From Candidatus Egerieimonas intestinavium (GTDB lineage Bacteria; Bacillota; Clostridia; Lachnospirales; Lachnospiraceae): 64,000 nt of DNA. The stretch spans positions 1 to 64,000 of the forward strand of contig DVHU01000031.1 of NCBI GenBank assembly GCA_018711815.1. Reading direction: 5' to 3'. Positions 1-64,000 of the stretch are shown piece after piece (positions within the stretch are counted from its first letter, which is position 1; every line of letters starts with the position of its first letter). Below the pieces are notes generated by a model that saw only the letters and a program-made list of their open reading frames with translations, was not told the origin of the DNA and did no database searches. A program made the translations under genes and the position numbers.

Positions 1-318
1 GAGCGAATGTATGAGTACGCGGAAGGGGAGCTCTTATCCCAGTTTTCCATCGACACGGACAACCAGGCTTATCTGGGCTTCTGGCACAACTATGGGGACT
101 TCCCTTCGGAGGAGGATTTCTCCTTTACCTGGGTAGAGGGGAAGTGGGAGTATCAGGAAGTAGGCATGCGCTCCCGAAAGAACTTTATTCTGCGTTTTAC
201 GCCCACGGACACGGGGATGACCATACAGGTGACCTGTGCGGATGGGAACTATTTTGATTGGAAGTCAGCCCAGCCGGCAGCGCAGTGGAGCAACCTGGAA
301 TACCAGAGAGTCCAGTAG
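1..318 (+). CDS. C-terminal part of an unrecognised protein (cut by window start)
   Basis: The frame is open from the first base and ends at TAG 316-318, so this is the last ~105 residues of a gene starting upstream. I do not recognise the family. The residues are rich in aromatic and acidic amino acids (motifs such as YLGFWHNYGDFPSEEDF), with no membrane segment, which suggests a beta-rich soluble or exported domain. A strong terminator follows within 25 bases, so it is the last gene of its transcript. The first internal ATG (7) is probably not the true start. Confidence 0.6.
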   Translation, partial: ERMYEYAEGELLSQFSIDTDNQAYLGFWHNYGDFPSEEDFSFTWVEGKWEYQEVGMRSRKNFILRFTPTDTGMTIQVTCADGNYFDWKSAQPAAQWSNLEYQRVQ

Positions 319-341
319 GTGCGAAAGCACAGCAGTTTTTG

Positions 342-404
342 GCCGGGGGCTGCGGCAATTAGCGAGATCAAGTTATCGTGTGATGCCGCAGCCCCCGGCT
401 TTTT
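342..404 (+). terminator. Intrinsic terminator
   Basis: A perfect 16-bp stem (342-357 with 384-399, GCCGGGGGCTGCGGCA and its complement) is followed by TTTTTC. It ends the transcript of the partial upstream gene. The GGGCTGC core recurs in other intergenic hairpins of this window. Confidence 0.9.
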
Positions 405-475
405 CATGGGCTCTCCCGCAAATGTGCAAAATGTGAAGAAAGTTTGAATTTCGATTTAAGTTTTGGGAAAGGGAC

Positions 476-504
476 TTTACCCGTCAGAAAATCAGTGTTA
501 CAAT
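476..504 (+). promoter_or_regulatory. SigA-type promoter of the L,D-transpeptidase gene
   Basis: TTTACC (476-481), 17-base spacer, TACAAT (499-504). The ATG at 562 lies about 50 bases downstream of the expected start of transcription. Confidence 0.6.
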
Positions 505-561
505 ACATCATGAGCACTTTACAGGATAAAGAGCAAGAGGATTTGGATTAGAGGATTAAAA

Positions 562-1998
562 ATGAGTCATAAGAGTCAGGGCAAGACAAAAACGAAAAAA
601 ATTGTACTGTTGGTACTTCTGGGGTATCTGCTGATTATGCTGGTGGGATATCTGGGAGTATCCTTTTATTTTTCCCGGCATTTCTACAGCGGTTCCACCA
701 TCAACGGGCTGGACTGCAGCGGGATGACGGTGGAGCAGGTGAAGGCTGAGATCGAGGAGAGTATCGGCAGTTATGTGCTGAATATCGAGGAAATCGACGG
801 AAAGGTGGAAAAGATGACGGCCCAGGAGCTGGGCCTCACCTACGTGGACGACGGCGGTGTGGACCGGTTAAAGGAGCAGCAGAGCGGTTTTAAGTGGCTG
901 GCCTCCTTCTTCACGGACAAAACCTACGAGATGACCACCAAGACCTCCTACAGTGAGGAAGTGGTGGAGCACCTGATGGACAACCTAAGCTGTTTCCAGG
1001 AGTCCAATATTGTGGAGCCGGTGGACGCTCACATCGAAGATTCTGCGGACGGCTATGTGATTGTGCCCGAGGTGGAGGGAAATACCCTGGATCGGGAGAA
1101 AACCCTCAAGGCCATCGAGGATGCGGTGGGCACCGGAAAAACCACCATCAATCTGGAGGAGCTGGGATGCTATGTGAAGCCGGAGGTTACCAGCGAGGAT
1201 CCGGAGCTTCTGGCCCAGCTGGAGAGCCTGAACAAGATGACCCAGGCGGACGTTTACTTTGATTTCGGGGACGACCGCATCGAGAAGGTAGACAGGACAG
1301 TGATCAAGAACTGGCTGGTGCAGGAGGGCAACACCTACCGCCTGGATGAGAATAAGGTGGCCGAGTTCGTGAAGACCCTGAGCAACAAGTATGACACCTA
1401 CGCTCTGCCCCATGAGTTCAAGACCCACAGCGGAAAGACCATTACGCTGAATAACGGGGAGAATGTGGGCGTATATACAGGCGACTATCGGGGGGACTAC
1501 GGCTGGTGTCTGGACAATGACAAGACCCAGGCGGCCCTGATTGAGGCGGTCAACCAGGGGGCCACCGGAGAGATTCAGCCGGTATGGCTCTACGAGGCCA
1601 AGAACCTGGGTGTGGACGATATCGGCGGCACCTACGTGGAGGTATCCATTGAGGAGCAGACCATGTGGTGCTATCAGGATTATGAGCTGGTGGTGGAGAC
1701 CCCGGTGACCACGGGTAATCCCAACACGGGCCACGCCACCTCCCAGGGAGGAATCTGGAGCATCGACACCAAGGCCACGGACTGGTATCTGGAAGGACCG
1801 GGTTATCGAACCAAGGTAAAGTACTGGATGCCCTTCGATTCTCCCAACGATGTGGGAATCCATGACCTGTCCAGAAGCGCTTATGGCGGGGACGTGTACC
1901 TGACCGCAGGCTCTCACGGCTGCGTGAACACACCGGAGGCCGCGGCCAAGAAAATCTTCGATATCGTGGAAGTGGGAACGGCGGTTGTCGTATATTAA
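562..1998 (+). CDS. L,D-transpeptidase (YkuD family) with PG-binding domains
   Basis: Membrane-anchored enzyme expected to make 3-3 (or alternative) cross-links in peptidoglycan outside the membrane. A lysine-rich N-terminus and one hydrophobic segment (about residues 14-37) act as signal anchor. The middle (about 50-330) resembles the PG_binding_4 repeats that precede YkuD domains in Clostridia. The C-terminal YkuD domain carries the catalytic signature H434 ... S451-H-G-C454-V-N, with Cys454 as the expected nucleophile. Length 478 aa is normal for the two-PG-binding form. It precedes ddl and murF, which supports a cell-wall role. It is separated from ddl by a weak hairpin, so some read-through is possible. 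Confidence 0.93.
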   Translation: MSHKSQGKTKTKKIVLLVLLGYLLIMLVGYLGVSFYFSRHFYSGSTINGLDCSGMTVEQVKAEIEESIGSYVLNIEEIDGKVEKMTAQELGLTYVDDGGVDRLKEQQSGFKWLASFFTDKTYEMTTKTSYSEEVVEHLMDNLSCFQESNIVEPVDAHIEDSADGYVIVPEVEGNTLDREKTLKAIEDAVGTGKTTINLEELGCYVKPEVTSEDPELLAQLESLNKMTQADVYFDFGDDRIEKVDRTVIKNWLVQEGNTYRLDENKVAEFVKTLSNKYDTYALPHEFKTHSGKTITLNNGENVGVYTGDYRGDYGWCLDNDKTQAALIEAVNQGATGEIQPVWLYEAKNLGVDDIGGTYVEVSIEEQTMWCYQDYELVVETPVTTGNPNTGHATSQGGIWSIDTKATDWYLEGPGYRTKVKYWMPFDSPNDVGIHDLSRSAYGGDVYLTAGSHGCVNTPEAAAKKIFDIVEVGTAVVVY

Positions 1999-2004
1999 TA
2001 AAAA

Positions 2005-2056
2005 AAGAGCTGCTGCGGCGGGCAGATGGGAAAATCTGGTTCCTGCGGCAGCTCTT
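2005..2056 (+). terminator. Stem-loop between the L,D-transpeptidase gene and ddl
   Basis: A 14-bp stem with wobble pairs (2005-2018 with 2043-2056), followed by CTTAATAATAA rather than a clear T-run. It is at best a partial terminator and may let transcription continue into ddl. Confidence 0.55.
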
Positions 2057-2078
2057 CTTAATAATAAGGAGAGAGAAA

Positions 2079-3110
2079 ATGAAAATTGTAGTATTAGCGG
2101 GAGGAACCAGCACGGAGCGGGAGGTTTCCATTTCTTCAGGAACTAAGGTCTGCCAGGCGCTGCAGGAGAAGGGCCATCAGGCGATCCTGGTGGATGTATT
2201 CTGCGGAAGAGCGGAGGCTCAGGCGGAGACAGCCTTTGAAGAGCTGGGGAATGTGCAGGAGGCCGCCGCGTACATGGCAGCCTATAACCATAAGATAGAG
2301 GAGATGAAGAACAGCCGGAAGGAGTTTTTCGGGCCCATGGTGCTGGAGCTGTGCCGGGCGGCAGACGTGGTGTTTTTGGCCCTCCACGGGGAGAACGGGG
2401 AGAATGGCAAGGTGCAGGCCTGCTTCGACCTGCTGGGAATCCCTTACACCGGAGCGGGCCACTTCAGCAGCGCCATCGCCATGGATAAGGGGATGACTAA
2501 GACAGTGCTGACGGCCAGCGGCGTTCCCATGCCCAAGGGCGTCCTCCTGAAAAGGAAAGAGGGGCTTCGGGAGCTCTCAGAGCTTCAGATGGAGCTGCCG
2601 GTGGTGGTAAAGACCTGCTGCGGAGGCTCCAGCGTGGGCGTATACATCACCCGCACGGAGGAGGAATACAAAAAAGCCCTCAAGGAGGCTTTTGATCTGG
2701 AGGAGAAGGTTCTGGTGGAGGAGTATATTTCCGGCCGGGAATTTTCCGTGGGCGTGGTGGCCGGGGAGGCTTACCCGGTCATCGAGATCGCTCCCAAGGA
2801 AGGCTTTTACGATTACAAAAATAAGTATCAGCCCGGAGCCACGGTGGAGACCTGCCCGGCTGACCTGACTCAGGAGCAGACCAGAGAAATGCAGGAATAT
2901 GCCTGCCGGGGATGCCAGGCCCTGGGAATTTCCAGCTACGCCAGGCTGGATTTCCTCATGCGGGAGGACGGGAGAATGTACTGCCTGGAGGCCAACACTC
3001 TGCCGGGCATGACTCCCACAAGCCTGCTGCCCCAGGAGGCCCAGGCTCTGGGAATCGATTATCCCAGTCTCTGTGAGCGGTTAATTCAGGTATCATTACA
3101 GGAGCGTTGA
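2079..3110 (+). CDS. ddl: D-alanine--D-alanine ligase
   Basis: Joins two D-alanines with ATP to form the dipeptide that MurF adds to the peptidoglycan precursor. It is an ATP-grasp enzyme of 343 aa, the usual length. Visible signatures are the N-terminal GGTSTEREVS loop, LALHGENGENG, the central glycine/serine-rich loop CCGGSSVGVY, and the C-terminal metal-binding stretch RLDFLMRED...LEANTLPGMT. The start ATG has AAGGAGAG upstream. Its stop TGA (3108-3110) lies just before murF, so the two substrate-linked steps are co-transcribed. Confidence 0.96.
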   Translation: MKIVVLAGGTSTEREVSISSGTKVCQALQEKGHQAILVDVFCGRAEAQAETAFEELGNVQEAAAYMAAYNHKIEEMKNSRKEFFGPMVLELCRAADVVFLALHGENGENGKVQACFDLLGIPYTGAGHFSSAIAMDKGMTKTVLTASGVPMPKGVLLKRKEGLRELSELQMELPVVVKTCCGGSSVGVYITRTEEEYKKALKEAFDLEEKVLVEEYISGREFSVGVVAGEAYPVIEIAPKEGFYDYKNKYQPGATVETCPADLTQEQTREMQEYACRGCQALGISSYARLDFLMREDGRMYCLEANTLPGMTPTSLLPQEAQALGIDYPSLCERLIQVSLQER

Positions 3111-3112
3111 TA

Positions 3113-4495
3113 ATGATGAAAAATATGACATTAGAAGGGATGGCCGGGGCCTGCCGGGGAATTTACCGGGGGGCCGAGGACCTGAAGGACCGGGAGGTCA
3201 CAGCCATAACCACGGACAGCCGGACGGTGGAGCCGGGCTGCCTTTTTGTGCCCATCGTGGGCGCCAGGGCGGACGGACATGATTTCATCCCCCAGGTGAT
3301 GGAGAAGGGGGCTCTCTGTACCTTGAGCGAGCGGGATCTGGGGGAGCAGAGCTTTCCCTATATTCAGGTGCAATCCTCCCTGCAGGCGGTGAAGGATCTG
3401 GCCGAGTACTATCTGAGCCAGCTGGGGATTCCGGTGGTGGGAATCACCGGCAGCGTGGGCAAGACCAGCACCAAGGAGATGATCGCCGCCATCCTGGCCC
3501 GGAAATATCAGGTGCTGAAAACCCAGGGGAATTTTAATAACGAGCTGGGGCTGCCCCTGACGGTGTTCCGGCTGCGCCAGAAGGATCAGATGGCGGTGCT
3601 GGAGATGGGGATCAGCGACTTTGGGGAGATGAGCCGCCTGGCCAAGGTGGCCCGGCCGGATACCTGCGTAATCACAAACATTGGCTGGTGCCACCTGGAA
3701 AATCTAAAGGACAGGGACGGGATTTTTAAGGCCAAGACGGAGATGTTTGCTTTCCTGAAGCCCGGCGGGCGGGCGGTGCTCAACGGAGACGACGACAAGC
3801 TTTGCCAGGTGGAGCAGGTGCAGGGGGAAAGGCCTCTGTTTTTTGGACTGGAGGAGAAAAATGACCTCTGGGCGGATCAGATTGAGAGCCTGGGATTAAA
3901 GGGAACCCTCTGCCGGATTCATACCCGGGAGGGAAGCTTTTCTGTGCGGATTCCCATGCCGGGCCGCCATATGGTGTATAATGCCCTGGCCGGCACTGGG
4001 GTGGGCCTTCTGTACGGCCTGAATCTTCAGGAAATTAAGGAAGGAATTGAGAGCCTGCAGCCGGTCAGCGGGAGATTCCGCATAGTAGAGACCGGCAAAT
4101 ATACGGTGGTGGACGACTGCTACAATGCTAATCCCGTTTCCATGAAGGCCTCCCTGGATGTGCTCAAAGATGGCCTGGGCCGCCGGGTAGCCATCCTGGG
4201 GGATATGGGCGAGCTGGGGGAAAATGAGGCCCAGCTTCACGCTCAGGTGGGCGCCCACGGAGCCAAAGCCGGCATAGACGCTATGATCTGCGTGGGGCCC
4301 CTCTGCCGTCATATGGCTCAGGCGGCCCGGGAGGAAAACCCAGATCTGACCGTGATTTCCCTGGAAAACCGGGAGGAGCTCCTAAGGCAGCTGCCGCAGC
4401 TGGTGCGGGAGGGTGATACCATTCTGGTGAAGGCCTCTCACTTCATGGGCTTTGAGCGTGTGGTGAAGGCTCTGGAGCAGCTGGCCCGGGGGTAA
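3113..4495 (+). CDS. murF: UDP-N-acetylmuramoyl-tripeptide--D-Ala-D-Ala ligase
   Basis: Cytoplasmic Mur ligase that adds D-Ala-D-Ala to UDP-MurNAc-tripeptide using ATP. The P-loop GITGSVGKTSTKEM lies near residues 108-121. The Mur ligase middle domain follows, and the C-terminal domain has VDDCYNANPVSMKASL. The open frame begins at a TTG (3107), but ATG 3113 sits 8 bases after GGAG (3101-3104), so I prefer it (460 aa). It follows ddl within a few bases. Confidence 0.95.
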   Translation: MMKNMTLEGMAGACRGIYRGAEDLKDREVTAITTDSRTVEPGCLFVPIVGARADGHDFIPQVMEKGALCTLSERDLGEQSFPYIQVQSSLQAVKDLAEYYLSQLGIPVVGITGSVGKTSTKEMIAAILARKYQVLKTQGNFNNELGLPLTVFRLRQKDQMAVLEMGISDFGEMSRLAKVARPDTCVITNIGWCHLENLKDRDGIFKAKTEMFAFLKPGGRAVLNGDDDKLCQVEQVQGERPLFFGLEEKNDLWADQIESLGLKGTLCRIHTREGSFSVRIPMPGRHMVYNALAGTGVGLLYGLNLQEIKEGIESLQPVSGRFRIVETGKYTVVDDCYNANPVSMKASLDVLKDGLGRRVAILGDMGELGENEAQLHAQVGAHGAKAGIDAMICVGPLCRHMAQAAREENPDLTVISLENREELLRQLPQLVREGDTILVKASHFMGFERVVKALEQLARG

Positions 4496-4534
4496 GTCCC
4501 CCCAAAGACACTCTGGCGCCCGTAGCCCCCGGGA

Positions 4535-4556
4535 TCCCGCTGCAAATGCAGCGGGA
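4535..4556 (+). other. Stem-loop downstream of murF, without T-run
   Basis: A perfect short hairpin, TCCCGCTGC paired with GCAGCGGGA around a 4-base loop, 40 bases after the murF stop. There is no T-tract, so it may be a transcript 3' end processed to this stem rather than a true intrinsic terminator. Confidence 0.4.
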
Positions 4557-4607
4557 CAGTGGCAGGCTGAACGGTTACAATTTTGTACTCCATTAGGAAA
4601 TTGACAG

Positions 4608-4636
4608 TTGAAATGTCAGAAAAAAAGGATTATACT
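4608..4636 (+). promoter_or_regulatory. SigA-type promoter of the thiamine operon
   Basis: TTGAAA (4608-4613), 17-base spacer, TATACT (4631-4636). It lies about 80 bases upstream of the TPP riboswitch and would give a leader of over 450 bases before thiW. Confidence 0.6.
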
Positions 4637-4717
4637 AAGTTTTAGCAGGAATAGCCTGCATACCCGACGGCTTTTACAGCGAAAAGGCCGAAGGGAAAGA
4701 TAAAAATTTCATCATCG

Positions 4718-4808
4718 AGACCGGGGAGCTGACCGTCAGTCGGCTGAGAGGAAGCTAAGTCGCTTCGACCCGCAACCTGATTTGGATAATGCCAACGTAG
4801 GGAGTGAT
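4718..4808 (+). ncRNA. TPP riboswitch (THI element)
   Basis: The two conserved TPP-binding parts are present: GGGGAGCTGACCG...CGGCTGAGAGG (pyrimidine-sensing side) and ACCTGATTTGGATAATGCCA followed by ACGTAGGGAG (pyrophosphate-sensing side). Known TPP riboswitches lower expression of thiamine genes when TPP is plentiful. It is followed directly by a terminator and then by thiW-thiM-thiE-thiD-thiC, which supports this role. Confidence 0.95.
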
Positions 4809-4818
4809 ACCGAACCAT

Positions 4819-4859
4819 AAGTGAGAGATATCCTGGCATATTTCTCACTTTTTCTTTTC
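4819..4859 (+). terminator. Riboswitch expression-platform terminator
   Basis: AAGTGAGA-ATA pairs with TAT-TCTCACTT (4819-4830 with 4839-4850), followed by TTTTTCTTTT. Its position right after the aptamer marks it as the TPP-controlled attenuator. Confidence 0.85.
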
Positions 4860-4887
4860 CGGGGAGCCGGGAAAGAGGTGATTTAGG

Positions 4888-4923
4888 GGGCTGTCGCATT
4901 GGCTGATGCGACAGCCCTTTTTT
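4888..4923 (+). terminator. Second terminator in the thiW leader
   Basis: A perfect 12-bp stem, GGGCTGTCGCAT with ATGCGACAGCCC (4888-4899 / 4906-4917), followed by TTTTTTG. It lies between the riboswitch attenuator and thiW and is not obviously controlled by the aptamer. Confidence 0.8.
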
Positions 4924-4975
4924 GTTTTAGCAGGAAATTCCTCTGAATTTCCCACTAGAATAAAAAGCCCTCCGG

Positions 4976-5059
4976 GCAGGAGTGAACTGCGGCAGCGAGG
5001 AGTTATGTCGCTAAAGCGACCCGCCGCAGGCGGAGAATCCTGCAAAGCAGAATTCTTTT
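4976..5059 (+). other. Structured leader before thiW, ending in a third terminator-like hairpin
   Basis: Nested complementary pairs are visible: GCAGGA (4976) with TCCTGC (5038), CTGCGGC (4987) with GCCGCAG (5023), and GTCGCT (5007) with AGCGAC (5015). The last strand can instead pair locally, GAATCCTGC (5035) with GCAGAATTC (5047), one mismatch, followed by TTTTT. This mutually exclusive layout resembles an attenuator, but it could also be a remnant of an inserted repeat. Confidence 0.4.
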
Positions 5060-5110
5060 TACGTATGGGTAAGGCGGTGATCAGGCTGGTCTCAGGAAAG
5101 GAGAATGAAA

Positions 5111-5623
5111 ATGAGACAGAAGGATGGAACGAGAAAATTAGCCCTGGCTGGGGTGCTGACGGCTCTGGCGGTGGTGGGGAGCCTCATAAGCTTTCCCGTG
5201 GCGGGCAGCAAATGCGCCCCGGTACAGCATATGGTGAACATCCTGGCGGCGGTGACCCTGGGGCCCCTGTGGGGGACGGGAATCGCCTTCTGCGCCAGTT
5301 TGCTGCGGGTGCTCATGGGCCTGGGAAGCCTGATGGCCTTCCCGGGCAGCATGGTGGGGGCTCTCTGCTGCGGAGTGATGTACAGAAGCTTTAGAAGTCT
5401 GGGAGCCACCTGCGCGGCTGAGGCCCTGGGTACAAGCTTTTTAGGGGGACTGGCGGCCTATCCGGTGGCCAAGTTCTTGATGGGAGCAGAGCCTGCGGGT
5501 CTGTTCATCTATGTGATTCCCTTCATGATTTCCACGGTGGCCGGCAGTATACTGGCCTATGCTCTGGTGAGGGTGCTGGAGCACAGCGGCGCCATTCAGC
5601 AGCTGGGAGGGGCCCACAGATGA
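5111..5623 (+). CDS. thiW: ThiW, S-component of an ECF transporter for thiamine precursor
   Basis: Small integral membrane protein (170 aa) of the ThiW family, thought to be the substrate-binding S subunit for the thiazole precursor, working with a shared ECF module not present here. About five hydrophobic segments are visible, with typical glycine-rich turns such as GSLMAFPGSMVGALCCG. ATG 5111 is preferred over ATG 5105 because AAAGGAGA ends directly before 5105, leaving no spacer. It is the first gene after the TPP riboswitch and overlaps thiM by 4 bases, so transport and phosphorylation of thiazole are coupled. Confidence 0.9.
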   Translation: MRQKDGTRKLALAGVLTALAVVGSLISFPVAGSKCAPVQHMVNILAAVTLGPLWGTGIAFCASLLRVLMGLGSLMAFPGSMVGALCCGVMYRSFRSLGATCAAEALGTSFLGGLAAYPVAKFLMGAEPAGLFIYVIPFMISTVAGSILAYALVRVLEHSGAIQQLGGAHR

Positions 5624-6480
5624 GCAGCCCGGAGAAATTGACAGAAGCCCTCCGAAGGGTGAGGGAGCGCTCCCCCAGAATCCACTGCCTGACCAACCCG
5701 GTCACCATGCAGGATGTGGCGAATCTGCTGCTGGCTGCCGGAGGGAGCGCTATCATGGCCCAGGATGTCCGGGAGGTGCAGGAGATCGTCAGCCAATGCC
5801 AGGGACTTCTCCTGAATACCGGGGTGCCGGATGAGGAAAAGCTGAAGGTCTGGATTCTGGCAGGGCAGAGGGCCAACCAGCTGGGTCTTCCGGTGGTTCT
5901 GGATCCGGTGGGGGCAGGAGCCAGCCGCTTCCGCCGGGAGGCTCTTCGCAGCCTTCTGAGCCGGGTGAGGGTGTCGGTGATCCGCTGCAACCAGGGGGAA
6001 GCCGCGGCCCTGCTGGAGGAGGCCCCCCAGGGGGGAGAGGAGGCCTGGAAGCTGCACAGCGAAAAGAGAGGGCTAAAGCCCTCCGGGGTGGAGAGCGGAC
6101 TTCGCCTGGCCGGGGACGGCCAGCGGAGGCTGGCGGAAGCTCTGGCCCGGAGGTACGGCTGCACAGCTCTGGTCAGCGGGGAGACAGATCTGGTGTCCGA
6201 CGGGAAGCAGTGGGCGCGGCTCCAGGGCGGAGACGGGCGGACGGCCAAGATCACCGGCAGCGGCTGTATGCTGTCGGCCCTCTGCGCTCTGCTCTGCGGG
6301 GCGGGACTCGCCCCTTACGAGGCAGCCTGCGGGGCGGGATGTCTCTGGAAGGAGGGCGCCCGGCTGGCAGGACTTTGGGCGGGAGAAAATAGCATGAAGC
6401 TGGGAGCCTTTCACACGGGACTCTTTGACGCGGTGGGTCAGCTGTGCTGGGAAAAGATAACCGAGGAGGTACAAGAATGA
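5620..6480 (+). CDS. thiM: Hydroxyethylthiazole kinase
   Basis: Phosphorylates 4-methyl-5-(2-hydroxyethyl)thiazole, a salvage step feeding ThiE. It is a ribokinase-fold enzyme with the family's early motif HCLTNPVTMQDVAN, GGSAIMAQD, VVLDPVGAGAS, VIRCNQGEAAAL, and the anion-hole motif KITGSGCMLSAL near residues 208-219. It is 286 aa, slightly longer than usual because of a charged stretch around residues 128-165. It overlaps thiW and thiE by ATGA at both ends. Confidence 0.95.
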   Translation: MSSPEKLTEALRRVRERSPRIHCLTNPVTMQDVANLLLAAGGSAIMAQDVREVQEIVSQCQGLLLNTGVPDEEKLKVWILAGQRANQLGLPVVLDPVGAGASRFRREALRSLLSRVRVSVIRCNQGEAAALLEEAPQGGEEAWKLHSEKRGLKPSGVESGLRLAGDGQRRLAEALARRYGCTALVSGETDLVSDGKQWARLQGGDGRTAKITGSGCMLSALCALLCGAGLAPYEAACGAGCLWKEGARLAGLWAGENSMKLGAFHTGLFDAVGQLCWEKITEEVQE

Positions 6481-7109
6481 AGCTTAACCGGGAAAAATTG
6501 AGACTTTACGCAGTGACCGACCGCAGCTGCCTTCCGCCGGGAAGAAGCCTCTCGGAGACGGTGGAGCAGGTGCTTCAGGCTGGCGTGGGCTGCGTTCAGC
6601 TGCGGGAAAAGCAGGCAGATATGGGATTTGTCCGGGAGGAGGCATACCGGCTGAAGGAGCTCTGCGACCGCTATGGAGCCCTCTTTATTATCAACGACTA
6701 TCCTCAGCTGGTGCTGGAGGTGGGAGCTTCCGGAGTTCACGTGGGCCAGGCGGATATGGCCATTGAGAGAGCCAGGGAAATGCTGGGAGATTCCTTCCTG
6801 ATCGGAGGCAGCGCCCACAGTGTGGCGGAGGCCCGAAAAGCTCAGGAGGCGGGGGCAGATTACATGGGCTGCGGCGCTGTGTTCGGCAGCGTCACCAAGC
6901 GGGATGCCGGACATTTGCCCCTGGAGGAGCTGGAGCGTATCTGCGGCGCTGTGTCTATTCCCGTGGTGGCCATCGGCGGCATCAACAGAGATAATATAGC
7001 CCGGCTCTCCGGGATGGGCCTTGCGGGAGCCGCGGTGGTGAGCGCACTCTTTGGGGCGGAGGATCCCCAAAGGGAAGCGGAAATCCTGCTGAACGAGATA
7101 AACGCTTAA
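6477..7109 (+). CDS. thiE: Thiamine phosphate synthase
   Basis: Couples HMP pyrophosphate with thiazole phosphate to give thiamine phosphate. It is a TIM-barrel protein of 210 aa with LYAVTDRSCL, VQLREKQAD, INDYPQLVLEVGASGVHVGQ, GCGAVFGSVTKRDAG and VVAIGGINRDN, all in the expected order. The longer open frame begins at 6444, but ATG 6477 overlaps the thiM stop (ATGA), has GGAGG upstream and gives the normal N-terminus. Confidence 0.95.
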   Translation: MKLNREKLRLYAVTDRSCLPPGRSLSETVEQVLQAGVGCVQLREKQADMGFVREEAYRLKELCDRYGALFIINDYPQLVLEVGASGVHVGQADMAIERAREMLGDSFLIGGSAHSVAEARKAQEAGADYMGCGAVFGSVTKRDAGHLPLEELERICGAVSIPVVAIGGINRDNIARLSGMGLAGAAVVSALFGAEDPQREAEILLNEINA

Positions 7110-7184
7110 GCAGGGGACAGCGGCAGATTGGGGGCACCACTTTCGGCCGCTATAGAAAATCGTGTTGTTTGAAAGGAGAAACAG

Positions 7185-7973
7185 ATGAAAACAGCATTGA
7201 CAATCGCCGGAAGTGATTCCAGCGGAGGCGCCGGCATCCAAGCGGACATTAAGACCATGACGGTTCACGGGGTGTACGCCATGAGCGCGGTAACGGCCCT
7301 GACGGCCCAAAATACCACGGGAGTGTGCGGGATTTTGGAGGTATCTCCGGAATTTTTGGCGCAGCAGCTGGACTGCATTTTCACGGATATTGTGCCGGAC
7401 GCAGTGAAAATCGGGATGATTTCCGGCGGGGAGTTAGTTAAAGTTACGGCGGAAAAGCTCAAGAAATATGGGGCCGGACATGTGGTGGTGGATCCGGTGA
7501 TGGCGGCCAGCAGCGGCGACAGCCTTGTGCGGCAGGAGACCGCCCGGATACTGCAGGAGGAGTTATTTCCCCTGGCGGAGCTGATTACCCCCAACATTCC
7601 GGAGACGGAAATCCTCACTGGTAGGCCGATCCGGAATCGGGAGGACATGGAGCAGGCGGCCTGCCAGCTGCAGCAGCGGTGGGGCTGCGCGGTGCTCTGC
7701 AAGGGGGGACATCGGAGCCGGGACGCCGATGATCTCCTGTACCTGCAGGGAGAAGCCCTGTGGATTCCCGGGGAGAGAATTGACAACCCCAATACCCACG
7801 GCACCGGCTGTACCTTATCCAGCGCCATAGCCAGCAATCTGGCTCTGGGCTGCTCCCTCTGGGAGGCGGTGTGCCGGGCCAAGAAATATTTGTCCGGGGC
7901 GTTAAAAGCCGGACTGGATTTGGGCAAGGGCTCAGGCCCTTTGAACCATGCGTTTGCCGTAAAAGGTATCTGA
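7185..7973 (+). CDS. thiD: Hydroxymethylpyrimidine (phosphate) kinase
   Basis: Phosphorylates HMP and HMP-P to HMP-PP, the pyrimidine partner for ThiE. It is a ribokinase-fold enzyme of 262 aa with [15 protein letters not shown] at the N-terminus, [37 protein letters not shown] and the catalytic region [23 protein letters not shown] precedes ATG 7185. It follows thiE after 75 bases in the same operon. Confidence 0.95.
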
Positions 7974-7995
7974 AAAAAGAGAGGAGAAAAGACAG

Positions 7996-9306
7996 ATGAG
8001 AGCTTATACTACGCAGATGGATGCAGCAAGAAAAGGAATAGCCACACCCCAGATGGAGGCGGTGGCCCAGAAGGAGCATATGCCTCTGGAGCAGCTGATG
8101 CAGCTGGTGGCCAAGGGACAGGTGGTCATCTGTGCCAATAAAAATCATACCTGCCTGGATCCCCAGGGGGTGGGCAGCATGCTGCGCACCAAGGTCAACG
8201 TGAACCTGGGAGTCTCCAGGGACTGCAAGGATTATGATGTGGAGATGGAAAAAGTCATGAGCGCTGTGCGTCTGGGAGCCGAGGCCATCATGGATCTGTC
8301 CAGCCACGGGGATACCCAGCCCTTCCGGCAGAAGCTCACCCGGGAGTGCCCGGCCATGATCGGCACAGTGCCCGTGTACGACAGCGTAATCCACTACCAG
8401 CGGGATCTGGCGGAGCTTACTGCCCAGGATTTCCTTGAGGTGATTCGGATGCACGCCCAGGACGGCGTGGATTTTGTGACTCTGCACTGTGGGATCACCA
8501 GAAAAACCATTGAGCAGATCAAGAAGCACAAGCGGGAAATGAATATTGTCAGCCGGGGCGGCAGCCTGGTTTTTGCCTGGATGAGCATGACCGGCCAGGA
8601 GAATCCCTTCTATGAGTATTTTGACGATATTCTGGAGATTTGCCAGGAGTATGACGTGACTATCTCCCTGGGGGACGCCTGCCGGCCGGGCTGCCTGGCG
8701 GACGCCACAGACGTGTGCCAGATCGAGGAGCTGGTGCGTCTGGGAGAATTGACCAAGAGAGCCTGGGAGCGCAATGTGCAGGTGATGGTGGAGGGGCCCG
8801 GCCATGTGCCCTTGAATCAGGTGGCTGCCAACATGGAGGTGCAAAAGAGCATCTGCATGGGCGCGCCCTTCTACGTGCTGGGGCCCCTGGTGACAGACAT
8901 CGCTCCGGGCTACGATCACATCACCGGGGCCATCGGGGGCGCGGTGGCCGCCATGAGCGGAGCGGCATTTCTCTGCTATGTGACTCCGGCGGAGCATCTG
9001 GCCCTGCCCAACCTGGAGGATGTAAAGCAGGGGATTATCGCCTCTAAGATCGCCGCTCATGCGGCTGACATTGCCAAGGGAATACCGGGGGCCCGGGAGA
9101 TTGACGACCGCATGGCCAGGGCTCGCCGGAAGCTGGACTGGGAGGAGCAGTTTGCCTGCGCCCTGGATCCGGACACCGCCCGGGCCATCCGGGACAGCAG
9201 AAGCCCCGAGGACGACCACAGCGACACCTGCAGCATGTGCGGGAAGTTCTGCGCAGTCCGCAGCATGAATAAGGCTTTGGCCGGGGAGTATATTGATATT
9301 CTGTAA
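7996..9306 (+). CDS. thiC: Phosphomethylpyrimidine synthase (radical SAM)
   Basis: Converts aminoimidazole ribotide to HMP-P, the de novo pyrimidine step. It is 436 aa, the short clostridial/archaeal form. Conserved stretches include [29 protein letters not shown] and [20 protein letters not shown]. The C-terminal iron-sulfur cluster motif reads C-S-M-C-G-K-F-C, which is CX2CX3C rather than the CX2CX4C of the long form. It closes the operon. With ThiW/ThiM salvage and no thiazole-synthesis genes nearby, the cell may make HMP but import thiazole. Confidence 0.96.
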
Positions 9307-9313
9307 TTCCGGT

Positions 9314-9365
9314 AAAAAAAGGAGAGAAAAGCCATCAGAATTTGAATGGCTTTTCTCTCCTTTTT
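9314..9365. terminator. Bidirectional terminator between thiC and plsC
   Basis: A long stem, GGAGAGAAAAGCCAT with ATGGCTTTTCTCTCC (9321-9335 / 9346-9360), is flanked by an A-run on the left and TTTTT on the right. It serves the two convergent genes. Confidence 0.9.
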
Positions 9366-9373
9366 CAATGGAT

Positions 9374-10120
9374 TTATTTCTTTACCAGCTCCTGATTTTT
9401 TACCAGCATCTCCAGAATTTTGCCCTGCACGTACTGGCCCAGGCGCTTTTGCTCCTGCCGGGAGAGCTGTTCCGGGTAGATGGGGGCGCCGTACTCGATG
9501 ACCACCTTGGTCTTGGTGATTTTCGGGAAATGGGCCTCAAAAATTTCAGCGGTGTTGTTCATGGCTATGGGGATGATGGGGCAGCCGCTCTTGGTGGCCA
9601 GCTTAAAGCTTCCTTCATGGAAGGGGAGAAGCTCCAGCTCATTATCCCCCTTGTTTCTGGTGCCTTCGGGGAAGATACAGATGGAAATGCCGGACTTCAT
9701 CTTTTCAATCCCCAAAAGAATGGTCTTCAGCCCCTCCTTGATATCCTTCCGGTCCAGGAAAAGACAGTGCAGATACCGCATCCAGGTGGAGAGCAGAGGG
9801 ATTTTCTCCATCTCCTTTTTGGCCACGTAGCCGGTGAGCCGGGGACAGCGGGAGTAGGTCAGCAGAATATCAAAAAAGCTCCGGTGATTGCCTACATAGA
9901 GGACAGCTGTGTCCGTGGGGACATTTTCCTCTCCGATGACGACGGTCTCCACTCCGGTTATTTTTAAAATCAGCTTAAAGGTCCCCTGGACAATGCGAAG
10001 GGAGCTGATGGCCTTTTTGTTGGGAGCAAACTTCCCCAGCACCCACTCCGCCAGCATGACCGGGATGAACACCAGCAAAAAGCCCACCACGATAATACAC
10101 ACAGTAATAAATCGAATCAT
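9374..10120 (-). CDS. plsC: 1-acyl-sn-glycerol-3-phosphate acyltransferase (PlsC-like)
   Basis: Membrane enzyme that adds the second acyl chain to lysophosphatidic acid in phospholipid synthesis. It has a hydrophobic N-terminal segment (about residues 3-26), the catalytic NHX4D motif as NHRSFFD, and the acceptor-binding motif FPEGTRNKGD. It is 248 aa, the normal length. It stands alone on the minus strand, divergent from the PrcB-like gene. Confidence 0.93.
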   Translation of the reverse strand: MIRFITVCIIVVGFLLVFIPVMLAEWVLGKFAPNKKAISSLRIVQGTFKLILKITGVETVVIGEENVPTDTAVLYVGNHRSFFDILLTYSRCPRLTGYVAKKEMEKIPLLSTWMRYLHCLFLDRKDIKEGLKTILLGIEKMKSGISICIFPEGTRNKGDNELELLPFHEGSFKLATKSGCPIIPIAMNNTAEIFEAHFPKITKTKVVIEYGAPIYPEQLSRQEQKRLGQYVQGKILEMLVKNQELVKK

Positions 10121-10202
10121 GACAACCTGCTTTCTTTACCAAACGGTATAATGAAATTACTCAATGAAAACATTATAACGAAAAAGAAGGATAGTTGCAA
10201 GA

Positions 10203-10230
10203 ATATAATTTTCAGCGGGCCATACATATA
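10203..10230 (+). promoter_or_regulatory. Possible sporulation (SigE/SigK-like) promoter before the PrcB-like/sipL pair
   Basis: CATACATATA (10221-10230) matches the -10 style of mother-cell sigma factors. An ATATAA stretch 13-14 bases upstream could be the -35. The downstream gene sipL belongs to the mother-cell coat programme. No good SigA -35 is visible. Confidence 0.35.
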
Positions 10231-10260
10231 GAATGACAAGTTGCACAGGAGTGAGAACGG

Positions 10261-10668
10261 ATGGAAAGAGCAAAACAGGTTCTGCTGATCCTGCTTCTGG
10301 CCGGGGCGCTGGCAGGCTGCGGCTGGAAAAATCTGGACAGCGAGAAGGAGGAGGCCCTGGACTTTACGGTAGTAAAAGAGGAGGATCTGCCGGAGGCGGT
10401 GGAGGAGATTCTGGAGACTAAGAAGGCGGAGCCCTTCCAGATGTCTTATCAGAGCGACGGCTACCTCTATCTGCTGCAGGGCTACGGCCAGCAGAACAGC
10501 GGCGGCTTTAGCATCCAGGTGAAAAAGCTGGCGGCCACGGAGGACGCCATCTATTTTTCCACGGAGCTTTTGGGGCCCCAGACCAAGGAGCAGCAAAAGG
10601 GCGGAGTTTCCTGCCCCTACCTGGTGGTCAAGACCCAGTACCGGGATCTGCCGGTGGTCTTTGAATAG
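10261..10668 (+). CDS. Lipoprotein with PrcB-like C-terminal domain
   Basis: 135-aa secreted lipoprotein. The signal peptide ends in lipobox L-A-G-C (Cys near residue 20). The C-terminal half (GGFSIQVKKL ... CPYLVVKTQYRDLPVVF) resembles the PrcB_C domain, named after a protease-complex subunit of Treponema; its role in Firmicutes is unknown. It lies 77 bases upstream of sipL and may be co-expressed with it during sporulation. Confidence 0.7.
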   Translation: MERAKQVLLILLLAGALAGCGWKNLDSEKEEALDFTVVKEEDLPEAVEEILETKKAEPFQMSYQSDGYLYLLQGYGQQNSGGFSIQVKKLAATEDAIYFSTELLGPQTKEQQKGGVSCPYLVVKTQYRDLPVVFE

Positions 10669-10745
10669 CCAATATAAGGAAAAGCCCAGGCATATTTCAG
10701 GGGGACAGCTCATAGACTAAAAGAAAAATGCAAAGAAGAGAGGGA

Positions 10746-12317
10746 ATGGGTGTGGAACTGATTAAAAAGAATCTGCATATGCTGCGGACCAAGAGCGAAG
10801 CCATGAACCAGGTGACCTTTGATGAAGATTACAATGTGCCGGACAGCTGTCCTGATGTGGGCCGGATGATACAAAAAGACGGGGAAGTGGTCATCGAGGA
10901 GGTTCAGATCAATGCGGGAAACGCGGCCATCAAGGGAGGGCTGGTTTTCCGTCTGCTCTATGTGGCGGACGACGAGGCCCACCGGGTACACAGCCTGGAG
11001 GGACGGATCGGGATTCAGGAGACTCTTTACCTGGAGGGGCTGGAGAGCGGAGATAAGGTCTGCCTGAAATGGGAGATCGAGGATCTGACCATCCGGCTGA
11101 TTCATTCCCGCAAGCTCAATATCAAAGCCCTCATCAGCTTCCGGGCAGGGGTGGATGAGCTGGAGGACGTGGCTGTCCCCACAGATCTGAAGGATCAGGA
11201 GGGAATCTCCGTAAAGAAAAAGGAGCTGCAGGTCCTCTCCCTGTGCGTACATAAAAAAGATACCATGCGCAGAAAAGAGGAGATGGTACTGCCCTCCAAC
11301 AAGCCTAACATCCACCGGATTCTCTGGAGGGACGCCCAGCTGCGGGCCCTGGATATGAGGCCGGATCAGGATCAGGTGCTGATCAAGGGAGAGCTTTTCC
11401 TGTTTGTGCTCTACGCCGGGGATGATGAGGATCATCCGCTCCAGTGGGTGGAGCAGGCCATCCCCTTCTCCGGGGAAGTGGCCTGCAATGGCTGCCGCCA
11501 GGAGCTGATTCCCCATATTGAGGCCCAGATGCAGCAGGCGGCCCTGGAAATCCAGCCGGACGCCGACGGGGAGGAGCGGATTATCCAGGCGGATCTGGTG
11601 CTGGAGCTGGATATGAAATTTTACCGGGAAGAGTCCATGAGCATTCTCCAGGACGTATACACGCCCCAGAAGGAGTGCAGACCCATCACCCAGGAGCACG
11701 TGCTCTCCTCCCTGCTGATCCGCAATGACTCCAAGTGCCGGCTGCAGGAGCGGGTGACGGTTCAGGGAAGCCAGGGAAAAATTCTCCAGGTCTGCCACAG
11801 CAGCGGCGACATACGGGTGGATCAGGCCCGGGTGGTGGAGAAGGGAATCCAGGTGGAGGGAATTGTCCTGGTGAGGGTTCTCTACATCATCACAGATGAC
11901 GCCATGCCCTTCTACTCCATGGAGGAGGCCATCCCCTTCAGCCATCTGATCGAGGCGGCGGGCATTGGCCGGGACTGCGTCTACCATCTGCGCACGGATC
12001 TGGAGCAGCTTTCCACCAATATGGCGGACAGCAGTCAGCTGGAGGTGAAGGCAGTTATCAATCTCAATGCTCTGGTGCTGAGGCAGCAGCGGGAGCAGGT
12101 GATTTCCGAGATCACCGAGACGGCTCTGGATCGGAAGAAGATTCAGGAGCTACCGGGGATTGTCTGCTACGTGGTTCAGCCGGAGGACACCCTCTGGGAT
12201 GTGGCGAAGCGGTTTTACACCAGCCTGGAGGAAATCCGGGAACTCAACGGCCTGGAGGGGGAAAACCTTACGCCCGGAGAACCCCTGCTGGTGGTGAAAA
12301 ATGTTACCGGCTGTTGA
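10746..12317 (+). CDS. sipL: SipL-like spore coat protein (SPOCS/DUF3794 repeats plus LysM)
   Basis: In Clostridioides difficile SipL binds SpoIVA and anchors the coat around the forespore. This protein has three DUF3794/SPOCS-type repeats (about residues 25-150, 180-300, 320-450) and a C-terminal LysM domain (about 470-518, VVQPEDTLWDVAKRFY). ATG 10746 is preferred over 10728 because it has purine-rich GAAGAGAGG directly upstream and gives the usual MGVELIKKN N-terminus (523 aa). The family assignment is firm; the exact role is inferred. Confidence 0.87.
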   Translation: MGVELIKKNLHMLRTKSEAMNQVTFDEDYNVPDSCPDVGRMIQKDGEVVIEEVQINAGNAAIKGGLVFRLLYVADDEAHRVHSLEGRIGIQETLYLEGLESGDKVCLKWEIEDLTIRLIHSRKLNIKALISFRAGVDELEDVAVPTDLKDQEGISVKKKELQVLSLCVHKKDTMRRKEEMVLPSNKPNIHRILWRDAQLRALDMRPDQDQVLIKGELFLFVLYAGDDEDHPLQWVEQAIPFSGEVACNGCRQELIPHIEAQMQQAALEIQPDADGEERIIQADLVLELDMKFYREESMSILQDVYTPQKECRPITQEHVLSSLLIRNDSKCRLQERVTVQGSQGKILQVCHSSGDIRVDQARVVEKGIQVEGIVLVRVLYIITDDAMPFYSMEEAIPFSHLIEAAGIGRDCVYHLRTDLEQLSTNMADSSQLEVKAVINLNALVLRQQREQVISEITETALDRKKIQELPGIVCYVVQPEDTLWDVAKRFYTSLEEIRELNGLEGENLTPGEPLLVVKNVTGC

Positions 12318-12320
12318 GGC

Positions 12321-12349
12321 TTGCATTTCCCTCCCCGCTCATGTATAAT
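12321..12349 (+). promoter_or_regulatory. SigA-type promoter of ispE-gntR
   Basis: TTGCAT (12321-12326), 17-base spacer, perfect TATAAT (12344-12349), about 80 bases before ispE. Confidence 0.75.
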
Positions 12350-12432
12350 CAAATTGTACTAATATGAATACAATATACAAAATACACGATAATACAAAAT
12401 CTTCTGAAAAGTGAGAAAATACGGGGGAAACT

Positions 12433-13311
12433 ATGAGATTACGGGCGCTGGCAAAGATCAATCTGGGACTGGATGTGCTGAGAAAGAGAGAGGACGGCTA
12501 TCATGAAGTCCGCATGGTTATGCAGACCATACGGATGTATGATCAGCTGGAGCTGAAGCGCAGCTCCAGGGCCGGAATAAGGCTCCAGACCAACCGGCCC
12601 TACCTGCCCACCGGCGACGGCAACCTGGTATACCGGGCCGCCCAGCTTCTGATGGAGGAATTTCAGGTGAAGGATGGCCTTGACATCCGCCTGGAGAAAT
12701 TCATTCCGGTGGCTGCGGGGATGGCCGGAGGGAGCTCCGACGCGGCCGCAGCCATGGTGGGGGTGAACCGCATCTTCCACCTGGGCCTCTCCCAGGAGGA
12801 GCTGATGGAGCGGGGCGTAAAGATCGGAGCCGACGTGCCCTACTGTATTCTCCGGGGAACGGCGCTGGCCGAGGGGATCGGGGAAAAGCTGACGCCTCTG
12901 CCGCCCATGCCGGACTGCTGGATCCTCATCGGCAAGCCTGGCATCAGCGTGTCCACCCGCTTTGTCTACGGCAATCTGAAGGCCAATGAATTAGAAGAGC
13001 ACCCGGACATGGATGGGCTGCTGCAGGGGCTTCAGGCTGGAGATCTGAAATCCATGTGCGTCTCTATGGGAAATGTGCTGGAGACAGTGACTATCCCGGC
13101 GTACCCGGTGATCCGGCAGATTAAGGAGCAGATGCTTCAGGCCGGAGCCATTCAGGCCCTGATGAGCGGAAGCGGTCCCACCGTATTTGGCATTTTCGAC
13201 GACTATACCAAGGCCAAGGAGGCCTGCTTCCGTCTGAGGCGGGGGCGCCTGGCCAAGCAGGTCTTTCTGACAACGCCCTATAACAAGGGAGGAGGAACCA
13301 ATGACAAGTGA
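12433..13311 (+). CDS. ispE: 4-diphosphocytidyl-2-C-methyl-D-erythritol kinase
   Basis: GHMP-family kinase of the MEP isoprenoid pathway. It is 292 aa with LRALAKINLGLDVL at the N-terminus, the ATP-binding motif PVAAGMAGGSSDAAA (about residues 95-109) and the C-terminal GSGPTVFGIF. GGGGGA precedes the ATG. It overlaps the GntR regulator start by 11 bases, so the two are translationally linked. Confidence 0.95.
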   Translation: MRLRALAKINLGLDVLRKREDGYHEVRMVMQTIRMYDQLELKRSSRAGIRLQTNRPYLPTGDGNLVYRAAQLLMEEFQVKDGLDIRLEKFIPVAAGMAGGSSDAAAAMVGVNRIFHLGLSQEELMERGVKIGADVPYCILRGTALAEGIGEKLTPLPPMPDCWILIGKPGISVSTRFVYGNLKANELEEHPDMDGLLQGLQAGDLKSMCVSMGNVLETVTIPAYPVIRQIKEQMLQAGAIQALMSGSGPTVFGIFDDYTKAKEACFRLRRGRLAKQVFLTTPYNKGGGTNDK

Positions 13312-13975
13312 ATTTCAAATGACAATGGACGAGTATCTGCCCCTGCGGGATGTGGTGTTCCAGACTCTGCGAAAGGCTATCCTGCGGGGGGAGTTAAAGC
13401 CCGGCGAGCGGCTGATGGAGATCGCTCTGGCCAATAAGCTGGGGGTCAGCAGAACCCCGGTGCGGGAAGCTATCCGCATGCTGGAGCAGGAGGGCCTGGT
13501 CATTATGATTCCCCGCAAGGGAGCCCAGGTAGCTCAGATTACCATGAAGGACTTAAATGACGTGCTGGAAGTGCGGCTGGGCTTGGAGGAGCTGGCCATG
13601 CAGTTTGCCTGCAAGCGAATCACCCAGGAGCAGTTGGCGGAGTTAAAGAGGGCACTATTGGAAATCGAGCGGCTTCTGGCCACCGACGACGTGACCGCCC
13701 TGGCCCAGGCGGACGTGGATTTTCACGAGATTATCTACCGGGCCACGGACAACCGGCGGCTGAATCAGATTATCAACAACGTGCGGGAGCAGATGTACCG
13801 CTATCGGGTGGAGTATCTGAAGGACAGCAGAACCCGGGGAACCCTCCTGCAGGAACACCGGGACATTTATCAGGCGATAGCTGCCCGGGACGGGGAGAAG
13901 GCCAGATCCTGCATTCGCCAGCATATCATGAATCAGCAGCAGTCCATCGCCCGGTCTCTGAAGGATCATGTATAA
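13301..13975 (+). CDS. GntR-family regulator (FCD domain)
   Basis: 224-aa transcription factor. The N-terminal winged helix (about residues 14-80) contains LANKLGVSRTPVREAIRMLEQEGLV. The C-terminal all-helical FCD ligand domain has EVRLGLEELA, DVDFHEIIY and EHRDIYQAI with the histidines typical of metal/carboxylate-binding members. The ligand is unknown. It sits in one unit with ispE; its targets cannot be told from context. Confidence 0.9.
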   Translation: MTSEFQMTMDEYLPLRDVVFQTLRKAILRGELKPGERLMEIALANKLGVSRTPVREAIRMLEQEGLVIMIPRKGAQVAQITMKDLNDVLEVRLGLEELAMQFACKRITQEQLAELKRALLEIERLLATDDVTALAQADVDFHEIIYRATDNRRLNQIINNVREQMYRYRVEYLKDSRTRGTLLQEHRDIYQAIAARDGEKARSCIRQHIMNQQQSIARSLKDHV

Positions 13976-13999
13976 AATTGGAAAAAGCGTATATCCTAG

Positions 14000-14026
14000 A
14001 GGATGTCTGAAAAGGCATCCTTTTTT
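14000..14026 (+). terminator. Terminator after the GntR gene
   Basis: AGGATG...CATCCT hairpin followed by TTTTTT. It overlaps the first codons of the longest possible gerAA frame, which argues against a start at 14003. Confidence 0.75.
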
Positions 14027-14062
14027 GTTCCTATGAACTTTCAGAAAGGCCAGGTGAGGAAG

Positions 14063-15571
14063 ATGAAGGAAAAACAGCCGGTTTCCCGGCAGCTGTGGAA
14101 AAATGAGAGCTGGATGCGGGAGCAGTGCAGGGACTGCGACGATATCAAATTTCGGAAGATGAAGCTGGGGAGGGAGGCAAAGCTTTCCTGCCTGATGATC
14201 TATATTGAGACAGCGGTGGACAACGTGATGCTGGAAAATTCCCTGCTGGGGCAGATGGTCAACCGACTCTGGGAGATGCCTGCCCAGGAGGTATATCAGG
14301 CTATCCGGGACAACAGCCTGGGTATTTCCGATGTGCAGGAGCTGGTTTCCCTGGAAGACGCCCGGAGGGCTATGCTGGCCGGAAACGCTGTGCTCTTTCT
14401 GGAGGACTATGACCGGGCTCTGAAAATTTCCTCCAAGGGGTACGCCAACAAGGGCGTGTCCAAGGCGGAGACGGAGAAAGTGCTGCGGGGCTCCAACGAG
14501 GGTATGTCGGACTCGGTAAAGATCAATTCCGCCCTGATCAGGAAAAGGGTACGCAGCACAGACCTGAAGGTGAAGGAGATGTTCCTGGGGGAGCGCTCTG
14601 ATACGGTGGTCGCCCTGGTATACATGGAGGAGTTGGCCTATCCCGGGGTGGTGGAGGCCATCGACCGTAGGCTCAAGAGCTTCTCCATAGACGGGGTGCT
14701 GGATTCGGGGGTGCTGGAGCAGCTGACGGAAAAGAGCTGGATGACGCCTTTCCCCCAGTACCAGACCACCGAGAGGCCCGACCGGGCGGCCCAGGCAGTG
14801 CTAAACGGCAGAGTGGTGGTTCTGGCGGACAATTCCCCGGAGGCATTGATTCTGCCCGCCACTTTCTCAGATTTTATGAAGTCCAGCGAGGATCAGTACC
14901 AGAGATTTGCCATCGCCGGATTCCAGCGGGCCATGCGCTATGTGGCTATGGCCACGGCCCTGCTGCTGTCTGGCCTGTACCTGGCGGTGATTAATTTCCA
15001 CACCCAGATTCTGCCCACCCAGCTGGTGCTCTCCGTGGCTGAGGCCCGCCGGGGCGTGCCCTTCCCCAGCCTGGTGGAAATCCTCTTCATGGAGCTGGCC
15101 TTTGAGCTGATTCGGGAGGCGGGAATACGAATGCCGGGGATGCTCAGCGGAACCATCGGCATCGTGGGAGGCCTCATCATCGGGGACGCGGCGGTGAGCG
15201 CCAACCTGGTGAGCCCCATCACCGTGGTGGTGGTGGCGGCCAGCGCCCTGGGGGCCTTCGCCATTCCCAGCGAGGAATTCGCCGCTCCCTTCCGGCTGCT
15301 GAAATTCGGTTTTATCCTGGCGGGAGGATTCTTCGGCATGCTGGGAATCGCCGCGGGCCTCTACCTGCTGCTGGGGCACCTGGCCAGCCTCACCAGCTTT
15401 CGGATCCCCTATCTGATGCCTTTTGTGTCCATGGAAGCGGAGCACAACCGGGCGGAGGGAGATAAGATATTCCGGGCGCCGATCTGGCGGATGCGCTATC
15501 GGCCTGTCTTTGCCAGAAGACAGCAGAGGATCCGGCTCCGGGAAAGGGGGAAACAGGATGTTCGCGGATAA
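14063..15571 (+). CDS. Spore germination receptor A subunit (GerA/SpoVAF family)
   Basis: Inner-membrane subunit of a nutrient germinant receptor in spores. 502 aa from ATG 14063, which has GGTGAGGA upstream; the ATG at 14003 falls in a terminator. The N-terminal half is soluble and the C-terminal half holds about five membrane segments. Family-typical stretches include SCLMIYIETAVDN, VSVAEARRGVPFPSLVEIL and GTIGIVGGLIIGDAAV. First of three translationally overlapping ger genes. Confidence 0.92.
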   Translation: MKEKQPVSRQLWKNESWMREQCRDCDDIKFRKMKLGREAKLSCLMIYIETAVDNVMLENSLLGQMVNRLWEMPAQEVYQAIRDNSLGISDVQELVSLEDARRAMLAGNAVLFLEDYDRALKISSKGYANKGVSKAETEKVLRGSNEGMSDSVKINSALIRKRVRSTDLKVKEMFLGERSDTVVALVYMEELAYPGVVEAIDRRLKSFSIDGVLDSGVLEQLTEKSWMTPFPQYQTTERPDRAAQAVLNGRVVVLADNSPEALILPATFSDFMKSSEDQYQRFAIAGFQRAMRYVAMATALLLSGLYLAVINFHTQILPTQLVLSVAEARRGVPFPSLVEILFMELAFELIREAGIRMPGMLSGTIGIVGGLIIGDAAVSANLVSPITVVVVAASALGAFAIPSEEFAAPFRLLKFGFILAGGFFGMLGIAAGLYLLLGHLASLTSFRIPYLMPFVSMEAEHNRAEGDKIFRAPIWRMRYRPVFARRQQRIRLRERGKQDVRG

Positions 15572-16607
15572 TGGAAGAATTTCCAAGAGACAGCTGGCTC
15601 TTCAGCTGATGCTCTCCTTCGGGGGAGTCCTCCTCCTGGTGGTGCCGGGGCAGGAGGGCTTTGCCGGACGGGAGGGGATTTTCGGACTGATGATCGGGTA
15701 TGCGGGATTCTGTCTCTACCTGTTTTTCCTCATGCGCCTGGCGGGCCCTTGCCGGGATCCCCGGCGGACCGCCGGCAAAGCGGCGGGGGTCCTGATCGCG
15801 GTTCTCTATGGGCTGATTCTCACCGTGACGGCGGCCTGGCTGCTGCAGCAGATGGGGAAGATAGGCTCCCGCTACCTGGTGGAGGGAGCCGATGAAAACC
15901 TTCTGATTCTGCTGCTTTTGGCGGTGGCGGCCCTGGGCACCGGCCGGGATGTGCAGCGCCGGGGACGTCTGGGGGAGGCCCTCTTTCCCATAATCGCCGC
16001 CGCCCTCCTGCTCTTTTTCCTCCTGGCCCTCTTCCAGGGGGACAGCAGCTACCTGATGGAGGCGGAGGAGGTGACGGCCCGGGGGATTTTGGAGAAGGGC
16101 TGGCTGGTATTTTCCCTGGTGTCCCTGGTGGGGGTCATGCCCTTCCTGCTGGGGAGGGTTGACCGCTATGCCGGGGCGGCGGGAAGGCTGCGCTGGTCCA
16201 TGGGAACGATTTTTCTATTTTTGGGAGCCAGCCTGCTGCTGCTTCGGGCGGTATTTGGCCAGGAGGGAATCCGGTACAAGGAATTTCCCATGGCCGATCT
16301 GATGGGGGGAACCAGCCTTCCGGGAGGTTTCCTGCAGCGCCTGGACATCCTGTGGATCACCGTTCTTATGCTGAGTCTTTTGTTCGCGGTGGGGAGCCTG
16401 CTTTTTTACGCCGGGGATATCCTGGAGAGGTTCAAGCTGCCCCACGGCAGGATTCCCGTGCTGGCGATCACAGGCTTTCTGGCGCTGCCGGCAGTCACCG
16501 GGAGTAGTCTGGGAGAAAATTATCTGCTCTTGCTGACCCGGGTAGGAGCGCCGGTGCTGCTGGCCTTCTCCCTGGGAATGAGCCTGATGGGAAGGAGAGA
16601 GGGATGA
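15558..16607 (+). CDS. Spore germination permease (GerAB-like)
   Basis: Multi-pass membrane protein (349 aa, about ten segments) with the size and position of the B subunit, an APC-type permease that senses germinants. Sequence conservation with classical GerAB is weak: it starts RISKRQLALQLMLSFGG and lacks obvious long conserved motifs, so position carries much of the evidence. ATG 15558 lies inside the end of gerAA (14-base overlap) after AAACAGG. Its end overlaps the next gene by ATGA. Confidence 0.75.
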   Translation: MFADNGRISKRQLALQLMLSFGGVLLLVVPGQEGFAGREGIFGLMIGYAGFCLYLFFLMRLAGPCRDPRRTAGKAAGVLIAVLYGLILTVTAAWLLQQMGKIGSRYLVEGADENLLILLLLAVAALGTGRDVQRRGRLGEALFPIIAAALLLFFLLALFQGDSSYLMEAEEVTARGILEKGWLVFSLVSLVGVMPFLLGRVDRYAGAAGRLRWSMGTIFLFLGASLLLLRAVFGQEGIRYKEFPMADLMGGTSLPGGFLQRLDILWITVLMLSLLFAVGSLLFYAGDILERFKLPHGRIPVLAITGFLALPAVTGSSLGENYLLLLTRVGAPVLLAFSLGMSLMGRREG

Positions 16608-17215
16608 GAAGGGCGCTGGGAATTTTCTGTATTTTGATGACGCTGATGGCGGGCTGCGGGGTGGAGCCGGAAAAACGGGCCTACCCGCTGGCAGTGAGTT
16701 TAGATCTCCGGGAGGGAGAGTACGAGGTGCGCTACGGGATGGCCAGGCTCTCGGCGGTGACGGGCCAGGGCAAGGAGCCGGAGGGCGATTCGGCGGAAAG
16801 GCTGGCCTTCCGGGGGGAGAGCCTGGAGGCGGTGCGCCGGGCTTACCACAGGAGCCAGCAGTATTACCTGGATACCGGCCATGTGCAGGCGGTTCTCCTG
16901 GGGGAGACTCTTCAGGAAGACCGGGAGAAGCTGGCCCAGGCCCTGGAAGAGATGGAAGAGAACCGGATGCTGGGCAGCGGCTGCTACGTCTTTTCCTGCC
17001 CTGATCCCGGGGCCCTGATGGAGCTGGACGGTACGGTTCTGGAATCCCTGGGGGAGTATCTGGTGGGAATCTATGAGAACCGGCCCGCGGATCAGGGGGA
17101 GAAGGGCGTCACTCTCCAGGAGGTGTACAGCGCCTGGTACCGGGACGGGAGCCTGCCAGCCCTTCCCCGGGCAGTCCTGGGGGAAAACGGTCTGCCGGTG
17201 GTGGAAAACTCCTGA
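16604..17215 (+). CDS. Short GerAC-like germination lipoprotein
   Basis: 203-aa lipoprotein with signal peptide and lipobox L-M-A-G-C (Cys about residue 18). The position as third gene of a ger operon and the opening (YPLAVSLDLREGEYEVRYGMARL) fit the N-terminal domain of GerAC proteins. These are usually near 370-400 aa, so the C-terminal half is missing or was never part of this subfamily. An imperfect copy of its last 38 bases lies just downstream at 17232-17269. Confidence 0.7.
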   Translation: MRRALGIFCILMTLMAGCGVEPEKRAYPLAVSLDLREGEYEVRYGMARLSAVTGQGKEPEGDSAERLAFRGESLEAVRRAYHRSQQYYLDTGHVQAVLLGETLQEDREKLAQALEEMEENRMLGSGCYVFSCPDPGALMELDGTVLESLGEYLVGIYENRPADQGEKGVTLQEVYSAWYRDGSLPALPRAVLGENGLPVVENS

Positions 17216-17269
17216 TTGGGAAGACGGCTTTGGGGAAAAAGGGCCGGCGGCGGTGGAAAACCCCTGATT
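17180..17269 (+). repeat. Imperfect 38-bp direct repeat spanning the end of the gerAC-like gene
   Basis: 17180-17217 and 17232-17269 match at 32 of 38 positions by eye (52-base period). The first copy encodes the last residues VVENS plus stop; the second is non-coding. It looks like a local duplication. Confidence 0.6.
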
Positions 17270-17328
17270 AAAGAGTCCCCTCCCTGGGAAAACTTCTGAC
17301 AGAGAATAACGAGACAGGAGGGACCCGC

Positions 17329-17997
17329 ATGGGAGACAGGAATTTCCGGAGGATAGAGCTTTACCGGGGGCGCTGCCCCGGACAGAAGAGAAAAAGGCGC
17401 GCCCGGGGAGGGATTCTCCTGGCGGCGGCGTTGATTCTGGGAGCGGTTCTTCTTAGGGTGCCCGCCTGCGGGGAGAGTCTTCAGGAAATACAGCAGGGTA
17501 TTGCCGGGGAGGTGCTCCGGTTCCACGTGCTGGCCAACAGCGACGGCCAGGAGGATCAGCAGCTGAAGCTGCAGGTAAAGGATGTGCTGGTGGAGAAGCT
17601 GTCCGGCCTGCTGACAGACTGCGCCACTGTAGAAGAAAGCGTGGCCCTGGTGGAGGATAATCTGGAGCAGATAAGGCAGTGGGCGGAGGCGGAAATCCGC
17701 CAAAGGGGATACGATTATCCGGTTCAGGCGCGGGTCTGCGACGCCTGGTTTCCGGAGAAGTCCTACGGGGACTGTACTTTCCCGGAGGGAACCTACCGGG
17801 CTCTGCAGGTGAGGATCGGGGAGGCCCGGGGGAAGAACTGGTGGTGCCTGCTCTTTCCGGGACTCTGCTTTGCGGGCACCCTGGAGGGCCAGGTGCCCGA
17901 GGAGAGCAAGGATAAACTACGGGAGGTGCTGACTCCCCAGGAATACCGGGCGGTGACCGGCCATGACAGGCTCAGCTTTGGCTTCCGGTGGTTTTAG
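17329..17997 (+). CDS. spoIIR: Stage II sporulation protein R
   Basis: Secreted forespore signal that triggers processing of pro-SigE in the mother cell via SpoIIGA. 222 aa, with an N-terminal hydrophobic segment (about residues 26-45) and the family hallmark RFHVLANSDGQEDQQLKLQVKD, then ARVCDAWFPEKSYGDCTFPEGTYRALQV and GKNWWCLLFPGLC. GGAGGG precedes the ATG. It is downstream of the ger operon, a sporulation neighbourhood. Confidence 0.95.
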   Translation: MGDRNFRRIELYRGRCPGQKRKRRARGGILLAAALILGAVLLRVPACGESLQEIQQGIAGEVLRFHVLANSDGQEDQQLKLQVKDVLVEKLSGLLTDCATVEESVALVEDNLEQIRQWAEAEIRQRGYDYPVQARVCDAWFPEKSYGDCTFPEGTYRALQVRIGEARGKNWWCLLFPGLCFAGTLEGQVPEESKDKLREVLTPQEYRAVTGHDRLSFGFRWF

Positions 17998-18028
17998 GCA
18001 GGGAGATTTGGAGCCCAAAAGGTTTTTC

Positions 18029-18057
18029 TTGAATTCTACAGGCGGACAGGTTAGAAT
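18029..18057 (+). promoter_or_regulatory. SigA-type promoter of murI
   Basis: TTGAAT (18029-18034), 17-base spacer, TAGAAT (18052-18057), giving a leader of about 100 bases that contains a long hairpin. Confidence 0.6.
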
Positions 18058-18072
18058 AAACCTGTATAAGAG

Positions 18073-18132
18073 GGCTGCTGCAGGCTGTGCACAAATGGCT
18101 GACTATACCAGTGATCACAGACTGCAGCAGCC
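18073..18132 (+). other. Long hairpin in the murI leader
   Basis: GGCTGCTGCAG (18073-18083) pairs with CTGCAGCAGCC (18122-18132), extended after one mismatch by CTGTG with CACAG. No T-run follows, so it is not a plain terminator; it lies between the promoter and the ribosome site. Confidence 0.6.
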
Positions 18133-18163
18133 TCGGATAGCTGAGAGAAATGGAGAAATAGCC

Positions 18164-18985
18164 ATGAAGATAGACAAACAGGCCCCCATCGGCGTCTTTG
18201 ACTCCGGTGTGGGAGGATTGACTGTGGCCCGGGAGATCATGCGCAACCTGCCCAACGAGAAAATCGTGTACTTTGGCGACACTGCCCGGGTGCCCTACGG
18301 CACCAAGTCCAAGGCGACGGTGCTGCGGTACTCCCGGCAGATTGTCCGCTTCCTGCGTACCCAGGAAGTGAAGGCTATCGTGGTGGCCTGCAATACTGCC
18401 ACGGCTCTGGCCCTGGATGACATTGAGAAGGAGCTGGATATCCCCATCGTGGGAGTGGTTCGTCCCGGAGCCCGGGTGGCTGTGGAGACCACAAGAAATA
18501 AGCGCATCGGCGTCATCGGCACCGAGGCCACCATCAACAGCCATATTTACCGCACCTACATACAGAACATGGATCCGGAGGTTTCCGTATTTGGGAAGCC
18601 CTGCCCTCTCTTCGTCTCCCTGGTGGAGGAGGGCTGGATCAAGGATCCTATCACTGAGGCGGTGGCCAGAAGGTATCTGGCGGAGCTCCAAGAGAAGGAC
18701 ATCGACACCCTGATCCTGGGCTGTACCCACTATCCGCTGCTGCGCAGCATGGTGGGGCGGATCATGGGGGAAGGGGTAACCCTGGTAAATCCGGCCTACG
18801 AGACGGCCCAGGCCCTGAAGCGGCTGCTCAGGGAGCAGGGGCTCACCAGCGACGGAACCGAGGACGAGGAATTTCCGTACCGGTTCTTCGTCAGCGATGC
18901 GGCGGAGAAGTTTTCCCGGTTTGCCACCTCGATTCTGCCTTACAACGTGGAGCGGACGCAGCAGATCGACATAGAAAAGTATTAG
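18164..18985 (+). CDS. murI: Glutamate racemase
   Basis: Converts L-glutamate to D-glutamate for peptidoglycan. 273 aa with the two catalytic cysteine regions VVACNTATA and LILGCTHYPLL, and the opening GVFDSGVGGLTVAREI. ATG 18164 is chosen because TGGAGA sits 8 bases upstream and the longer frame (17963) would overlap spoIIR and the leader hairpin. It is followed 11 bases later by the DUF1934 gene. Confidence 0.95.
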   Translation: MKIDKQAPIGVFDSGVGGLTVAREIMRNLPNEKIVYFGDTARVPYGTKSKATVLRYSRQIVRFLRTQEVKAIVVACNTATALALDDIEKELDIPIVGVVRPGARVAVETTRNKRIGVIGTEATINSHIYRTYIQNMDPEVSVFGKPCPLFVSLVEEGWIKDPITEAVARRYLAELQEKDIDTLILGCTHYPLLRSMVGRIMGEGVTLVNPAYETAQALKRLLREQGLTSDGTEDEEFPYRFFVSDAAEKFSRFATSILPYNVERTQQIDIEKY

Positions 18986-18996
18986 AGAGGGGAATT

Positions 18997-19470
18997 ATGA
19001 CAAAGGATGTGGTTGTGCGGGTCCGGGGGATTCAGTTTCTGGTGACCCAGGATCAGCATGCGGAGGAAGCGGAGCCCGTGGAGGTATTCAGCATGGGAGA
19101 ATACTATTTTCGCAACGGGACCCACTATATTAAGTACGACGAGATGATGGAGGGATTTGCCGAGAACACCCAGAACCTCATCAAGATCAAAAATCACAGC
19201 GTGGAGCTGCGCAAGCGGGGGCTCACCAACGTGCACATGGTTTTTGAGGAGCAGAAGAAAAATATTTCCTACTACCAGACGCCCTTTGGCACCATGGAGA
19301 TGGGGATTGCGGCCACCCGGGTAGACCTGGAGCAGGGGGAGGACGAGATGAACGTCCACATTGAGTACGCCCTGGAGGTCAACGAGAGCCATGTGGCCGA
19401 CTGCGATATCTCCATCGGGGTGGTCTCCAGAGGGAAGAAGGATTTCCTGAATACGGAAGCTCAGCAGTGA
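18997..19470 (+). CDS. DUF1934 protein (YwiB-like)
   Basis: 157-aa small cytoplasmic protein of the DUF1934 family, predicted beta-barrel (lipocalin-like) fold. Characteristic stretches are VVVRVRGIQF, YIKYDEMMEG, ISYYQTPFGTMEMGI and HIEYALEVN. Function unknown. GAGAGGGG precedes the ATG. It is co-transcribed with murI and ends at a good terminator. Confidence 0.85.
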   Translation: MTKDVVVRVRGIQFLVTQDQHAEEAEPVEVFSMGEYYFRNGTHYIKYDEMMEGFAENTQNLIKIKNHSVELRKRGLTNVHMVFEEQKKNISYYQTPFGTMEMGIAATRVDLEQGEDEMNVHIEYALEVNESHVADCDISIGVVSRGKKDFLNTEAQQ

Positions 19471-19474
19471 GCCT

Positions 19475-19536
19475 TATACCGGCCGGCGGGAGAGCGGGCA
19501 GTTCGCCCTCCTTTATGGCCGGTATATTTGCTTTTT
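19475..19536 (+). terminator. Terminator after the DUF1934 gene
   Basis: TATACCGGCC (19475-19484) with GGCCGGTATA (19517-19526), then TTTGCTTTTT. Confidence 0.85.
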
Positions 19537-19566
19537 CCCCGGAGATTTGGTAAAATACAAAATAAT

Positions 19567-19609
19567 GGGGCTGTGGAAATATTTAGCTAACGGGACAGCC
19601 CCTTTAAAT
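19567..19609 (+). other. Stem-loop in the prfB leader
   Basis: GGGGCTGT (19567-19574) pairs with ACAGCCCC (19595-19602), followed by TTTAAATTT. It sits between the previous terminator and the prfB start and shares the GGGCTG core of other hairpins here. Confidence 0.5.
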
Positions 19610-19629
19610 TTCAGAAAGAAGGTGAAGCT

Positions 19630-20749
19630 GTGGTTGAGTTAGACCAGTTTAAATTTATTTTAAACAACTACGCGGGGCCATTGGTGGAAGTGAGGGATTC
19701 ACTTTGACCTGGCTAACAAAGAAAAACGAATCCAGGAATTAGAGAGAGAGATGGAAGCCCCCGGCTTCTGGGATGATCCGGAGCGGGCTCAGGAGATGAC
19801 GAAGCAGCTGAAAAGTCTCAAGGACGATATGGAGACCTACGAGAAGCTGATTTCTCAGAAGGAGGATATGGAGACCCTGATTGAGATGGGGTACGAGGAA
19901 AATGACGCCTCGGTGATCCCGGAGATCCAGGAGCTTTTGGACAGCTTTGAGAGAGACCTGGAGGCCATCCGCATCAAGACCCTGCTGTCCGGGGAGTACG
20001 ACAAGTGCAACGCCATCGTGAAGCTTAACGCCGGGGCCGGCGGAACCGAGGCCTGCGACTGGTGCGGAATGCTGTACCGGATGTACACCCGGTGGGCGGA
20101 GAATAAGGGCTACAGCCTGGAAATTCTCGACTATCTGGACGGGGAGGAGGCCGGCGTGAAATCCGTCACCTTCCAGGTGAACGGAGAAAATGCCTACGGC
20201 TATCTGAAATCCGAGAAGGGCGTGCACCGGCTGGTGCGGATTTCCCCCTTCAACGCCGCGGGCAAGCGGCAGACCTCCTTCGTGTCCTGCGACGTGATGC
20301 CGGATATTGAGGAAGATCTGGATGTGGAGATCAAGGATGAGGATCTGCGGATCGACACTTACCGTTCCAGCGGAGCCGGCGGCCAGCATATCAACAAGAC
20401 TTCGTCGGCCATCCGTATCACCCACCTGCCCACGGGTATTGTGGTTCAGTGCCAGAACGAGCGCTCCCAGTTCCAGAATAAGGATAAGGCCATGCAGATG
20501 CTCAAGGCCAAGCTGTATATGCTGAAGCAGCAGGAGAATGCGGAGAAGCTCTCCGGTATCCGGGGTGAGGTGACAGAGATCGGCTGGGGCAATCAGATAC
20601 GTTCTTATGTGATGCAGCCCTACACCATGGTGAAGGATCACCGGACAGAGTGTGAGACCGGAAATGTGGACAGCGTCATGGACGGCAACATTGATCTGTT
20701 TATGAATGCTTACCTGAAATGGATCGCCCTCAGGGACGAGGAGAAATAA
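19630..20749 (+). CDS. prfB: Peptide chain release factor 2, with programmed +1 frameshift
   Basis: RF2 recognises UGA and UAA and releases the finished peptide. Translation starts at GTG 19630 (AAGGTG upstream), runs 25 codons to CTT-TGA-C (19702-19708), and must slip +1 so that GAC (19706) continues the main frame to 20749, giving about 372 aa. The upstream SD-like AGGG is at 19693-19696. The stop-recognition tripeptide SPF (in LVRISPFNAAG) and the catalytic GGQ (SGAGGQHINK) are both present. This is the classical RF2 autoregulation: low RF2 favours slippage at its own UGA. Confidence 0.95.
19693..19708 (+). promoter_or_regulatory. Programmed +1 frameshift site of prfB
   Basis: Slippery codon CTT followed by TGA and C. 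The internal SD-like AGGG is 5 bases before CTT, versus 3 bases in the classical Escherichia coli site. Confidence 0.92.
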
Positions 20750-20765
20750 GAAAAAGGAGGCGGCT

Positions 20766-22013
20766 ATGGGACTGATAAAAGCGGCATTGGACGCGGCGAG
20801 AGGCGGTTTGGGAGACCAGTGGCTGGAGGTGATCGAGCCCGCCCAGATGGGCGGCGCCACGGTGATGACCCGGGGCGTGCGCAAGTCGGGCAAGAAGGGA
20901 TCGGAGAACGTGGTATCCAACGGCTCCGTGATTCATGTGTATGACAACCAGTTTATGCTGCTGGTGGACGGCGGCCGGATCGTGGACTACACGGCCCAGC
21001 CCGGATACTATAACGTGCAGGATTCTGCTTCGCCCTCTATGTTTTCCGGGTCCTTCGGGGATGCGCTTAAGGAGACCTTCGAGCGGTTTGAGTTCGGCGG
21101 AGACACTCCCTTGAGCCAGCGGGTGTACTATATCAACACCCAGGAAATCAAAGGGATCAAATTCGGCACCAGAAATCCCATCAACTATTTTGACAATTTC
21201 TACAACGCGGAGCTCTTTCTGCGGGCCCATGGCACCTACTCCATCCGGATCACGGATCCCATCCGCTTTTATGTGGAGGCGGTTCCCAGAGACCGGGATC
21301 AGGTGGAGATCCAGGACATCAACGAGCAGTACCTGTCGGAGTTCCTGGAGGCTCTTCAGGCCTCCATCAACCAGATGTCCGCGGACGGACAGCGGATCTC
21401 CTACGTGCCCTCCAAGGGCCGGGAGCTGTCCCGGTACATGGCGGACGCCCTGGACGAGGAGTGGAAGCGTAACCGGGGCATGGAGATTCAGGCGGTGGGA
21501 ATCGCCAGCATTTCCTACGATGAGGAGTCCAAGAGGCTCATTGAGATGCGCAACCGGGGAGCCATGATGGGGGATCCCCTGGTGCGGGAGGGCTATGTGC
21601 AGAGCACCATTGCCGACAGCATGAGCAAGGCCGCGGGAAACAGCGGCGGAGCCGTGGCGGGCTTTATGGGCATGGGCATGGGAATGCAGGCGGCCGGAGG
21701 CTTTATGAACAGCGCCTCCGCGGCCAACATGCAGCAGATGGCCCAGATGCAGCAGACCCAGCAGCCCTTCGGGGGAGCGCCCCAGGGAGCAGTTCAGGGT
21801 CAGCCCGGGGGAGCGCCCCAGGGAGCGGCTCAGGGTCAGCCCGGAGGAGCGCCCCAGGGACAGAGCTGGGTTTGCAGCTGCGGCGCAGCCAACACGGGAA
21901 AGTTCTGCGGAAACTGCGGTAAGCCCCGCCCCCAGGCCGGGAGCTGGACCTGCAGCTGCGGAACCGTCAACAGCGGAAAATTCTGTCAGGAGTGCGGCAA
22001 GCCCCGTCCTTAG
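20766..22013 (+). CDS. SPFH-domain protein with two C-terminal zinc ribbons (YdjI-like)
   Basis: 415-aa protein. An N-terminal SPFH-like region (about residues 20-275) contains GTYSIRITDPIRFYVE and ALDEEWKRNRGMEIQAVGIASISYD. A glycine/methionine-rich linker (about 295-330) and a 12-residue repeat GGAPQGAVQGQP (about 335-360) follow, then two CXCG...CXXCG zinc ribbons at the end. It resembles B. subtilis YdjI, which is recruited to the membrane with PspA-type stress systems. It heads a three-gene unit with a zinc-ribbon membrane protein and a TPM protein. AAGGAGG precedes the ATG. Confidence 0.85.
   Translation: MGLIKAALDAARGGLGDQWLEVIEPAQMGGATVMTRGVRKSGKKGSENVVSNGSVIHVYDNQFMLLVDGGRIVDYTAQPGYYNVQDSASPSMFSGSFGDALKETFERFEFGGDTPLSQRVYYINTQEIKGIKFGTRNPINYFDNFYNAELFLRAHGTYSIRITDPIRFYVEAVPRDRDQVEIQDINEQYLSEFLEALQASINQMSADGQRISYVPSKGRELSRYMADALDEEWKRNRGMEIQAVGIASISYDEESKRLIEMRNRGAMMGDPLVREGYVQSTIADSMSKAAGNSGGAVAGFMGMGMGMQAAGGFMNSASAANMQQMAQMQQTQQPFGGAPQGAVQGQPGGAPQGAAQGQPGGAPQGQSWVCSCGAANTGKFCGNCGKPRPQAGSWTCSCGTVNSGKFCQECGKPRP
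21771..21866 (+). repeat. 36-bp in-frame tandem repeat in the SPFH gene
   Basis: Two full units (21771-21806, 21807-21842) and a partial third encode GGAPQG(A)xQGQP. Being coding and in frame, they form a flexible linker before the zinc ribbons. Confidence 0.8.
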
Positions 22014-22026
22014 ATTGGAGTGAGCA

Positions 22027-23064
22027 ATGTCGGTTATTACGTATAAATGTCCCAACTGCGGAGGAGAGCTGAAGTTCGACCCGGAGAGCCAGAGCTATCA
22101 CTGTGAATACTGTCTGTCGGATTTTTCCCAGGATGCGGTGGAGCAGTTGGAGCCGGACCGGGGACAGGAACAGCAGGGTCAGGAGCAGCCCGGGGCGGCG
22201 GTGGTCTATTCCTGCCCCAGCTGCGGGGCCCAGATTGTGACCGAGGAGACCACCGCGGCCACCTTCTGCTATTACTGCCACAACCCGGTGGTGCTCTCCG
22301 GCCGTCTGGAGGGAGAGTACCTGCCGGACGCCATCATCCCCTTCAAGGTGGGGCGGGAGCAGGCCCTGGAGGCCTTTGAGAAATTTGTAAAAGGCAGGCG
22401 TTTTGTGCCCAGAAGCTTCTATCGGAAGGACCAGGTGGAGAAGCTCACGGGAGTCTATTTCCCCTTCTGGAGCTGCGGCTGCAGCCTCCGGGGGAGTATG
22501 GAGGCGGCGGCCACCAATGTGCGTATCTGGAGAGTGGGGGACATTGAGTACACAGAGACTAAGAAATACCAGATATCCAGAGCCGGGGAGCTGAATTTCC
22601 CGGATATGACCAAAAACGCCCTGCATAAGGCCAACCGGATGCTGGTGGAGGCGGTGCAGCCCTTTGACCTGGAGAAAGTGCAGCCCTTTTCCATGGCCTA
22701 CCTCTCCGGATTCCAGGCGGAGAAGCGGGATATGGAGAGGGAAAGCTTCCGGGAAGAATTTCGGGAGGACTGCCGGCGCTACACCCGGGAGCTGCTGCTG
22801 GAGACGGTCAGCGGATACGCCTCCGTGACTCCCCAGAACACCGAGGTGGATATTCTGGAGGAGGACTGGCGCTATCTGCTGCTGCCGGTCTGGGTGCTGA
22901 CCTACCGGGGAAAGGACAACCGCCTGTATTATTACGCCATGAACGGCCAGAGCGGAAAAACAGCCGGAGATCTTCCCACGGATATGCCCAAGGCGGCAGC
23001 CTTCTCCGGAGTGTTGGCTCTGGTGGTGCTGATCCTCTTTTTGATCGGAGGGTACCTCATATGA
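22027..23064 (+). CDS. Double zinc-ribbon membrane protein (YdjG-like)
   Basis: 345 aa. Two N-terminal zinc ribbons (CPNCGG...CEYC and CPSCGA...CYYC, residues 8-90), a long middle domain with VYFPFWSCGC and LLPVWVLTYRGKDNRLYYYAMNGQSGK, and a C-terminal membrane helix (about 325-345). The arrangement fits proteins that tether SPFH partners to the membrane. It overlaps the downstream TPM gene by ATGA. Confidence 0.8.
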   Translation: MSVITYKCPNCGGELKFDPESQSYHCEYCLSDFSQDAVEQLEPDRGQEQQGQEQPGAAVVYSCPSCGAQIVTEETTAATFCYYCHNPVVLSGRLEGEYLPDAIIPFKVGREQALEAFEKFVKGRRFVPRSFYRKDQVEKLTGVYFPFWSCGCSLRGSMEAAATNVRIWRVGDIEYTETKKYQISRAGELNFPDMTKNALHKANRMLVEAVQPFDLEKVQPFSMAYLSGFQAEKRDMERESFREEFREDCRRYTRELLLETVSGYASVTPQNTEVDILEEDWRYLLLPVWVLTYRGKDNRLYYYAMNGQSGKTAGDLPTDMPKAAAFSGVLALVVLILFLIGGYLI

Positions 23065-23891
23065 GAAAGAAAAAGACAGCGGGATTTCTGATGGGGCTTC
23101 TGACCCTGGCGCTCACAGCTGTGGCTGCCTGGGCTGCCAGCGGCGATCTCTATGACCAGGCGGATCTCTTTAACAGCCTGGAGGAGGAGGGGCTGCAGGA
23201 AGAGGTACAGCAGCTCTCTGATAAATGGCAGCGGGATTTCGTGCTGGTGACCACAGGGGACGCCCAGGGAAAAACCAGCCAGGAGTACGCGGATGATTTT
23301 TTCGACGATCACGGCTATGGCACCACCGGCAAAAACAGCGGGGTTCTGCTGCTGGTGGATATGGACAACCGGGAGATCGCCTACTCTGCCTACGGGGATA
23401 TGATGCTGTATCTGACGGACCAGCGGGGAGAACAGCTGCTGGACGCCGGCTACGAGGGAGCGTCCCGGGGAGATTATTATACCTGCTTTCGGAGTATGCT
23501 CTCCAGCGTCAACAGCTATCTGACCAGCGGAGTTCCCGACGACCAGTACACCTACGACGCGGAGACCGGGAAATTGGTGCGGCAGAGGAGGATTACCTGG
23601 GTGGAGGCCCTGATCGCGGTGGCGGCGGCTGCGGCGGTGAGTTCCTGCAGTATGCTGGTGATCCGCCGGCAGCACAGGCTGAAGGATAATCTGTATCAAT
23701 ACCCCTTCCGGGTGCTGGGTCATGTGGCGCTGTCCCGGCGGGAGGATCAGTTCAGAAATCAGTTCGTGACCACCAGAAGGATTCCCTGCAAGAGAGGACC
23801 CGGTCCCGGAGGAGGGCCAGGCGGCGGACGAACCACTGTACATACCTCATCCAGCGGCCGGGTACATTCCGGCGGAAGCAGAAAATTTTAG
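23061..23891 (+). CDS. TPM-domain membrane protein (YdjH-like)
   Basis: 276 aa. Signal peptide (1-26), extracytoplasmic TPM domain (about 28-165) with DLYDQADLFNS, FVLVTTGDAQGK, DFFDDHGYGT and NSGVLLLVDMDNREIAYSAYG, one membrane helix (about 183-200), then a cytoplasmic tail ending in a glycine/serine-rich stretch RTTVHTSSSGRVHSGGSRKF. Last gene of the SPFH/zinc-ribbon/TPM unit; no pspA neighbour is visible. Confidence 0.85.
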   Translation: MRKKKTAGFLMGLLTLALTAVAAWAASGDLYDQADLFNSLEEEGLQEEVQQLSDKWQRDFVLVTTGDAQGKTSQEYADDFFDDHGYGTTGKNSGVLLLVDMDNREIAYSAYGDMMLYLTDQRGEQLLDAGYEGASRGDYYTCFRSMLSSVNSYLTSGVPDDQYTYDAETGKLVRQRRITWVEALIAVAAAAAVSSCSMLVIRRQHRLKDNLYQYPFRVLGHVALSRREDQFRNQFVTTRRIPCKRGPGPGGGPGGGRTTVHTSSSGRVHSGGSRKF

Positions 23892-23907
23892 CGTACAAAT
23901 AGAGAGA

Positions 23908-23951
23908 CCTTGGGGTCGGCGGCGACATTGCTGCCGGCCCCAAGGCTTTTT
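23908..23951 (+). terminator. Terminator after the TPM gene
   Basis: A 16-bp stem, CCTTGGGGTCGGCGGC with GCTGCCGGCCCCAAGG (23908-23923 / 23930-23945), then CTTTTT. Confidence 0.9.
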
Positions 23952-24087
23952 CTCACCCAGAAAGGTTTTCCTGACTGGCCTATGGAAGAAAAAGCACAAG
24001 GTATAGGATCCCGCATTTTGTACTATACTGTAAATTACGGAACAAATTCCTGGAAGCACAGGGAAAGGTGAAAGGAGAAATGCAGAC

Positions 24088-24945
24088 ATGGAAAATAAGA
24101 CAGCAATCGCAATGACACAGCTTGTAGGTTTCAAGGAGTATCTGCTGGAAAGGGAGAACGCCCCGGCTACCCTGGAAAAGTATCTGCGGGATGTGCGGAA
24201 GTTTTTTGCCTTTGCCGGGGAGGGAAGCGAGATAACAAAAGAAAAGCTTCTCATCTATAAGGAACGGCTCATGGAAGGCTACTCGGTCAGCAGTGTGAAT
24301 TCTATGCTGGTGGCCCTGAATCAATTCCTGGGTTATATGGGGCTGGGGCGCCTGCGGCTGAAGCGGGTGCGGGTGCAGCGGATAGATTTGGAGCACGCCC
24401 AGAAAGCCCTGGGTAAGGAGGAATTTCGCCGGTTGGTGCGGACAGCCCGGGACTGTGGTAAGGAGCAGCTGGCCATGATCATGGAAACCATGTGCGCTAC
24501 GGGAATTCGGGTCAGCGAGCTGAAATATTTTCGGGTGGAAAACCTGCGCAGCGGTATTGTCAAGGTGTGGAATAAAGGAAAGTACCGGATGGTAATTCTG
24601 CCGGCGCTGCTGAAAAATAAACTGCTTCTATATATAAGAAGAAACGGGATCAAGAGCGGTATGATTTTCTGCACCAGGTCCGGCCGGGAGAAGGACCGCT
24701 CCAATATCTGGCGGGAAATGAAGGCGGTGGCAAAGTGCGCAGGCATCGGCGGAAGAAAGGTATTTCCCCACAATCTGCGGCATCTCTTTGCCCGATCCTT
24801 TTACGCAAAAACCAAGAATCTGATTACTCTGGCGGATATACTGGGCCACAGCAGCCTGGAGGTTACCCGCATCTATGCCTCTGACGGTATTGAAAAATGG
24901 AGGAGGGAAATAGAACAGATCGGTTTGCTGGAAGGGACAACATAA
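24088..24945 (+). CDS. Tyrosine recombinase, candidate DNA invertase
   Basis: 285-aa phage-integrase/Xer-type recombinase. The N-terminal SAM-like core-binding domain (about 10-90) is followed by the catalytic domain with all key residues visible: R141 (TGIRVSEL), H228-x-x-R231 (HNLRH), H254 (LGHSS) and the nucleophile Y263 (TRIYA). AAAGGAGAAA precedes the ATG. Its stop TAA lies in the outer arm of an inverted recombination site, and the matching site is 240 bases further on, just upstream of a giant surface-protein gene. The context suggests it flips the promoter between the sites. It could alternatively be a remnant of an integrated element, but no element genes are seen. Confidence 0.9.
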   Translation: MENKTAIAMTQLVGFKEYLLERENAPATLEKYLRDVRKFFAFAGEGSEITKEKLLIYKERLMEGYSVSSVNSMLVALNQFLGYMGLGRLRLKRVRVQRIDLEHAQKALGKEEFRRLVRTARDCGKEQLAMIMETMCATGIRVSELKYFRVENLRSGIVKVWNKGKYRMVILPALLKNKLLLYIRRNGIKSGMIFCTRSGREKDRSNIWREMKAVAKCAGIGGRKVFPHNLRHLFARSFYAKTKNLITLADILGHSSLEVTRIYASDGIEKWRREIEQIGLLEGTT

Positions 24946-24962
24946 CATTAATTATGTTGTAG
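24937..24962 (+). repeat. Left inverted recombination site (IRL)
   Basis: Arms ACAACATAA (24937-24945) and TTATGTTGT (24952-24960) are perfect complements around the 6-base spacer CATTAA (24946-24951), the layout of a tyrosine-recombinase core site. The 19 bases AACATTAATTATGTTGTAG (24944-24962) recur inverted at 25179-25197. Confidence 0.88.
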
Positions 24963-25003
24963 TTTACATATGATGTTAAGCAGAAATGAATCTAGTATTA
25001 ATT

Positions 25004-25032
25004 ATTTTAGTCCGTCTCCCAGGGCTTGTCAA
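25004..25032 (-). promoter_or_regulatory. Strong SigA-type promoter inside the invertible segment
   Basis: On the minus strand: TTGACA (25027-25032), 17-base spacer, TAAAAT (25004-25009), one mismatch to consensus. In this orientation it transcribes leftward, antisense to the end of the recombinase gene. Confidence 0.8.
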
Positions 25033-25115
25033 TAGCTATAACTTACATAAATCTAAGGAAATGGAAATATTTTCCACCTGTCAAAAATGCTAATTAGTCC
25101 TTGTCCAGAAAGGGT

Positions 25116-25140
25116 ACCTTCTGATAAGGTCTTTTTTCTT
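25116..25140 (+). terminator. Weak terminator inside the invertible segment
   Basis: ACCTT-CTGAT-AAGGT hairpin (5 bp), then CTTTTTTCTT. The stem is short; it may limit read-through from the recombinase gene in this orientation. Confidence 0.4.
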
Positions 25141-25178
25141 ATTTCTTTCCTATCAAAATCCCCTCACAACTTTTCCCC

Positions 25179-25204
25179 CTACAACATAATTAATGTTCTG
25201 TTAT
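25179..25204 (-). repeat. Right inverted recombination site (IRR)
   Basis: The arm CTACAACATAA (25179-25189) and spacer TTAATG (25190-25195) are the exact reverse complement of the left site's inner arm and spacer. The outer arm TTCTGTTAT (25196-25204) matches the ideal TTATGTTGT at 7 of 9 positions. Identical spacers in opposite orientation predict inversion, not excision. Confidence 0.88.
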
Positions 25205-25218
25205 GAAAATCCGGGGCC

Positions 25219-25252
25219 CCAGGTGGGCAGCCTCTGCGGAGGTCTACCCTGG
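25219..25252 (+). other. Possible leader hairpin before the giant surface-protein gene
   Basis: CCAGG pairs with CCTGG, with an inner stem around a TGCG loop and some wobble pairs; no T-run. It would be in the 5' leader when the promoter is ON. The rest of 25198-25352 shows no convincing promoter of its own. Confidence 0.3.
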
Positions 25253-25352
25253 AGGCCGGCGGGACAGGCGGACATGCAGAATTATGATTCTTTAACATAA
25301 AACAGGGAAATCCGCACAGAGGAAAAGTATGCGGAGGAAAGGAAGAGGGGAA

Positions 25353-28300
25353 ATGAAAAACAGCAGCACCAAAATTACAGAAAGGAAAAAGCGCAGGAAG
25401 CTTCTCTCAGCGGTGGCGGCTCTGGCTCTGGCCTTGTCCATGATGGCTGGGATTTTACCCGGCGGTCAGGTGAGAGCCCAGGCCCAGGAGAACACCTCCG
25501 GTGGGGCGGAAAGCCTGACGGAGGCCGAGGCCCAGGAGCAGCTGCAGAAGCTGAGAGAAGGCCTGGGGAGCATCTTCGGGGGAGCAGAGACGTACGCGGC
25601 CCTCGATGAGACCGTCACCACAGACGGATCTACCATTAACGGCTGGACTGGCTATCTGCAGAACAGCACCCAGAACGTGGGAAGAATCTGGACGGACAAG
25701 ACTGTCCAGAGCACGGGGATTACCCTGACGGGAGGAACTTCCCAGGGAATTACCGTTGACAAGGATACGGACGCAGATTTCCTGGTGGGCTTGTCCGCCC
25801 TGTCCTCCACGTCCAACCTGACTACGGTGTCGGACAAGCCGTTGGACATCGTGCTGGTTTTGGATCGGTCCGGGTCTATGGGAGATAATTTTAGCTATGT
25901 ATATTCTGAGGTATATGAAGACGAGCTCAGCACTTCTTGGTGGGCTCCTACATATTATGCCCTGGTGAACGGTTCCTACGTCCAAATTCAAAGGAACGGG
26001 AATCAGTGGAGATTAAATGGTGAGCGAGTCTATCCCAAGAGAAATGCCAATGATGATGGGGCTGGGCGTATCCAGTTTTACGAGAGAAGCGGTCAGACAA
26101 AAATGGCGGCCCTTCGATCTGCGGTTGGCGCGTTTATCGACAGCACAGTGACGGCAAATGAAGGGATCACCGCCGAAGAAAACAAGCATCGGGTGTCCAT
26201 AGTATCTTTTTCAACCAATGCTAATCAGGCGATTGGCTGGACAGTGTGCGACAGCAGCAATGCGCAGACATTGAAGAATACGGTGAATGGGCTGAATGCA
26301 AATGGCGCTACCCGGGCGGATTATGGAATGAGCGAAGCTGAGGATGCCTTAGACAGCAGCAGGGAAAATGCCCAGAAAGTGGTGATTTTCTTTACCGATG
26401 GAGTGCCCACCAGTGGGAATTCCTTTGAGAGCAGAGTCGCCAATGCGGCCATCAGCAGCGCTAAAAATATGAAGGATGAGGGCGCGTTAATCTATTCCAT
26501 CGGTATCTTCGCCGGGGCAGACGCCGCGGATACTACCACCAACACCAATGCCTATATGCACGGGGTGTCCAGCAACTATCCCGAGGCAAGCACCTATACG
26601 AATTTAGGGGACCGGGCGGAGGACAGCGACTACTACAAGGTGGCCGCAGACGCGGATGAGCTAAGCGCCATTTTTGAAGAGATTGCAGGGGATATACAGG
26701 ATATAGCAGCCGGATCCCCCACCCAGGTACAGGAAGGAATGGAAGACCGTGACGGCTATATCACCTTCACGGACCGGCTGGGTGATTACATGGAGGTGCC
26801 CGAGGGCAGCGCCATGACGGTGGTCTACGCCAATCAGTCCTTTACTGCCAGCTACAATGAGGGGCAATGGTCATTTTCCGGCACAGTGGAGGGCAACGAT
26901 ATATACGGGGCGGCCGATCTGTCCAACCTTCTGGTTACGGTGACGAAGGGGCAGGGAAGCAGCGGAGATACCATAACTGTTCAGGTTCCCGCCTCCCTGA
27001 TCCCCCTGAGAAATTACAAGGTGGATACGGAAAATGATTCCACCGCCATGGAGGTGAAGGCGGCTTACCCCATCCGTATCTTCTACAACGTGGCCCTGAG
27101 GGAGAGCGCCCGGGAAAGCCTGGGCAATCCCGATGAGACTCTGCAGAACTATATCGGCAGCAACAGCCAGGAGGGAAAGGTGTCCTTCTACTCCAACTAC
27201 TGGAGCGGGACAAACCAGAATCGCGGAGACACCACCGCCTCCTTCACCCCCTCCACAGGAAATACCTTCTATTACTTCACGGCGGACACACCGCTGTATA
27301 CGGATGAAGCATGTACCCAGCAGGCCACATGGGCAGACCGGGGAGATCAGCTCTACTACAAGCACACCTACTACGAGCAGGATGCGGCAGGAGCAGGGGT
27401 AGAAAAATCGGAGGGCGTTGCCCTCAGCGGTCAGGAGACCGTGCAGACGGATTGGCAGAGCGGAAATCTTTACGTTGCCAAAGGGACTCCCCGCTACACC
27501 CGCATCGGCGACTTCTACACCGCCAAGGATGGTAATGCCACAGGCACGGCGGCTGACGTGGTAAATCCCCAGTGGAGCGGAACCAATATTCAGGTGGCCC
27601 TGGGAAATAACGGAAAGCTGGAAGTGGAGCTTCCGGGCGCCTTGGCCGTGACTAAGGAGGTGACGGCAGCCGAGGGCTTCGACGAGGCCGACTACGCCGA
27701 TGAGGAATTTGATTTCACCATCCAGGTGGCAGGAGCTGCGGGCGAATACCAGGCGGCCCTGGAGAACGCCCAGGGAGAGATGGGGGAGAGCTTTGCCCTT
27801 ACCTTTACCGGGGGGCAGGCTACCTGCCAGCTGAAGGCGGGAGAGACCTTATATATCTACGGGCTCGATGGAGGCGCCGCATACACCGTCACAGAGGCGG
27901 AGAAATCCGGCTACACCCAGAGCGCTGAAGGGGAAACAGGAACCATCGCAGCCGGAGAGGTGGCGGAAGCCGTGTTTACCAACGCGTATGCGGCTGAGCC
28001 TGTCACCGGTCGGGGAGCAGAGATCTTCAAGGGCGCTAAGGTGCTGGAAGGCAGAGATTGGATGGATAAGGATGCGTTTACCTTCCGTCTCACCAGCCAG
28101 GAAGGCACGCCCATGCCCGAGAGTGCTTCAGTCACCCTCTCCGGAGATCAGGATGGTGCAAAGGCCGGAGAGCAGATCGACTTTAACTTTGGCGATGTGG
28201 AGTACACGAAACCCGGCACTTACACCTACACCATCACCGAGGCACAGCCCGCTCAAGGCTTGGCGGGAATGAGCTACTCCGGGGCATCCTACGAGGTTAC

Positions 28301-31300
28301 GGTGACCGTCACCGACCAGAAGGATGGCACCATGGAAGTGACCTCCTCCATGAGAAAATTGACCGACGATCAGGGAGGCTCCATTCAGGGAGGAACCCCG
28401 GTGGAGGATAAGACCGCGGTATTTACCAATGATTTTGACGAGGCCTCCACGGAAGTCAGCCTGTCAGCGGGAAAGAGCTATACCGATACCACGGGCCAGA
28501 AGCCCATTGCTGACGGCATGTTCCAGATTCAGCTGAAACCCACGGGCGCCAACGGAGCGGAGGCTCCCATGCCCCAGGGAACCACGGGGACGGGAGCAAA
28601 CCGGGTCTACACTGCCGGCAACGCCGGAACTGTCTTCACTGTCGGTGATATCACCTTTGACAATACCATGGACGGCGACACCTATACCTATGAAATAACG
28701 GAAGTCAACACCGGCATCAACGGTATGGTATACAGCGGCGCTAAATACACGGTGGAAATCACCGTCAGCGTGAACGGCGATAACGAAGTCCAGGCAGCCG
28801 TGGCCTATAAGGATCAGCAGGGACAGGGAATTGCCGCAGATCAGGCGGTATTTGCCAACACCTACGATCCGGCGGACGCGGTACTGGAGGGAGAGCAGAC
28901 CGTCCAGGGCAGCAAGACGCTCACGGGCCGGGACATGAAGGAGGGTGAGACCTACGAGTTTACCCTGGAGGCCTATGACCAGGCGGCCAAAGCAGGCGTT
29001 GCGAATGGAAGCATCCTTCTGGAGAATAATCAGGCCCAGGTATCCGGCGGACGAAAGAACGCGGCGGTGGATTTCTCCTTCGGCAAGATGACCTTTACCA
29101 AACCGGGCACCTTTGTCTTCAGCGTCCGGGAGACCGGACATAACGGCAGTCCTCTGCCCGCCGACGGAACAGAGGGAATGACCTATGACCGGAAAAATCA
29201 CACGGTTACCATCACCGTTACGGACAACGGCGGAACCCTCAGCGCAGCCATCACCGGCTACAGCGACGGGGATAAGGCTCAGCTGGTGAACGATTATGAG
29301 GCGTCCCTGGACTACGGCGCCGAGGGCGGCATCCAGGTGGGCAAGACCCTGAACGGGCGGATGATGAATCCCAATGAGTTCACCTTCACCATCTCCGGCA
29401 ATGACGAGGCTTCCAGGGAGAAGCTGAGGGCGGCGGGGGAAAACGGTGAGTTTAAAAATACCCTGCAGCGGGGCGACGGCGTGGAGGAAGTTATGCATAT
29501 CCTGCAGAAACTCACCTTCACGGAGGCCGATGCGGATCAGACCTACAGCTTTACCCTGGCCGAGAGGCAGGATACAATTCCCGGTGTGACCAATGATCCT
29601 AACCAGTACACGGTTACCATCGCCGTGCGCGACAACGGCGACGGTACGCTGGATGCGGTGACTAAGGTTTGGCAGGGAGAGACTGAGCTGGCGTCGGCGG
29701 ATACTGCCGCGGGAGATTACGCGCCGGTGAAGGTGTCCTTTGTGAATAACTACAAGGCCCAGAGCGTATCCGTGGGCGTAAATGACGGACTGAGAGGAAC
29801 CAAGACTCTCTGGGGCCGAGACTCCCTGGAAAATGAGACCTTTGACTTTACCCTGGAGCCCACCGGGGATACCGTCCAGGCGGTGGCCGACGGAAAAGTG
29901 ACTATGGGCGATACCGCGGCCAGCGTCGCAAATCTGACGGAGGGCGAGGCGGAGACCTTTGGCTTTGGGAATATCACCATAAACCAGGCAGGCACCTATA
30001 CCTTCCAGGTGAAGGAGGTTCTGCCGGAGGGCGTAACGGCCGATAGTCCGGTGAAGAATGGCGTTACCTACGACACGGGGACAGCCGCCTACACGATTTT
30101 CGTAAGGGACAATACGGTCACCGGCAGGCTCGAGGCCACAGTGACCGCCATAAATGAAAACTTTGAAAATACTTACGAGGCCACACCGGTGACCTACGGC
30201 GACGGCAGCGCCCTGCTGGGAGGCCATAAATACATTGACGACAACTCCGGCTCCTATCAGTTAGCCGACGGACAGTTTACCTTTATCATGCGCGGTCAGA
30301 GCTCTCAGGCGCCCATGCCGGAGGGACTGCCGGTGATTGAGGATGAAGAGGGCCGGCCAGTGGTGACGGTGCAGAATACGCAGACCCAGAACAACCAGGG
30401 TATCTATGATTTCGGCACCATTACCTTTACCGAGGCAGGTACATACCAGTACAATATTTTTGAGGGTGATTCCATGCCTGCGGGTATCACCAAGGATAAT
30501 TCCACCTACACGGTTACCTTTGTGGTGACCGAGGATTTGACCACGGGAACCCTCAGCGTGACTCCCTCGGCGGTGAAGATCATGCCGGGAGCCCAGGACA
30601 ACGTGCCGGTAAATATGGATCAGCTGGATTTCACCAACATCTATAATGCGGATGAGGTGTCTGGCTATCAGAATATCTTCAAGACCCTGTCCGGCCGCGA
30701 TTTCCAGGCAGGAGATACCTTCACCTTCGACGTTTCCATGACAGCCACCCAGGAGGACGGAAGCCCCATGGAGGCTGCGGATCTTCCCGCGGTTGACGGC
30801 GCCGCCGCCGGAGGCCAGCTGTCTGAGGTGAAAACCAACGCAGCCGGGGACGGCTTTGACTACAGCGTAACCATCACGCCTCAGAGCCAGACAGGAAATA
30901 CGTACCGGTTCAATACCGGAAAGATCACCTACACCCATACGGGTACCTATGTTTACAAGGTATCTGAGCGGGAGTCGGCGGCAGCCAATGTGGCCAGCGA
31001 CCAGAGAGAATATACGGTGACCGTAGAAATCAGTCTGGAGGGCAATGCCTTAAAGCGCACAGTCACTGTGACGCCCCAGCTGTCGGTGGAAGGCACCATG
31101 GACTTCGTCAACGTGTATGAGCCGGGAGCGGTGGAGCTGGAGGGCGAAGACCTGATTGACGTACAGAAAACCATGACCGGCCGGGAGTGGCTGGAGGGAG
31201 ATTCCTTCCAGTTTGAGCTCACAGCCATAACCGCGAATGCCCCCCTGCCCCAGGACAACCTGGTGACCATTGAGAATCAGGGCGGAACGGCCGCGGGAAC

Positions 31301-34300
31301 GGCGGTCCGGGAGACCTTTGGCGCCATTACCTTTACCAAGGCGGATCTGGGCGTTGACAGCAGCGGAAAACCGCTGATGCAGAAGGATTTTGTCTACCAG
31401 ATCGCGGAGCTGGGAGCAACCATCGACGGAGTAACCTGCGATGATCACCAGGCACGGGTGACGGTGACCGTCAAGGATAACGGCGACGGTACCATGTCTG
31501 TTGAGCAGGTGGTCTATGACAACAGCCGTGCCCTCACAGATGAGGACAGGGCGGTGACAGACGCGGCGGCATTCACCAACAGCTACGCAGCGAAGCCCGC
31601 GGAGCTTTCCGGAGCGCAGGCTCTGGGCCTGGAGAAGAAGGTCACCGGCCATTACACGGACAATGACTTCCACTTTACCCTGAGGCTCACCGGCGGAGAT
31701 GCCTCCGGCGTGCTGAAGGGAACGGGCGATAATACGGCCGCCTTCGACCAGCTGACTGCGGAGATTGCCGAGAACTTTGAGGACGGCGACACCAAGGCAG
31801 CCAAGCTCGGAGAGCTCACCTTCACTAAGGCAGGCACCTATACCTTCCAGGTGACGGAGGATGAGGCCGCCGGCAGCGCGCCCGCGGGCTGGACCTACGA
31901 CGGCGAGGCCAAGACCATCACGGTAACCGTGACGGATAAGGGCTACGACGGACAGCTGGATGTGCAGGCGGAGGGAAATAATCCGCTCTTCACCAACGCG
32001 TACAGCGCCGTGGAAGTAGAGCTGAAGGGCGAAGAGGCCCTGCAGGTGCAAAAGACCCTGACCGGCCGGGAGGACGGACAGTGGACAGCCAACGATAACT
32101 TTACCTTCACCCTGACCGGTGAGGAAAACGCGCCCATGCCGGCTGACGCCCAGGGAAATACAAAGACCATCAGCCTGTCCGCGGATGACGCGGCGGAGGG
32201 TGTGGCCATCGGAAACTTTGGAAATATCACGTACGGCATGGGAAGCCGGGACAAGACCTATGAGTACACCATCACGGAGGAAGCGGGAAATGTCTACGGA
32301 ATGACCTACTCCCAGGCTAAGTATAAAGTAACGGTCCATGTGGCGGATAACCACGACGGAACCCTGGCAGTGACCGCTCAGATGACGAAGGTTCTGGCGG
32401 ACGACGGAAGCGCGGCTGCCGGAGCAGCGGAAGCAGCGGCATTTGCCAACACCTACCGGGTGCAGGAGGATACGAAGACCGTGGAAAAGACGGGGGCCGA
32501 CGGCGCTAAGACCGACGTAAACGGACAGCTGGTGGGCGTGGGAGACACCCTGACCTACACGGTACACTGGGTAAACAACGCGGTGGATGAGCACGGGGTT
32601 GCGGCTGCGGCCACGGTGACGGTAACCGACAAAATTCCGGCGGGCACAGCCCTGGTTCAGGGAAGCATCAGCGACGGCGGAGTGAATGAGGGCGGAACCA
32701 TCACCTGGGATCTGGGGCAGCAGGAGGCAGGAGCCCAGGGAGAGGTTTCCTTCCAGGTAACTGTCACAGAGGAAGCCGCGTCGGTGGATAAGGTCACCAA
32801 CACTGCCACTGTGCAGGTGGGCGGCAATGATCCCAAGACCACCAACCAGGTGACGGTGGATGTGCCCAAGAAGGAGGTAACCTCCGAGAGCGGTACCACC
32901 CAGGTGGGCGACAAGCTGACCTACACCATCGACTATGCCAACACGAAGAATCAGGCGGCGGACATCGTGATCACCGATAAGCTCCATGAAGGCTTGACCT
33001 ACAATGGGGACGCCAGCCACGGCGGAACCTACAATGAGGAGAGCCGCACCATTACCTGGGTGCTCTCCGGTGTGGAGCCCCAGACCTCAGGTACCGTGAC
33101 CTTTACCGCCACGGTCAATGAGAAGGCTCTGGGGGAGGCCCTGGACAACCAGGCGGTTATCCAGGTGGGCGACGACCCGGCCATCAAGACGACCACCGCC
33201 ACCACGGAGACCAAGACCGGGGATCTGACCATTTCCAAGGAGATCGTCCTCACGGAGGGCCAGGGAACCACCATCGACGAGACCAGAGAATTTACCTTTG
33301 CCGTTGAGCTGAAGGACAAAGGGGGCAATCCGCTGACTGAGAGCTACAGCTACCAGGGAGACACCCAGGGAACCATAGAGCACGGAACAGGGGAGATCAT
33401 CCTGAAGCACGGCCAGAAGATTACCATTCAGGGCCTGCCGGAGGGAGCTTCCTACAGGGTGACGGAGATAAATATCCCCGAGGGCTATACCCAGACGGCG
33501 CCTGTGGCAGAGGAAACTCAGGAGGATACAGAGGGCGCGAAGGCGGCAGCCGCGCCCGCCGCCGGAACGATCACGGCCGGCGGTCAGGCAGAGGCGGCAT
33601 TCGCCAACACCTACAATGCCCAGGCGTCCACGGACGTTCCCGCTGACTTCTCCTTCACCAAGGTGTTGGAGGGCAAAAAATGGGACGGCGATACCTTTAC
33701 CTTCCAGATTGAGGGAGTGAGCGGTACCGGAGCCGATGGCCAGGCCATCGAAGTTCCCATGCCGGCAGAGACCGTTAAGGAAGTGAGCGCTGCCGACGGC
33801 CAGGATGCCGACGGAAATGATACGGCCAAGTTTGACTTTGGCGCCATCACCTACACCCAGGCCGGCACCTATATCTATAAGGTGACGGAGATCCGGGGCG
33901 ACAATCCCGGTATAGATTACAGCGCCAACGAGGCTGCGGTGACCGTAATTGTCACCGACAAGACAGCCGAGGGCGTATCCACAGGCAAGTTTGCCGCTGC
34001 GGCTACTGTGGAGAACGGAACCTTTACTAATATTTACAGTACAGGTCAGGTGGGCTATGATGGGGCCGGCGGAATTCAGATTGTGAAGACCATGACCGGA
34101 CGCCGCATTGAGGCGGAGGAGTTTACCTTCACCATGACTGCCAAGGATGCGGCCTCCCAGGAGAAGCTGGGAGCGGCCAGCAAGACCTTTGCCACCAAGG
34201 GAGCCGCCCTGGAGGGCAACACAGCGACGGAGACCGTTGCGGCGGTTACGGGCCTGACCTTCACCAAGGAGGACGCGGGCAAGACGTACACCTACACGGT

Positions 34301-36707
34301 GGGTGAGACCAACGGAGGCCAGACCATAGACGGTGTGACCTACGACGGCAAGAGCTACACGGTGGAAATCAAGACGGCGGACAACAGCGACGGAACCCTC
34401 CGGGTGGACACCTACGTGGATGGGGAGCTGAGGGCTACCTACACCGCCACCCGGACAAGAGCGGCGGCAGTTCCGGTAACTCTGGAATTTGCCAACAGCT
34501 ATGACGCGGGAAGCGTAAGCTTAGGCGGCGACGGCGAGGCCAAGATCAGCGCCGCCAAGACCCTGACCAATTCCCAGCTGTCTGAGGGACAGTTTGCCTT
34601 CAAGGTATATAACGCCAAGGACAGCAGCAGGCAGCCTCTGGCCACCGGCACCAACAGTGCCGCGGGAAATATCGCCTTCGGCGCTATCCGGTACACCACC
34701 GAGAGCCTCAACAGCGATGTGGCCCAGGGCCTGGCTGTCCTGGATACCACCGGCGAGGCGGATGTCTACACCTACAGCTACATTGTGGCGGAGGATACCG
34801 CCGGATTAGCTGAGGAGGGAATCACAGCCATTGTGGACAGCTTCTCCATCACGGTGAAGATCACAGACAACCGGGCAGGAAAGCTCTCTGTGGAAGTAAT
34901 TTACCCGGAGGGAAGCAGCAGTCTGGCCTTTGAGAACGCTTACGGAAAGGGCCAGCAGGTAGATACTGTGTTAAAGGGAGGAAAGGTTCTGGATGTGGAG
35001 TCCGGCGACAATGCCCCCGATATCACAGGCAAGTTTACCTTCAGTATCACCGGTTCCCCGGGAGCGCCTATGCCGGAGAAAACGCAGGTTACCAATGATG
35101 CCGCGGAAAATGTGGACTTCGGCCGGGTGACCTACACCATGGAAAATGTATTCGGCGACGACGGCGCTGACGGGGATCAGGAAGAGACTGAGGATTTGGA
35201 GAATCCCGATGAGGAGTCCCAGGAGGGAGCTGAGCTCCCGGAGAACGCTCAGGATCAGATTTCCGGCGGAGCCTCCGCTGGAGAAGAGGCAGAAGGCGGG
35301 GCGGCTGCCGAAGAAGGAGCAGACGGCGGGGCAACCGCCGAAGGAGCTAACGGAGGAGCTTCCGCCGAAGAAGGCGCTGACGGAGGAGCAGCTGCCGAAG
35401 AAGGAGCTGACGGAGGAGCAGCTGTCGAAGAAGAGGCTGACGGCGGAGATGAGGTCGCCGGCGGCGCCCAGGGGGCGAATGATGCCGAGGCAGGAACTCC
35501 GGCGGCCCAGGGAGAGGAAAGCGGCGGCACAACTGTGCAGCTGATGGCCCTTAAGACCGGGGAGGCCAACGGAGTGGTTCTCCTGGATCAGGAGGCTGAG
35601 CCCCGGATGGAGAAACGCACTAAGACCTTCACGTATACGATCACAGAGTCCGGCTCTGTCCCCGGCGTGACCAATGACGCCGCGGTGAAGACGATTACCG
35701 TAACCGTGACGGACAACGGGGACGGAACGCTCTCCGTGGTCAAGACCGGCGACGCGGGCGCGGCGGACGGCATGGACTTTACCTTCACCAACACCTACCG
35801 GGTGACGCCCACTGATCCGGTGACGCCCACCGGAGACGGCGCTCTGACCATCAGGAAGGAGCTGGAGGGCCGCGCGCTGCGGGACGGCGAATTTAGCTTC
35901 CAGCTGAAGGATGCAAACGGAAACGTGGTGTCCTCAGGAAAGAACGCGGCCGACGGAACAGTGGCTCTCTCCGGCATATCCTTTGACAAGCCGGGAAGCT
36001 ATGAATACACCCTTTCTGAGGCTGCGGGAGAGTTGGGAGGAGTGACCTACGATCAGGGCGCTTATCAGGTGACAGCCATGGTCGCGGACAACGGAGACGG
36101 AACTCTCTCCGTGACCTGGACGGCTGCCGGAGCCCAGGGTCAGACAGAGGAGATCATTTTCCGCAATACCTATAAGCCTGCCGGCACCAGCGTAACTCTG
36201 GGGGCGGCTAAGGTGCTCAAAGGACGGGAACTGAAGGCCGGTGAATTTACCTTCCAGCTGAAGGATGAGGAGGGCAGGGTTCTGTCCCAGGCGACCAATG
36301 ACGAAAACGGTGCCATCGCCTTTGAGGCCCTGAGTTATCAGGAGGCGGGAACCTACACGTACACCATCACTGAGGTAAAGGGCCAGGACGAGACCATCAC
36401 TTACGACGAGACCGTTTATACGGTGACGGTGAACGTCGCCGACTCCGGAGACGGATATCTGACGGCAGCGGTGGATATGGGCGGACAGAAAATCGTATTT
36501 GCCAATACGTATACCAAACCGGCCGAGCCTGAGCCTGAGCCCACGGAACCGCCTCAGGAGGTGAAGCCCACAGAGCCCTCCCAGCCCACGGATACCGGCG
36601 CGGCCAATACGGGGGATTACACCCTGGTGCTTCCGGCGGCTCTGCTGCTGGCGGCAGCCCTGATGGGAATTATCCTCCTGCTGGTAATCCGCAGAAGGAG
36701 AGCTTAA
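25353..36707 (+). CDS. Giant VWA / pilin-isopeptide-repeat surface protein (~3,784 aa)
   Basis: Predicted cell-surface adhesin or pilus-like fibre. A basic N-terminus and signal peptide ending near AQAQ come first. Next is a von Willebrand A domain (about 165-455) with MIDAS motif D-R-S-G-S-M, interrupted just after the motif by an insert of about 60 residues. A Cna-B-like domain follows (about 765-885), then ten Spy0128/FctA-type modules (to about 2370), two DUF11 domains (about 2375-2620), another Cna-B-like domain, and six more FctA-type modules. FctA-type modules repeat the pattern K-x-L-x-G-R ... YxYxIxE ... FxNxY, fitting internal Lys-Asn isopeptide bonds with a catalytic Glu. An acidic Ala/Gly-rich insert sits near 3270-3400. 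The end has a Pro/Glu/Thr spacer, A-N-T-G-D, a membrane helix and RRRR. ATG 25353 follows AGAGGGG; ATG 25329 (8 residues longer) is possible. No sortase gene is in the window. Confidence 0.9.
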   Translation: MKNSSTKITERKKRRKLLSAVAALALALSMMAGILPGGQVRAQAQENTSGGAESLTEAEAQEQLQKLREGLGSIFGGAETYAALDETVTTDGSTINGWTGYLQNSTQNVGRIWTDKTVQSTGITLTGGTSQGITVDKDTDADFLVGLSALSSTSNLTTVSDKPLDIVLVLDRSGSMGDNFSYVYSEVYEDELSTSWWAPTYYALVNGSYVQIQRNGNQWRLNGERVYPKRNANDDGAGRIQFYERSGQTKMAALRSAVGAFIDSTVTANEGITAEENKHRVSIVSFSTNANQAIGWTVCDSSNAQTLKNTVNGLNANGATRADYGMSEAEDALDSSRENAQKVVIFFTDGVPTSGNSFESRVANAAISSAKNMKDEGALIYSIGIFAGADAADTTTNTNAYMHGVSSNYPEASTYTNLGDRAEDSDYYKVAADADELSAIFEEIAGDIQDIAAGSPTQVQEGMEDRDGYITFTDRLGDYMEVPEGSAMTVVYANQSFTASYNEGQWSFSGTVEGNDIYGAADLSNLLVTVTKGQGSSGDTITVQVPASLIPLRNYKVDTENDSTAMEVKAAYPIRIFYNVALRESARESLGNPDETLQNYIGSNSQEGKVSFYSNYWSGTNQNRGDTTASFTPSTGNTFYYFTADTPLYTDEACTQQATWADRGDQLYYKHTYYEQDAAGAGVEKSEGVALSGQETVQTDWQSGNLYVAKGTPRYTRIGDFYTAKDGNATGTAADVVNPQWSGTNIQVALGNNGKLEVELPGALAVTKEVTAAEGFDEADYADEEFDFTIQVAGAAGEYQAALENAQGEMGESFALTFTGGQATCQLKAGETLYIYGLDGGAAYTVTEAEKSGYTQSAEGETGTIAAGEVAEAVFTNAYAAEPVTGRGAEIFKGAKVLEGRDWMDKDAFTFRLTSQEGTPMPESASVTLSGDQDGAKAGEQIDFNFGDVEYTKPGTYTYTITEAQPAQGLAGMSYSGASYEVTVTVTDQKDGTMEVTSSMRKLTDDQGGSIQGGTPVEDKTAVFTNDFDEASTEVSLSAGKSYTDTTGQKPIADGMFQIQLKPTGANGAEAPMPQGTTGTGANRVYTAGNAGTVFTVGDITFDNTMDGDTYTYEITEVNTGINGMVYSGAKYTVEITVSVNGDNEVQAAVAYKDQQGQGIAADQAVFANTYDPADAVLEGEQTVQGSKTLTGRDMKEGETYEFTLEAYDQAAKAGVANGSILLENNQAQVSGGRKNAAVDFSFGKMTFTKPGTFVFSVRETGHNGSPLPADGTEGMTYDRKNHTVTITVTDNGGTLSAAITGYSDGDKAQLVNDYEASLDYGAEGGIQVGKTLNGRMMNPNEFTFTISGNDEASREKLRAAGENGEFKNTLQRGDGVEEVMHILQKLTFTEADADQTYSFTLAERQDTIPGVTNDPNQYTVTIAVRDNGDGTLDAVTKVWQGETELASADTAAGDYAPVKVSFVNNYKAQSVSVGVNDGLRGTKTLWGRDSLENETFDFTLEPTGDTVQAVADGKVTMGDTAASVANLTEGEAETFGFGNITINQAGTYTFQVKEVLPEGVTADSPVKNGVTYDTGTAAYTIFVRDNTVTGRLEATVTAINENFENTYEATPVTYGDGSALLGGHKYIDDNSGSYQLADGQFTFIMRGQSSQAPMPEGLPVIEDEEGRPVVTVQNTQTQNNQGIYDFGTITFTEAGTYQYNIFEGDSMPAGITKDNSTYTVTFVVTEDLTTGTLSVTPSAVKIMPGAQDNVPVNMDQLDFTNIYNADEVSGYQNIFKTLSGRDFQAGDTFTFDVSMTATQEDGSPMEAADLPAVDGAAAGGQLSEVKTNAAGDGFDYSVTITPQSQTGNTYRFNTGKITYTHTGTYVYKVSERESAAANVASDQREYTVTVEISLEGNALKRTVTVTPQLSVEGTMDFVNVYEPGAVELEGEDLIDVQKTMTGREWLEGDSFQFELTAITANAPLPQDNLVTIENQGGTAAGTAVRETFGAITFTKADLGVDSSGKPLMQKDFVYQIAELGATIDGVTCDDHQARVTVTVKDNGDGTMSVEQVVYDNSRALTDEDRAVTDAAAFTNSYAAKPAELSGAQALGLEKKVTGHYTDNDFHFTLRLTGGDASGVLKGTGDNTAAFDQLTAEIAENFEDGDTKAAKLGELTFTKAGTYTFQVTEDEAAGSAPAGWTYDGEAKTITVTVTDKGYDGQLDVQAEGNNPLFTNAYSAVEVELKGEEALQVQKTLTGREDGQWTANDNFTFTLTGEENAPMPADAQGNTKTISLSADDAAEGVAIGNFGNITYGMGSRDKTYEYTITEEAGNVYGMTYSQAKYKVTVHVADNHDGTLAVTAQMTKVLADDGSAAAGAAEAAAFANTYRVQEDTKTVEKTGADGAKTDVNGQLVGVGDTLTYTVHWVNNAVDEHGVAAAATVTVTDKIPAGTALVQGSISDGGVNEGGTITWDLGQQEAGAQGEVSFQVTVTEEAASVDKVTNTATVQVGGNDPKTTNQVTVDVPKKEVTSESGTTQVGDKLTYTIDYANTKNQAADIVITDKLHEGLTYNGDASHGGTYNEESRTITWVLSGVEPQTSGTVTFTATVNEKALGEALDNQAVIQVGDDPAIKTTTATTETKTGDLTISKEIVLTEGQGTTIDETREFTFAVELKDKGGNPLTESYSYQGDTQGTIEHGTGEIILKHGQKITIQGLPEGASYRVTEINIPEGYTQTAPVAEETQEDTEGAKAAAAPAAGTITAGGQAEAAFANTYNAQASTDVPADFSFTKVLEGKKWDGDTFTFQIEGVSGTGADGQAIEVPMPAETVKEVSAADGQDADGNDTAKFDFGAITYTQAGTYIYKVTEIRGDNPGIDYSANEAAVTVIVTDKTAEGVSTGKFAAAATVENGTFTNIYSTGQVGYDGAGGIQIVKTMTGRRIEAEEFTFTMTAKDAASQEKLGAASKTFATKGAALEGNTATETVAAVTGLTFTKEDAGKTYTYTVGETNGGQTIDGVTYDGKSYTVEIKTADNSDGTLRVDTYVDGELRATYTATRTRAAAVPVTLEFANSYDAGSVSLGGDGEAKISAAKTLTNSQLSEGQFAFKVYNAKDSSRQPLATGTNSAAGNIAFGAIRYTTESLNSDVAQGLAVLDTTGEADVYTYSYIVAEDTAGLAEEGITAIVDSFSITVKITDNRAGKLSVEVIYPEGSSSLAFENAYGKGQQVDTVLKGGKVLDVESGDNAPDITGKFTFSITGSPGAPMPEKTQVTNDAAENVDFGRVTYTMENVFGDDGADGDQEETEDLENPDEESQEGAELPENAQDQISGGASAGEEAEGGAAAEEGADGGATAEGANGGASAEEGADGGAAAEEGADGGAAVEEEADGGDEVAGGAQGANDAEAGTPAAQGEESGGTTVQLMALKTGEANGVVLLDQEAEPRMEKRTKTFTYTITESGSVPGVTNDAAVKTITVTVTDNGDGTLSVVKTGDAGAADGMDFTFTNTYRVTPTDPVTPTGDGALTIRKELEGRALRDGEFSFQLKDANGNVVSSGKNAADGTVALSGISFDKPGSYEYTLSEAAGELGGVTYDQGAYQVTAMVADNGDGTLSVTWTAAGAQGQTEEIIFRNTYKPAGTSVTLGAAKVLKGRELKAGEFTFQLKDEEGRVLSQATNDENGAIAFEALSYQEAGTYTYTITEVKGQDETITYDETVYTVTVNVADSGDGYLTAAVDMGGQKIVFANTYTKPAEPEPEPTEPPQEVKPTEPSQPTDTGAANTGDYTLVLPAALLLAAALMGIILLLVIRRRRA
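35270..35460 (+). repeat. ~30-bp degenerate in-frame repeats in the giant gene
   Basis: Five to six units encode variants of E-E-G-A-D-G-G-A-A-A. They lie in an acidic low-complexity insert inside one isopeptide module and could change length by slippage without breaking frame. Confidence 0.75.
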
Positions 36708-36764
36708 GGGTTGGGCAGGCGTAAAGCCCGCCGGACAAACAACTAAATAACAGTAAGCCTGACC

Positions 36765-36814
36765 AAGGGGGCTGCTGCACAGGGAGAAAATCCATATGTG
36801 CGGCGGCCCCTTTT
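36765..36814 (+). terminator. Terminator after the giant gene
   Basis: AAGGGGGCTGCTGCACA (36765-36781) pairs with TGTGCGGCGGCCCCTTTT (36797-36814, wobble included), ending in TTTT. Confidence 0.85.
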
Positions 36815-36885
36815 GGCGGTCATAAATCCAGGGCGGGCCGCATATAGTAAAGCAGACAAGCATGGACAAAGAGGGGGGAGCGGCG

Positions 36886-39489
36886 ATGAAAAATGCGGGG
36901 CTGACGGAGCAGGAGGCGGCCAGGCGGCTGGAGGAATACGGGCCCAACGTGCTGCGGGGGGAGAAGAGAGAGGGGATTCTGCAGCGCTTTTTGGCTCAGT
37001 TGAACGATCCCCTGATTTTTGTGCTGCTGGTGGCGGCGGCCATCTCCATCCTGCTGCGGGAGTGGGAGGATATGGGGATCATTTTGGCGGTGGTGATCTT
37101 AAACGGCACCGTGGGCGTCATTCAGGAGGGAAAAGCCCAGAAAGCTCTGGAAGCGTTAAAAGACCTGGCGGCGCCCCACGCCCTGGTATGCCGGGAGGGA
37201 AAGGTGCGGGAAATCGAGGCCAAAAAGCTGGTGCCCGGGGACCTGGTGCTCCTGGACGCCGGGAGGCAGGTGCCGGCGGATATCCGCCTGACGGAGGCGG
37301 TTAATCTGAAGGTGGAGGAGTCCGCCCTCACCGGGGAATCGGTGCCGGTCTCCCGGAAGCAGGGTCAGGCGGTGTACCAGTCCACCTACGTGACCTACGG
37401 CCGGGGCCAGGGGATCGTGGAGGCCACCGGCATGAACACGGCCATAGGAAAGATCGCCTCGGCCCTGAGACAGAAGGTGCCGGGCATGACTCCCCTGCAG
37501 CAGAAGCTGGCCGTTATGGGCAAGCTCTTAAGCGCCGTGACTGTGGCGCTCTGCCTGCTGCTTTTCGCGGCGGCGGTGATGCAGCGCCGGGATGTGGGAG
37601 AGATGCTGCTGACGGCCATCTCCCTGGCGGTGGCGGCGGTGCCGGAGGGACTGCCGGCCATTGTCACCATTGTGCTGGCCCTAAGCGTCTCCCGGATGGT
37701 GAAGATACATACCATCGTCCGCAAGCTTCCGGCGGTGGAAACTCTGGGGGCGGTGACGGTGGTCTGCTCCGACAAAACCGGAACGCTGACCCAGAATCAG
37801 ATGCAGGTGGTAAGCTGCTACGCCGAAGGGAGATTTTGGGAGGGGAGAGAATTGACTCCCGCCGGGAAAAAAGAATTTTTCCAGGCTATGGTGCTGTGCA
37901 ATGACGCGGTTCGGGAGGAGGGACAGCGGATGGGCGATCCCTCGGAGCTGGCCCTGCTGGATTTGGCGGCGGGCTTTTCCCTGTTTAGGAGCGTCTGCGA
38001 GGAGGAACAGCCCCGGATTGGGGAACTGCCCTTTGACTCCCAGCGAAAGATGATGACCACCCTGCACCGGCGGGGGAACGAGAAGATTTCCTACACCAAG
38101 GGGGCTCCGGACCGGGTTTTGGCCCGGTGTACCCGCGTATGGCAGGAGGGACAGACGATTCCCCTGACCCGGGAGGAGAAGAAGAAAATCCTCAACGCCC
38201 TGGATTCCATGGCAGGGCGGGCCCTGCGGGTGATGGCCCTGGCCATGGGCCCCCAGGCGGGGGATCTGCGGGAACAGGAGCTGGTGTTTTTGGGCCTGGC
38301 GGGGATGGAGGATCCCGTCCGCCCGGAGGCCAGGGGAGCCGTGGAAAAATTTGCCCGGGCCGGGGTGCGGACAGTGATGATTACCGGGGACTATCTGGAC
38401 ACGGCCCTGGCCATCGCCAGGCAGCTGGGGATTGCCCGGGAAAAGAGTCAGTGTATGACCGGGGAGCAGCTGGATAACTGCTCAGAGGGGGAGCTGAGGC
38501 GCAGGCTGCCGGAGCTCTCCGTGTTCGCCCGGGTGTCCCCGGAGCACAAGGTGCGCATCGTCCGGGCCCTTCAGGGAACCGGGGAGCTGGTGGCCATGAC
38601 CGGCGACGGGGTAAACGACGCCCCCTCCCTGAAGATGGCGGATATCGGCGTGGCCATGGGAAAGAAAGGGACGGATGTGGCCAAGGAGGCCGCGGATATG
38701 GTGCTGACGGACGACAACTTTGCCACCATCCAGAAGGCCATGGAGGAGGGCCGGGGGATCTACGAAAATATCCGCAAATCCATCCTCTTTCTTCTGTCCT
38801 CTAATTTCGGGGAAGTGCTGACCATGTTTCTGTCCGTGCTGGCGGGTTTGCCGGCGGCCCTGAAAGCCAGCCATATTTTGTGGATCAATCTGATCACTGA
38901 CTCCCTCCCGGCCCTGGCCCTGGGCACGGACCGGGGAGATACGGCCCGGATGATGGAGCGGCCGCCCCGGAAGCGGGAGGAGGGGATTTTCGCCGACGGG
39001 GGCTTGGCCTGTACGCTGTTCTATGGGCTCCTGATCGGCGGCGTCAGCCTGGCAGCCTTCTTGAAGCTGCCCTGCTACTGGCTGGCAGTCAGCGGCCAGA
39101 GCTTCTCCCTGGAAGGGCTGATGTCGGCCTTCGGGGCGCCGGGGCTGCTGCCCAGGGCCCAGACCTACGCCTTCACGGTGCTGGGGGTCTCCCAGCTCTT
39201 TCACGCCATCGGCATGAGGGATGTGAACACCTCCGTATTTCGGGGGCATCGCAGGAACCCGCTGATGATTCTCTCCGTGCTGCTGGGGATTGGCCTGCAG
39301 GTGCTGGTGACGGAGGTGCCCTATTTCATCCGGCTCTTCGGCACCGCCAGGCTGTCCCTGGGCGAGTGGTGCGGCCTGCTTTTCCTGGCCCTGATGCCCC
39401 TGGCGGCCCATGAGCTTCTGCTGGCGCTGTCAAAGCTTCAGAAGCGCCAGTCCCATAAGGAGCAGACCGCAGAGCCAGGAAAGGTCTAG
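36886..39489 (+). CDS. Cation-transporting P-type ATPase (P2A, probably Ca2+)
   Basis: Ten-segment ATP-driven cation pump of 867 aa. The N-terminal cation-ATPase domain ([16 protein letters not shown]), actuator loop [12 protein letters not shown]4 motif [10 protein letters not shown], phosphorylation site CSDKTGTLT, hinge [13 protein letters not shown] and M6 [13 protein letters not shown] are all present. The M4 glutamate and M6 Asn/Asp match Ca2+-binding positions of SERCA-type pumps, so Ca2+ is the likeliest ion. ATG 36886 follows GGGGGGAG; ATG 36862 is less likely. Its last 60 bases overlap the convergent ytaF gene. Confidence 0.9.
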
Positions 39490-40062
39490 GGAAATGTGGC
39501 GGGACAGCCGGCGGCCCAGGAAGGCCCCGGCAGTCACCGTCCCCAGGCTGCAGAGAAGCCCCAGAAGGGTGGTGGCGAAGAAGGGCAGGGAGGCGGCTCC
39601 GGCGCCGATGCCCGCGGCGGCGCTGTCCAGGGAGAGGGCCAGGCCCAGGGGCAGGGCTTCCCGGGGGGAGAGAACTTCCCGATCCTCCTGGTTCACCCGG
39701 GCGGGGTCCGCGTAGACGGTCAGGATAAACTGCAGATCCAGCAGGGAGAAGCGCAGCTTCCTCGGCCAGGCGCATTTGCGCTGGATTAAGCGCTTTAGGG
39801 TGCTGTCAAAGAGCTTAATAAGCCCCAGGAAAAAGAGAATCAAAAAGCTTAAGGCTTGGGTCACTGCCGGGGGCAGCAGGGAGCCGATGCCGCCCCCCAC
39901 CAGCAGGGCCACGGCCAGGGTACCGGCGGAGATGAGGGAGAGGATCAGCAGGGAGGAGGCAGGAATGCGGACCCGGGAGGTCCCGTAGACAAAGCAGGCT
40001 ACAAAGGCATCTATGGATAAGGCCACCACAAAAAGCAGGGCCTGAAAATAGTGCGAAATCAT
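39430..40062 (-). CDS. ytaF: Sporulation membrane protein YtaF (MntP-like)
   Basis: 210-aa, six-segment membrane protein of the YtaF family, related to MntP manganese exporters. Paired half-repeat motifs VVALSIDAFVACFVYG and GLALSLDSAAAGIGAG carry the conserved aspartates in membrane segments 1 and 4. Role in sporulation is inferred from the family name; ion unknown. Convergent with, and overlapping, the P-type ATPase end. Confidence 0.88.
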   Translation of the reverse strand: MISHYFQALLFVVALSIDAFVACFVYGTSRVRIPASSLLILSLISAGTLAVALLVGGGIGSLLPPAVTQALSFLILFFLGLIKLFDSTLKRLIQRKCAWPRKLRFSLLDLQFILTVYADPARVNQEDREVLSPREALPLGLALSLDSAAAGIGAGAASLPFFATTLLGLLCSLGTVTAGAFLGRRLSRHISLDLSWLCGLLLMGLALLKL

Positions 40063-40145
40063 ACTGTCACCTGAAAGTTGGAGTTACTGTATAGTATGGG
40101 GGAGGAAAGGGAGAAGTGAAAAATGAAAAATTGGCAAAAAATTTC

Positions 40146-40174
40146 TTGCATTCCACAAAAATCTATGCTATTAT
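40146..40174 (+). promoter_or_regulatory. Promoter of tRNA-Phe
   Basis: TTGCAT (40146-40151), 17-base spacer with TGC extended -10, TATTAT (40169-40174). An overlapping TATAAT (40172) has a 20-base spacer. Confidence 0.6.
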
Positions 40175-40195
40175 AATCCTCGGATTTACTTCCAT

Positions 40196-40268
<73 letters not shown>

Positions 40269-40315
40269 TTTTTTTATTGCTTAGAAACTTTATAGATGCA
40301 GAGGCGTAGGCTTTT

Positions 40316-40359
40316 AGGGTACTCCAGTTTGAAAAAAATGGGAGTACCCTTATTTTTTT
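40316..40359 (+). terminator. Terminator downstream of tRNA-Phe
   Basis: A perfect 10-bp stem, AGGGTACTCC with GGAGTACCCT (40316-40325 / 40341-40350), then TTATTTTTTT. Confidence 0.85.
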
Positions 40360-40495
40360 CATGGGAAACTGCGTTCCTATAGTATCCTTTTGGTAACTAC
40401 GGCACAATATTGTGCTTACTTTACACAGGGATGCTGCAGCCATAAAATGATAGCAGAAAGAGCCATTGTCAATACCAGGGTTAAGGAGGAAAAGG

Positions 40496-41113
40496 ATGAA
40501 CGCTCAGGAATGTCTGAATATACTGCGCCGTATTAAGGATGTGGCCTTTGCCACTGTGGATGAGAGGGGGCTGCCCGCCATCCGGATCATTGACGTGATG
40601 CTGACCGAGGAGGAAAAGCTCTATTTCTGCACCTCCCGGGGAAAGGACTTTTACCGACAGCTGATGGCCTCCGGGAATGTGGCCATCACCGGGATGAACA
40701 GAGAGTATCAGATGGTAAGGCTCTCCGGAAAAGCCAAAAGGCTGCCGGAACAGAAGAAATGGATTGACCGGATTTTCCGGGAAAACCCCTCCATGAACCA
40801 GGTGTACCCGGGGGAGAGCCGGTACGTTTTGGAGCCCTTTTGTGTGGATAAGGGGCAGGTGGAATTCTTCGATCTGGGGAAAAGTCCCATTGTCCGGGCC
40901 AGCTTCCCTCTGGGAGAACAGACGGCGGAGGAAAAAGGCTTTCTGATCACCCAGGACTGCATCGGCTGCGGGATATGCCGGGAAAGCTGTCCTCAGGGGT
41001 GCATTGAGGAGGGGGAGCCCTTCGTGATCCGGCAGGAGCACTGCCTGCACTGCGGCCTCTGCTTTGAGCGCTGTCCGGCGGGGGCCATTGAGAGGAGAGG
41101 TGGGAAGAAATGA
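40496..41113 (+). CDS. PNPOx-like flavoprotein fused to 2x[4Fe-4S] ferredoxin
   Basis: 205 aa. The N-terminal split-barrel FMN-binding domain (about 1-130) is of the pyridoxamine-phosphate-oxidase-like group. The C-terminal bacterial ferredoxin domain has CIGCGICRESCP and CLHCGLCFERCP. A redox enzyme of unknown substrate is likely. ATG 40496 is chosen for the strong AAGGAGGA (40483-40490). Its stop overlaps the ABC permease start (ATGA), tying it to osmolyte uptake. Confidence 0.85.
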   Translation: MNAQECLNILRRIKDVAFATVDERGLPAIRIIDVMLTEEEKLYFCTSRGKDFYRQLMASGNVAITGMNREYQMVRLSGKAKRLPEQKKWIDRIFRENPSMNQVYPGESRYVLEPFCVDKGQVEFFDLGKSPIVRASFPLGEQTAEEKGFLITQDCIGCGICRESCPQGCIEEGEPFVIRQEHCLHCGLCFERCPAGAIERRGGKK

Positions 41114-42663
41114 TTGTGGAAATAGGTAAGCTGCTGACAAGCCGCTGGGATTTTTTCGCCGGATTGGTCTGGGAGCATCTGAAGCTCTCCCTGCTGGCCA
41201 TCGCCATCGCTATCCTGCTGGGCGGAGCCGCCGGTATCCTCATCAGTGAATTCCAGAGGCTGGCCAGGCCCGCCCTGGGAGGGATTAATTTTCTCTACAC
41301 GATCCCTTCCATCTCCCTGCTGGGCTTTCTGATTCCTTTCTCCGGGGTGGGCAACACCACGGCGGTTATCGCCCTGACCATCTACGCCCTTCTGCCCATG
41401 GTGCGAAATACCCACACGGGCATGAAAAACGTAGACCCCATTATCCTGGAGGCGGCCAAGGGCATGGGAAGCACCCGGCTGCAGGTGCTGTTTAAGATCA
41501 AGCTGCCCCTGGCCATGCCTGTGATCATGTCTGGCATCCGCAGCATGGCCACCATGACCATCGCTCTGGCGGGTATCGCCTCCTTCATCGGCGCCGGAGG
41601 CCTGGGGGTGGCCATTTACCGGGGCATCACCACCAACAACGGGGCCATGACTCTGGCGGGCAGTCTGCTGATCGCTCTGCTGGCTCTGGTTGTGGACTTT
41701 CTGCTGGGGATGGGAGAGCGCCGGATGAAGAAGCGCGGCAGGGGGGCCCGGAAGGGCTGGAGAGTCGGAAAAGCAAAAGCTGCGGCTGCCGTGGCTTTTG
41801 CCCTCTGCCTTATCCTGCTGGGGAGCTTCTGGCTTACCGGTAGGCATAAAGCCACCCTTCACATCGCCACAAAACCCATGACGGAGCAGTATATCCTGGG
41901 CGAAATGCTGGATATCCTCATCGAACAGGATACGGACCTGAATGTGGAAATCACCCAGGGGGTCGGCGGCGGCACCTCCAACATACAGCCGGCCCTGGAG
42001 AGCGGTGAATTTGACCTGTACCCGGAGTACACGGGAACCGGCTGGAACATGGTGCTGAAAAATGACGGGGTGTATACGGAGGAGCTTTTTGGAGAGCTGC
42101 AGGAGCAGTATCGGCAGGAGTATTCCCTCCAGTGGGCCGGCATGTATGGGTTTAACAATACCTACGGCCTGGCCGTGCGCCGGGAGGTAGCCAGCCGCTA
42201 TGACCTGCACACCTATTCGGATTTGGCCGCTGTGGCCGGCCAGCTGGTCTTCGGCGCGGAGTATGATTTCTTTGAGCGGGAGGACGGCTACCAGGGCCTC
42301 TGCGAAGCCTATGGCCTTGATTTTGGGGAGACCATGGATCTGGATATCGGCCTGAAATATCAGGCTCTGGACCAGGAGCAGATCGATGTTATGGCTATTT
42401 TCACCACGGACGGGCAGCTGTCCGCCGCGGACGCGGTGGTGCTGGAGGATGACCGGCAGTTTTTCCCCTCTTATCTGTGCGGAAATGTGGTGCGAAGCCA
42501 AGTCCTGGAGGAGTATCCGGAGCTGGCCTCTGTGCTGGAAAAGCTGTCGGGAACCATTTCGGACGGGGATATGGCCCAGATGAATTACGCCGTGGAAAAT
42601 GAGAAGAAAGAGCCCCGGCAGGCGGCGGAGGAATTCCTGCGCAGCCGGGATCTGCTGGAGTAA
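41110..42663 (+). CDS. Fused permease/substrate-binding protein, glycine betaine/choline ABC transporter (OpuB/OpuC type)
   Basis: 517 aa combining two normally separate parts. The N-terminal permease (about 1-210, five to six segments) has the ABC-coupling region LEAAKGMGSTRLQVLFKIKLP. A further helix (about 222-242) is followed by an OpuAC-like binding domain (about 250-517) with ESGEFDLYPEYTGTGWN. Fused forms occur in many Firmicutes. Substrate is likely a quaternary amine, unproven. The ATPase gene follows 19 bases later. Confidence 0.92.
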   Translation: MIVEIGKLLTSRWDFFAGLVWEHLKLSLLAIAIAILLGGAAGILISEFQRLARPALGGINFLYTIPSISLLGFLIPFSGVGNTTAVIALTIYALLPMVRNTHTGMKNVDPIILEAAKGMGSTRLQVLFKIKLPLAMPVIMSGIRSMATMTIALAGIASFIGAGGLGVAIYRGITTNNGAMTLAGSLLIALLALVVDFLLGMGERRMKKRGRGARKGWRVGKAKAAAAVAFALCLILLGSFWLTGRHKATLHIATKPMTEQYILGEMLDILIEQDTDLNVEITQGVGGGTSNIQPALESGEFDLYPEYTGTGWNMVLKNDGVYTEELFGELQEQYRQEYSLQWAGMYGFNNTYGLAVRREVASRYDLHTYSDLAAVAGQLVFGAEYDFFEREDGYQGLCEAYGLDFGETMDLDIGLKYQALDQEQIDVMAIFTTDGQLSAADAVVLEDDRQFFPSYLCGNVVRSQVLEEYPELASVLEKLSGTISDGDMAQMNYAVENEKKEPRQAAEEFLRSRDLLE

Positions 42664-42682
42664 CGGTCAGGGGAGGATAGTT

Positions 42683-43531
42683 ATGGAAACAATCATTGAA
42701 TTTCAGAAGGTAAAAAAGAGTTATGGGGATAAGGCCGTCTTGAAAGGACTGGATCTGTCCATTGAAAAGGGCAGCTTTGTGACCATCATCGGCTCCTCCG
42801 GCTGCGGAAAAACCACCGCCCTGAAGATGGTGAACGGTCTATTGAAGCCGGATTCGGGAAATATCAAGATCAAGGGGGAGGATATCCGCCAGAAAGACCA
42901 GACGCAGCTGCGGAGAAATATCGGGTACGCCATCCAGGGCAGCGTCCTCTTTCCCCACATGACCGTGGAGCAGAATATCTCCTACGTGCCCAATCTCCTC
43001 AACAAAAGGGATAAGCAGAAAACAAGAGCTGCGGTGGACAAGTGGATGAAGCTGGTGGGGCTGGAACAGGAATTGAAGGAGCGCTATCCTGCGGAGCTCT
43101 CCGGCGGACAGCAGCAGCGGGTGGGGATTGCCCGGGCCCTGGCCGCCTCCCCGGAAATCCTCCTGATGGACGAGCCTTTTGGGGCCGTGGATGAGATTAC
43201 CCGGGGACAGCTGCAGACGGAGCTTAAGCGAATTCACCGGCAGACGGGAATCACGGTTCTCTTTGTGACCCATGACATCGGGGAAGCCCTGAAGCTGGGG
43301 ACAAAGGTGCTGGTGATGGATCAGGGGGAAATCCAGCAGTACGGCGGGCCCCAGGAACTGCTTTCCCGTCCGGCCACGGAATTTGTCCGTCAGCTGACCC
43401 GGCAGCAGCGCCATACCTGCTCCCTCCCCGACGACCGCCTAGGCGACTGTGAATACAGCGGAGCCAGAGGATGCGCCCCGGCATCTGGCGGGTCGGCCGA
43501 CTCTAGCGGGCCAGCTGATAGATTTCCCTGA
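42683..43531 (+). CDS. ABC transporter ATPase, osmoprotectant type (OpuCA-like, no CBS domains)
   Basis: 282 aa, powering the fused permease upstream. Walker A is GSSGCGKTT, signature LSGGQQQRVGIARAL, Walker B LLMDEPFGAVDEITRG, with the family's FVTHDIGEALKLG switch. The usual C-terminal CBS pair that senses ionic strength is absent; the protein ends in a ~40-residue tail with no recognisable domain. ATG 42683 follows GGGGAGGA. The last 29 bases overlap the convergent alcohol dehydrogenase gene. Confidence 0.9.
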   Translation: METIIEFQKVKKSYGDKAVLKGLDLSIEKGSFVTIIGSSGCGKTTALKMVNGLLKPDSGNIKIKGEDIRQKDQTQLRRNIGYAIQGSVLFPHMTVEQNISYVPNLLNKRDKQKTRAAVDKWMKLVGLEQELKERYPAELSGGQQQRVGIARALAASPEILLMDEPFGAVDEITRGQLQTELKRIHRQTGITVLFVTHDIGEALKLGTKVLVMDQGEIQQYGGPQELLSRPATEFVRQLTRQQRHTCSLPDDRLGDCEYSGARGCAPASGGSADSSGPADRFP

Positions 43532-44678
43532 TCTGAGCCAGACCCAGCTTTCGGATGTCGCCGATGGTCCGGGTATCCTGGAAGGAGCACTTCCAGGCCA
43601 GGGTATCCAGCTCCTCCTGGCTGGGGGAGAGGCCCAGCTCAGTTAAAGAGGTGGGCATGCCGATCTCCCGGAAGAAGTCCTCGGTGGCGGCTATGCCCGC
43701 CAGGGACGCCTTCTTGTCGTCGGCCTCGGCCACATCCCAGACCCGGCGGGCGTAGCGGGCAAACCTGGGCAGGTTGGCCTCGCACACGTAGCGGGCCCAG
43801 GCGCCCCAGACTGCGGCCAGGCCGGCCCCGTGGGCCACGTCAAACATGCCGCCCAGCTCATGTTCCAGCTGATGGCAGGCCCAGTCTCCCCGGCCGCTGC
43901 CGAAATGGGTCAGGTCATTGTGGGAGAGGCTGCCGGACCACATGACGTTGGCCCGGGCGTCATAATCCCGGGGATTATCCTTTAGGATGCGGGCGTTTCG
44001 CACCACCGAGCGCAGCAGCCCCTCCGCCAGCTCATCGGTGATGTCCATCCGCTCTTCGTTGGTAAAATACCGTTCCAGGGTGTGCATCAGAATATCCGTG
44101 CAGCCGCTGGCGGTCTGGTAGGCGGGCAGAGAGTAGGTGAGCTCCGGGTTCATCAGGGCGAATTTGCAGCGGCCCAGATCACAGTTGCAGCCCCGCTTCA
44201 GCCATCCCTCCTCGTTGGTGATCACCGAGGAATTGCTCATCTCGCTGCCGGCGGCGGCGATGGTCAGCACAGCTCCCACGGGCAGGCAGGCCTGGGGCGT
44301 TCTCTTTTTGGCGTAGAAGTCCCAGACGTCCCCCTCATTGGCCAGGCCGTAGCCGATGGCCTTGGAGGAATCAATGACGCTGCCGCCGCCCACAGCCAGG
44401 ATAAAGTCAATCTCCTTTTCCCGGCCCAGGGCGATCCCCTCCCGCACCTTAGTGAGCCGGGGATTGGGGACTACGCCCCCCAGGAGGAACACCGAGAGTC
44501 CCTGATCCTTGAGGGATTTTACCACCCGGTCCAAAAGCCCCGATTTCGCCGCGCTCTGGCCGCCGTAGTGCACCAGCACCCGGCTGCCGCCCCATTTTTT
44601 CACCAGGGCTCCGGCCTGACTCTCCGCATCCTTTCCAAAAATCACCTCTGTGGGCGCGTAATACGTGCAAGTTCCCAT
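43503..44678 (-). CDS. Iron-dependent alcohol dehydrogenase (butanol dehydrogenase-like)
   Basis: 391-aa group III alcohol dehydrogenase that reduces aldehydes with NAD(P)H, probably in fermentation. It shows the GGGSVIDSSKAI nucleotide-binding region and metal ligands in ASGCTDILMHTLE, ACHQLEHELGG and DVAHGAGLA. AAGGAGTG precedes the start. It has its own promoter and is divergent from glyA. Confidence 0.93.
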   Translation of the reverse strand: MGTCTYYAPTEVIFGKDAESQAGALVKKWGGSRVLVHYGGQSAAKSGLLDRVVKSLKDQGLSVFLLGGVVPNPRLTKVREGIALGREKEIDFILAVGGGSVIDSSKAIGYGLANEGDVWDFYAKKRTPQACLPVGAVLTIAAAGSEMSNSSVITNEEGWLKRGCNCDLGRCKFALMNPELTYSLPAYQTASGCTDILMHTLERYFTNEERMDITDELAEGLLRSVVRNARILKDNPRDYDARANVMWSGSLSHNDLTHFGSGRGDWACHQLEHELGGMFDVAHGAGLAAVWGAWARYVCEANLPRFARYARRVWDVAEADDKKASLAGIAATEDFFREIGMPTSLTELGLSPSQEELDTLAWKCSFQDTRTIGDIRKLGLAQIREIYQLAR

Positions 44679-44737
44679 GATTGATCACTCCTTTTCTATA
44701 AATCCGTTCTCAGGAAAAGCCTTTTTGTACTGTATTA

Positions 44738-44766
44738 ATTTTACGAAATTTAAGAGAAACTGTAAA
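44738..44766 (-). promoter_or_regulatory. Promoter of the alcohol dehydrogenase gene
   Basis: Minus strand: TTTACA (44761-44766), 17-base spacer, TAAAAT (44738-44743). Confidence 0.65.
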
Positions 44767-44773
44767 CAGATAT

Positions 44774-44802
44774 TTGCCAAAACAGGCGGGACGGGTTATA
44801 AT
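44774..44802 (+). promoter_or_regulatory. Promoter of the glyA operon
   Basis: TTGCCA (44774-44779), 17-base spacer, TATAAT (44797-44802), about 30 bases before the glyA ribosome site. Back-to-back with the alcohol dehydrogenase promoter. Confidence 0.75.
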
Positions 44803-44837
44803 GTTCACAACGTATGATTATCTTGAGGAGGCACAAT

Positions 44838-46079
44838 ATGTATTCTTTAGAGGAAGTAAAAGCAGTAGATCAGGAAATTGCCCAGGCGATCCAGGATGAG
44901 GTCGCCCGTCAGAATTCCCATATCGAGCTGATCGCATCCGAAAACTGGGTGAGCAAAGCCGTGATGGCGGCTATGGGAAGCCCCCTGACCAACAAATACG
45001 CGGAAGGTTACCCGGGAAAAAGATACTACGGCGGCTGCGAGTGCGTGGACGTGGTGGAAAACCTGGCCATCCAGAGAGCTAAAGAGCTTTTTGGCTGCAC
45101 TTATGCCAACGTGCAGCCTCACTCCGGAGCCCAGGCTAACCTGGCGGTGTTCTTCGCCATGTTAAAGCCCGGGGACACGGTGATGGGCATGAACCTGGCC
45201 CACGGCGGACATCTGACCCACGGAAGCCCCGCCAATATCTCCGGAGCATATTTTAAGATCGTGCCCTACGGGGTTAATGACGACGGCGTTATCGACTATG
45301 AGGAGGTGCGCCGCATCGCCCTGGAGGCTAAGCCGAAAATGATTGTAGCCGGAGCCAGCGCTTACGCCCGGATCATCGACTTTAAGAAATTCCGGGAGAT
45401 CGCCGACGAGGTGGGCGCCTATCTGATGGTGGACATGGCTCATATTGCCGGCCTGGTGGCGGCGGGACTTCATCCCAGCCCCATCCCCTACGCCCACGTG
45501 ACCACCACCACCACCCACAAGACCTTGAGAGGGCCCCGGGGCGGACTGATCCTCTCCAGCCAGGAGGTGGCAGACCAGTTTAAGTTCAACAAGGCTGTGT
45601 TCCCGGGAATCCAGGGAGGCCCCTTAATGCATGTGATCGCCGCCAAGGCCGTGTGCTTCAAGGAGGCCCTGCAGCCGGAATTCAAGGCTTACCAGCAGCA
45701 GCTGGTGAAGAACAGCGCCGCTCTGTGCCAGGGATTGATGAGCCGGGGAATCCGCATTGTATCCGGCGGCACGGACAACCATCTGATGCTGGTGGATCTG
45801 CGGGGAACGGGAATCACCGGAAAGGCCATGGAGCATCTGCTGGACGACGCCAATATCACCTGCAACAAGAACGCCATCCCCAATGACCCGGAGTCTCCCT
45901 TCGTGACCAGCGGCGTGCGCCTGGGCACCGCGGCGGTGACCTCCAGAGGCATGAACGAGGAGGACATGGACAAGATTGCCGAGGCCATCTCCCTGATGGT
46001 GAAGGATGCGCAGAAAAACCGCGACGAGGCCAAGAAGATCGTAAAATCTCTGACGGATAAATATCCGCTGAACGCATAG
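44838..46079 (+). CDS. glyA: Serine hydroxymethyltransferase
   Basis: PLP enzyme that interconverts serine and glycine and supplies one-carbon units to tetrahydrofolate. 413 aa, the usual size. Active-site stretch [15 protein letters not shown] contains the PLP-binding lysine; [13 protein letters not shown] and [15 protein letters not shown] are present. ATG 44838 is preferred (GAGGAGG 44825-44831) over an upstream frame extension. It leads an operon running to trmL. Confidence 0.96.
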
Positions 46080-46088
46080 GAGGAAGAA

Positions 46089-47033
46089 ATGTTTGATGTA
46101 ACTGCTCTGGGCGAGGTGCTTATTGATTTTACTCCCTGCGGGACTTCCCAGGGAGGAATGGAGCTGTACGAGAGAAATCCCGGCGGGGCGCCGGCCAACG
46201 TGCTGGCGGCGGTGAACCGTCTGGGAGGAAAGACCGCCTTTCTGGGAAAGGTGGGAGATGATATGCACGGGGCCTTCCTGCGGGAGACCCTTCAGAAGGC
46301 CGCCATCGATACCAGCGGCCTGATCACGGACGACCGGTATTTTACCACCCTGGCCTTCGTGTCCCTGAAAAATGGGGAGAGGGATTTCTCCTTCGCCAGA
46401 AAGCCCGGGGCGGACACCCAGATTTCCCGGGAAGAGGTGAAGGTGGACATCCTGGCCCAGTCCAGGATATTCCACTGCGGTTCCCTGTCCCTGACGGACG
46501 AGCCCGCCAGAAGCGCCACCTACTACGCGGTGGAGGAGGCCAGAAAGGCCGGGGCGGTGATTTCCTACGACCCCAACTACCGGGCGCCCCTGTGGCCGGA
46601 CGTGGAGACGGCCAAGAAGGAGATGCGGGCCATGGTGGCCCAGGCGGATATCATGAAGATTTCCGACGAGGAGACGGAGCTGCTCTCCGGTTTCCAGGAT
46701 CCCCGGGAGGCAGCCAGAGCCCTGTTAAAGCAGGGGCCCGCCTGCGTGGTGGTGACTCTGGGCAGCCAGGGAGCTCTCCTGGTCACTGAGCAGGTGGAGG
46801 CATCCGTACCCACCGGGAAATGCCAGGTGGTGGATACCACGGGTGCCGGGGATTCCTTCTGGGGAGGACTTCTGTTCTGCCTGGCCAGAGATGGGGTGAA
46901 GCCCGGGGAGCTGACCCAGGAGCAGGCCGAAGAGTATCTCCATTTCGCCAACACGGTGGCCGGACTCTGCGTGGAGAAGCGGGGAGCTATCCCGGCCATG
47001 CCTTCTATGGAGGATGTGAAAGCACGTCTATGA
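46089..47033 (+). CDS. PfkB-family sugar kinase (fructokinase-like)
   Basis: 314-aa ribokinase-fold enzyme. The N-terminal glycine-rich motif NPGGAPANVLAAVNRLGG and the C-terminal catalytic motif DTTGAGDSFWGG mark PfkB family 1 and 2 signatures. Fructose is a plausible substrate but is not proven. It starts 9 bases after glyA and overlaps the next gene by ATGA. Confidence 0.92.
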   Translation: MFDVTALGEVLIDFTPCGTSQGGMELYERNPGGAPANVLAAVNRLGGKTAFLGKVGDDMHGAFLRETLQKAAIDTSGLITDDRYFTTLAFVSLKNGERDFSFARKPGADTQISREEVKVDILAQSRIFHCGSLSLTDEPARSATYYAVEEARKAGAVISYDPNYRAPLWPDVETAKKEMRAMVAQADIMKISDEETELLSGFQDPREAARALLKQGPACVVVTLGSQGALLVTEQVEASVPTGKCQVVDTTGAGDSFWGGLLFCLARDGVKPGELTQEQAEEYLHFANTVAGLCVEKRGAIPAMPSMEDVKARL

Positions 47034-48769
47034 AAGTATTGCTGACGGCAGTCAATGCAAAATACATTCACTCCAACCTGGCTGTGTACAGCCTGCGCGC
47101 CTGCGCAGGCCCGTACCGGCCCCAGGTGGAGCTGAGGGAATATACCATTAATCAGCAGCCGGACGAGGTACTGCGGGAGATCTACCGCGCCCGTCCGGAT
47201 TTCCTGTGTTTTTCCTGTTATATCTGGAACATTTCCTACATTCGGGAACTGTGTATAGAATTGAAAAAAATACTTCCGGACACCAGAATCTGGCTGGGGG
47301 GACCGGAGGTTTCTTATGATGCCCAAAAGGTGCTGGAGGAGCTTCCCCAGGTGGAGGGGATTTTCCTGGGTGAGGGTGAGGCTACCTTCCGGGAATGGCT
47401 GCCCTGGGCCCTGGATGGGCAGGGAAGAGCTCAGGACATAGGGGGCCTGGCCTTTAGGGACGGCCAGGGACAGATATGGGACAAGGGCTTTCGGGAGCCC
47501 ATAGACCTGGATCAGGTGCCCTTTGTCTATGAGGATCTAAAGCTTTTTTCCCACAAGATCATCTACTATGAGACCAGCCGGGGCTGCCCCTTTTCCTGCA
47601 GCTACTGTCTGTCCTCCGTGGACAAGCGGCTGAGGTTTCGCAGCATGGAGCTGGTGAAGAGGGAGCTGGTCTTTTTCCTGGAAAACCGGGTGCCCCAGGT
47701 GAAACTGGTGGATCGGACCTTCAACTGCAGCCATCCCCGGACCAAGGAAATCTGGCGCTTCCTGCTGGAGCATGACAACGGGGTGACGAATTTTCATTTT
47801 GAGATTTCCGGGGATTTGCTGGATCAGGAGGAGATAGAGCTTCTGGGGCAGATGCGCCCGGGGCTGGTGCAGCTGGAGATCGGCGTGCAGACCACGAATC
47901 CCCGAACCCTTAAGGAGATCTGCCGAAGGATGGATTTTCCCCGGCTGTCCCACAATGTGGAGCAGATCCGGCAGGGGAAAAATGTCCATCAGCATCTGGA
48001 TCTCATTGCCGGGCTGCCCTTTGAGGATTACGCTTCCTTCAAAAAATCCTTCAACGATGTGTACGCCCTGGCTCCCCAGCAGCTGCAGCTGGGCTTTTTA
48101 AAGGTGCTCAAGGGTTCCCTCATGCACAGCCGGGCCCAGGAGTACGGATGCCTGTATCACCATCGGGAGCCCTACGAGGTGTTAAAGACCAGGTGGCTCT
48201 CCTACGGGGAGCTGCTGCGCTTAAAGCAGGTGGAGGAGATGGTGGAGGTCTACTACAACAGCGGCCAGTTCTCCTGCAGCTTGCCGGTGCTGGAGAGGGA
48301 GTTCGCGGACGCCTTCTCCCTCTATGAGACCCTGGGGGAATTCTACCGGCAGCGGGGGTATCTGTCCCAGTCCCACACCAGAATCCGCAGGTATGAGATT
48401 TTGAGGGAATTTGCCCGGGAGACCGGAGGGGAGGTTCTGGAGGATAAGCTTACGGAGTACCTGGTCTGCGACCTGTACCTGCGGGAGAATTTAAAGAGCC
48501 GGCCAGAGTTTGCCGGGCTTTTGGACCGGGAGCGGATCAAGAGCTTTTACCGGGAGAGGGCCAGAGACCTTCTGCCGGGGTATGAGGCCTATGAGGAGAG
48601 GCAGATCAGCCGGATGACCCACCTGGAATATTTCCGGGAGGATGTGCTGGGTCAGGGCCGCGGAAACTACTGGGTACTTTTTGACTACCTGTCCAGGGAT
48701 CCTCTGGATTACAGCGCCGCCAGGCAGGTGATCCTGGCGGAAGAGATGGATAGCGATTGCGGGAGATGA
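47030..48769 (+). CDS. B12-binding domain / radical SAM protein (DUF4080)
   Basis: 579 aa. The N-terminal cobalamin-binding-like domain (about 1-130) opens with MKVLLTAVNAKYIHSNLAVYSLR. The radical SAM core with the 4Fe-4S motif CPFSCSYC follows near residues 185-192, and the C-terminal DUF4080 domain from about 390. The reaction is unknown. ATG 47030 overlaps the kinase stop (ATGA); the longer open frame is an artefact. Confidence 0.9.
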   Translation: MKVLLTAVNAKYIHSNLAVYSLRACAGPYRPQVELREYTINQQPDEVLREIYRARPDFLCFSCYIWNISYIRELCIELKKILPDTRIWLGGPEVSYDAQKVLEELPQVEGIFLGEGEATFREWLPWALDGQGRAQDIGGLAFRDGQGQIWDKGFREPIDLDQVPFVYEDLKLFSHKIIYYETSRGCPFSCSYCLSSVDKRLRFRSMELVKRELVFFLENRVPQVKLVDRTFNCSHPRTKEIWRFLLEHDNGVTNFHFEISGDLLDQEEIELLGQMRPGLVQLEIGVQTTNPRTLKEICRRMDFPRLSHNVEQIRQGKNVHQHLDLIAGLPFEDYASFKKSFNDVYALAPQQLQLGFLKVLKGSLMHSRAQEYGCLYHHREPYEVLKTRWLSYGELLRLKQVEEMVEVYYNSGQFSCSLPVLEREFADAFSLYETLGEFYRQRGYLSQSHTRIRRYEILREFARETGGEVLEDKLTEYLVCDLYLRENLKSRPEFAGLLDRERIKSFYRERARDLLPGYEAYEERQISRMTHLEYFREDVLGQGRGNYWVLFDYLSRDPLDYSAARQVILAEEMDSDCGR

Positions 48770-48774
48770 GAGTG

Positions 48775-49491
48775 ATGGAGCGATATGTGGCAGTGGATCT
48801 GGAGACCACCGGACTGTATCCGGGGCGGGACCGGATTCTGGAGATCGGCGCGGTGAAGGTGAGAGACGGGATGGAGGTGGAGACCTTCCACACCCTGGTG
48901 GATCCCCGGATGGAAATTCCGGAAAACATCACCGACCTCACGGGAATCACCGGGGAGATGGTGACGGGAAAGCCCACGGCGGACCGGGCGGTGGCAGAGT
49001 TCGCGGAATTCGCGGCGGGGTACCCCCTGCTGGGCCACAGCCTGCAGTTTGACTACGCCTTCCTGAAGCATCAGGCGGCGGATATGGGTCTTCACTTTGA
49101 GAAGCTGGGCTGTGACAGCTTAAAGATTGCCCGGCTGCTGCTGCCCCAGCTGCCCAGCCGCAGGCTGGGGGATCTGTGCGCCCACTTCGGGATTGGCCTG
49201 GAGCGGGCCCACCGGGCCCTGGAGGACGCCCGGGCGGCGGGGGAGGTCTTTGAGCGGCTTAAGCGGGACTTCGGAGAGAAGAATCCCGAGTATTTTGAGG
49301 AGAAACCTCTGATCTGCCGGGTGAAAAAGCGAAGTCCCATCACCCCCAGACAAAAAGTTTACTTGCATGATCTGCTGAAATATCATAAAATAACCGTAGC
49401 TGTTGAGATTGACAGTCTTACGCGAAACGAAGCATCCCGGCTCATCGACAGGATTATTCTGGAGCACGGGAGAATGGAGGCAAAGAAATGA
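48775..49491 (+). CDS. DnaQ-like 3'-5' exonuclease
   Basis: 238 aa. DEDDh exonuclease motifs are VAVDLETTGL (Exo I), HSLQFDYAFLKH (Exo II) and HRALEDARAAGEVF (Exo III). A C-terminal extension (about 180-235) with SPITPRQKVYLHDLL is of unknown role. It may act in DNA repair or RNA trimming. ATG 48775 lies 9 bases after GGGAG; ATG 48766, overlapping the previous stop, is an alternative. Confidence 0.88.
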   Translation: MERYVAVDLETTGLYPGRDRILEIGAVKVRDGMEVETFHTLVDPRMEIPENITDLTGITGEMVTGKPTADRAVAEFAEFAAGYPLLGHSLQFDYAFLKHQAADMGLHFEKLGCDSLKIARLLLPQLPSRRLGDLCAHFGIGLERAHRALEDARAAGEVFERLKRDFGEKNPEYFEEKPLICRVKKRSPITPRQKVYLHDLLKYHKITVAVEIDSLTRNEASRLIDRIILEHGRMEAKK

Positions 49492-49586
49492 GAAGAAAGA
49501 AAACGCAGCGGGTTATCGCCGGGGTGATTGCTATCGTGCTGGTTCTTGCTATGGTGATTCCCATGGTGCTGGAGTATCTGCTCTAA
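49488..49586 (+). CDS. 32-aa single-pass membrane peptide
   Basis: The short frame starts at an ATGA overlap with the exonuclease stop and reads MRRKKTQRVIAGVIAIVLVL followed by AMVIPMVLEYLL. A basic head and one hydrophobic helix are visible. Tight coupling to the upstream gene and the clean structure make it likely to be real. Function unknown. Confidence 0.65.
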   Translation: MRRKKTQRVIAGVIAIVLVLAMVIPMVLEYLL

Positions 49587-49616
49587 GCTGTGTGCAAGGA
49601 AAGGACAAGGATAAGC

Positions 49617-51062
49617 GTGAAAAGAAAAATAAACAAGAGATGGCTTTGGACTCTGCTGGTTCTCACCCTGACTCTCCTGGGGGCTGTGCCCGCCGCCGCG
49701 GCGGAAGAACAGGAGCAGGTAGTACTGCAGGGCGTCTGGCTGGGGGAGGTGGAGATCTCCGGCATGACGGCGGACGAGGTGGAGGCCGAGGCTGAGAAGC
49801 AGATAGAGAGAGCCCTGCAGCAGGGGATTCAGATGCAGATGAACCTGCACACGGTGACCATCAATGTCCAGGATCTGGGCCTGACGGTGGAGAAGGGGGA
49901 CGTGGTGGAGGAAGCCATGGCCTACGGCCGCCAGGGAAATCTGGTGCGGCGCTACTGCCAGCAGCAGGGCCTGGAGACTGAAGGGTACAAGCTGCGCCTG
50001 GATTACCAGGTGGATGAGGAGAAGGTAAAGGCAGCCATCGAGGAGAAATGCGTGCCCTACAATGAGGAGTCCGTGGACTCCCAGCTGGTGCGCAGAAGCG
50101 ATGGAAGCTTCGAGATTATCAGCGGTTCCGCCGGCAGCGAGATTGACGTGGAGGCCTCTGTGCAGGCGGTGCAGGAATACATCGCCGACACCTGGAACGG
50201 CCTGCAGGACGGAGCCGTGGAGCTGGTGATCAATACGGTGGAGGATCAGGCAGACCCGGAGGAGCTGGGTAAGGTTCAGGATATCCTGGGAGAATCCTCC
50301 ACAGAGTACGCCGCCGACGCCGGGGCCCGCTGTAAGAACGTGGAGGCCGGCGTGCGCAAGGTCAGCGGCACTGTGCTGTACCCCGGAGAAGAATTTTCCA
50401 TGCTGGAAAAGGTAGTTCCCTTTGACGAGGAGAACGGATACGCCAAGGCGGCGGAGTACCGGGGAGGAAAGGTGGTCTACGACTACGGCGGAGGAATCTG
50501 CCAGGTGTCTACCACCCTCTACCAGGCGGTGCTGAAGGCGGAGCTGGAGGTGACGGAGCGGTACAATCATTCCATGATGGTATCCTATTCTGACCCGGGC
50601 TTCGACGCGGCCATCGCCGAGGGCTCCAAGGATTTTAAGTTTAAGAATAATACCAATGCGCCCATCTACATAGAAGGCTACACCCAGAACGGGGTGGTGG
50701 GCTTCAGGATTTACGGACAGGAGTACCGGGATCCCAGCAGAACCATCCGCTATTACAACGAGATCATCAGCCAGACGGATCCCCAGACCCAGCTGAAGGC
50801 GGACAGCGAGGCCGCCATCGGGACCATCACGGAGGAGAATTCACCCAAGACCGGTTACAAGGCCAAGCTGTGGAAGGATATCACCGAGAACGGTCAGACC
50901 ACCACGGAGCAGGTGAATACCAGCAGCTACGCGGTGTCCAACGCCGTGTATCTGGTGGGAATCAAGTCCACCAACACTGAGCTGGTCAGCAAGATGCGGG
51001 CGGCCATCAGCGATAATTCGCTGAACGATGTGTACACGCTGAAGAAGCAATACGGCGTGTAA
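49617..51062 (+). CDS. VanW-family cell-wall protein
   Basis: 481-aa exported protein. Signal peptide (about 1-30), PG_binding_4-like region (about 40-210), VanW domain (about 240-370) with PGEEFSMLEKVVPF, GGKVVYDYGGGICQVSTTLY and ERYNHSMMVSYSDPGFDAAI, then a C-terminal extension. VanW proteins occur with glycopeptide resistance genes and widely in Clostridia; the function is unsettled and no resistance genes are here. GTG 49617 has AAGGA upstream; GTG 49590 is less likely. Confidence 0.88.
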   Translation: MKRKINKRWLWTLLVLTLTLLGAVPAAAAEEQEQVVLQGVWLGEVEISGMTADEVEAEAEKQIERALQQGIQMQMNLHTVTINVQDLGLTVEKGDVVEEAMAYGRQGNLVRRYCQQQGLETEGYKLRLDYQVDEEKVKAAIEEKCVPYNEESVDSQLVRRSDGSFEIISGSAGSEIDVEASVQAVQEYIADTWNGLQDGAVELVINTVEDQADPEELGKVQDILGESSTEYAADAGARCKNVEAGVRKVSGTVLYPGEEFSMLEKVVPFDEENGYAKAAEYRGGKVVYDYGGGICQVSTTLYQAVLKAELEVTERYNHSMMVSYSDPGFDAAIAEGSKDFKFKNNTNAPIYIEGYTQNGVVGFRIYGQEYRDPSRTIRYYNEIISQTDPQTQLKADSEAAIGTITEENSPKTGYKAKLWKDITENGQTTTEQVNTSSYAVSNAVYLVGIKSTNTELVSKMRAAISDNSLNDVYTLKKQYGV

Positions 51063-51087
51063 GTAAAACAGCAGGGGAGGAAAAAAA

Positions 51088-52074
51088 GTGAAAATCGGGA
51101 AGTTGCCGGAGCAGGTGCTGGTGCGCTCTGTGCTGCGGCAGGTGAAGCATAGAAGGGACGAGGTGCTGGCGGGGCCGGCGGTGGGCCGGGACTGCGCTGT
51201 GGTAAAGCTGGAGCCCGGGGAGGTGATGGTGCTCTCCTCAGACCCCATCACCGGCACGGTGAAGGACATGGGCAGCCACGGGATCTACGTTACGGCCAAC
51301 GACCTGGCGGTGTCCGGGGCGGAGCCCCTGGGCGTGATGCTGACGCTGCTGCTGCCGGAGGCAGTGGAGGAGCCGGAGCTCAAGGAGCTGATGCGGGATG
51401 CGGAGCGCGCCTGCCAGCAGCTGAACATGGAAATCCTGGGAGGCCACACGGAGATCACCAACGTGGTGCGCCAGCCCCTGCTATCGGTGACGGGGGTAGG
51501 GAAAATCCGGGAGGATCAGGTGCTGGATCTGGAGGATATCCGCCCGGGCCAGGATCTGGTGATCACCAAATGGATTGGGCTGGAGGCCACGGCCATTTTG
51601 GCCAAGGAGAAGGAGGAGGAGCTGCTCAAGCAATTCTCCCCGGAATTTGTCCGCACCGCCCAGAGCTTCGACCAGTATCTCTCCGTGGTGGAGGACGCCC
51701 GGGCCGCAGCCCGGGTAAAGGTATCCGCCATGCACGATGTGACTGAGGGCGGCATTTTCGGGGCTCTCTGGGAGATGGCGGAGGGCGCCGGCGTGGGCCT
51801 GGAGGTGGATCTAAAGAAGATTCCCATCCGTCAGGAGACCGTGGAGGTCTGCGAGGCCTTCGGCCTGAATCCCTACCACATCATGTCCAGCGGTTCCCTG
51901 CTGGCGGTGTCCGAGGATGGACTGGGTCTGGTGCGGGAGCTGGAGAAGGCGGGAATACCCGCCAGCCTGGTGGGAAGAACCACCGGCGGAAATGACCGGA
52001 TCGTCAGAAACGGGGAGGATGTCCAGTATCTGACCCGTCCCCAGACCGACGAACTGTATAAAATCATGGGATAG
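51088..52074 (+). CDS. AIR synthase-related protein (HypE/ThiL-like fold)
   Basis: 328-aa PurM-superfamily protein with GRDCAVV, SSDPITGTVKDMGSHGIYVTANDLAVSGA, GGHTEITN and HDVTEGGIFGALWEMAEGAG. The family includes HypE, which dehydrates a carbamoyl group for NiFe hydrogenase, but no hyp genes are near and the HypE C-terminal cysteine motif is absent, so the substrate is open. The start is GTG 51088 after GGGGAGG. Confidence 0.85.
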   Translation: MKIGKLPEQVLVRSVLRQVKHRRDEVLAGPAVGRDCAVVKLEPGEVMVLSSDPITGTVKDMGSHGIYVTANDLAVSGAEPLGVMLTLLLPEAVEEPELKELMRDAERACQQLNMEILGGHTEITNVVRQPLLSVTGVGKIREDQVLDLEDIRPGQDLVITKWIGLEATAILAKEKEEELLKQFSPEFVRTAQSFDQYLSVVEDARAAARVKVSAMHDVTEGGIFGALWEMAEGAGVGLEVDLKKIPIRQETVEVCEAFGLNPYHIMSSGSLLAVSEDGLGLVRELEKAGIPASLVGRTTGGNDRIVRNGEDVQYLTRPQTDELYKIMG

Positions 52075-52081
52075 AGAGATT

Positions 52082-52576
52082 ATGCTGAATATTGTACTTT
52101 ACGAGCCGGAGATTCCGGCCAATACGGGAAATATCGGGAGAACCTGCGTGGCCACGGGCAGCCGCCTGCACCTGATCGAGCCCCTGGGCTTTCGGATTAA
52201 CGAGAAAACCCTGAAGCGGGCGGGAATGGACTACTGGCCGCAGCTGGATGTGACCCGGTATATCGACTATGAGGATTTTCTGGCCAGGAATCCGGGGGCC
52301 AAGATCTACATGGCTTCCACCAAGGCTCCACGGATTTACACGGAGGTCTCCTACCAGGAGGACTGCTACCTGATGTTCGGCAAGGAGAGCGCCGGGATAC
52401 CGGAGGAAATTCTCCTGGCCAACCAGGAGGGAGCCATCCGGATTCCCATGCTGGAGGAAATCAGGTCCCTGAATCTCAGCAACTCCGTGGCCATTGTCCT
52501 CTACGAGGCTCTGCGCCAGCAAAACTTCGCTCATATGCGGCTGCAGGGGCAGCTGACCAGATATCAGTGGAAGTAA
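52082..52576 (+). CDS. trmL: tRNA (cytidine/uridine-34 2'-O)-methyltransferase
   Basis: 164-aa SPOUT methyltransferase that modifies the wobble base of leucine tRNAs. The trefoil-knot motifs PEIPANTGNIGRTCVATG, MFGKESAGIPEEIL and RIPM...RSLNLSNSVAIVLYEALRQ are complete. Last gene of the glyA operon. Confidence 0.95.
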   Translation: MLNIVLYEPEIPANTGNIGRTCVATGSRLHLIEPLGFRINEKTLKRAGMDYWPQLDVTRYIDYEDFLARNPGAKIYMASTKAPRIYTEVSYQEDCYLMFGKESAGIPEEILLANQEGAIRIPMLEEIRSLNLSNSVAIVLYEALRQQNFAHMRLQGQLTRYQWK

Positions 52577-52592
52577 TCTGCCTCCCATTAGA

Positions 52593-53530
52593 TTAAAGAA
52601 TAGCCATCAGATAGAACACCAGGGGGATGGTCACCCCGCTGGCGGCGGTGGTGAGAAATACCGCCGAGGAGGCAAAGTCCTCGTCCAGCTGATACTGGCG
52701 GGCAATCATGCTGGCGGCGCTCAAGGAGGGGGCGGCGGTGATCAGCACCACGCACATTCTCTCCGTGTCCGGCAGGAAGGGCCTGGAGATCAGGTGAATC
52801 GCCAGAGGCAGGAGGATCTGCCGCAGGAGAATGAGCAGCAGCAGCGGCCGGATTTTTTTCAGGGCGCTCCGGTTCACAAAGCAGAGGCTGCAGCCCAGGT
52901 ACACAAGGCCCAGGCAGCTGGCGCTTCCCAGCTGATCAAAGACACTGACCACCGGGGCCGGAAGGGGCGCCTTCAGGGTGCAGAGCACCAGGGCCGCCAG
53001 GAAGGTCACGAACACGGGATTCAGTACTTTTTTCAGAGGATTTTCCCGGAGGGTGTTTCTGCCCTTCACATTGGTGAAAAGATACATACCCAGGGTCCAG
53101 ACAAAGAGGGTGTCGATGGCGGCGCAGACCGGGATATACTGCTGGCCTTCCCCGGCGGGGAAGAGAGCTATCATCAGCGGAATCACCACAAAGCCGTAAT
53201 TTCCCCCGATGATGCACCCAAAGAGGGTGTTGGAGGTGGGGGAGTCAGCCGGCAGAGGCGGATGATCAGCAGCCCGGCCCCCAGCAGCAGGAAGTAGGTG
53301 GACGCCTGCCACAGGAGTATCCGCCGAAAGCCCCAGAGGGCGGGGAGGGTGGTCTGGTTCTCCCACACCAGGGAGAGAATCAGGCAGGGAAGGATCAGCT
53401 TCACGATGAGGCCGGAGAGAAGAGACAGATTTTCTCTGGTCACCACGCCCACCTTCACCATCAGGACACCCAGCAGGATCAGCAGGAAGAACGTCGCCAA
53501 TTTAGGGAGAATAAGAAAAAAGTATTCCAT
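52593..53530 (-). pseudogene. AEC-family transporter, broken by a single-base frameshift
   Basis: The N-terminal part (from ATG 53530, MEYFFLILPKLATFFLLILLG, GGAGG upstream) and the C-terminal part (to 52593) are in different frames. They join cleanly if one C is added to the C5 run at 53238-53242: RLCRLT-PPTSNTLFGCIIGGNYGF. Together they make a ~310-aa, ten-segment permease of the auxin efflux carrier family, typical for organic or amino acids. The break may be real, phase-variable, or a sequencing error in a homopolymer. Confidence 0.8.
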
Positions 53531-53591
53531 AAATATTCCTCCAGGGATAGAGGCAGCGGTAATATGCATTCGTCTGCCTTATTTTAATTTT

Positions 53592-53620
53592 ATTATCCGC
53601 CGGTTTTATTTTTTTGTCAA
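53592..53620 (-). promoter_or_regulatory. Promoter of the AEC transporter gene
   Basis: Minus strand: TTGACA (53615-53620), 17-base spacer, GATAAT (53592-53597). Its -35 lies inside a palindrome shared with the SDR promoter. Confidence 0.65.
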
Positions 53621-53652
53621 TAAATAAATTTTTTATTTTTAATTTATTGACA
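53615..53652. promoter_or_regulatory. Palindromic operator candidate between AEC and SDR genes
   Basis: TGTCAATAAAT (53615-53625) and ATTTATTGACA (53642-53652) form a perfect 11-bp inverted repeat with a 16-base A/T spacer. Each arm contains the -35 hexamer of one divergent promoter. Confidence 0.6.
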
Positions 53653-53676
53653 GCAAAAGAAGAGGATTGATACAAT
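53647..53676 (+). promoter_or_regulatory. Promoter of the SDR gene
   Basis: TTGACA (53647-53652), 18-base spacer, TACAAT (53671-53676). The -10 overlaps the first ATG of the open frame (53675), so translation must begin at 53702. Confidence 0.7.
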
Positions 53677-53701
53677 GAAAAGAAAACGGAGGTGGAACGA
53701 T

Positions 53702-54496
53702 ATGGATCTGAAGCTGTCAGGAAAGGGTGTGGTGATCACCGGGGGAACTAAGGGGATCGGCAAAGCCATAGGGGAGGAGTTCCTGCGGGAGGGGGCCCGG
53801 GTGGCTGTCTTCTCCAGAAATCCCCGGCGGGTGGAAGAATTTCTGGAGGAAATGGGCGGACGTTACGGCCGTGACCGGGTATTCGGCAGGGCCCTGGACG
53901 TCTCCCAGGAGGAGGCGGTGGAAGCCTTTGCCCGGGAGGCCGCGGAGCAGTTCGGCGGCATCCAGGTGTGGGTCAACAATGCCGGCGTGGCCATAAATAA
54001 GCCCTTCCTGGAATTTACCCCGGAGGACTGGAGCTACATCAATGAGATAAACCTCGGGGGAGTGTGGAGGTGCTCCCGGGCGGCGGCCCGGCAGATGATG
54101 GGCCAGGAGGGCGGCGTGATCATCAATATCTCCAGCTACGCGGCCCTGATCCCCCACGCGGGGGGAGCCATCTACGCGGCCACCAAGGCGGGAGTTTCCA
54201 GCCTGACGAAAACTCTGGCGGCGGAGCTGGCTCCCTATAACATCCGGGTGGTGGGCATTATTCCCGGTATGATTGAGACGGATATAGCTCGGGAGAATAT
54301 CGGAAAGTACAAGGAGAACTATGTGCGGGAGATTTCCATGAAGCGGCTGGGACGGCCGGAGGATCTGGCAAAGCCCGCGGTATTCCTGGCTTCCCCGGCG
54401 GCGGGCTATATCACCGGCACAGATATTGAGATCACCGGCGGAAAATACGCGGTACAGAATTCTGACTGGGCCTGGGAGGTAAAGGACTCCAAATAA
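53702..54496 (+). CDS. Short-chain dehydrogenase/reductase
   Basis: 264-aa NAD(P)-dependent oxidoreductase. Rossmann motif TGGTKGIGKAIG (near residue 12), NNAG (NNAGVAINKP), catalytic Ser in NISSYAA and YAATK as the YxxxK pair. The substrate is unknown. GGAGGTGG lies 7 bases before ATG 53702. Divergent from the AEC transporter under a shared symmetric control region, suggesting a common substrate. Confidence 0.93.
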   Translation: MDLKLSGKGVVITGGTKGIGKAIGEEFLREGARVAVFSRNPRRVEEFLEEMGGRYGRDRVFGRALDVSQEEAVEAFAREAAEQFGGIQVWVNNAGVAINKPFLEFTPEDWSYINEINLGGVWRCSRAAARQMMGQEGGVIINISSYAALIPHAGGAIYAATKAGVSSLTKTLAAELAPYNIRVVGIIPGMIETDIARENIGKYKENYVREISMKRLGRPEDLAKPAVFLASPAAGYITGTDIEITGGKYAVQNSDWAWEVKDSK

Positions 54497-54541
54497 GCGT
54501 TTACGTATGCCCATAAATACTTTAAAGCCATAAATCAAATT

Positions 54542-54588
54542 TATACCCCTGTATGCACGGAAAGCTCTGCAGTGCGTACAGGGGTATA
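54542..54588. terminator. Stem-loop between SDR and LysR genes
   Basis: TATACCCCTGTATGCAC (54542-54558) pairs with GTGCGTACAGGGGTATA (54572-54588) with one mismatch. No clear T-run follows, but the position between convergent genes suggests a shared terminator. Confidence 0.6.
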
Positions 54589-54607
54589 TGCGTAACTGTG
54601 CAGCTGC

Positions 54608-55528
54608 TCAGAAGAGCGGCTGAATATTTTTCAGGAGCCGGTTGGCGATATCCGACAGGGCAAGCCGCCGGGATTTAATATAGGCGAACTGGGAAGTAAC
54701 TTCACAATCCGAAATGGAGAGCGCCCGAAGATTCTCAAATCTGTTAAACAGGGCGAAATTTTCCGGGGAGGCGGCCACCAGACCTATGGCGGGGGAGGCC
54801 TGAATAGTGGTGTAGAAGAGCTGTCCGTTGGTCACATGAACCTCCCCGTAGGCGTGGGCGGAAAGCCCGATGACGTAGGGAACAGAGTGATTGGGAGCCT
54901 TGGCCGGGGAACCGTACTGCATCACCGTGTAGGGATATAACTCCTCCAGTTTGACGGAGCCCTCCCGCTGATACAGAGGGTTCTGGGGTCCCACAACCAC
55001 GGAAATGGGAGCGTCCGCGAAGGGAATATACTCAATATTGTGGTTGTCCAGCCGGTTTCTTACCTGCCGCAGAAAGGGCGACATGGTGCCGATGATGGCG
55101 AAATCCACCTGGGCGGTCTCCACCAGAGGCAGCAGCTCGTCCAGGTAAGAGTAGGTGAGAAAAGAGAAATTAATAGGGCTGGACATATACTGGCGGATAA
55201 TCTGGGAAAAGGCGATGGAGGTCCGGTTCACGTTGAGGGCAGCCACATTAAGGTGCAGGTGATCCCGGTTCCGGGGCGTGTTGATGAAGGTTTCCAGCTG
55301 CTCATACTCCCGCTTCAGGATCCGAAAGCGCTCGATGAGCCCCCGGCCCTCGGGGGTGGGGAACACGCCCTTGGGGGTCCGCTCAAAAAGAGGGAAGCCC
55401 ACTTTATCCTCAATCTGCTTCACCGCGTGGCTGAGATTGGGCTGCGAGATGTACAGGTTTCTTGCGGCTTGGCTGAAGGAACAGGTGTCTGCGATTTCTA
55501 CCACATAGAAGAATTGTCTAATCTCCAT
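54608..55528 (-). CDS. LysR-family transcriptional regulator
   Basis: 306 aa. N-terminal HTH (about 1-62) reads CSFSQAARNLYISQPNLSHA followed by VKQIEDKVGFPLFERTPKGV. The C-terminal periplasmic-binding-like effector domain spans 90-300. LysR proteins usually control a divergent gene, here the SLC13 permease at 55667; the AEC/SDR pair nearby could also be targets. Effector unknown. Confidence 0.93.
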   Translation of the reverse strand: MEIRQFFYVVEIADTCSFSQAARNLYISQPNLSHAVKQIEDKVGFPLFERTPKGVFPTPEGRGLIERFRILKREYEQLETFINTPRNRDHLHLNVAALNVNRTSIAFSQIIRQYMSSPINFSFLTYSYLDELLPLVETAQVDFAIIGTMSPFLRQVRNRLDNHNIEYIPFADAPISVVVGPQNPLYQREGSVKLEELYPYTVMQYGSPAKAPNHSVPYVIGLSAHAYGEVHVTNGQLFYTTIQASPAIGLVAASPENFALFNRFENLRALSISDCEVTSQFAYIKSRRLALSDIANRLLKNIQPLF

Positions 55529-55605
55529 AAAAATCCCCCTTCTTTAGTTTGGTAATTGTGCAAATCATGAATGGAATTTATTAATTATAGATAAAAATTA
55601 TATAT

Positions 55606-55635
55606 TTGTTTGTGGAATGTGTCAAGTGATATGAT
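55606..55635 (+). promoter_or_regulatory. Promoter of the SLC13 permease gene
   Basis: TTGTTT (55606-55611), 18-base spacer, TATGAT (55630-55635) with TGA extended -10. The weak -35 fits a promoter that needs an activator such as the adjacent LysR protein. Confidence 0.5.
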
Positions 55636-55666
55636 AAAAACATCAAAAGATGAGGAGGAAGTTTTT

Positions 55667-56959
55667 ATGAGTCAAATGACAATCTGCATGGTAATCTTTA
55701 TCCTGACACTCATTGGCTTCGCAGTGGGAAGTAAGTATGTGTCCATCACTACTATCTCTCTGATCAGCATGGTGTTACTGGTACTCACCGGATGCCTTGA
55801 GCCGGCGGACGCTCTGGCTGGCTTCGGAAATTCCAGCGCCATCCTGATGGCCAGCATGTTCGTGGTGGCCGCCGGACTGAACAGGACCCAGATGATCAAC
55901 AAGATATCGGCGTATATCTGTAAGATCAGCAAGGGTTCCTTCACCAAGGTGCTGGCCGGGTACGTAATCCTTACCTGCGTGCTGGCCCAGTTCATTCCCA
56001 GCGCAGTGGTGTGCTTCAGTGTGGTATTCCCCATGGCCTTAGGCGTCTGTCGGGAAATGAACGTGAACCCGTCCAAGATGATGTTCTCTCTGGGTATCAC
56101 CGCCATCGGTACGGTAATTACCCTGCCCCTGAGCTCCGCCGTAAGCGAGATGGCCAGAATTACAGGATTCCTGGAGGCCTACGACTATACCCAGTACAAC
56201 ATGACCATCATGGATATCACCAAGGCTAAGCTGCCCACCATGATCGTTATCTTGCTGCTGGCTATCTTCGTGATTCCCAGATTCGCCCCGGACGTTAAAG
56301 TGGGCAAAGTGGACGTAGAGGCAAAGGCCCAGAAGCAGCAGGAGCCCCTGTCCCCGGTGCGCGAGGTAATCGGCTACGCCACCTTCATCCTGGTACTGCT
56401 GGGACTGCTCTTCTCCAATCAGATTGGTATTCCCACCTGGGAGACAGCCCTTATTGGAGCCCTGATCATCTCCGCCTCCGGCGTGCTGAAGAAAAATGAG
56501 ATCATCAACTCCATGAACCTGAGCATGGTGCTGCTGTATGTGGGATCTCTGGGCATCGGAACCGCCCTGTCCTCCACGGGAGCCGCAGACATGATCGGCG
56601 ACCAGCTGTCTAAGATTATTCTGGGACTGAACAACAACTACCTGGCAGGACTGCTGTTCTTCATCGTACCCTTCATCCTGACGCAGTTCATGCTGAACCT
56701 GGGTATTTACTCTATCTTTGTGCCGCTGTACATCATGCTGTGCAAATCCATGGGCGCAAATCCCATCGGACCCATCATGCTGTGCATGATCGCATCCATG
56801 ACCGCATTCTTCACCCCGCTGGCAACCCCGGCAGTGCCCGTTATGATGGGAGCAGGAAATTATAACATGAAGGATTTGGCCAAGATGGGAATCGTTCCCT
56901 TCATTGTGATCACCATCGTGAGCGTTGGTTGGGTAATGACCATATATCCGGTTTTTTGA
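55667..56959 (+). CDS. SLC13-type anion permease
   Basis: 430-aa, about twelve-segment transporter of the SLC13/DASS (ion transporter superfamily) group. It opens with an N-terminal VGSKYVSITTISLISMVLLV scaffold and has GFGNSSAILMASMFVVAAGL and a C-terminal AFFTPLATPAVPVMMGAGNY half-repeat motif. Likely imports a di- or tricarboxylate or another anion. ATG 55667 follows GAGGAGG; the ATG at 55610 is upstream of the promoter -10. It leads a unit with CapA and two M20 genes. Confidence 0.85.
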   Translation: MSQMTICMVIFILTLIGFAVGSKYVSITTISLISMVLLVLTGCLEPADALAGFGNSSAILMASMFVVAAGLNRTQMINKISAYICKISKGSFTKVLAGYVILTCVLAQFIPSAVVCFSVVFPMALGVCREMNVNPSKMMFSLGITAIGTVITLPLSSAVSEMARITGFLEAYDYTQYNMTIMDITKAKLPTMIVILLLAIFVIPRFAPDVKVGKVDVEAKAQKQQEPLSPVREVIGYATFILVLLGLLFSNQIGIPTWETALIGALIISASGVLKKNEIINSMNLSMVLLYVGSLGIGTALSSTGAADMIGDQLSKIILGLNNNYLAGLLFFIVPFILTQFMLNLGIYSIFVPLYIMLCKSMGANPIGPIMLCMIASMTAFFTPLATPAVPVMMGAGNYNMKDLAKMGIVPFIVITIVSVGWVMTIYPVF

Positions 56960-56999
56960 CAAGCTGACTGTTTTTAGATTAGAATAGTGGGGAAAGCAT

Positions 57000-58295
57000 A
57001 TGGGAGAAATTCGCGTTATTGCCACGGGCGACGCCTTCGTCACCCGCAGGATCCCGGAGAAGGGATATCCGGGACTGGAGGAGCTGAGAGACATTATTGA
57101 TCATTATCAGGTAAAATTTTCCAACTTGGAGATGACCTTCCACAATCAGGAGGGAACTCCGGCGGCCGTCAGCGGGGGAACCTGGGCTATGGCGGAGCCG
57201 GAATGTCTGGACGACATGAAGCGTTATGGCTTCAACCTGTTTACCACCGCTAACAATCACACAGGCGATTACGGGGAGGGCGGCGTTATGGCCACCATCC
57301 GGCACCTGAAGGAGCGGGGCATGGTATTTTCCGGCACCGGAGCAAATCTGGCGGAGGCCTCCCGTCCCTGCTATCTGGAGACGGAGGTGGGGAGAGTGGC
57401 GCTGGTGAGCGCCTGCTCCAGCTTCCATATCGCCAGCATGGCCGGGGGCCAGTCCCCCCAGCTGCAGGGCAGACCGGGACTTAACCCCCTGCGCTTCCAG
57501 ACCACGTACCATGTGACCCAGGAGTACTTTGACATGGTCAAGACCCTGGCCAGCCTCACAGACGTGAACGCCTATGATGATTACGGTATTAAGATGGGCT
57601 ATGGCAATCCCAAGCCGGACAACATCACCAATTTCGGCACCTACAACTTTACCCTGGATCAGGAAAACCGGGTGGAGACCACCCCCCTGGAGAAGGATAT
57701 GGTCCGGCTGGAGCAGGAGATAAAGGAGGCCGCCAGGCAGGCGGATCTGGTGCTGGTGAGCATCCACGCCCACGAGACGGACCACGGGGATTTCTCTGTC
57801 CCCGCGGAATATCTGGAAAAGGCCTCCAGAAGGTGCATCGACGCCGGAGCCTGCGCCGTCATCGGCCACGGCCCCCACGAGCTGCGGGGAATCGAGATTT
57901 ATCACGGAGGACTGATCCTCTACAGCCTGGGAAATTTCATTTTCCAGACAGAGACCGTGTCGATGCAGCCCTACGACGCCTACTACAACAAGGGGATGTC
58001 CCAGGACACCCACGTGGGCGAATACATGGACAAGCGCAGCAAGAACGGCACCGCAGGCTACGGAACCCTGGAAAATATCTGGCGTTCGGTGATGGCGGGC
58101 TTCACCGTCAAGGACGGGAAGCTGACCCAGGTGCAGCTGTATCCCATCTCTCTGGGGCAGTTTGAGCCCAGAACTAGGCGGGGAACTCCGGTTCCGGCCC
58201 AGGATGACAGCGTTCTAAAGTATCTGGCAGAGCTGAGCCAGCCCTACGGGACGAAGATCCGGATCGAAAATAAGATTGGCTATGTGGATCTGTAA
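57000..58295 (+). CDS. CapA-family (PgsA-like) metallophosphatase-fold protein
   Basis: 431 aa. CapA proteins act in poly-gamma-glutamate synthesis in Bacillus; many Clostridia members are in catabolic clusters. Signature parts are ATGDAFVTRR at the N-terminus, NLEMTFHNQEGTP, TTANNHTGDYGEGG, SIHAHETDHGD and GHGPHELRGIEIYHGGLILYSLGNFIFQ. There is no signal peptide, unlike classical exported PgsA, so a cytoplasmic role is likely here. Follows the permease by 40 bases. Confidence 0.85.
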   Translation: MGEIRVIATGDAFVTRRIPEKGYPGLEELRDIIDHYQVKFSNLEMTFHNQEGTPAAVSGGTWAMAEPECLDDMKRYGFNLFTTANNHTGDYGEGGVMATIRHLKERGMVFSGTGANLAEASRPCYLETEVGRVALVSACSSFHIASMAGGQSPQLQGRPGLNPLRFQTTYHVTQEYFDMVKTLASLTDVNAYDDYGIKMGYGNPKPDNITNFGTYNFTLDQENRVETTPLEKDMVRLEQEIKEAARQADLVLVSIHAHETDHGDFSVPAEYLEKASRRCIDAGACAVIGHGPHELRGIEIYHGGLILYSLGNFIFQTETVSMQPYDAYYNKGMSQDTHVGEYMDKRSKNGTAGYGTLENIWRSVMAGFTVKDGKLTQVQLYPISLGQFEPRTRRGTPVPAQDDSVLKYLAELSQPYGTKIRIENKIGYVDL

Positions 58296-58316
58296 AAGCC
58301 AGGAAAGGAAGGAAAT

Positions 58317-59459
58317 ATGGAGCAGAGCGTAAAAGAATTAGTTGAGAAGTATGCGGAGGATGTGAAGGAGGAGCAGCTGGAGCTGCTGCGGACTCTGGGC
58401 AAGATTCCGGCTCCCAGCCATCAGGAGGATCAGCGGGCAGCCTTTGTCCGGGATTGGTTCCTGAAAATCGGAGCCAAGGATGTGACCATTGATAAGCTGA
58501 AAAACGTCATCGTCAAGATTAATTGCGACAAGTATGACGAGTATGTGGCCTTTGCTGCCCACACGGACGTGGTGTTCCCGGATTTGGAGCCCCTTCCCAT
58601 GAAGGAGGACGAGGAGAAGCTGTACGCCCCCGGCATCGGCGACGATACCTCCAACCTGGTGAACCTGATGATGGCGGCCAAGTATGTGATTCAGAACAAG
58701 CTGGATACCAAGTGCGGTATCCTGGTGGTGGCCAACAGCTGTGAGGAAGGCCTGGGCAACCTGGACGGAACGAAGCAGCTCTTCGCCGACTACGGAGACA
58801 AGATCAAGGAATTTATTTCCTTTGACGGCTGGACCCCCCAGTGCTGCGACAGTGCAGTGGGCTCCTACCGGTATAAAGTCACCTGCAAGACCCAGGGAGG
58901 CCATTCCTACGTGAACTTCGGCGATCCCAACGCCATCGAGATTCTCTGCCGTCTGGTGGAGGAGCTGTACAAGATCGAGGCCCCCACGGAGGCCAAGACC
59001 ACCTACAACGTGGGCCGCATAGAGGGCGGCAGCACCGTAAACAGCATCGCTCAGGAGGCGTATATGCTCTATGAGTTCCGCTCCACCTCCCAGCAGTGCC
59101 TGCAGACCATGGAGAAGCTCTTTAACCAGGCCGTGGACGCCCAGAGAAATCAGGGCGGGGAGCTGACCGTGGAGCTTCTGGGCCTGCGTCCGGGAAATGG
59201 AGATCTGGATGCGGAGAAGCTGCAGGCCTTCACCGAGAGAAATGCAGATATTATCCGTACCTTCTACGACAAAGGAGAACTGGACCGCGCCGCTTACTCC
59301 ACCGACAGCAACGTGCCCCTGTCCCAGGGAATCCTGGCGAACACCATCGGCACCGTGGTAGGCCTGCTGGCCCACACCCGGGAGGAGTGGATTGAGAAGT
59401 CAAGCCTGGGCCCCGGACTGAAGATTGCGCTGGGACTGCTGTACCAGTATGTAGCATAA
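58317..59459 (+). CDS. M20-family metallopeptidase (first paralog)
   Basis: 380-aa zinc peptidase/deacylase. Metal-site motifs are AAHTDVVF, GIGDDTSN, SCEEGLGN, SFDGW and a C-terminal LLAHTREEW. The family removes C-terminal or N-acyl amino acids. It is 21 bases after the CapA gene and followed by a second M20 gene with the same motif spacing. Confidence 0.9.
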   Translation: MEQSVKELVEKYAEDVKEEQLELLRTLGKIPAPSHQEDQRAAFVRDWFLKIGAKDVTIDKLKNVIVKINCDKYDEYVAFAAHTDVVFPDLEPLPMKEDEEKLYAPGIGDDTSNLVNLMMAAKYVIQNKLDTKCGILVVANSCEEGLGNLDGTKQLFADYGDKIKEFISFDGWTPQCCDSAVGSYRYKVTCKTQGGHSYVNFGDPNAIEILCRLVEELYKIEAPTEAKTTYNVGRIEGGSTVNSIAQEAYMLYEFRSTSQQCLQTMEKLFNQAVDAQRNQGGELTVELLGLRPGNGDLDAEKLQAFTERNADIIRTFYDKGELDRAAYSTDSNVPLSQGILANTIGTVVGLLAHTREEWIEKSSLGPGLKIALGLLYQYVA

Positions 59460-59483
59460 GACTGCAGGAGAAGGAGAAAAACC

Positions 59484-60692
59484 ATGAAAAAGCTGATTGC
59501 CATGCCTGCTGTGCAGGAGGCTCTGGCTTTCCTGAAGGAGGACGACGGGCAGACCCTGAAGGAGCAGCTGGAAATGTGCGGGATTCCCGCTCCCTCCCAC
59601 CAGGAAAAAGACAGAGCGGACTACTGTCTGAAAAAATTTCAGGAGATCGGTCTGGAGGACGTCCACATGGACGAGGTGTACAATGTCTTCGGCACCATCC
59701 CCGGAAAGGGGACGGGACCCCGGCTGATGCTGGCGGCCCACACGGATACTGTATTTCCGGCGGGGACAGATCTGACCGTGAGAAAAGAGGGCAACCGGTA
59801 TTACTGCCCGGGAATCAACGACGACACCCGTTCGGTGGCGGAGCTCTTCTCCATCGCCAGAGCCATGAAAAAGTATCAGATTCAGGGCCAGGGCGACATC
59901 GTATTCTGCGCCAATGTGTGTGAGGAAGGCCTGGGAGATTTAAAAGGCGTCAAGTACATTTTTGGCAGGGATACTTACGACGGGTTTGTCTCCATCGACA
60001 ACCCGGTGCCCGGAGGCATCGTATATACAGCCACCGGCAGCCGGCGGTTCCGGATTACCTTCCGGGGCAGCGGCGGCCACAGCTTTGCAGATTTTGGAAT
60101 CCCCAACCCGATCCACGCTATGGGAAGAGCCATCAGCCGGATCGCGGACTGGCAGGTGCCCCAGGCGCCCAAGACCACCTTTAACGTGGGCGTGGTTGAG
60201 GGAGGCACCTCTGTCAATACCATAGCCGGGGAAACATCCCTGCTGTTGGACATCCGCTCCGACAGCCCCCAGGAGCTGGAGCGTCTGACGCAGGAGATGC
60301 GTCTGGCGGCGGACTGGGCCGCGGAGACAGAAAACTCCCGCTGGGCCCAGGGCCAGCCGATGCAGGCGGAGGTGGTTCAGCTGGGCGAGCGCCCGGCTGG
60401 CACCCAGGATAAGGACTGCCAAATTGTGCGGGCAGCCTGGGATGCAGCGGAGGTGCTGGGCATGGAAGCTCAGCTGAGAGACGAGTCCAGCACTGACGCC
60501 AACATTCCCATCAGCCTGGGAATCCCGGCCATCACCGTGGGAAGAGGAGGAAATGAAGGCGGCGTTCACACCATTCACGAGTGGTTTGAGCCGGAGGAGG
60601 CCTACCTGGGCCCCCAGAAGAATATGCTGCTGATGCTGGCCCTCTCCGGGCTGGATGATTTCCTGGATTACCAGCTTCCCAAAAGAGGATAA
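59484..60692 (+). CDS. M20-family metallopeptidase (second paralog)
   Basis: 402-aa paralog of the preceding gene. Motifs are AAHTDTVFPAGTD, GINDDTRS, VCEEGLGD, SIDNPVPGG and VHTIHEWFE. The dimerisation domain has RGSGGHSFADFGIPNPIHAMG. Both copies keep all metal ligands, so both are probably active, maybe on related substrates. GGAGAAGGAG precedes the ATG. Confidence 0.9.
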   Translation: MKKLIAMPAVQEALAFLKEDDGQTLKEQLEMCGIPAPSHQEKDRADYCLKKFQEIGLEDVHMDEVYNVFGTIPGKGTGPRLMLAAHTDTVFPAGTDLTVRKEGNRYYCPGINDDTRSVAELFSIARAMKKYQIQGQGDIVFCANVCEEGLGDLKGVKYIFGRDTYDGFVSIDNPVPGGIVYTATGSRRFRITFRGSGGHSFADFGIPNPIHAMGRAISRIADWQVPQAPKTTFNVGVVEGGTSVNTIAGETSLLLDIRSDSPQELERLTQEMRLAADWAAETENSRWAQGQPMQAEVVQLGERPAGTQDKDCQIVRAAWDAAEVLGMEAQLRDESSTDANIPISLGIPAITVGRGGNEGGVHTIHEWFEPEEAYLGPQKNMLLMLALSGLDDFLDYQLPKRG

Positions 60693-60710
60693 GTAAAAAA
60701 ATGGAAGGAA

Positions 60711-60762
60711 CTGCCACATCTATGATTTTTGAATCAATAGATGTGGCAGCTTCTTCTTTTTT
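60711..60762. terminator. Terminator between M20 and TetR genes
   Basis: CTGCCACATCTAT (60711-60723) with ATAGATGTGGCAG (60737-60749), then CTTCTTCTTTTTT; an A-run on the left gives a T-run for the minus strand. Confidence 0.85.
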
Positions 60763-61261
60763 ACTTATGTTTGGCAAACATCACCTCAAGCTGTTTTGGC
60801 GTTTCGGAAAAATTCTGGTCTATCATCGCCCGGATGATCCCGTAAACCGAATAAGCGACCACATACAGAATATATTTTGTCATACCAATATCTTCAGCCG
60901 GAATAATGACCCTTCTGAAAAGCTCCTCGATCAAATATAATTTATCGTGCTTTTTGATGGCTCGCACGAACTCTTTTTCCGCATAAAAAAACTGGATCAG
61001 TCTTTGTTTCAGCACTTCCCCATCCTCTGGAGGAACAGGATTTACTTCACAATACTTTGCCCATTTTGAGATGAGACAATAAATAATGATCTCATCTGTG
61101 GAAGTGAAATTGCGGTAATAGGCGTTGCGGGACACTCCGGCCTTCTCGCAGATCATGGTCACGGAAATATTCTGCTCGGTTTGCAGCAATTCGTAATAGG
61201 CGAAAGCAAGGCTTTCTTTTGTGAGGGCGTTGATCTCATCGTTTCTTTTGTTATATCCCAT
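60761..61261 (-). CDS. TetR-family transcriptional regulator
   Basis: 166 aa. N-terminal HTH with ISVTMICEKAGVSRNAYYRNF (about residues 32-52) and a helical C-terminal domain. The open frame extends far upstream, but the start at 61261 has AAGGAG and gives a normal N-terminus (MGYNKRNDEINALTKES). It faces a small membrane peptide and two hydrolases across a region with a perfect palindrome, its probable operator. Confidence 0.88.
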   Translation of the reverse strand: MGYNKRNDEINALTKESLAFAYYELLQTEQNISVTMICEKAGVSRNAYYRNFTSTDEIIIYCLISKWAKYCEVNPVPPEDGEVLKQRLIQFFYAEKEFVRAIKKHDKLYLIEELFRRVIIPAEDIGMTKYILYVVAYSVYGIIRAMIDQNFSETPKQLEVMFAKHK

Positions 61262-61279
61262 AGGTTTTGACTCCTTGCT

Positions 61280-61304
61280 GTCACAATCGCCCCGCGATTG
61301 TGAC
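61280..61304. promoter_or_regulatory. Palindrome between TetR gene and hydrolase operon (operator candidate)
   Basis: GTCACAATCGC (61280-61290) and GCGATTGTGAC (61294-61304) are perfect inverted repeats with a 3-base spacer. They abut a weak plus-strand promoter TTTATC-17-TATAGT (61305-61333). Confidence 0.6.
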
Positions 61305-61391
61305 TTTATCTTTTTCCTGTTCTGCGGTATAGTATATGGCGTAACAAGTGTTGCGTCAAGTGATATGCAAAAAAATGGAAGGAAATGTATC

Positions 61392-61526
61392 ATGTCTGAT
61401 ATGATGAAGCGATTGATGATCATTGCTGTGCTTGCAGTTGTGGCCTTTGTGCTGGGAAGATTGTCTGTGCGGGCCGTCACCAACCTGCTGCTGGGCGGCA
61501 CGCTGTTTGGAGGAAACTTTTTATGA
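61392..61526 (+). CDS. 44-aa membrane peptide
   Basis: ATG 61392 lies 6 bases after GGAAGGAA. The peptide opens MSDMMKRLMIIAVLAVVAFV and continues with a second mildly hydrophobic stretch rich in leucine and glycine. It overlaps the next gene by ATGA, so the coupling supports a real gene. Function unknown. Confidence 0.65.
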   Translation: MSDMMKRLMIIAVLAVVAFVLGRLSVRAVTNLLLGGTLFGGNFL

Positions 61527-62485
61527 GGAAGGGGGGACGGAAGGTGATGTGGGGATTTCTCTATGTATTGATTTTTCTTGCGGTGTTCGCGCTCTCTGCG
61601 ATTTTCAAGGTTACATACAACCCGCTGAATAAAAAATATTCTGTTGACTGGAATGATTCTGTGGGGACAATGCACACCGACCTTACTTATGGGGAAAAGG
61701 AAGCAAACAAATTTGACCTGTACCTTCCTGCGGACAACAGCAGAGAGAGCTATGGCCTGGTGGTTTATCTCCATGCGGGAGGGTTCACAACCGGCGATAA
61801 AAAGGATGATACAAGGATGCTCCAGTGGCTCTGTGCCAAGGGATATGTGGCGGCAGGGATCAATTACACCCTGTTTACTGAAGAAAATCCCACCGCCAGC
61901 GTGTACAGCCAGTCCCTGGAGATTCGAGACAGCATCCCCCAGGTGATTGCCGAAGCAAAGAAGCTGGGCTACGCCATTGATAAAATGGCTGTGGGCGGCG
62001 GGTCTGCGGGGCATGCGCTGGCCATGATCTACGCCTATCGCGATGGAGCGCAAGCGCCGGTTCCCCCTGTGTTGACCTTTGGCGGCGTAGGGCCCGCCAG
62101 CTTCTATCAGGAGGACTGGGGAATTTTTGGATTGGATCAGAGCGATGAAGCCTGCGCCGGACTGTTCTCTGTGATGGCGGGGACAGCGATCTCACCGGAG
62201 GAGGTTGCGGATGGTTCTTACCTGGAGAAAGTCAAACCCATTTCCGCAGCGGACTGGGTTACAGCCGATTCTCCCGCGACTGTGGCTGCCTATGGCACCC
62301 ATGATAAAATGCAGCCGTTCCTTGCTTCTCTCCGCCTGAAATCCGCCTTAGAGGAATACGGCGTTGACCACAAGTATTTTGAGCTGCCTCATTCCGGACA
62401 CGGCTTGCAAAACGATAACAAAATTTATGAGCAGTGGATGGATGCCCTGGAAGAATATTTAGACATCTATCTGCCGGTAAAGTAG
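61523..62485 (+). CDS. Membrane-anchored alpha/beta hydrolase (esterase-like)
   Basis: 320 aa. One N-terminal membrane helix (about 10-30), then a hydrolase fold of the esterase/BD-FAE type: oxyanion region HAGGFTTGDK (HGGG variant with Ala in place of the first Gly), nucleophile elbow GGGSAGHA, and late HSGHG histidine. Substrate unknown; probably an ester at the outer membrane face. Codon use looks less GC-biased than the core genes. Confidence 0.85.
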   Translation: MRKGGRKVMWGFLYVLIFLAVFALSAIFKVTYNPLNKKYSVDWNDSVGTMHTDLTYGEKEANKFDLYLPADNSRESYGLVVYLHAGGFTTGDKKDDTRMLQWLCAKGYVAAGINYTLFTEENPTASVYSQSLEIRDSIPQVIAEAKKLGYAIDKMAVGGGSAGHALAMIYAYRDGAQAPVPPVLTFGGVGPASFYQEDWGIFGLDQSDEACAGLFSVMAGTAISPEEVADGSYLEKVKPISAADWVTADSPATVAAYGTHDKMQPFLASLRLKSALEEYGVDHKYFELPHSGHGLQNDNKIYEQWMDALEEYLDIYLPVK

Positions 62486-62498
62486 GGGAAAATGGAAA

Positions 62499-63500
62499 GT
62501 GGTTAAAAAAGTGATAAAATGGATTTTGATTGGGATAGCCCTATTGATTGGCCTTGCCATCGCGGGAGTAATCCTGCTGGTGGTGATTTCAAATTATAAA
62601 AGCGCAAACTACTGGAAGTTCGCAGAGCCCCAGGGGGAAATAGAAACGAAATATACCGGCTTGGGTGAGCATAAGGTTTCCTTTGCCGAGTTTGACGCTC
62701 CAGATACCGTATGGGAAAAATATGAGATTTGGTATCCCTCCGATTTGGAGCAGTCTGATAACATGTACCCTGTTGTTGTCATCGCCAACGGAACCGGGAT
62801 GAAGGCGTCCAAGCAGAGTGTGATCTATGAACATCTGGCTTCGTGGGGATTTATCGTTGCGGGGAATGAGGATGAACATTCAAGAACAGGCGCATCTTCA
62901 GCGGCAACCCTTGACTTTATTCTGTCGCTGAACGATGACCCGAAAAGTGTTTTCTGTGGCCGCATAGATACGGAAAACATCGGTATCACCGGGCATTCCC
63001 AGGGCGGAGTGGGGGCAATCAATGCTGTGACCCAGCAGAAAAATGGCAATCTCTATAAAGTCATCTGCGCCCAAAGCGCCACATCCAGCGCGGTGGCTTA
63101 TGCTTTGAATTCGCTGGATGGCCAGTTGGGCGGCGGGTGGAATTGCGATACATCTGCTCTTTCTATTCCGGCATTTATGGTTGCCGGTACAGGCAGCGCC
63201 GATGCCGGGAACGTGGAGGAAAACAGGCTGGAACTTGCCCAAGGAGAAACTCAGGGGATATGCCCCCTCTGGTGGCTTCGGGAATCTTTTGCTGCCATGC
63301 CAGATACAGTACCCAAAGTAATCGGCAGATTGAGCGGCAAGGATCACGGCGATATTCCCCTCAGCGCCGATGGATACATGACCGCATGGTTTATGTATTG
63401 GTTACAGGGTGATGAGACAGCGGGCAAAGCATTCTTTGGAGCGGATGCGGAAATCAAAGCCAATGAGAAGTGGCAGGACGTTACAATAAATTTTCCATAA
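62499..63500 (+). CDS. Membrane-anchored alpha/beta hydrolase (chlorophyllase/PETase-like fold)
   Basis: 333 aa from GTG 62499. N-terminal membrane helix (about 7-31), then a lipase-like domain with YPVVVIANGTG as oxyanion region, GHSQGGVGAIN as nucleophile elbow, and a late KDHGDIP histidine. It pairs with the preceding hydrolase in one transcript behind the TetR operator. The substrate is unknown. Confidence 0.82.
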   Translation: MVKKVIKWILIGIALLIGLAIAGVILLVVISNYKSANYWKFAEPQGEIETKYTGLGEHKVSFAEFDAPDTVWEKYEIWYPSDLEQSDNMYPVVVIANGTGMKASKQSVIYEHLASWGFIVAGNEDEHSRTGASSAATLDFILSLNDDPKSVFCGRIDTENIGITGHSQGGVGAINAVTQQKNGNLYKVICAQSATSSAVAYALNSLDGQLGGGWNCDTSALSIPAFMVAGTGSADAGNVEENRLELAQGETQGICPLWWLRESFAAMPDTVPKVIGRLSGKDHGDIPLSADGYMTAWFMYWLQGDETAGKAFFGADAEIKANEKWQDVTINFP

Positions 63501-63533
63501 TACGTATTTAGAAAAATATTTTGATTCATATGG

Positions 63534-63687
63534 AAGAGGAAGCGCCGCAGTGGCTGACCTTCCCCATAGCTGCGCATTTGCGCTCAGCCTGCGCTCACTT
63601 CGAGCCTATAGTCTCGAAGCTGTGCTCGGCAAATTCGCGCAAATGCGCAGCTATAGGGGGCGTCCGGCACCTGCGGCGCTTCCTCTT
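63534..63687. repeat. 154-bp nested palindrome
   Basis: Outer arms AAGAGGAAGCGCCGCAG and CTGCGGCGCTTCCTCTT (63534-63550 / 63671-63687) are perfect. Middle arms ATAGCTGCGCATTTGCGC and its complement (63566-63583 / 63637-63654) are perfect. Inner arms CTTCGAG/CTCGAAG are at 63598-63604 and 63613-63619. No gene is supported inside. It resembles a mobile palindromic unit (REP/MITE-like) or a large structured RNA/terminator. Confidence 0.75.
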
Positions 63688-63783
63688 TCTTTATACGTAT
63701 ACTTCCGATATTCAAAAAGCCTTGCTTTTTATTGAAAGCATTTGCCATATAGTAGATTGCGGAGAGTATAATGGATAGAAAGC

Positions 63784-64000
63784 ATGGGGAATTGGCTTGC
63801 CCGTGAACTGATGCCTCTATTAGGCTATGAGCGGTGGGAGAATTTTGACAAGGCCATTGTCCGGGCAATGGAGTCCTGTGAAAACAGTGGCATTGAAGTC
63901 TCGAACCATTTTCGTGAGGTCACGAAAATGGTCTATCTGGGCAGCGGCTCTAAACGAGGCATCAAAGAATATGAACGTACTGAGGCTCGTGGGCGCCTTC
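63784..64000 (+). CDS. DinD / antirepressor-like protein, start region (cut by window end)
   Basis: The 72 visible residues, starting MGNWLARELMPLLGYERWEN and including ENSGIEVSNHFREVTKMV and SGSKRGIKEY, match the start of DinD-like (damage-inducible / phage BRO-type) proteins. These usually have 15-30 more residues before the W-x-A-R-x-L motif. The frame is stopped at 63769 and ATG 63784 has no ribosome site, while ATG 63771 (GGAGAG upstream) is in another frame. Removing one G from GGGG (63786-63789) would join them, so the gene may be frameshifted. Confidence 0.65.
   Translation, partial: MGNWLARELMPLLGYERWENFDKAIVRAMESCENSGIEVSNHFREVTKMVYLGSGSKRGIKEYERTEARGRL

Follow-up and report, generated by a model that had tools for sequence, protein, structure and literature searches.

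The window analysed here, a stretch of 64,000 nt from Candidatus Egerieimonas intestinavium (contig DVHU01000031.1), carries a tyrosine recombinase gene followed directly by a short segment between inverted repeats and then by a very large gene for a surface protein. The features of this locus, in the order of the forward strand, are as follows.

24088..24945, + strand: open reading frame for a XerA/XerD-like tyrosine recombinase of 285 aa, the proposed invertase (from domains and catalytic motifs)
24939..24962, + strand: left site AACATAA-CATTAA-TTATGTTGTAG, overlapping the recombinase stop codon (pairs with the right site as an inverted repeat at 23/24 bases; family site ACATAA-N6-TTATGT)
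24946..24951, + strand: spacer CATTAA, the presumed crossover region
24963..25178, no strand: segment between the arms, proposed to be invertible (216 bp; ~244 bp between the crossover points)
25032..25004, − strand: predicted sigma-A type promoter TTGACA-17-TAAAAT, facing the recombinase (OFF), in line with a position rule in relatives
25096..25137, + strand: hairpin resembling an intrinsic terminator (25096-25132) plus six consecutive T (25132-25137), folding at −13.7 kcal/mol (z −2.3)
25179..25202, − strand: right site AACAGAA-CATTAA-TTATGTTGTAG, read on the − strand (inverted repeat with the left site)
25329..36707, + strand: giant surface protein gene, 3792 aa, with VWA, 16 FctA (Spy0128 isopeptide), DUF11 and DUF7601 domains

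The earlier note had described the recombinase gene as complete, and the protein indeed contains both expected domains in a profile search (Pfam Phage_integrase, 4.9e-21, and a SAM-like N-terminal domain). By alignment to solved XerD/XerA, the catalytic residues were located at R (TGIRVSEL 138), K (KGKYRMV 163), HxxR (HNLRH 228) and H...Y (LGHSSLEVTRIY 252). Among the NCBIfam models XerA and XerD gave the best matches, which would suit an integrase or a Xer housekeeping enzyme, with the repeat being a chance occurrence or an unrelated regulatory palindrome. However, the scores of 131 bits for XerA (cut-off 220) and 102 bits for XerD (cut-off 330) fall far short of the cut-offs, so that the protein does not reach the level of a XerC/XerD housekeeping equivalog. 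Moreover, the surroundings of the locus show no sign of an integrated element, relatives of the recombinase have little presence in phages or plasmids, and in 84 of 90 related loci the recombinase gene is followed by these same repeat arms. We therefore consider an integrase or housekeeping role very improbable. An origin as a phage or plasmid module was likewise rejected, with a single viral contig encoding a 45% identical recombinase and no plasmid matches; in phage records, identity was at most ~36% among the matches listed.

The two sites agree in 23 of 24 bases (24939-24962 versus 25179-25202), the one mismatch lying in the right outer half-site (AGAA), where it might lower activity. The perfect 19-bp inverted repeats reported previously were recovered exactly at 24944-24962 and 25179-25197, and the same 6-bp spacer is present at both sites in opposite orientation, the right copy reading TTAATG at 25190-25195. 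The recombinase reading frame ends inside the left site, its stop codon TAA (24943-24945) belonging to the outer half-site and adjoining the spacer. As noted before, this stop codon would be unaltered by inversion, provided that the crossover falls inside the spacer. In the 2.88-Mb assembly, no second site pair was found: the left site was the only exact match and one-mismatch matches stayed at the level of the control. The same genome thus yielded neither a further copy nor sites acting in trans beyond chance level, and both ideas were rejected.

Within the segment there is only one strong promoter, the near-consensus element on the minus strand, which points away from the giant gene as had been claimed and is located 46 bp from the core of the left site. 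When the segment was dinucleotide-shuffled 2000 times, ~0.05% of the shuffles reached its score. When the inversion was rebuilt in silico, this promoter came to lie at 25109-25137 and pointed towards the giant gene, at the coordinates predicted beforehand, 192 bp before the ATG at 25329 and 216 bp before the ATG at 25353. The second of these, which follows GAGGGGAA, may be the better start of the gene.

The terminator-like hairpin, absent from the earlier note and from the output of a generic terminator scan, was found by folding. In the OFF orientation it would stop plus-strand read-through into the giant gene. The OFF-facing promoter could also give antisense transcripts of the recombinase gene. 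Past the right site and ahead of the giant gene, another, GC-rich hairpin occurs at 25207-25260 on the plus strand (−27 kcal/mol, no T-run). Transcripts made in the ON state would carry it in their 5′ leader, and its stability is not clearly above that of shuffled sequences (z −1).

The presence of the terminator-like hairpin on the plus strand of the segment in its current orientation, and a recombinase gene that runs directly into the segment, would also fit a switch in which the segment inverts but control is exerted mainly by the terminator, with transcription from an outside promoter, for instance recombinase read-through, being halted by the hairpin in the OFF state. Such a mechanism is known from cwpV of C. 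difficile, where the promoter lies outside the invertible segment and a terminator provides the control (PMC2784873). Hairpins were found in the segments of several relatives too, but in many relatives terminators either point both ways or are missing. At the window locus, in contrast to cwpV, the only strong promoter lies inside the segment, and its position is conserved across relatives. Control mainly by the terminator is therefore improbable in our view, and we favor inversion of the promoter itself.

The predicted product of the downstream gene contains 16 FctA stretches above the gathering score (E 7e-287). Read by eye, its N-terminus resembles a signal peptide and its C-terminus (AANTGDYTLV...RRRRA) comprises a membrane helix, a basic tail and the variant sortase-like motif NTGD, whereas a canonical LPXTG motif was not seen in the C-terminus and there was no Pfam anchor match. 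One sortase is encoded in the genome, at a location elsewhere, and the window contains no linked sortase or pilin operon. From its domain content, the giant protein would be an adhesin. As to RNA elements, the Rfam search gave no riboswitch at the switch locus; elsewhere in the window, there are a TPP riboswitch (RF00059, 59 bits) at 4712-4820 (+), upstream of genes starting near 4906, and a tRNA-Phe (GAA) gene at 40195-40269 (+).

Taken together, these features suggest the following mechanism. The recombinase would bind the two sites with their ACATAA/TTATGT arms, and strand exchange inside the identical 6-bp spacers would invert the segment between them. In the OFF state, as sequenced, the sole strong promoter points back over the 3′ end of the recombinase gene and the terminator would face the giant gene. 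In the ON state, the promoter at its new position would drive the giant gene, from which the terminator would now point away. A presumable side effect is antisense transcription over the recombinase in the OFF state, whereas the ON state would remove the terminator of the recombinase gene.

Of 397 genomes sampled from the same family, 101 carried relatives of the recombinase, and 79 named loci came from other Clostridia. Judged by its closest named relatives, the source species would belong to the Lachnospiraceae. Ninety related loci had at least 500 nt of downstream sequence, and in 84 of these an inverted site pair was located directly 3′ of the recombinase gene. The family site can be written as ACATAA-N6-TTATGT and is often longer (TACAACATAA-N6-TTATGTTGTA); in the open literature we found no papers naming this site in Lachnospiraceae. 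For all 78 pairs defined by their arms alone, the spacer was identical (inverted) in both copies. Between loci the spacers vary, with 65 kinds in 84 distinct segments and not one of them palindromic. Constant arms combined with identical, asymmetric spacers are what a tyrosine recombinase needs for binding and strand exchange. The pattern with one extended arm was present in 59 of the 397 family genomes, while a reversed control pattern was rare.

A promoter of at least 11 bits occurred in 49 of the 84 segments compared with 4% of shuffles, with one dominant promoter per segment. The distance from the end of the −10 element to the site it faces had a median of 45 bp, in the ON as well as in the OFF set. 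With regard to orientation, the promoter faced the gene in 12 segments (ON) and the recombinase in 49 (OFF), and 23 were ambiguous. Placed on the recombinase tree, orientation changed 11 times versus a mean of 11.1 for shuffled labels, a scatter that would follow from orientation switching more rapidly than species diverge.

Several loci depart from the simple arrangement. At L027 (G259), L085 and G253:C33/C96, the recombinase is followed by three sites or by two in direct orientation that share one spacer, an arrangement that could permit deletion besides inversion. At L062 and L095, the left site is perfect and the right partner is absent; these are possibly locked or decayed switches.

Two comparisons provide evidence for flipping among the relatives. 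The first involves L040 and L041, from closely related Blautia MAGs that have the downstream gene in common. Identity is 93% in the left flanks and 72% in the right flanks, while for the segment between it is 60% in direct alignment and 84% once one copy is flipped. The second comes from the isolate Blautia sp. An249, in which contigs C15 (recombinase side) and C2 (gene side) share a terminal 215 bp in the same sense, consisting of site, segment and site. On C15 the promoter faces the recombinase (OFF), and on C2 it faces the gene for a 2638-aa surface protein (ON), beyond which a pilin gene and then a sortase-like gene are found. An intact molecule in a single orientation cannot give both contig ends in the same sense; therefore, both orientations were present in the An249 culture. 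The earlier note had proposed looking in related genomes for the same site pair in both orientations, and had named a single orientation throughout deep read sets and related strains as one of the observations that would speak against it; together with the ON and OFF counts given above, these cases show both orientations among the relatives.

In Lachnoclostridium sp. An131 and in G400, contig breaks coincide exactly with the boundary of the repeat, and contig ends within 450 nt of the recombinase were found 15 times downstream and 4 times upstream (p 0.019). This is the pattern expected where assemblers meet two orientations, and other causes can produce it as well. The contig pairs C52/C127 and C119/C132 of G404 were rejected as a signal of both orientations, being paralogues or simple overlaps. 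L005/L167 is the nearest relative whose target gene is of the same kind, with a recombinase 64% identical to that of the window and a VWA protein that aligns to the giant protein with up to 60% identity over 237 aa. There, a promoter with the same hexamers as in the window faces the gene (ON).

Only one orientation was seen in the window genome, a single MAG, and this, along with the mismatch in the right outer half-site, would be compatible with a frozen remnant, in which sites and recombinase persist but recombination has been lost in this lineage. Yet the catalytic residues are intact, the arms match perfectly over 19 bp and the spacers throughout, and relatives with similar single mismatches, L040 and L041 among them, differ in orientation. 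We thus judge a frozen remnant to be unlikely. The recombinase-linked invertible promoter in the OFF orientation, as originally proposed, gains strong support from the paired sites in 84 of 90 loci, the stereotyped promoter position, the flip between L040 and L041 and the junctions of An249. We consider it very likely that the window locus is a phase-variation switch in which the recombinase inverts the segment through crossover in the spacer, and which is now OFF for the giant gene. Judged from sequence, the locus would invert, this recombinase would act on these sites, and expression would follow orientation.

The targets in the relatives are VWA, SpaA, collagen-like and other large surface proteins as well as sortase pilus operons, and further include SPFH-domain proteins, DUF4352 lipoproteins, a CpsB/CapC protein, an Rrf2 regulator and others. 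SPFH/Band 7 zinc-ribbon proteins are encoded downstream at L068, L081, L083, L090, L099 and L107 (Oscillospiraceae and other Clostridia). A small repeat protein with zinc-binding-like DLTGRRFGRLTV...CDCG motifs occurs downstream at L034, L039, L040, L041, L044 and L050 and constitutes a recurring non-adhesin target.

A wider interpretation, which we put forward tentatively and with some doubt, is a pan-Clostridia family of promoter switches, each with a co-encoded recombinase, near-invariant ACATAA...TTATGT arms and a locus-specific 6-bp spacer as its address, such that several switches per cell would flip independently and control genes for adhesins, pili, SPFH-domain proteins, lipoproteins, signal peptidase-like proteins, capsule and regulators. 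The idea that spacers are strictly kept distinct within one genome was not supported, as ~5 of 67 within-genome locus pairs share one, three of these pairs being in one genome, compared with ~0.7% between genomes (hand tally; spacer counts). Such sharing arises because paralogues share descent, and the independence of the switches is therefore something that we infer. One example is provided by L037 and L044 of Claveliimonas monacensis DSM 108991, which both have the spacer CATTAA, the same as in the window; recombination between these two loci is conceivable. These data raise the question whether a spacer by itself suffices to keep the switches of one cell independent.

The sequence rule of constant arms, a locus-specific spacer and a promoter ~45 bp from the site finds many on/off switches from assemblies alone, in gut Clostridia that are poorly tractable. 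Many of these switches control giant adhesins and sortase pili, which probably decide attachment to mucus and host.

Among known systems, the fim switch of E. coli (FimB/FimE) resembles the window locus in its promoter segment of a few hundred bp, its inverted repeats, its adjacent tyrosine recombinases and its target, a surface adhesin operon; there, too, the 3′ end of a recombinase gene abuts the switch, and the likeness is one of architecture. Unlike the window locus, fim has two recombinases with biased direction, plus accessory proteins. A comparable effect of orientation on the recombinase transcript is discussed for the fim switch (PMC2784873). The RecV switches of C. difficile (cwpV, flgB) likewise combine a clostridial XerC/D-like tyrosine recombinase, a segment of ~200 bp and a giant or surface protein target, but their recombinase acts in trans from elsewhere. 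The target of the window switch shares VWA and FctA/TIGR03786 domains with the Spy0128/FctA isopeptide pilins and VWA adhesins of Gram-positive bacteria, and differs from them in having 16 FctA repeats in one chain of 3792 aa with neither a sortase nor a pilin operon linked to it within the window.

SZO08560 of Streptococcus zooepidemicus is controlled by an invertible promoter with the adjacent recombinase SZO08550, and reads were found in both orientations (PMC2654543). As in the window, a Gram-positive host carries a promoter between short inverted repeats by a recombinase gene, upstream of a large surface protein, which is of the LPXTG type in SZO08560; in contrast, its repeats are GTAGACTTTA/TAAAGTCTAC, the protein has 1160 aa with Listeria-Bacteroides repeats, and site, host class and adhesin type differ (PMC2654543). 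In the hCom2 inverton study, inverton group 139 (invertase group 35) comprises 33 invertons, 32 of them from Clostridia and nearly all near a tyrosine recombinase; its example coordinates give a 25-bp repeat with ~206 bp between, and shifts of orientation in culture were measured from reads (PMC11892184). The family of the window switch is probably this group, with which it agrees in architecture and host class. The proposed switch described here belongs to the already known kind of invertible promoters such as fim and SZO08560.
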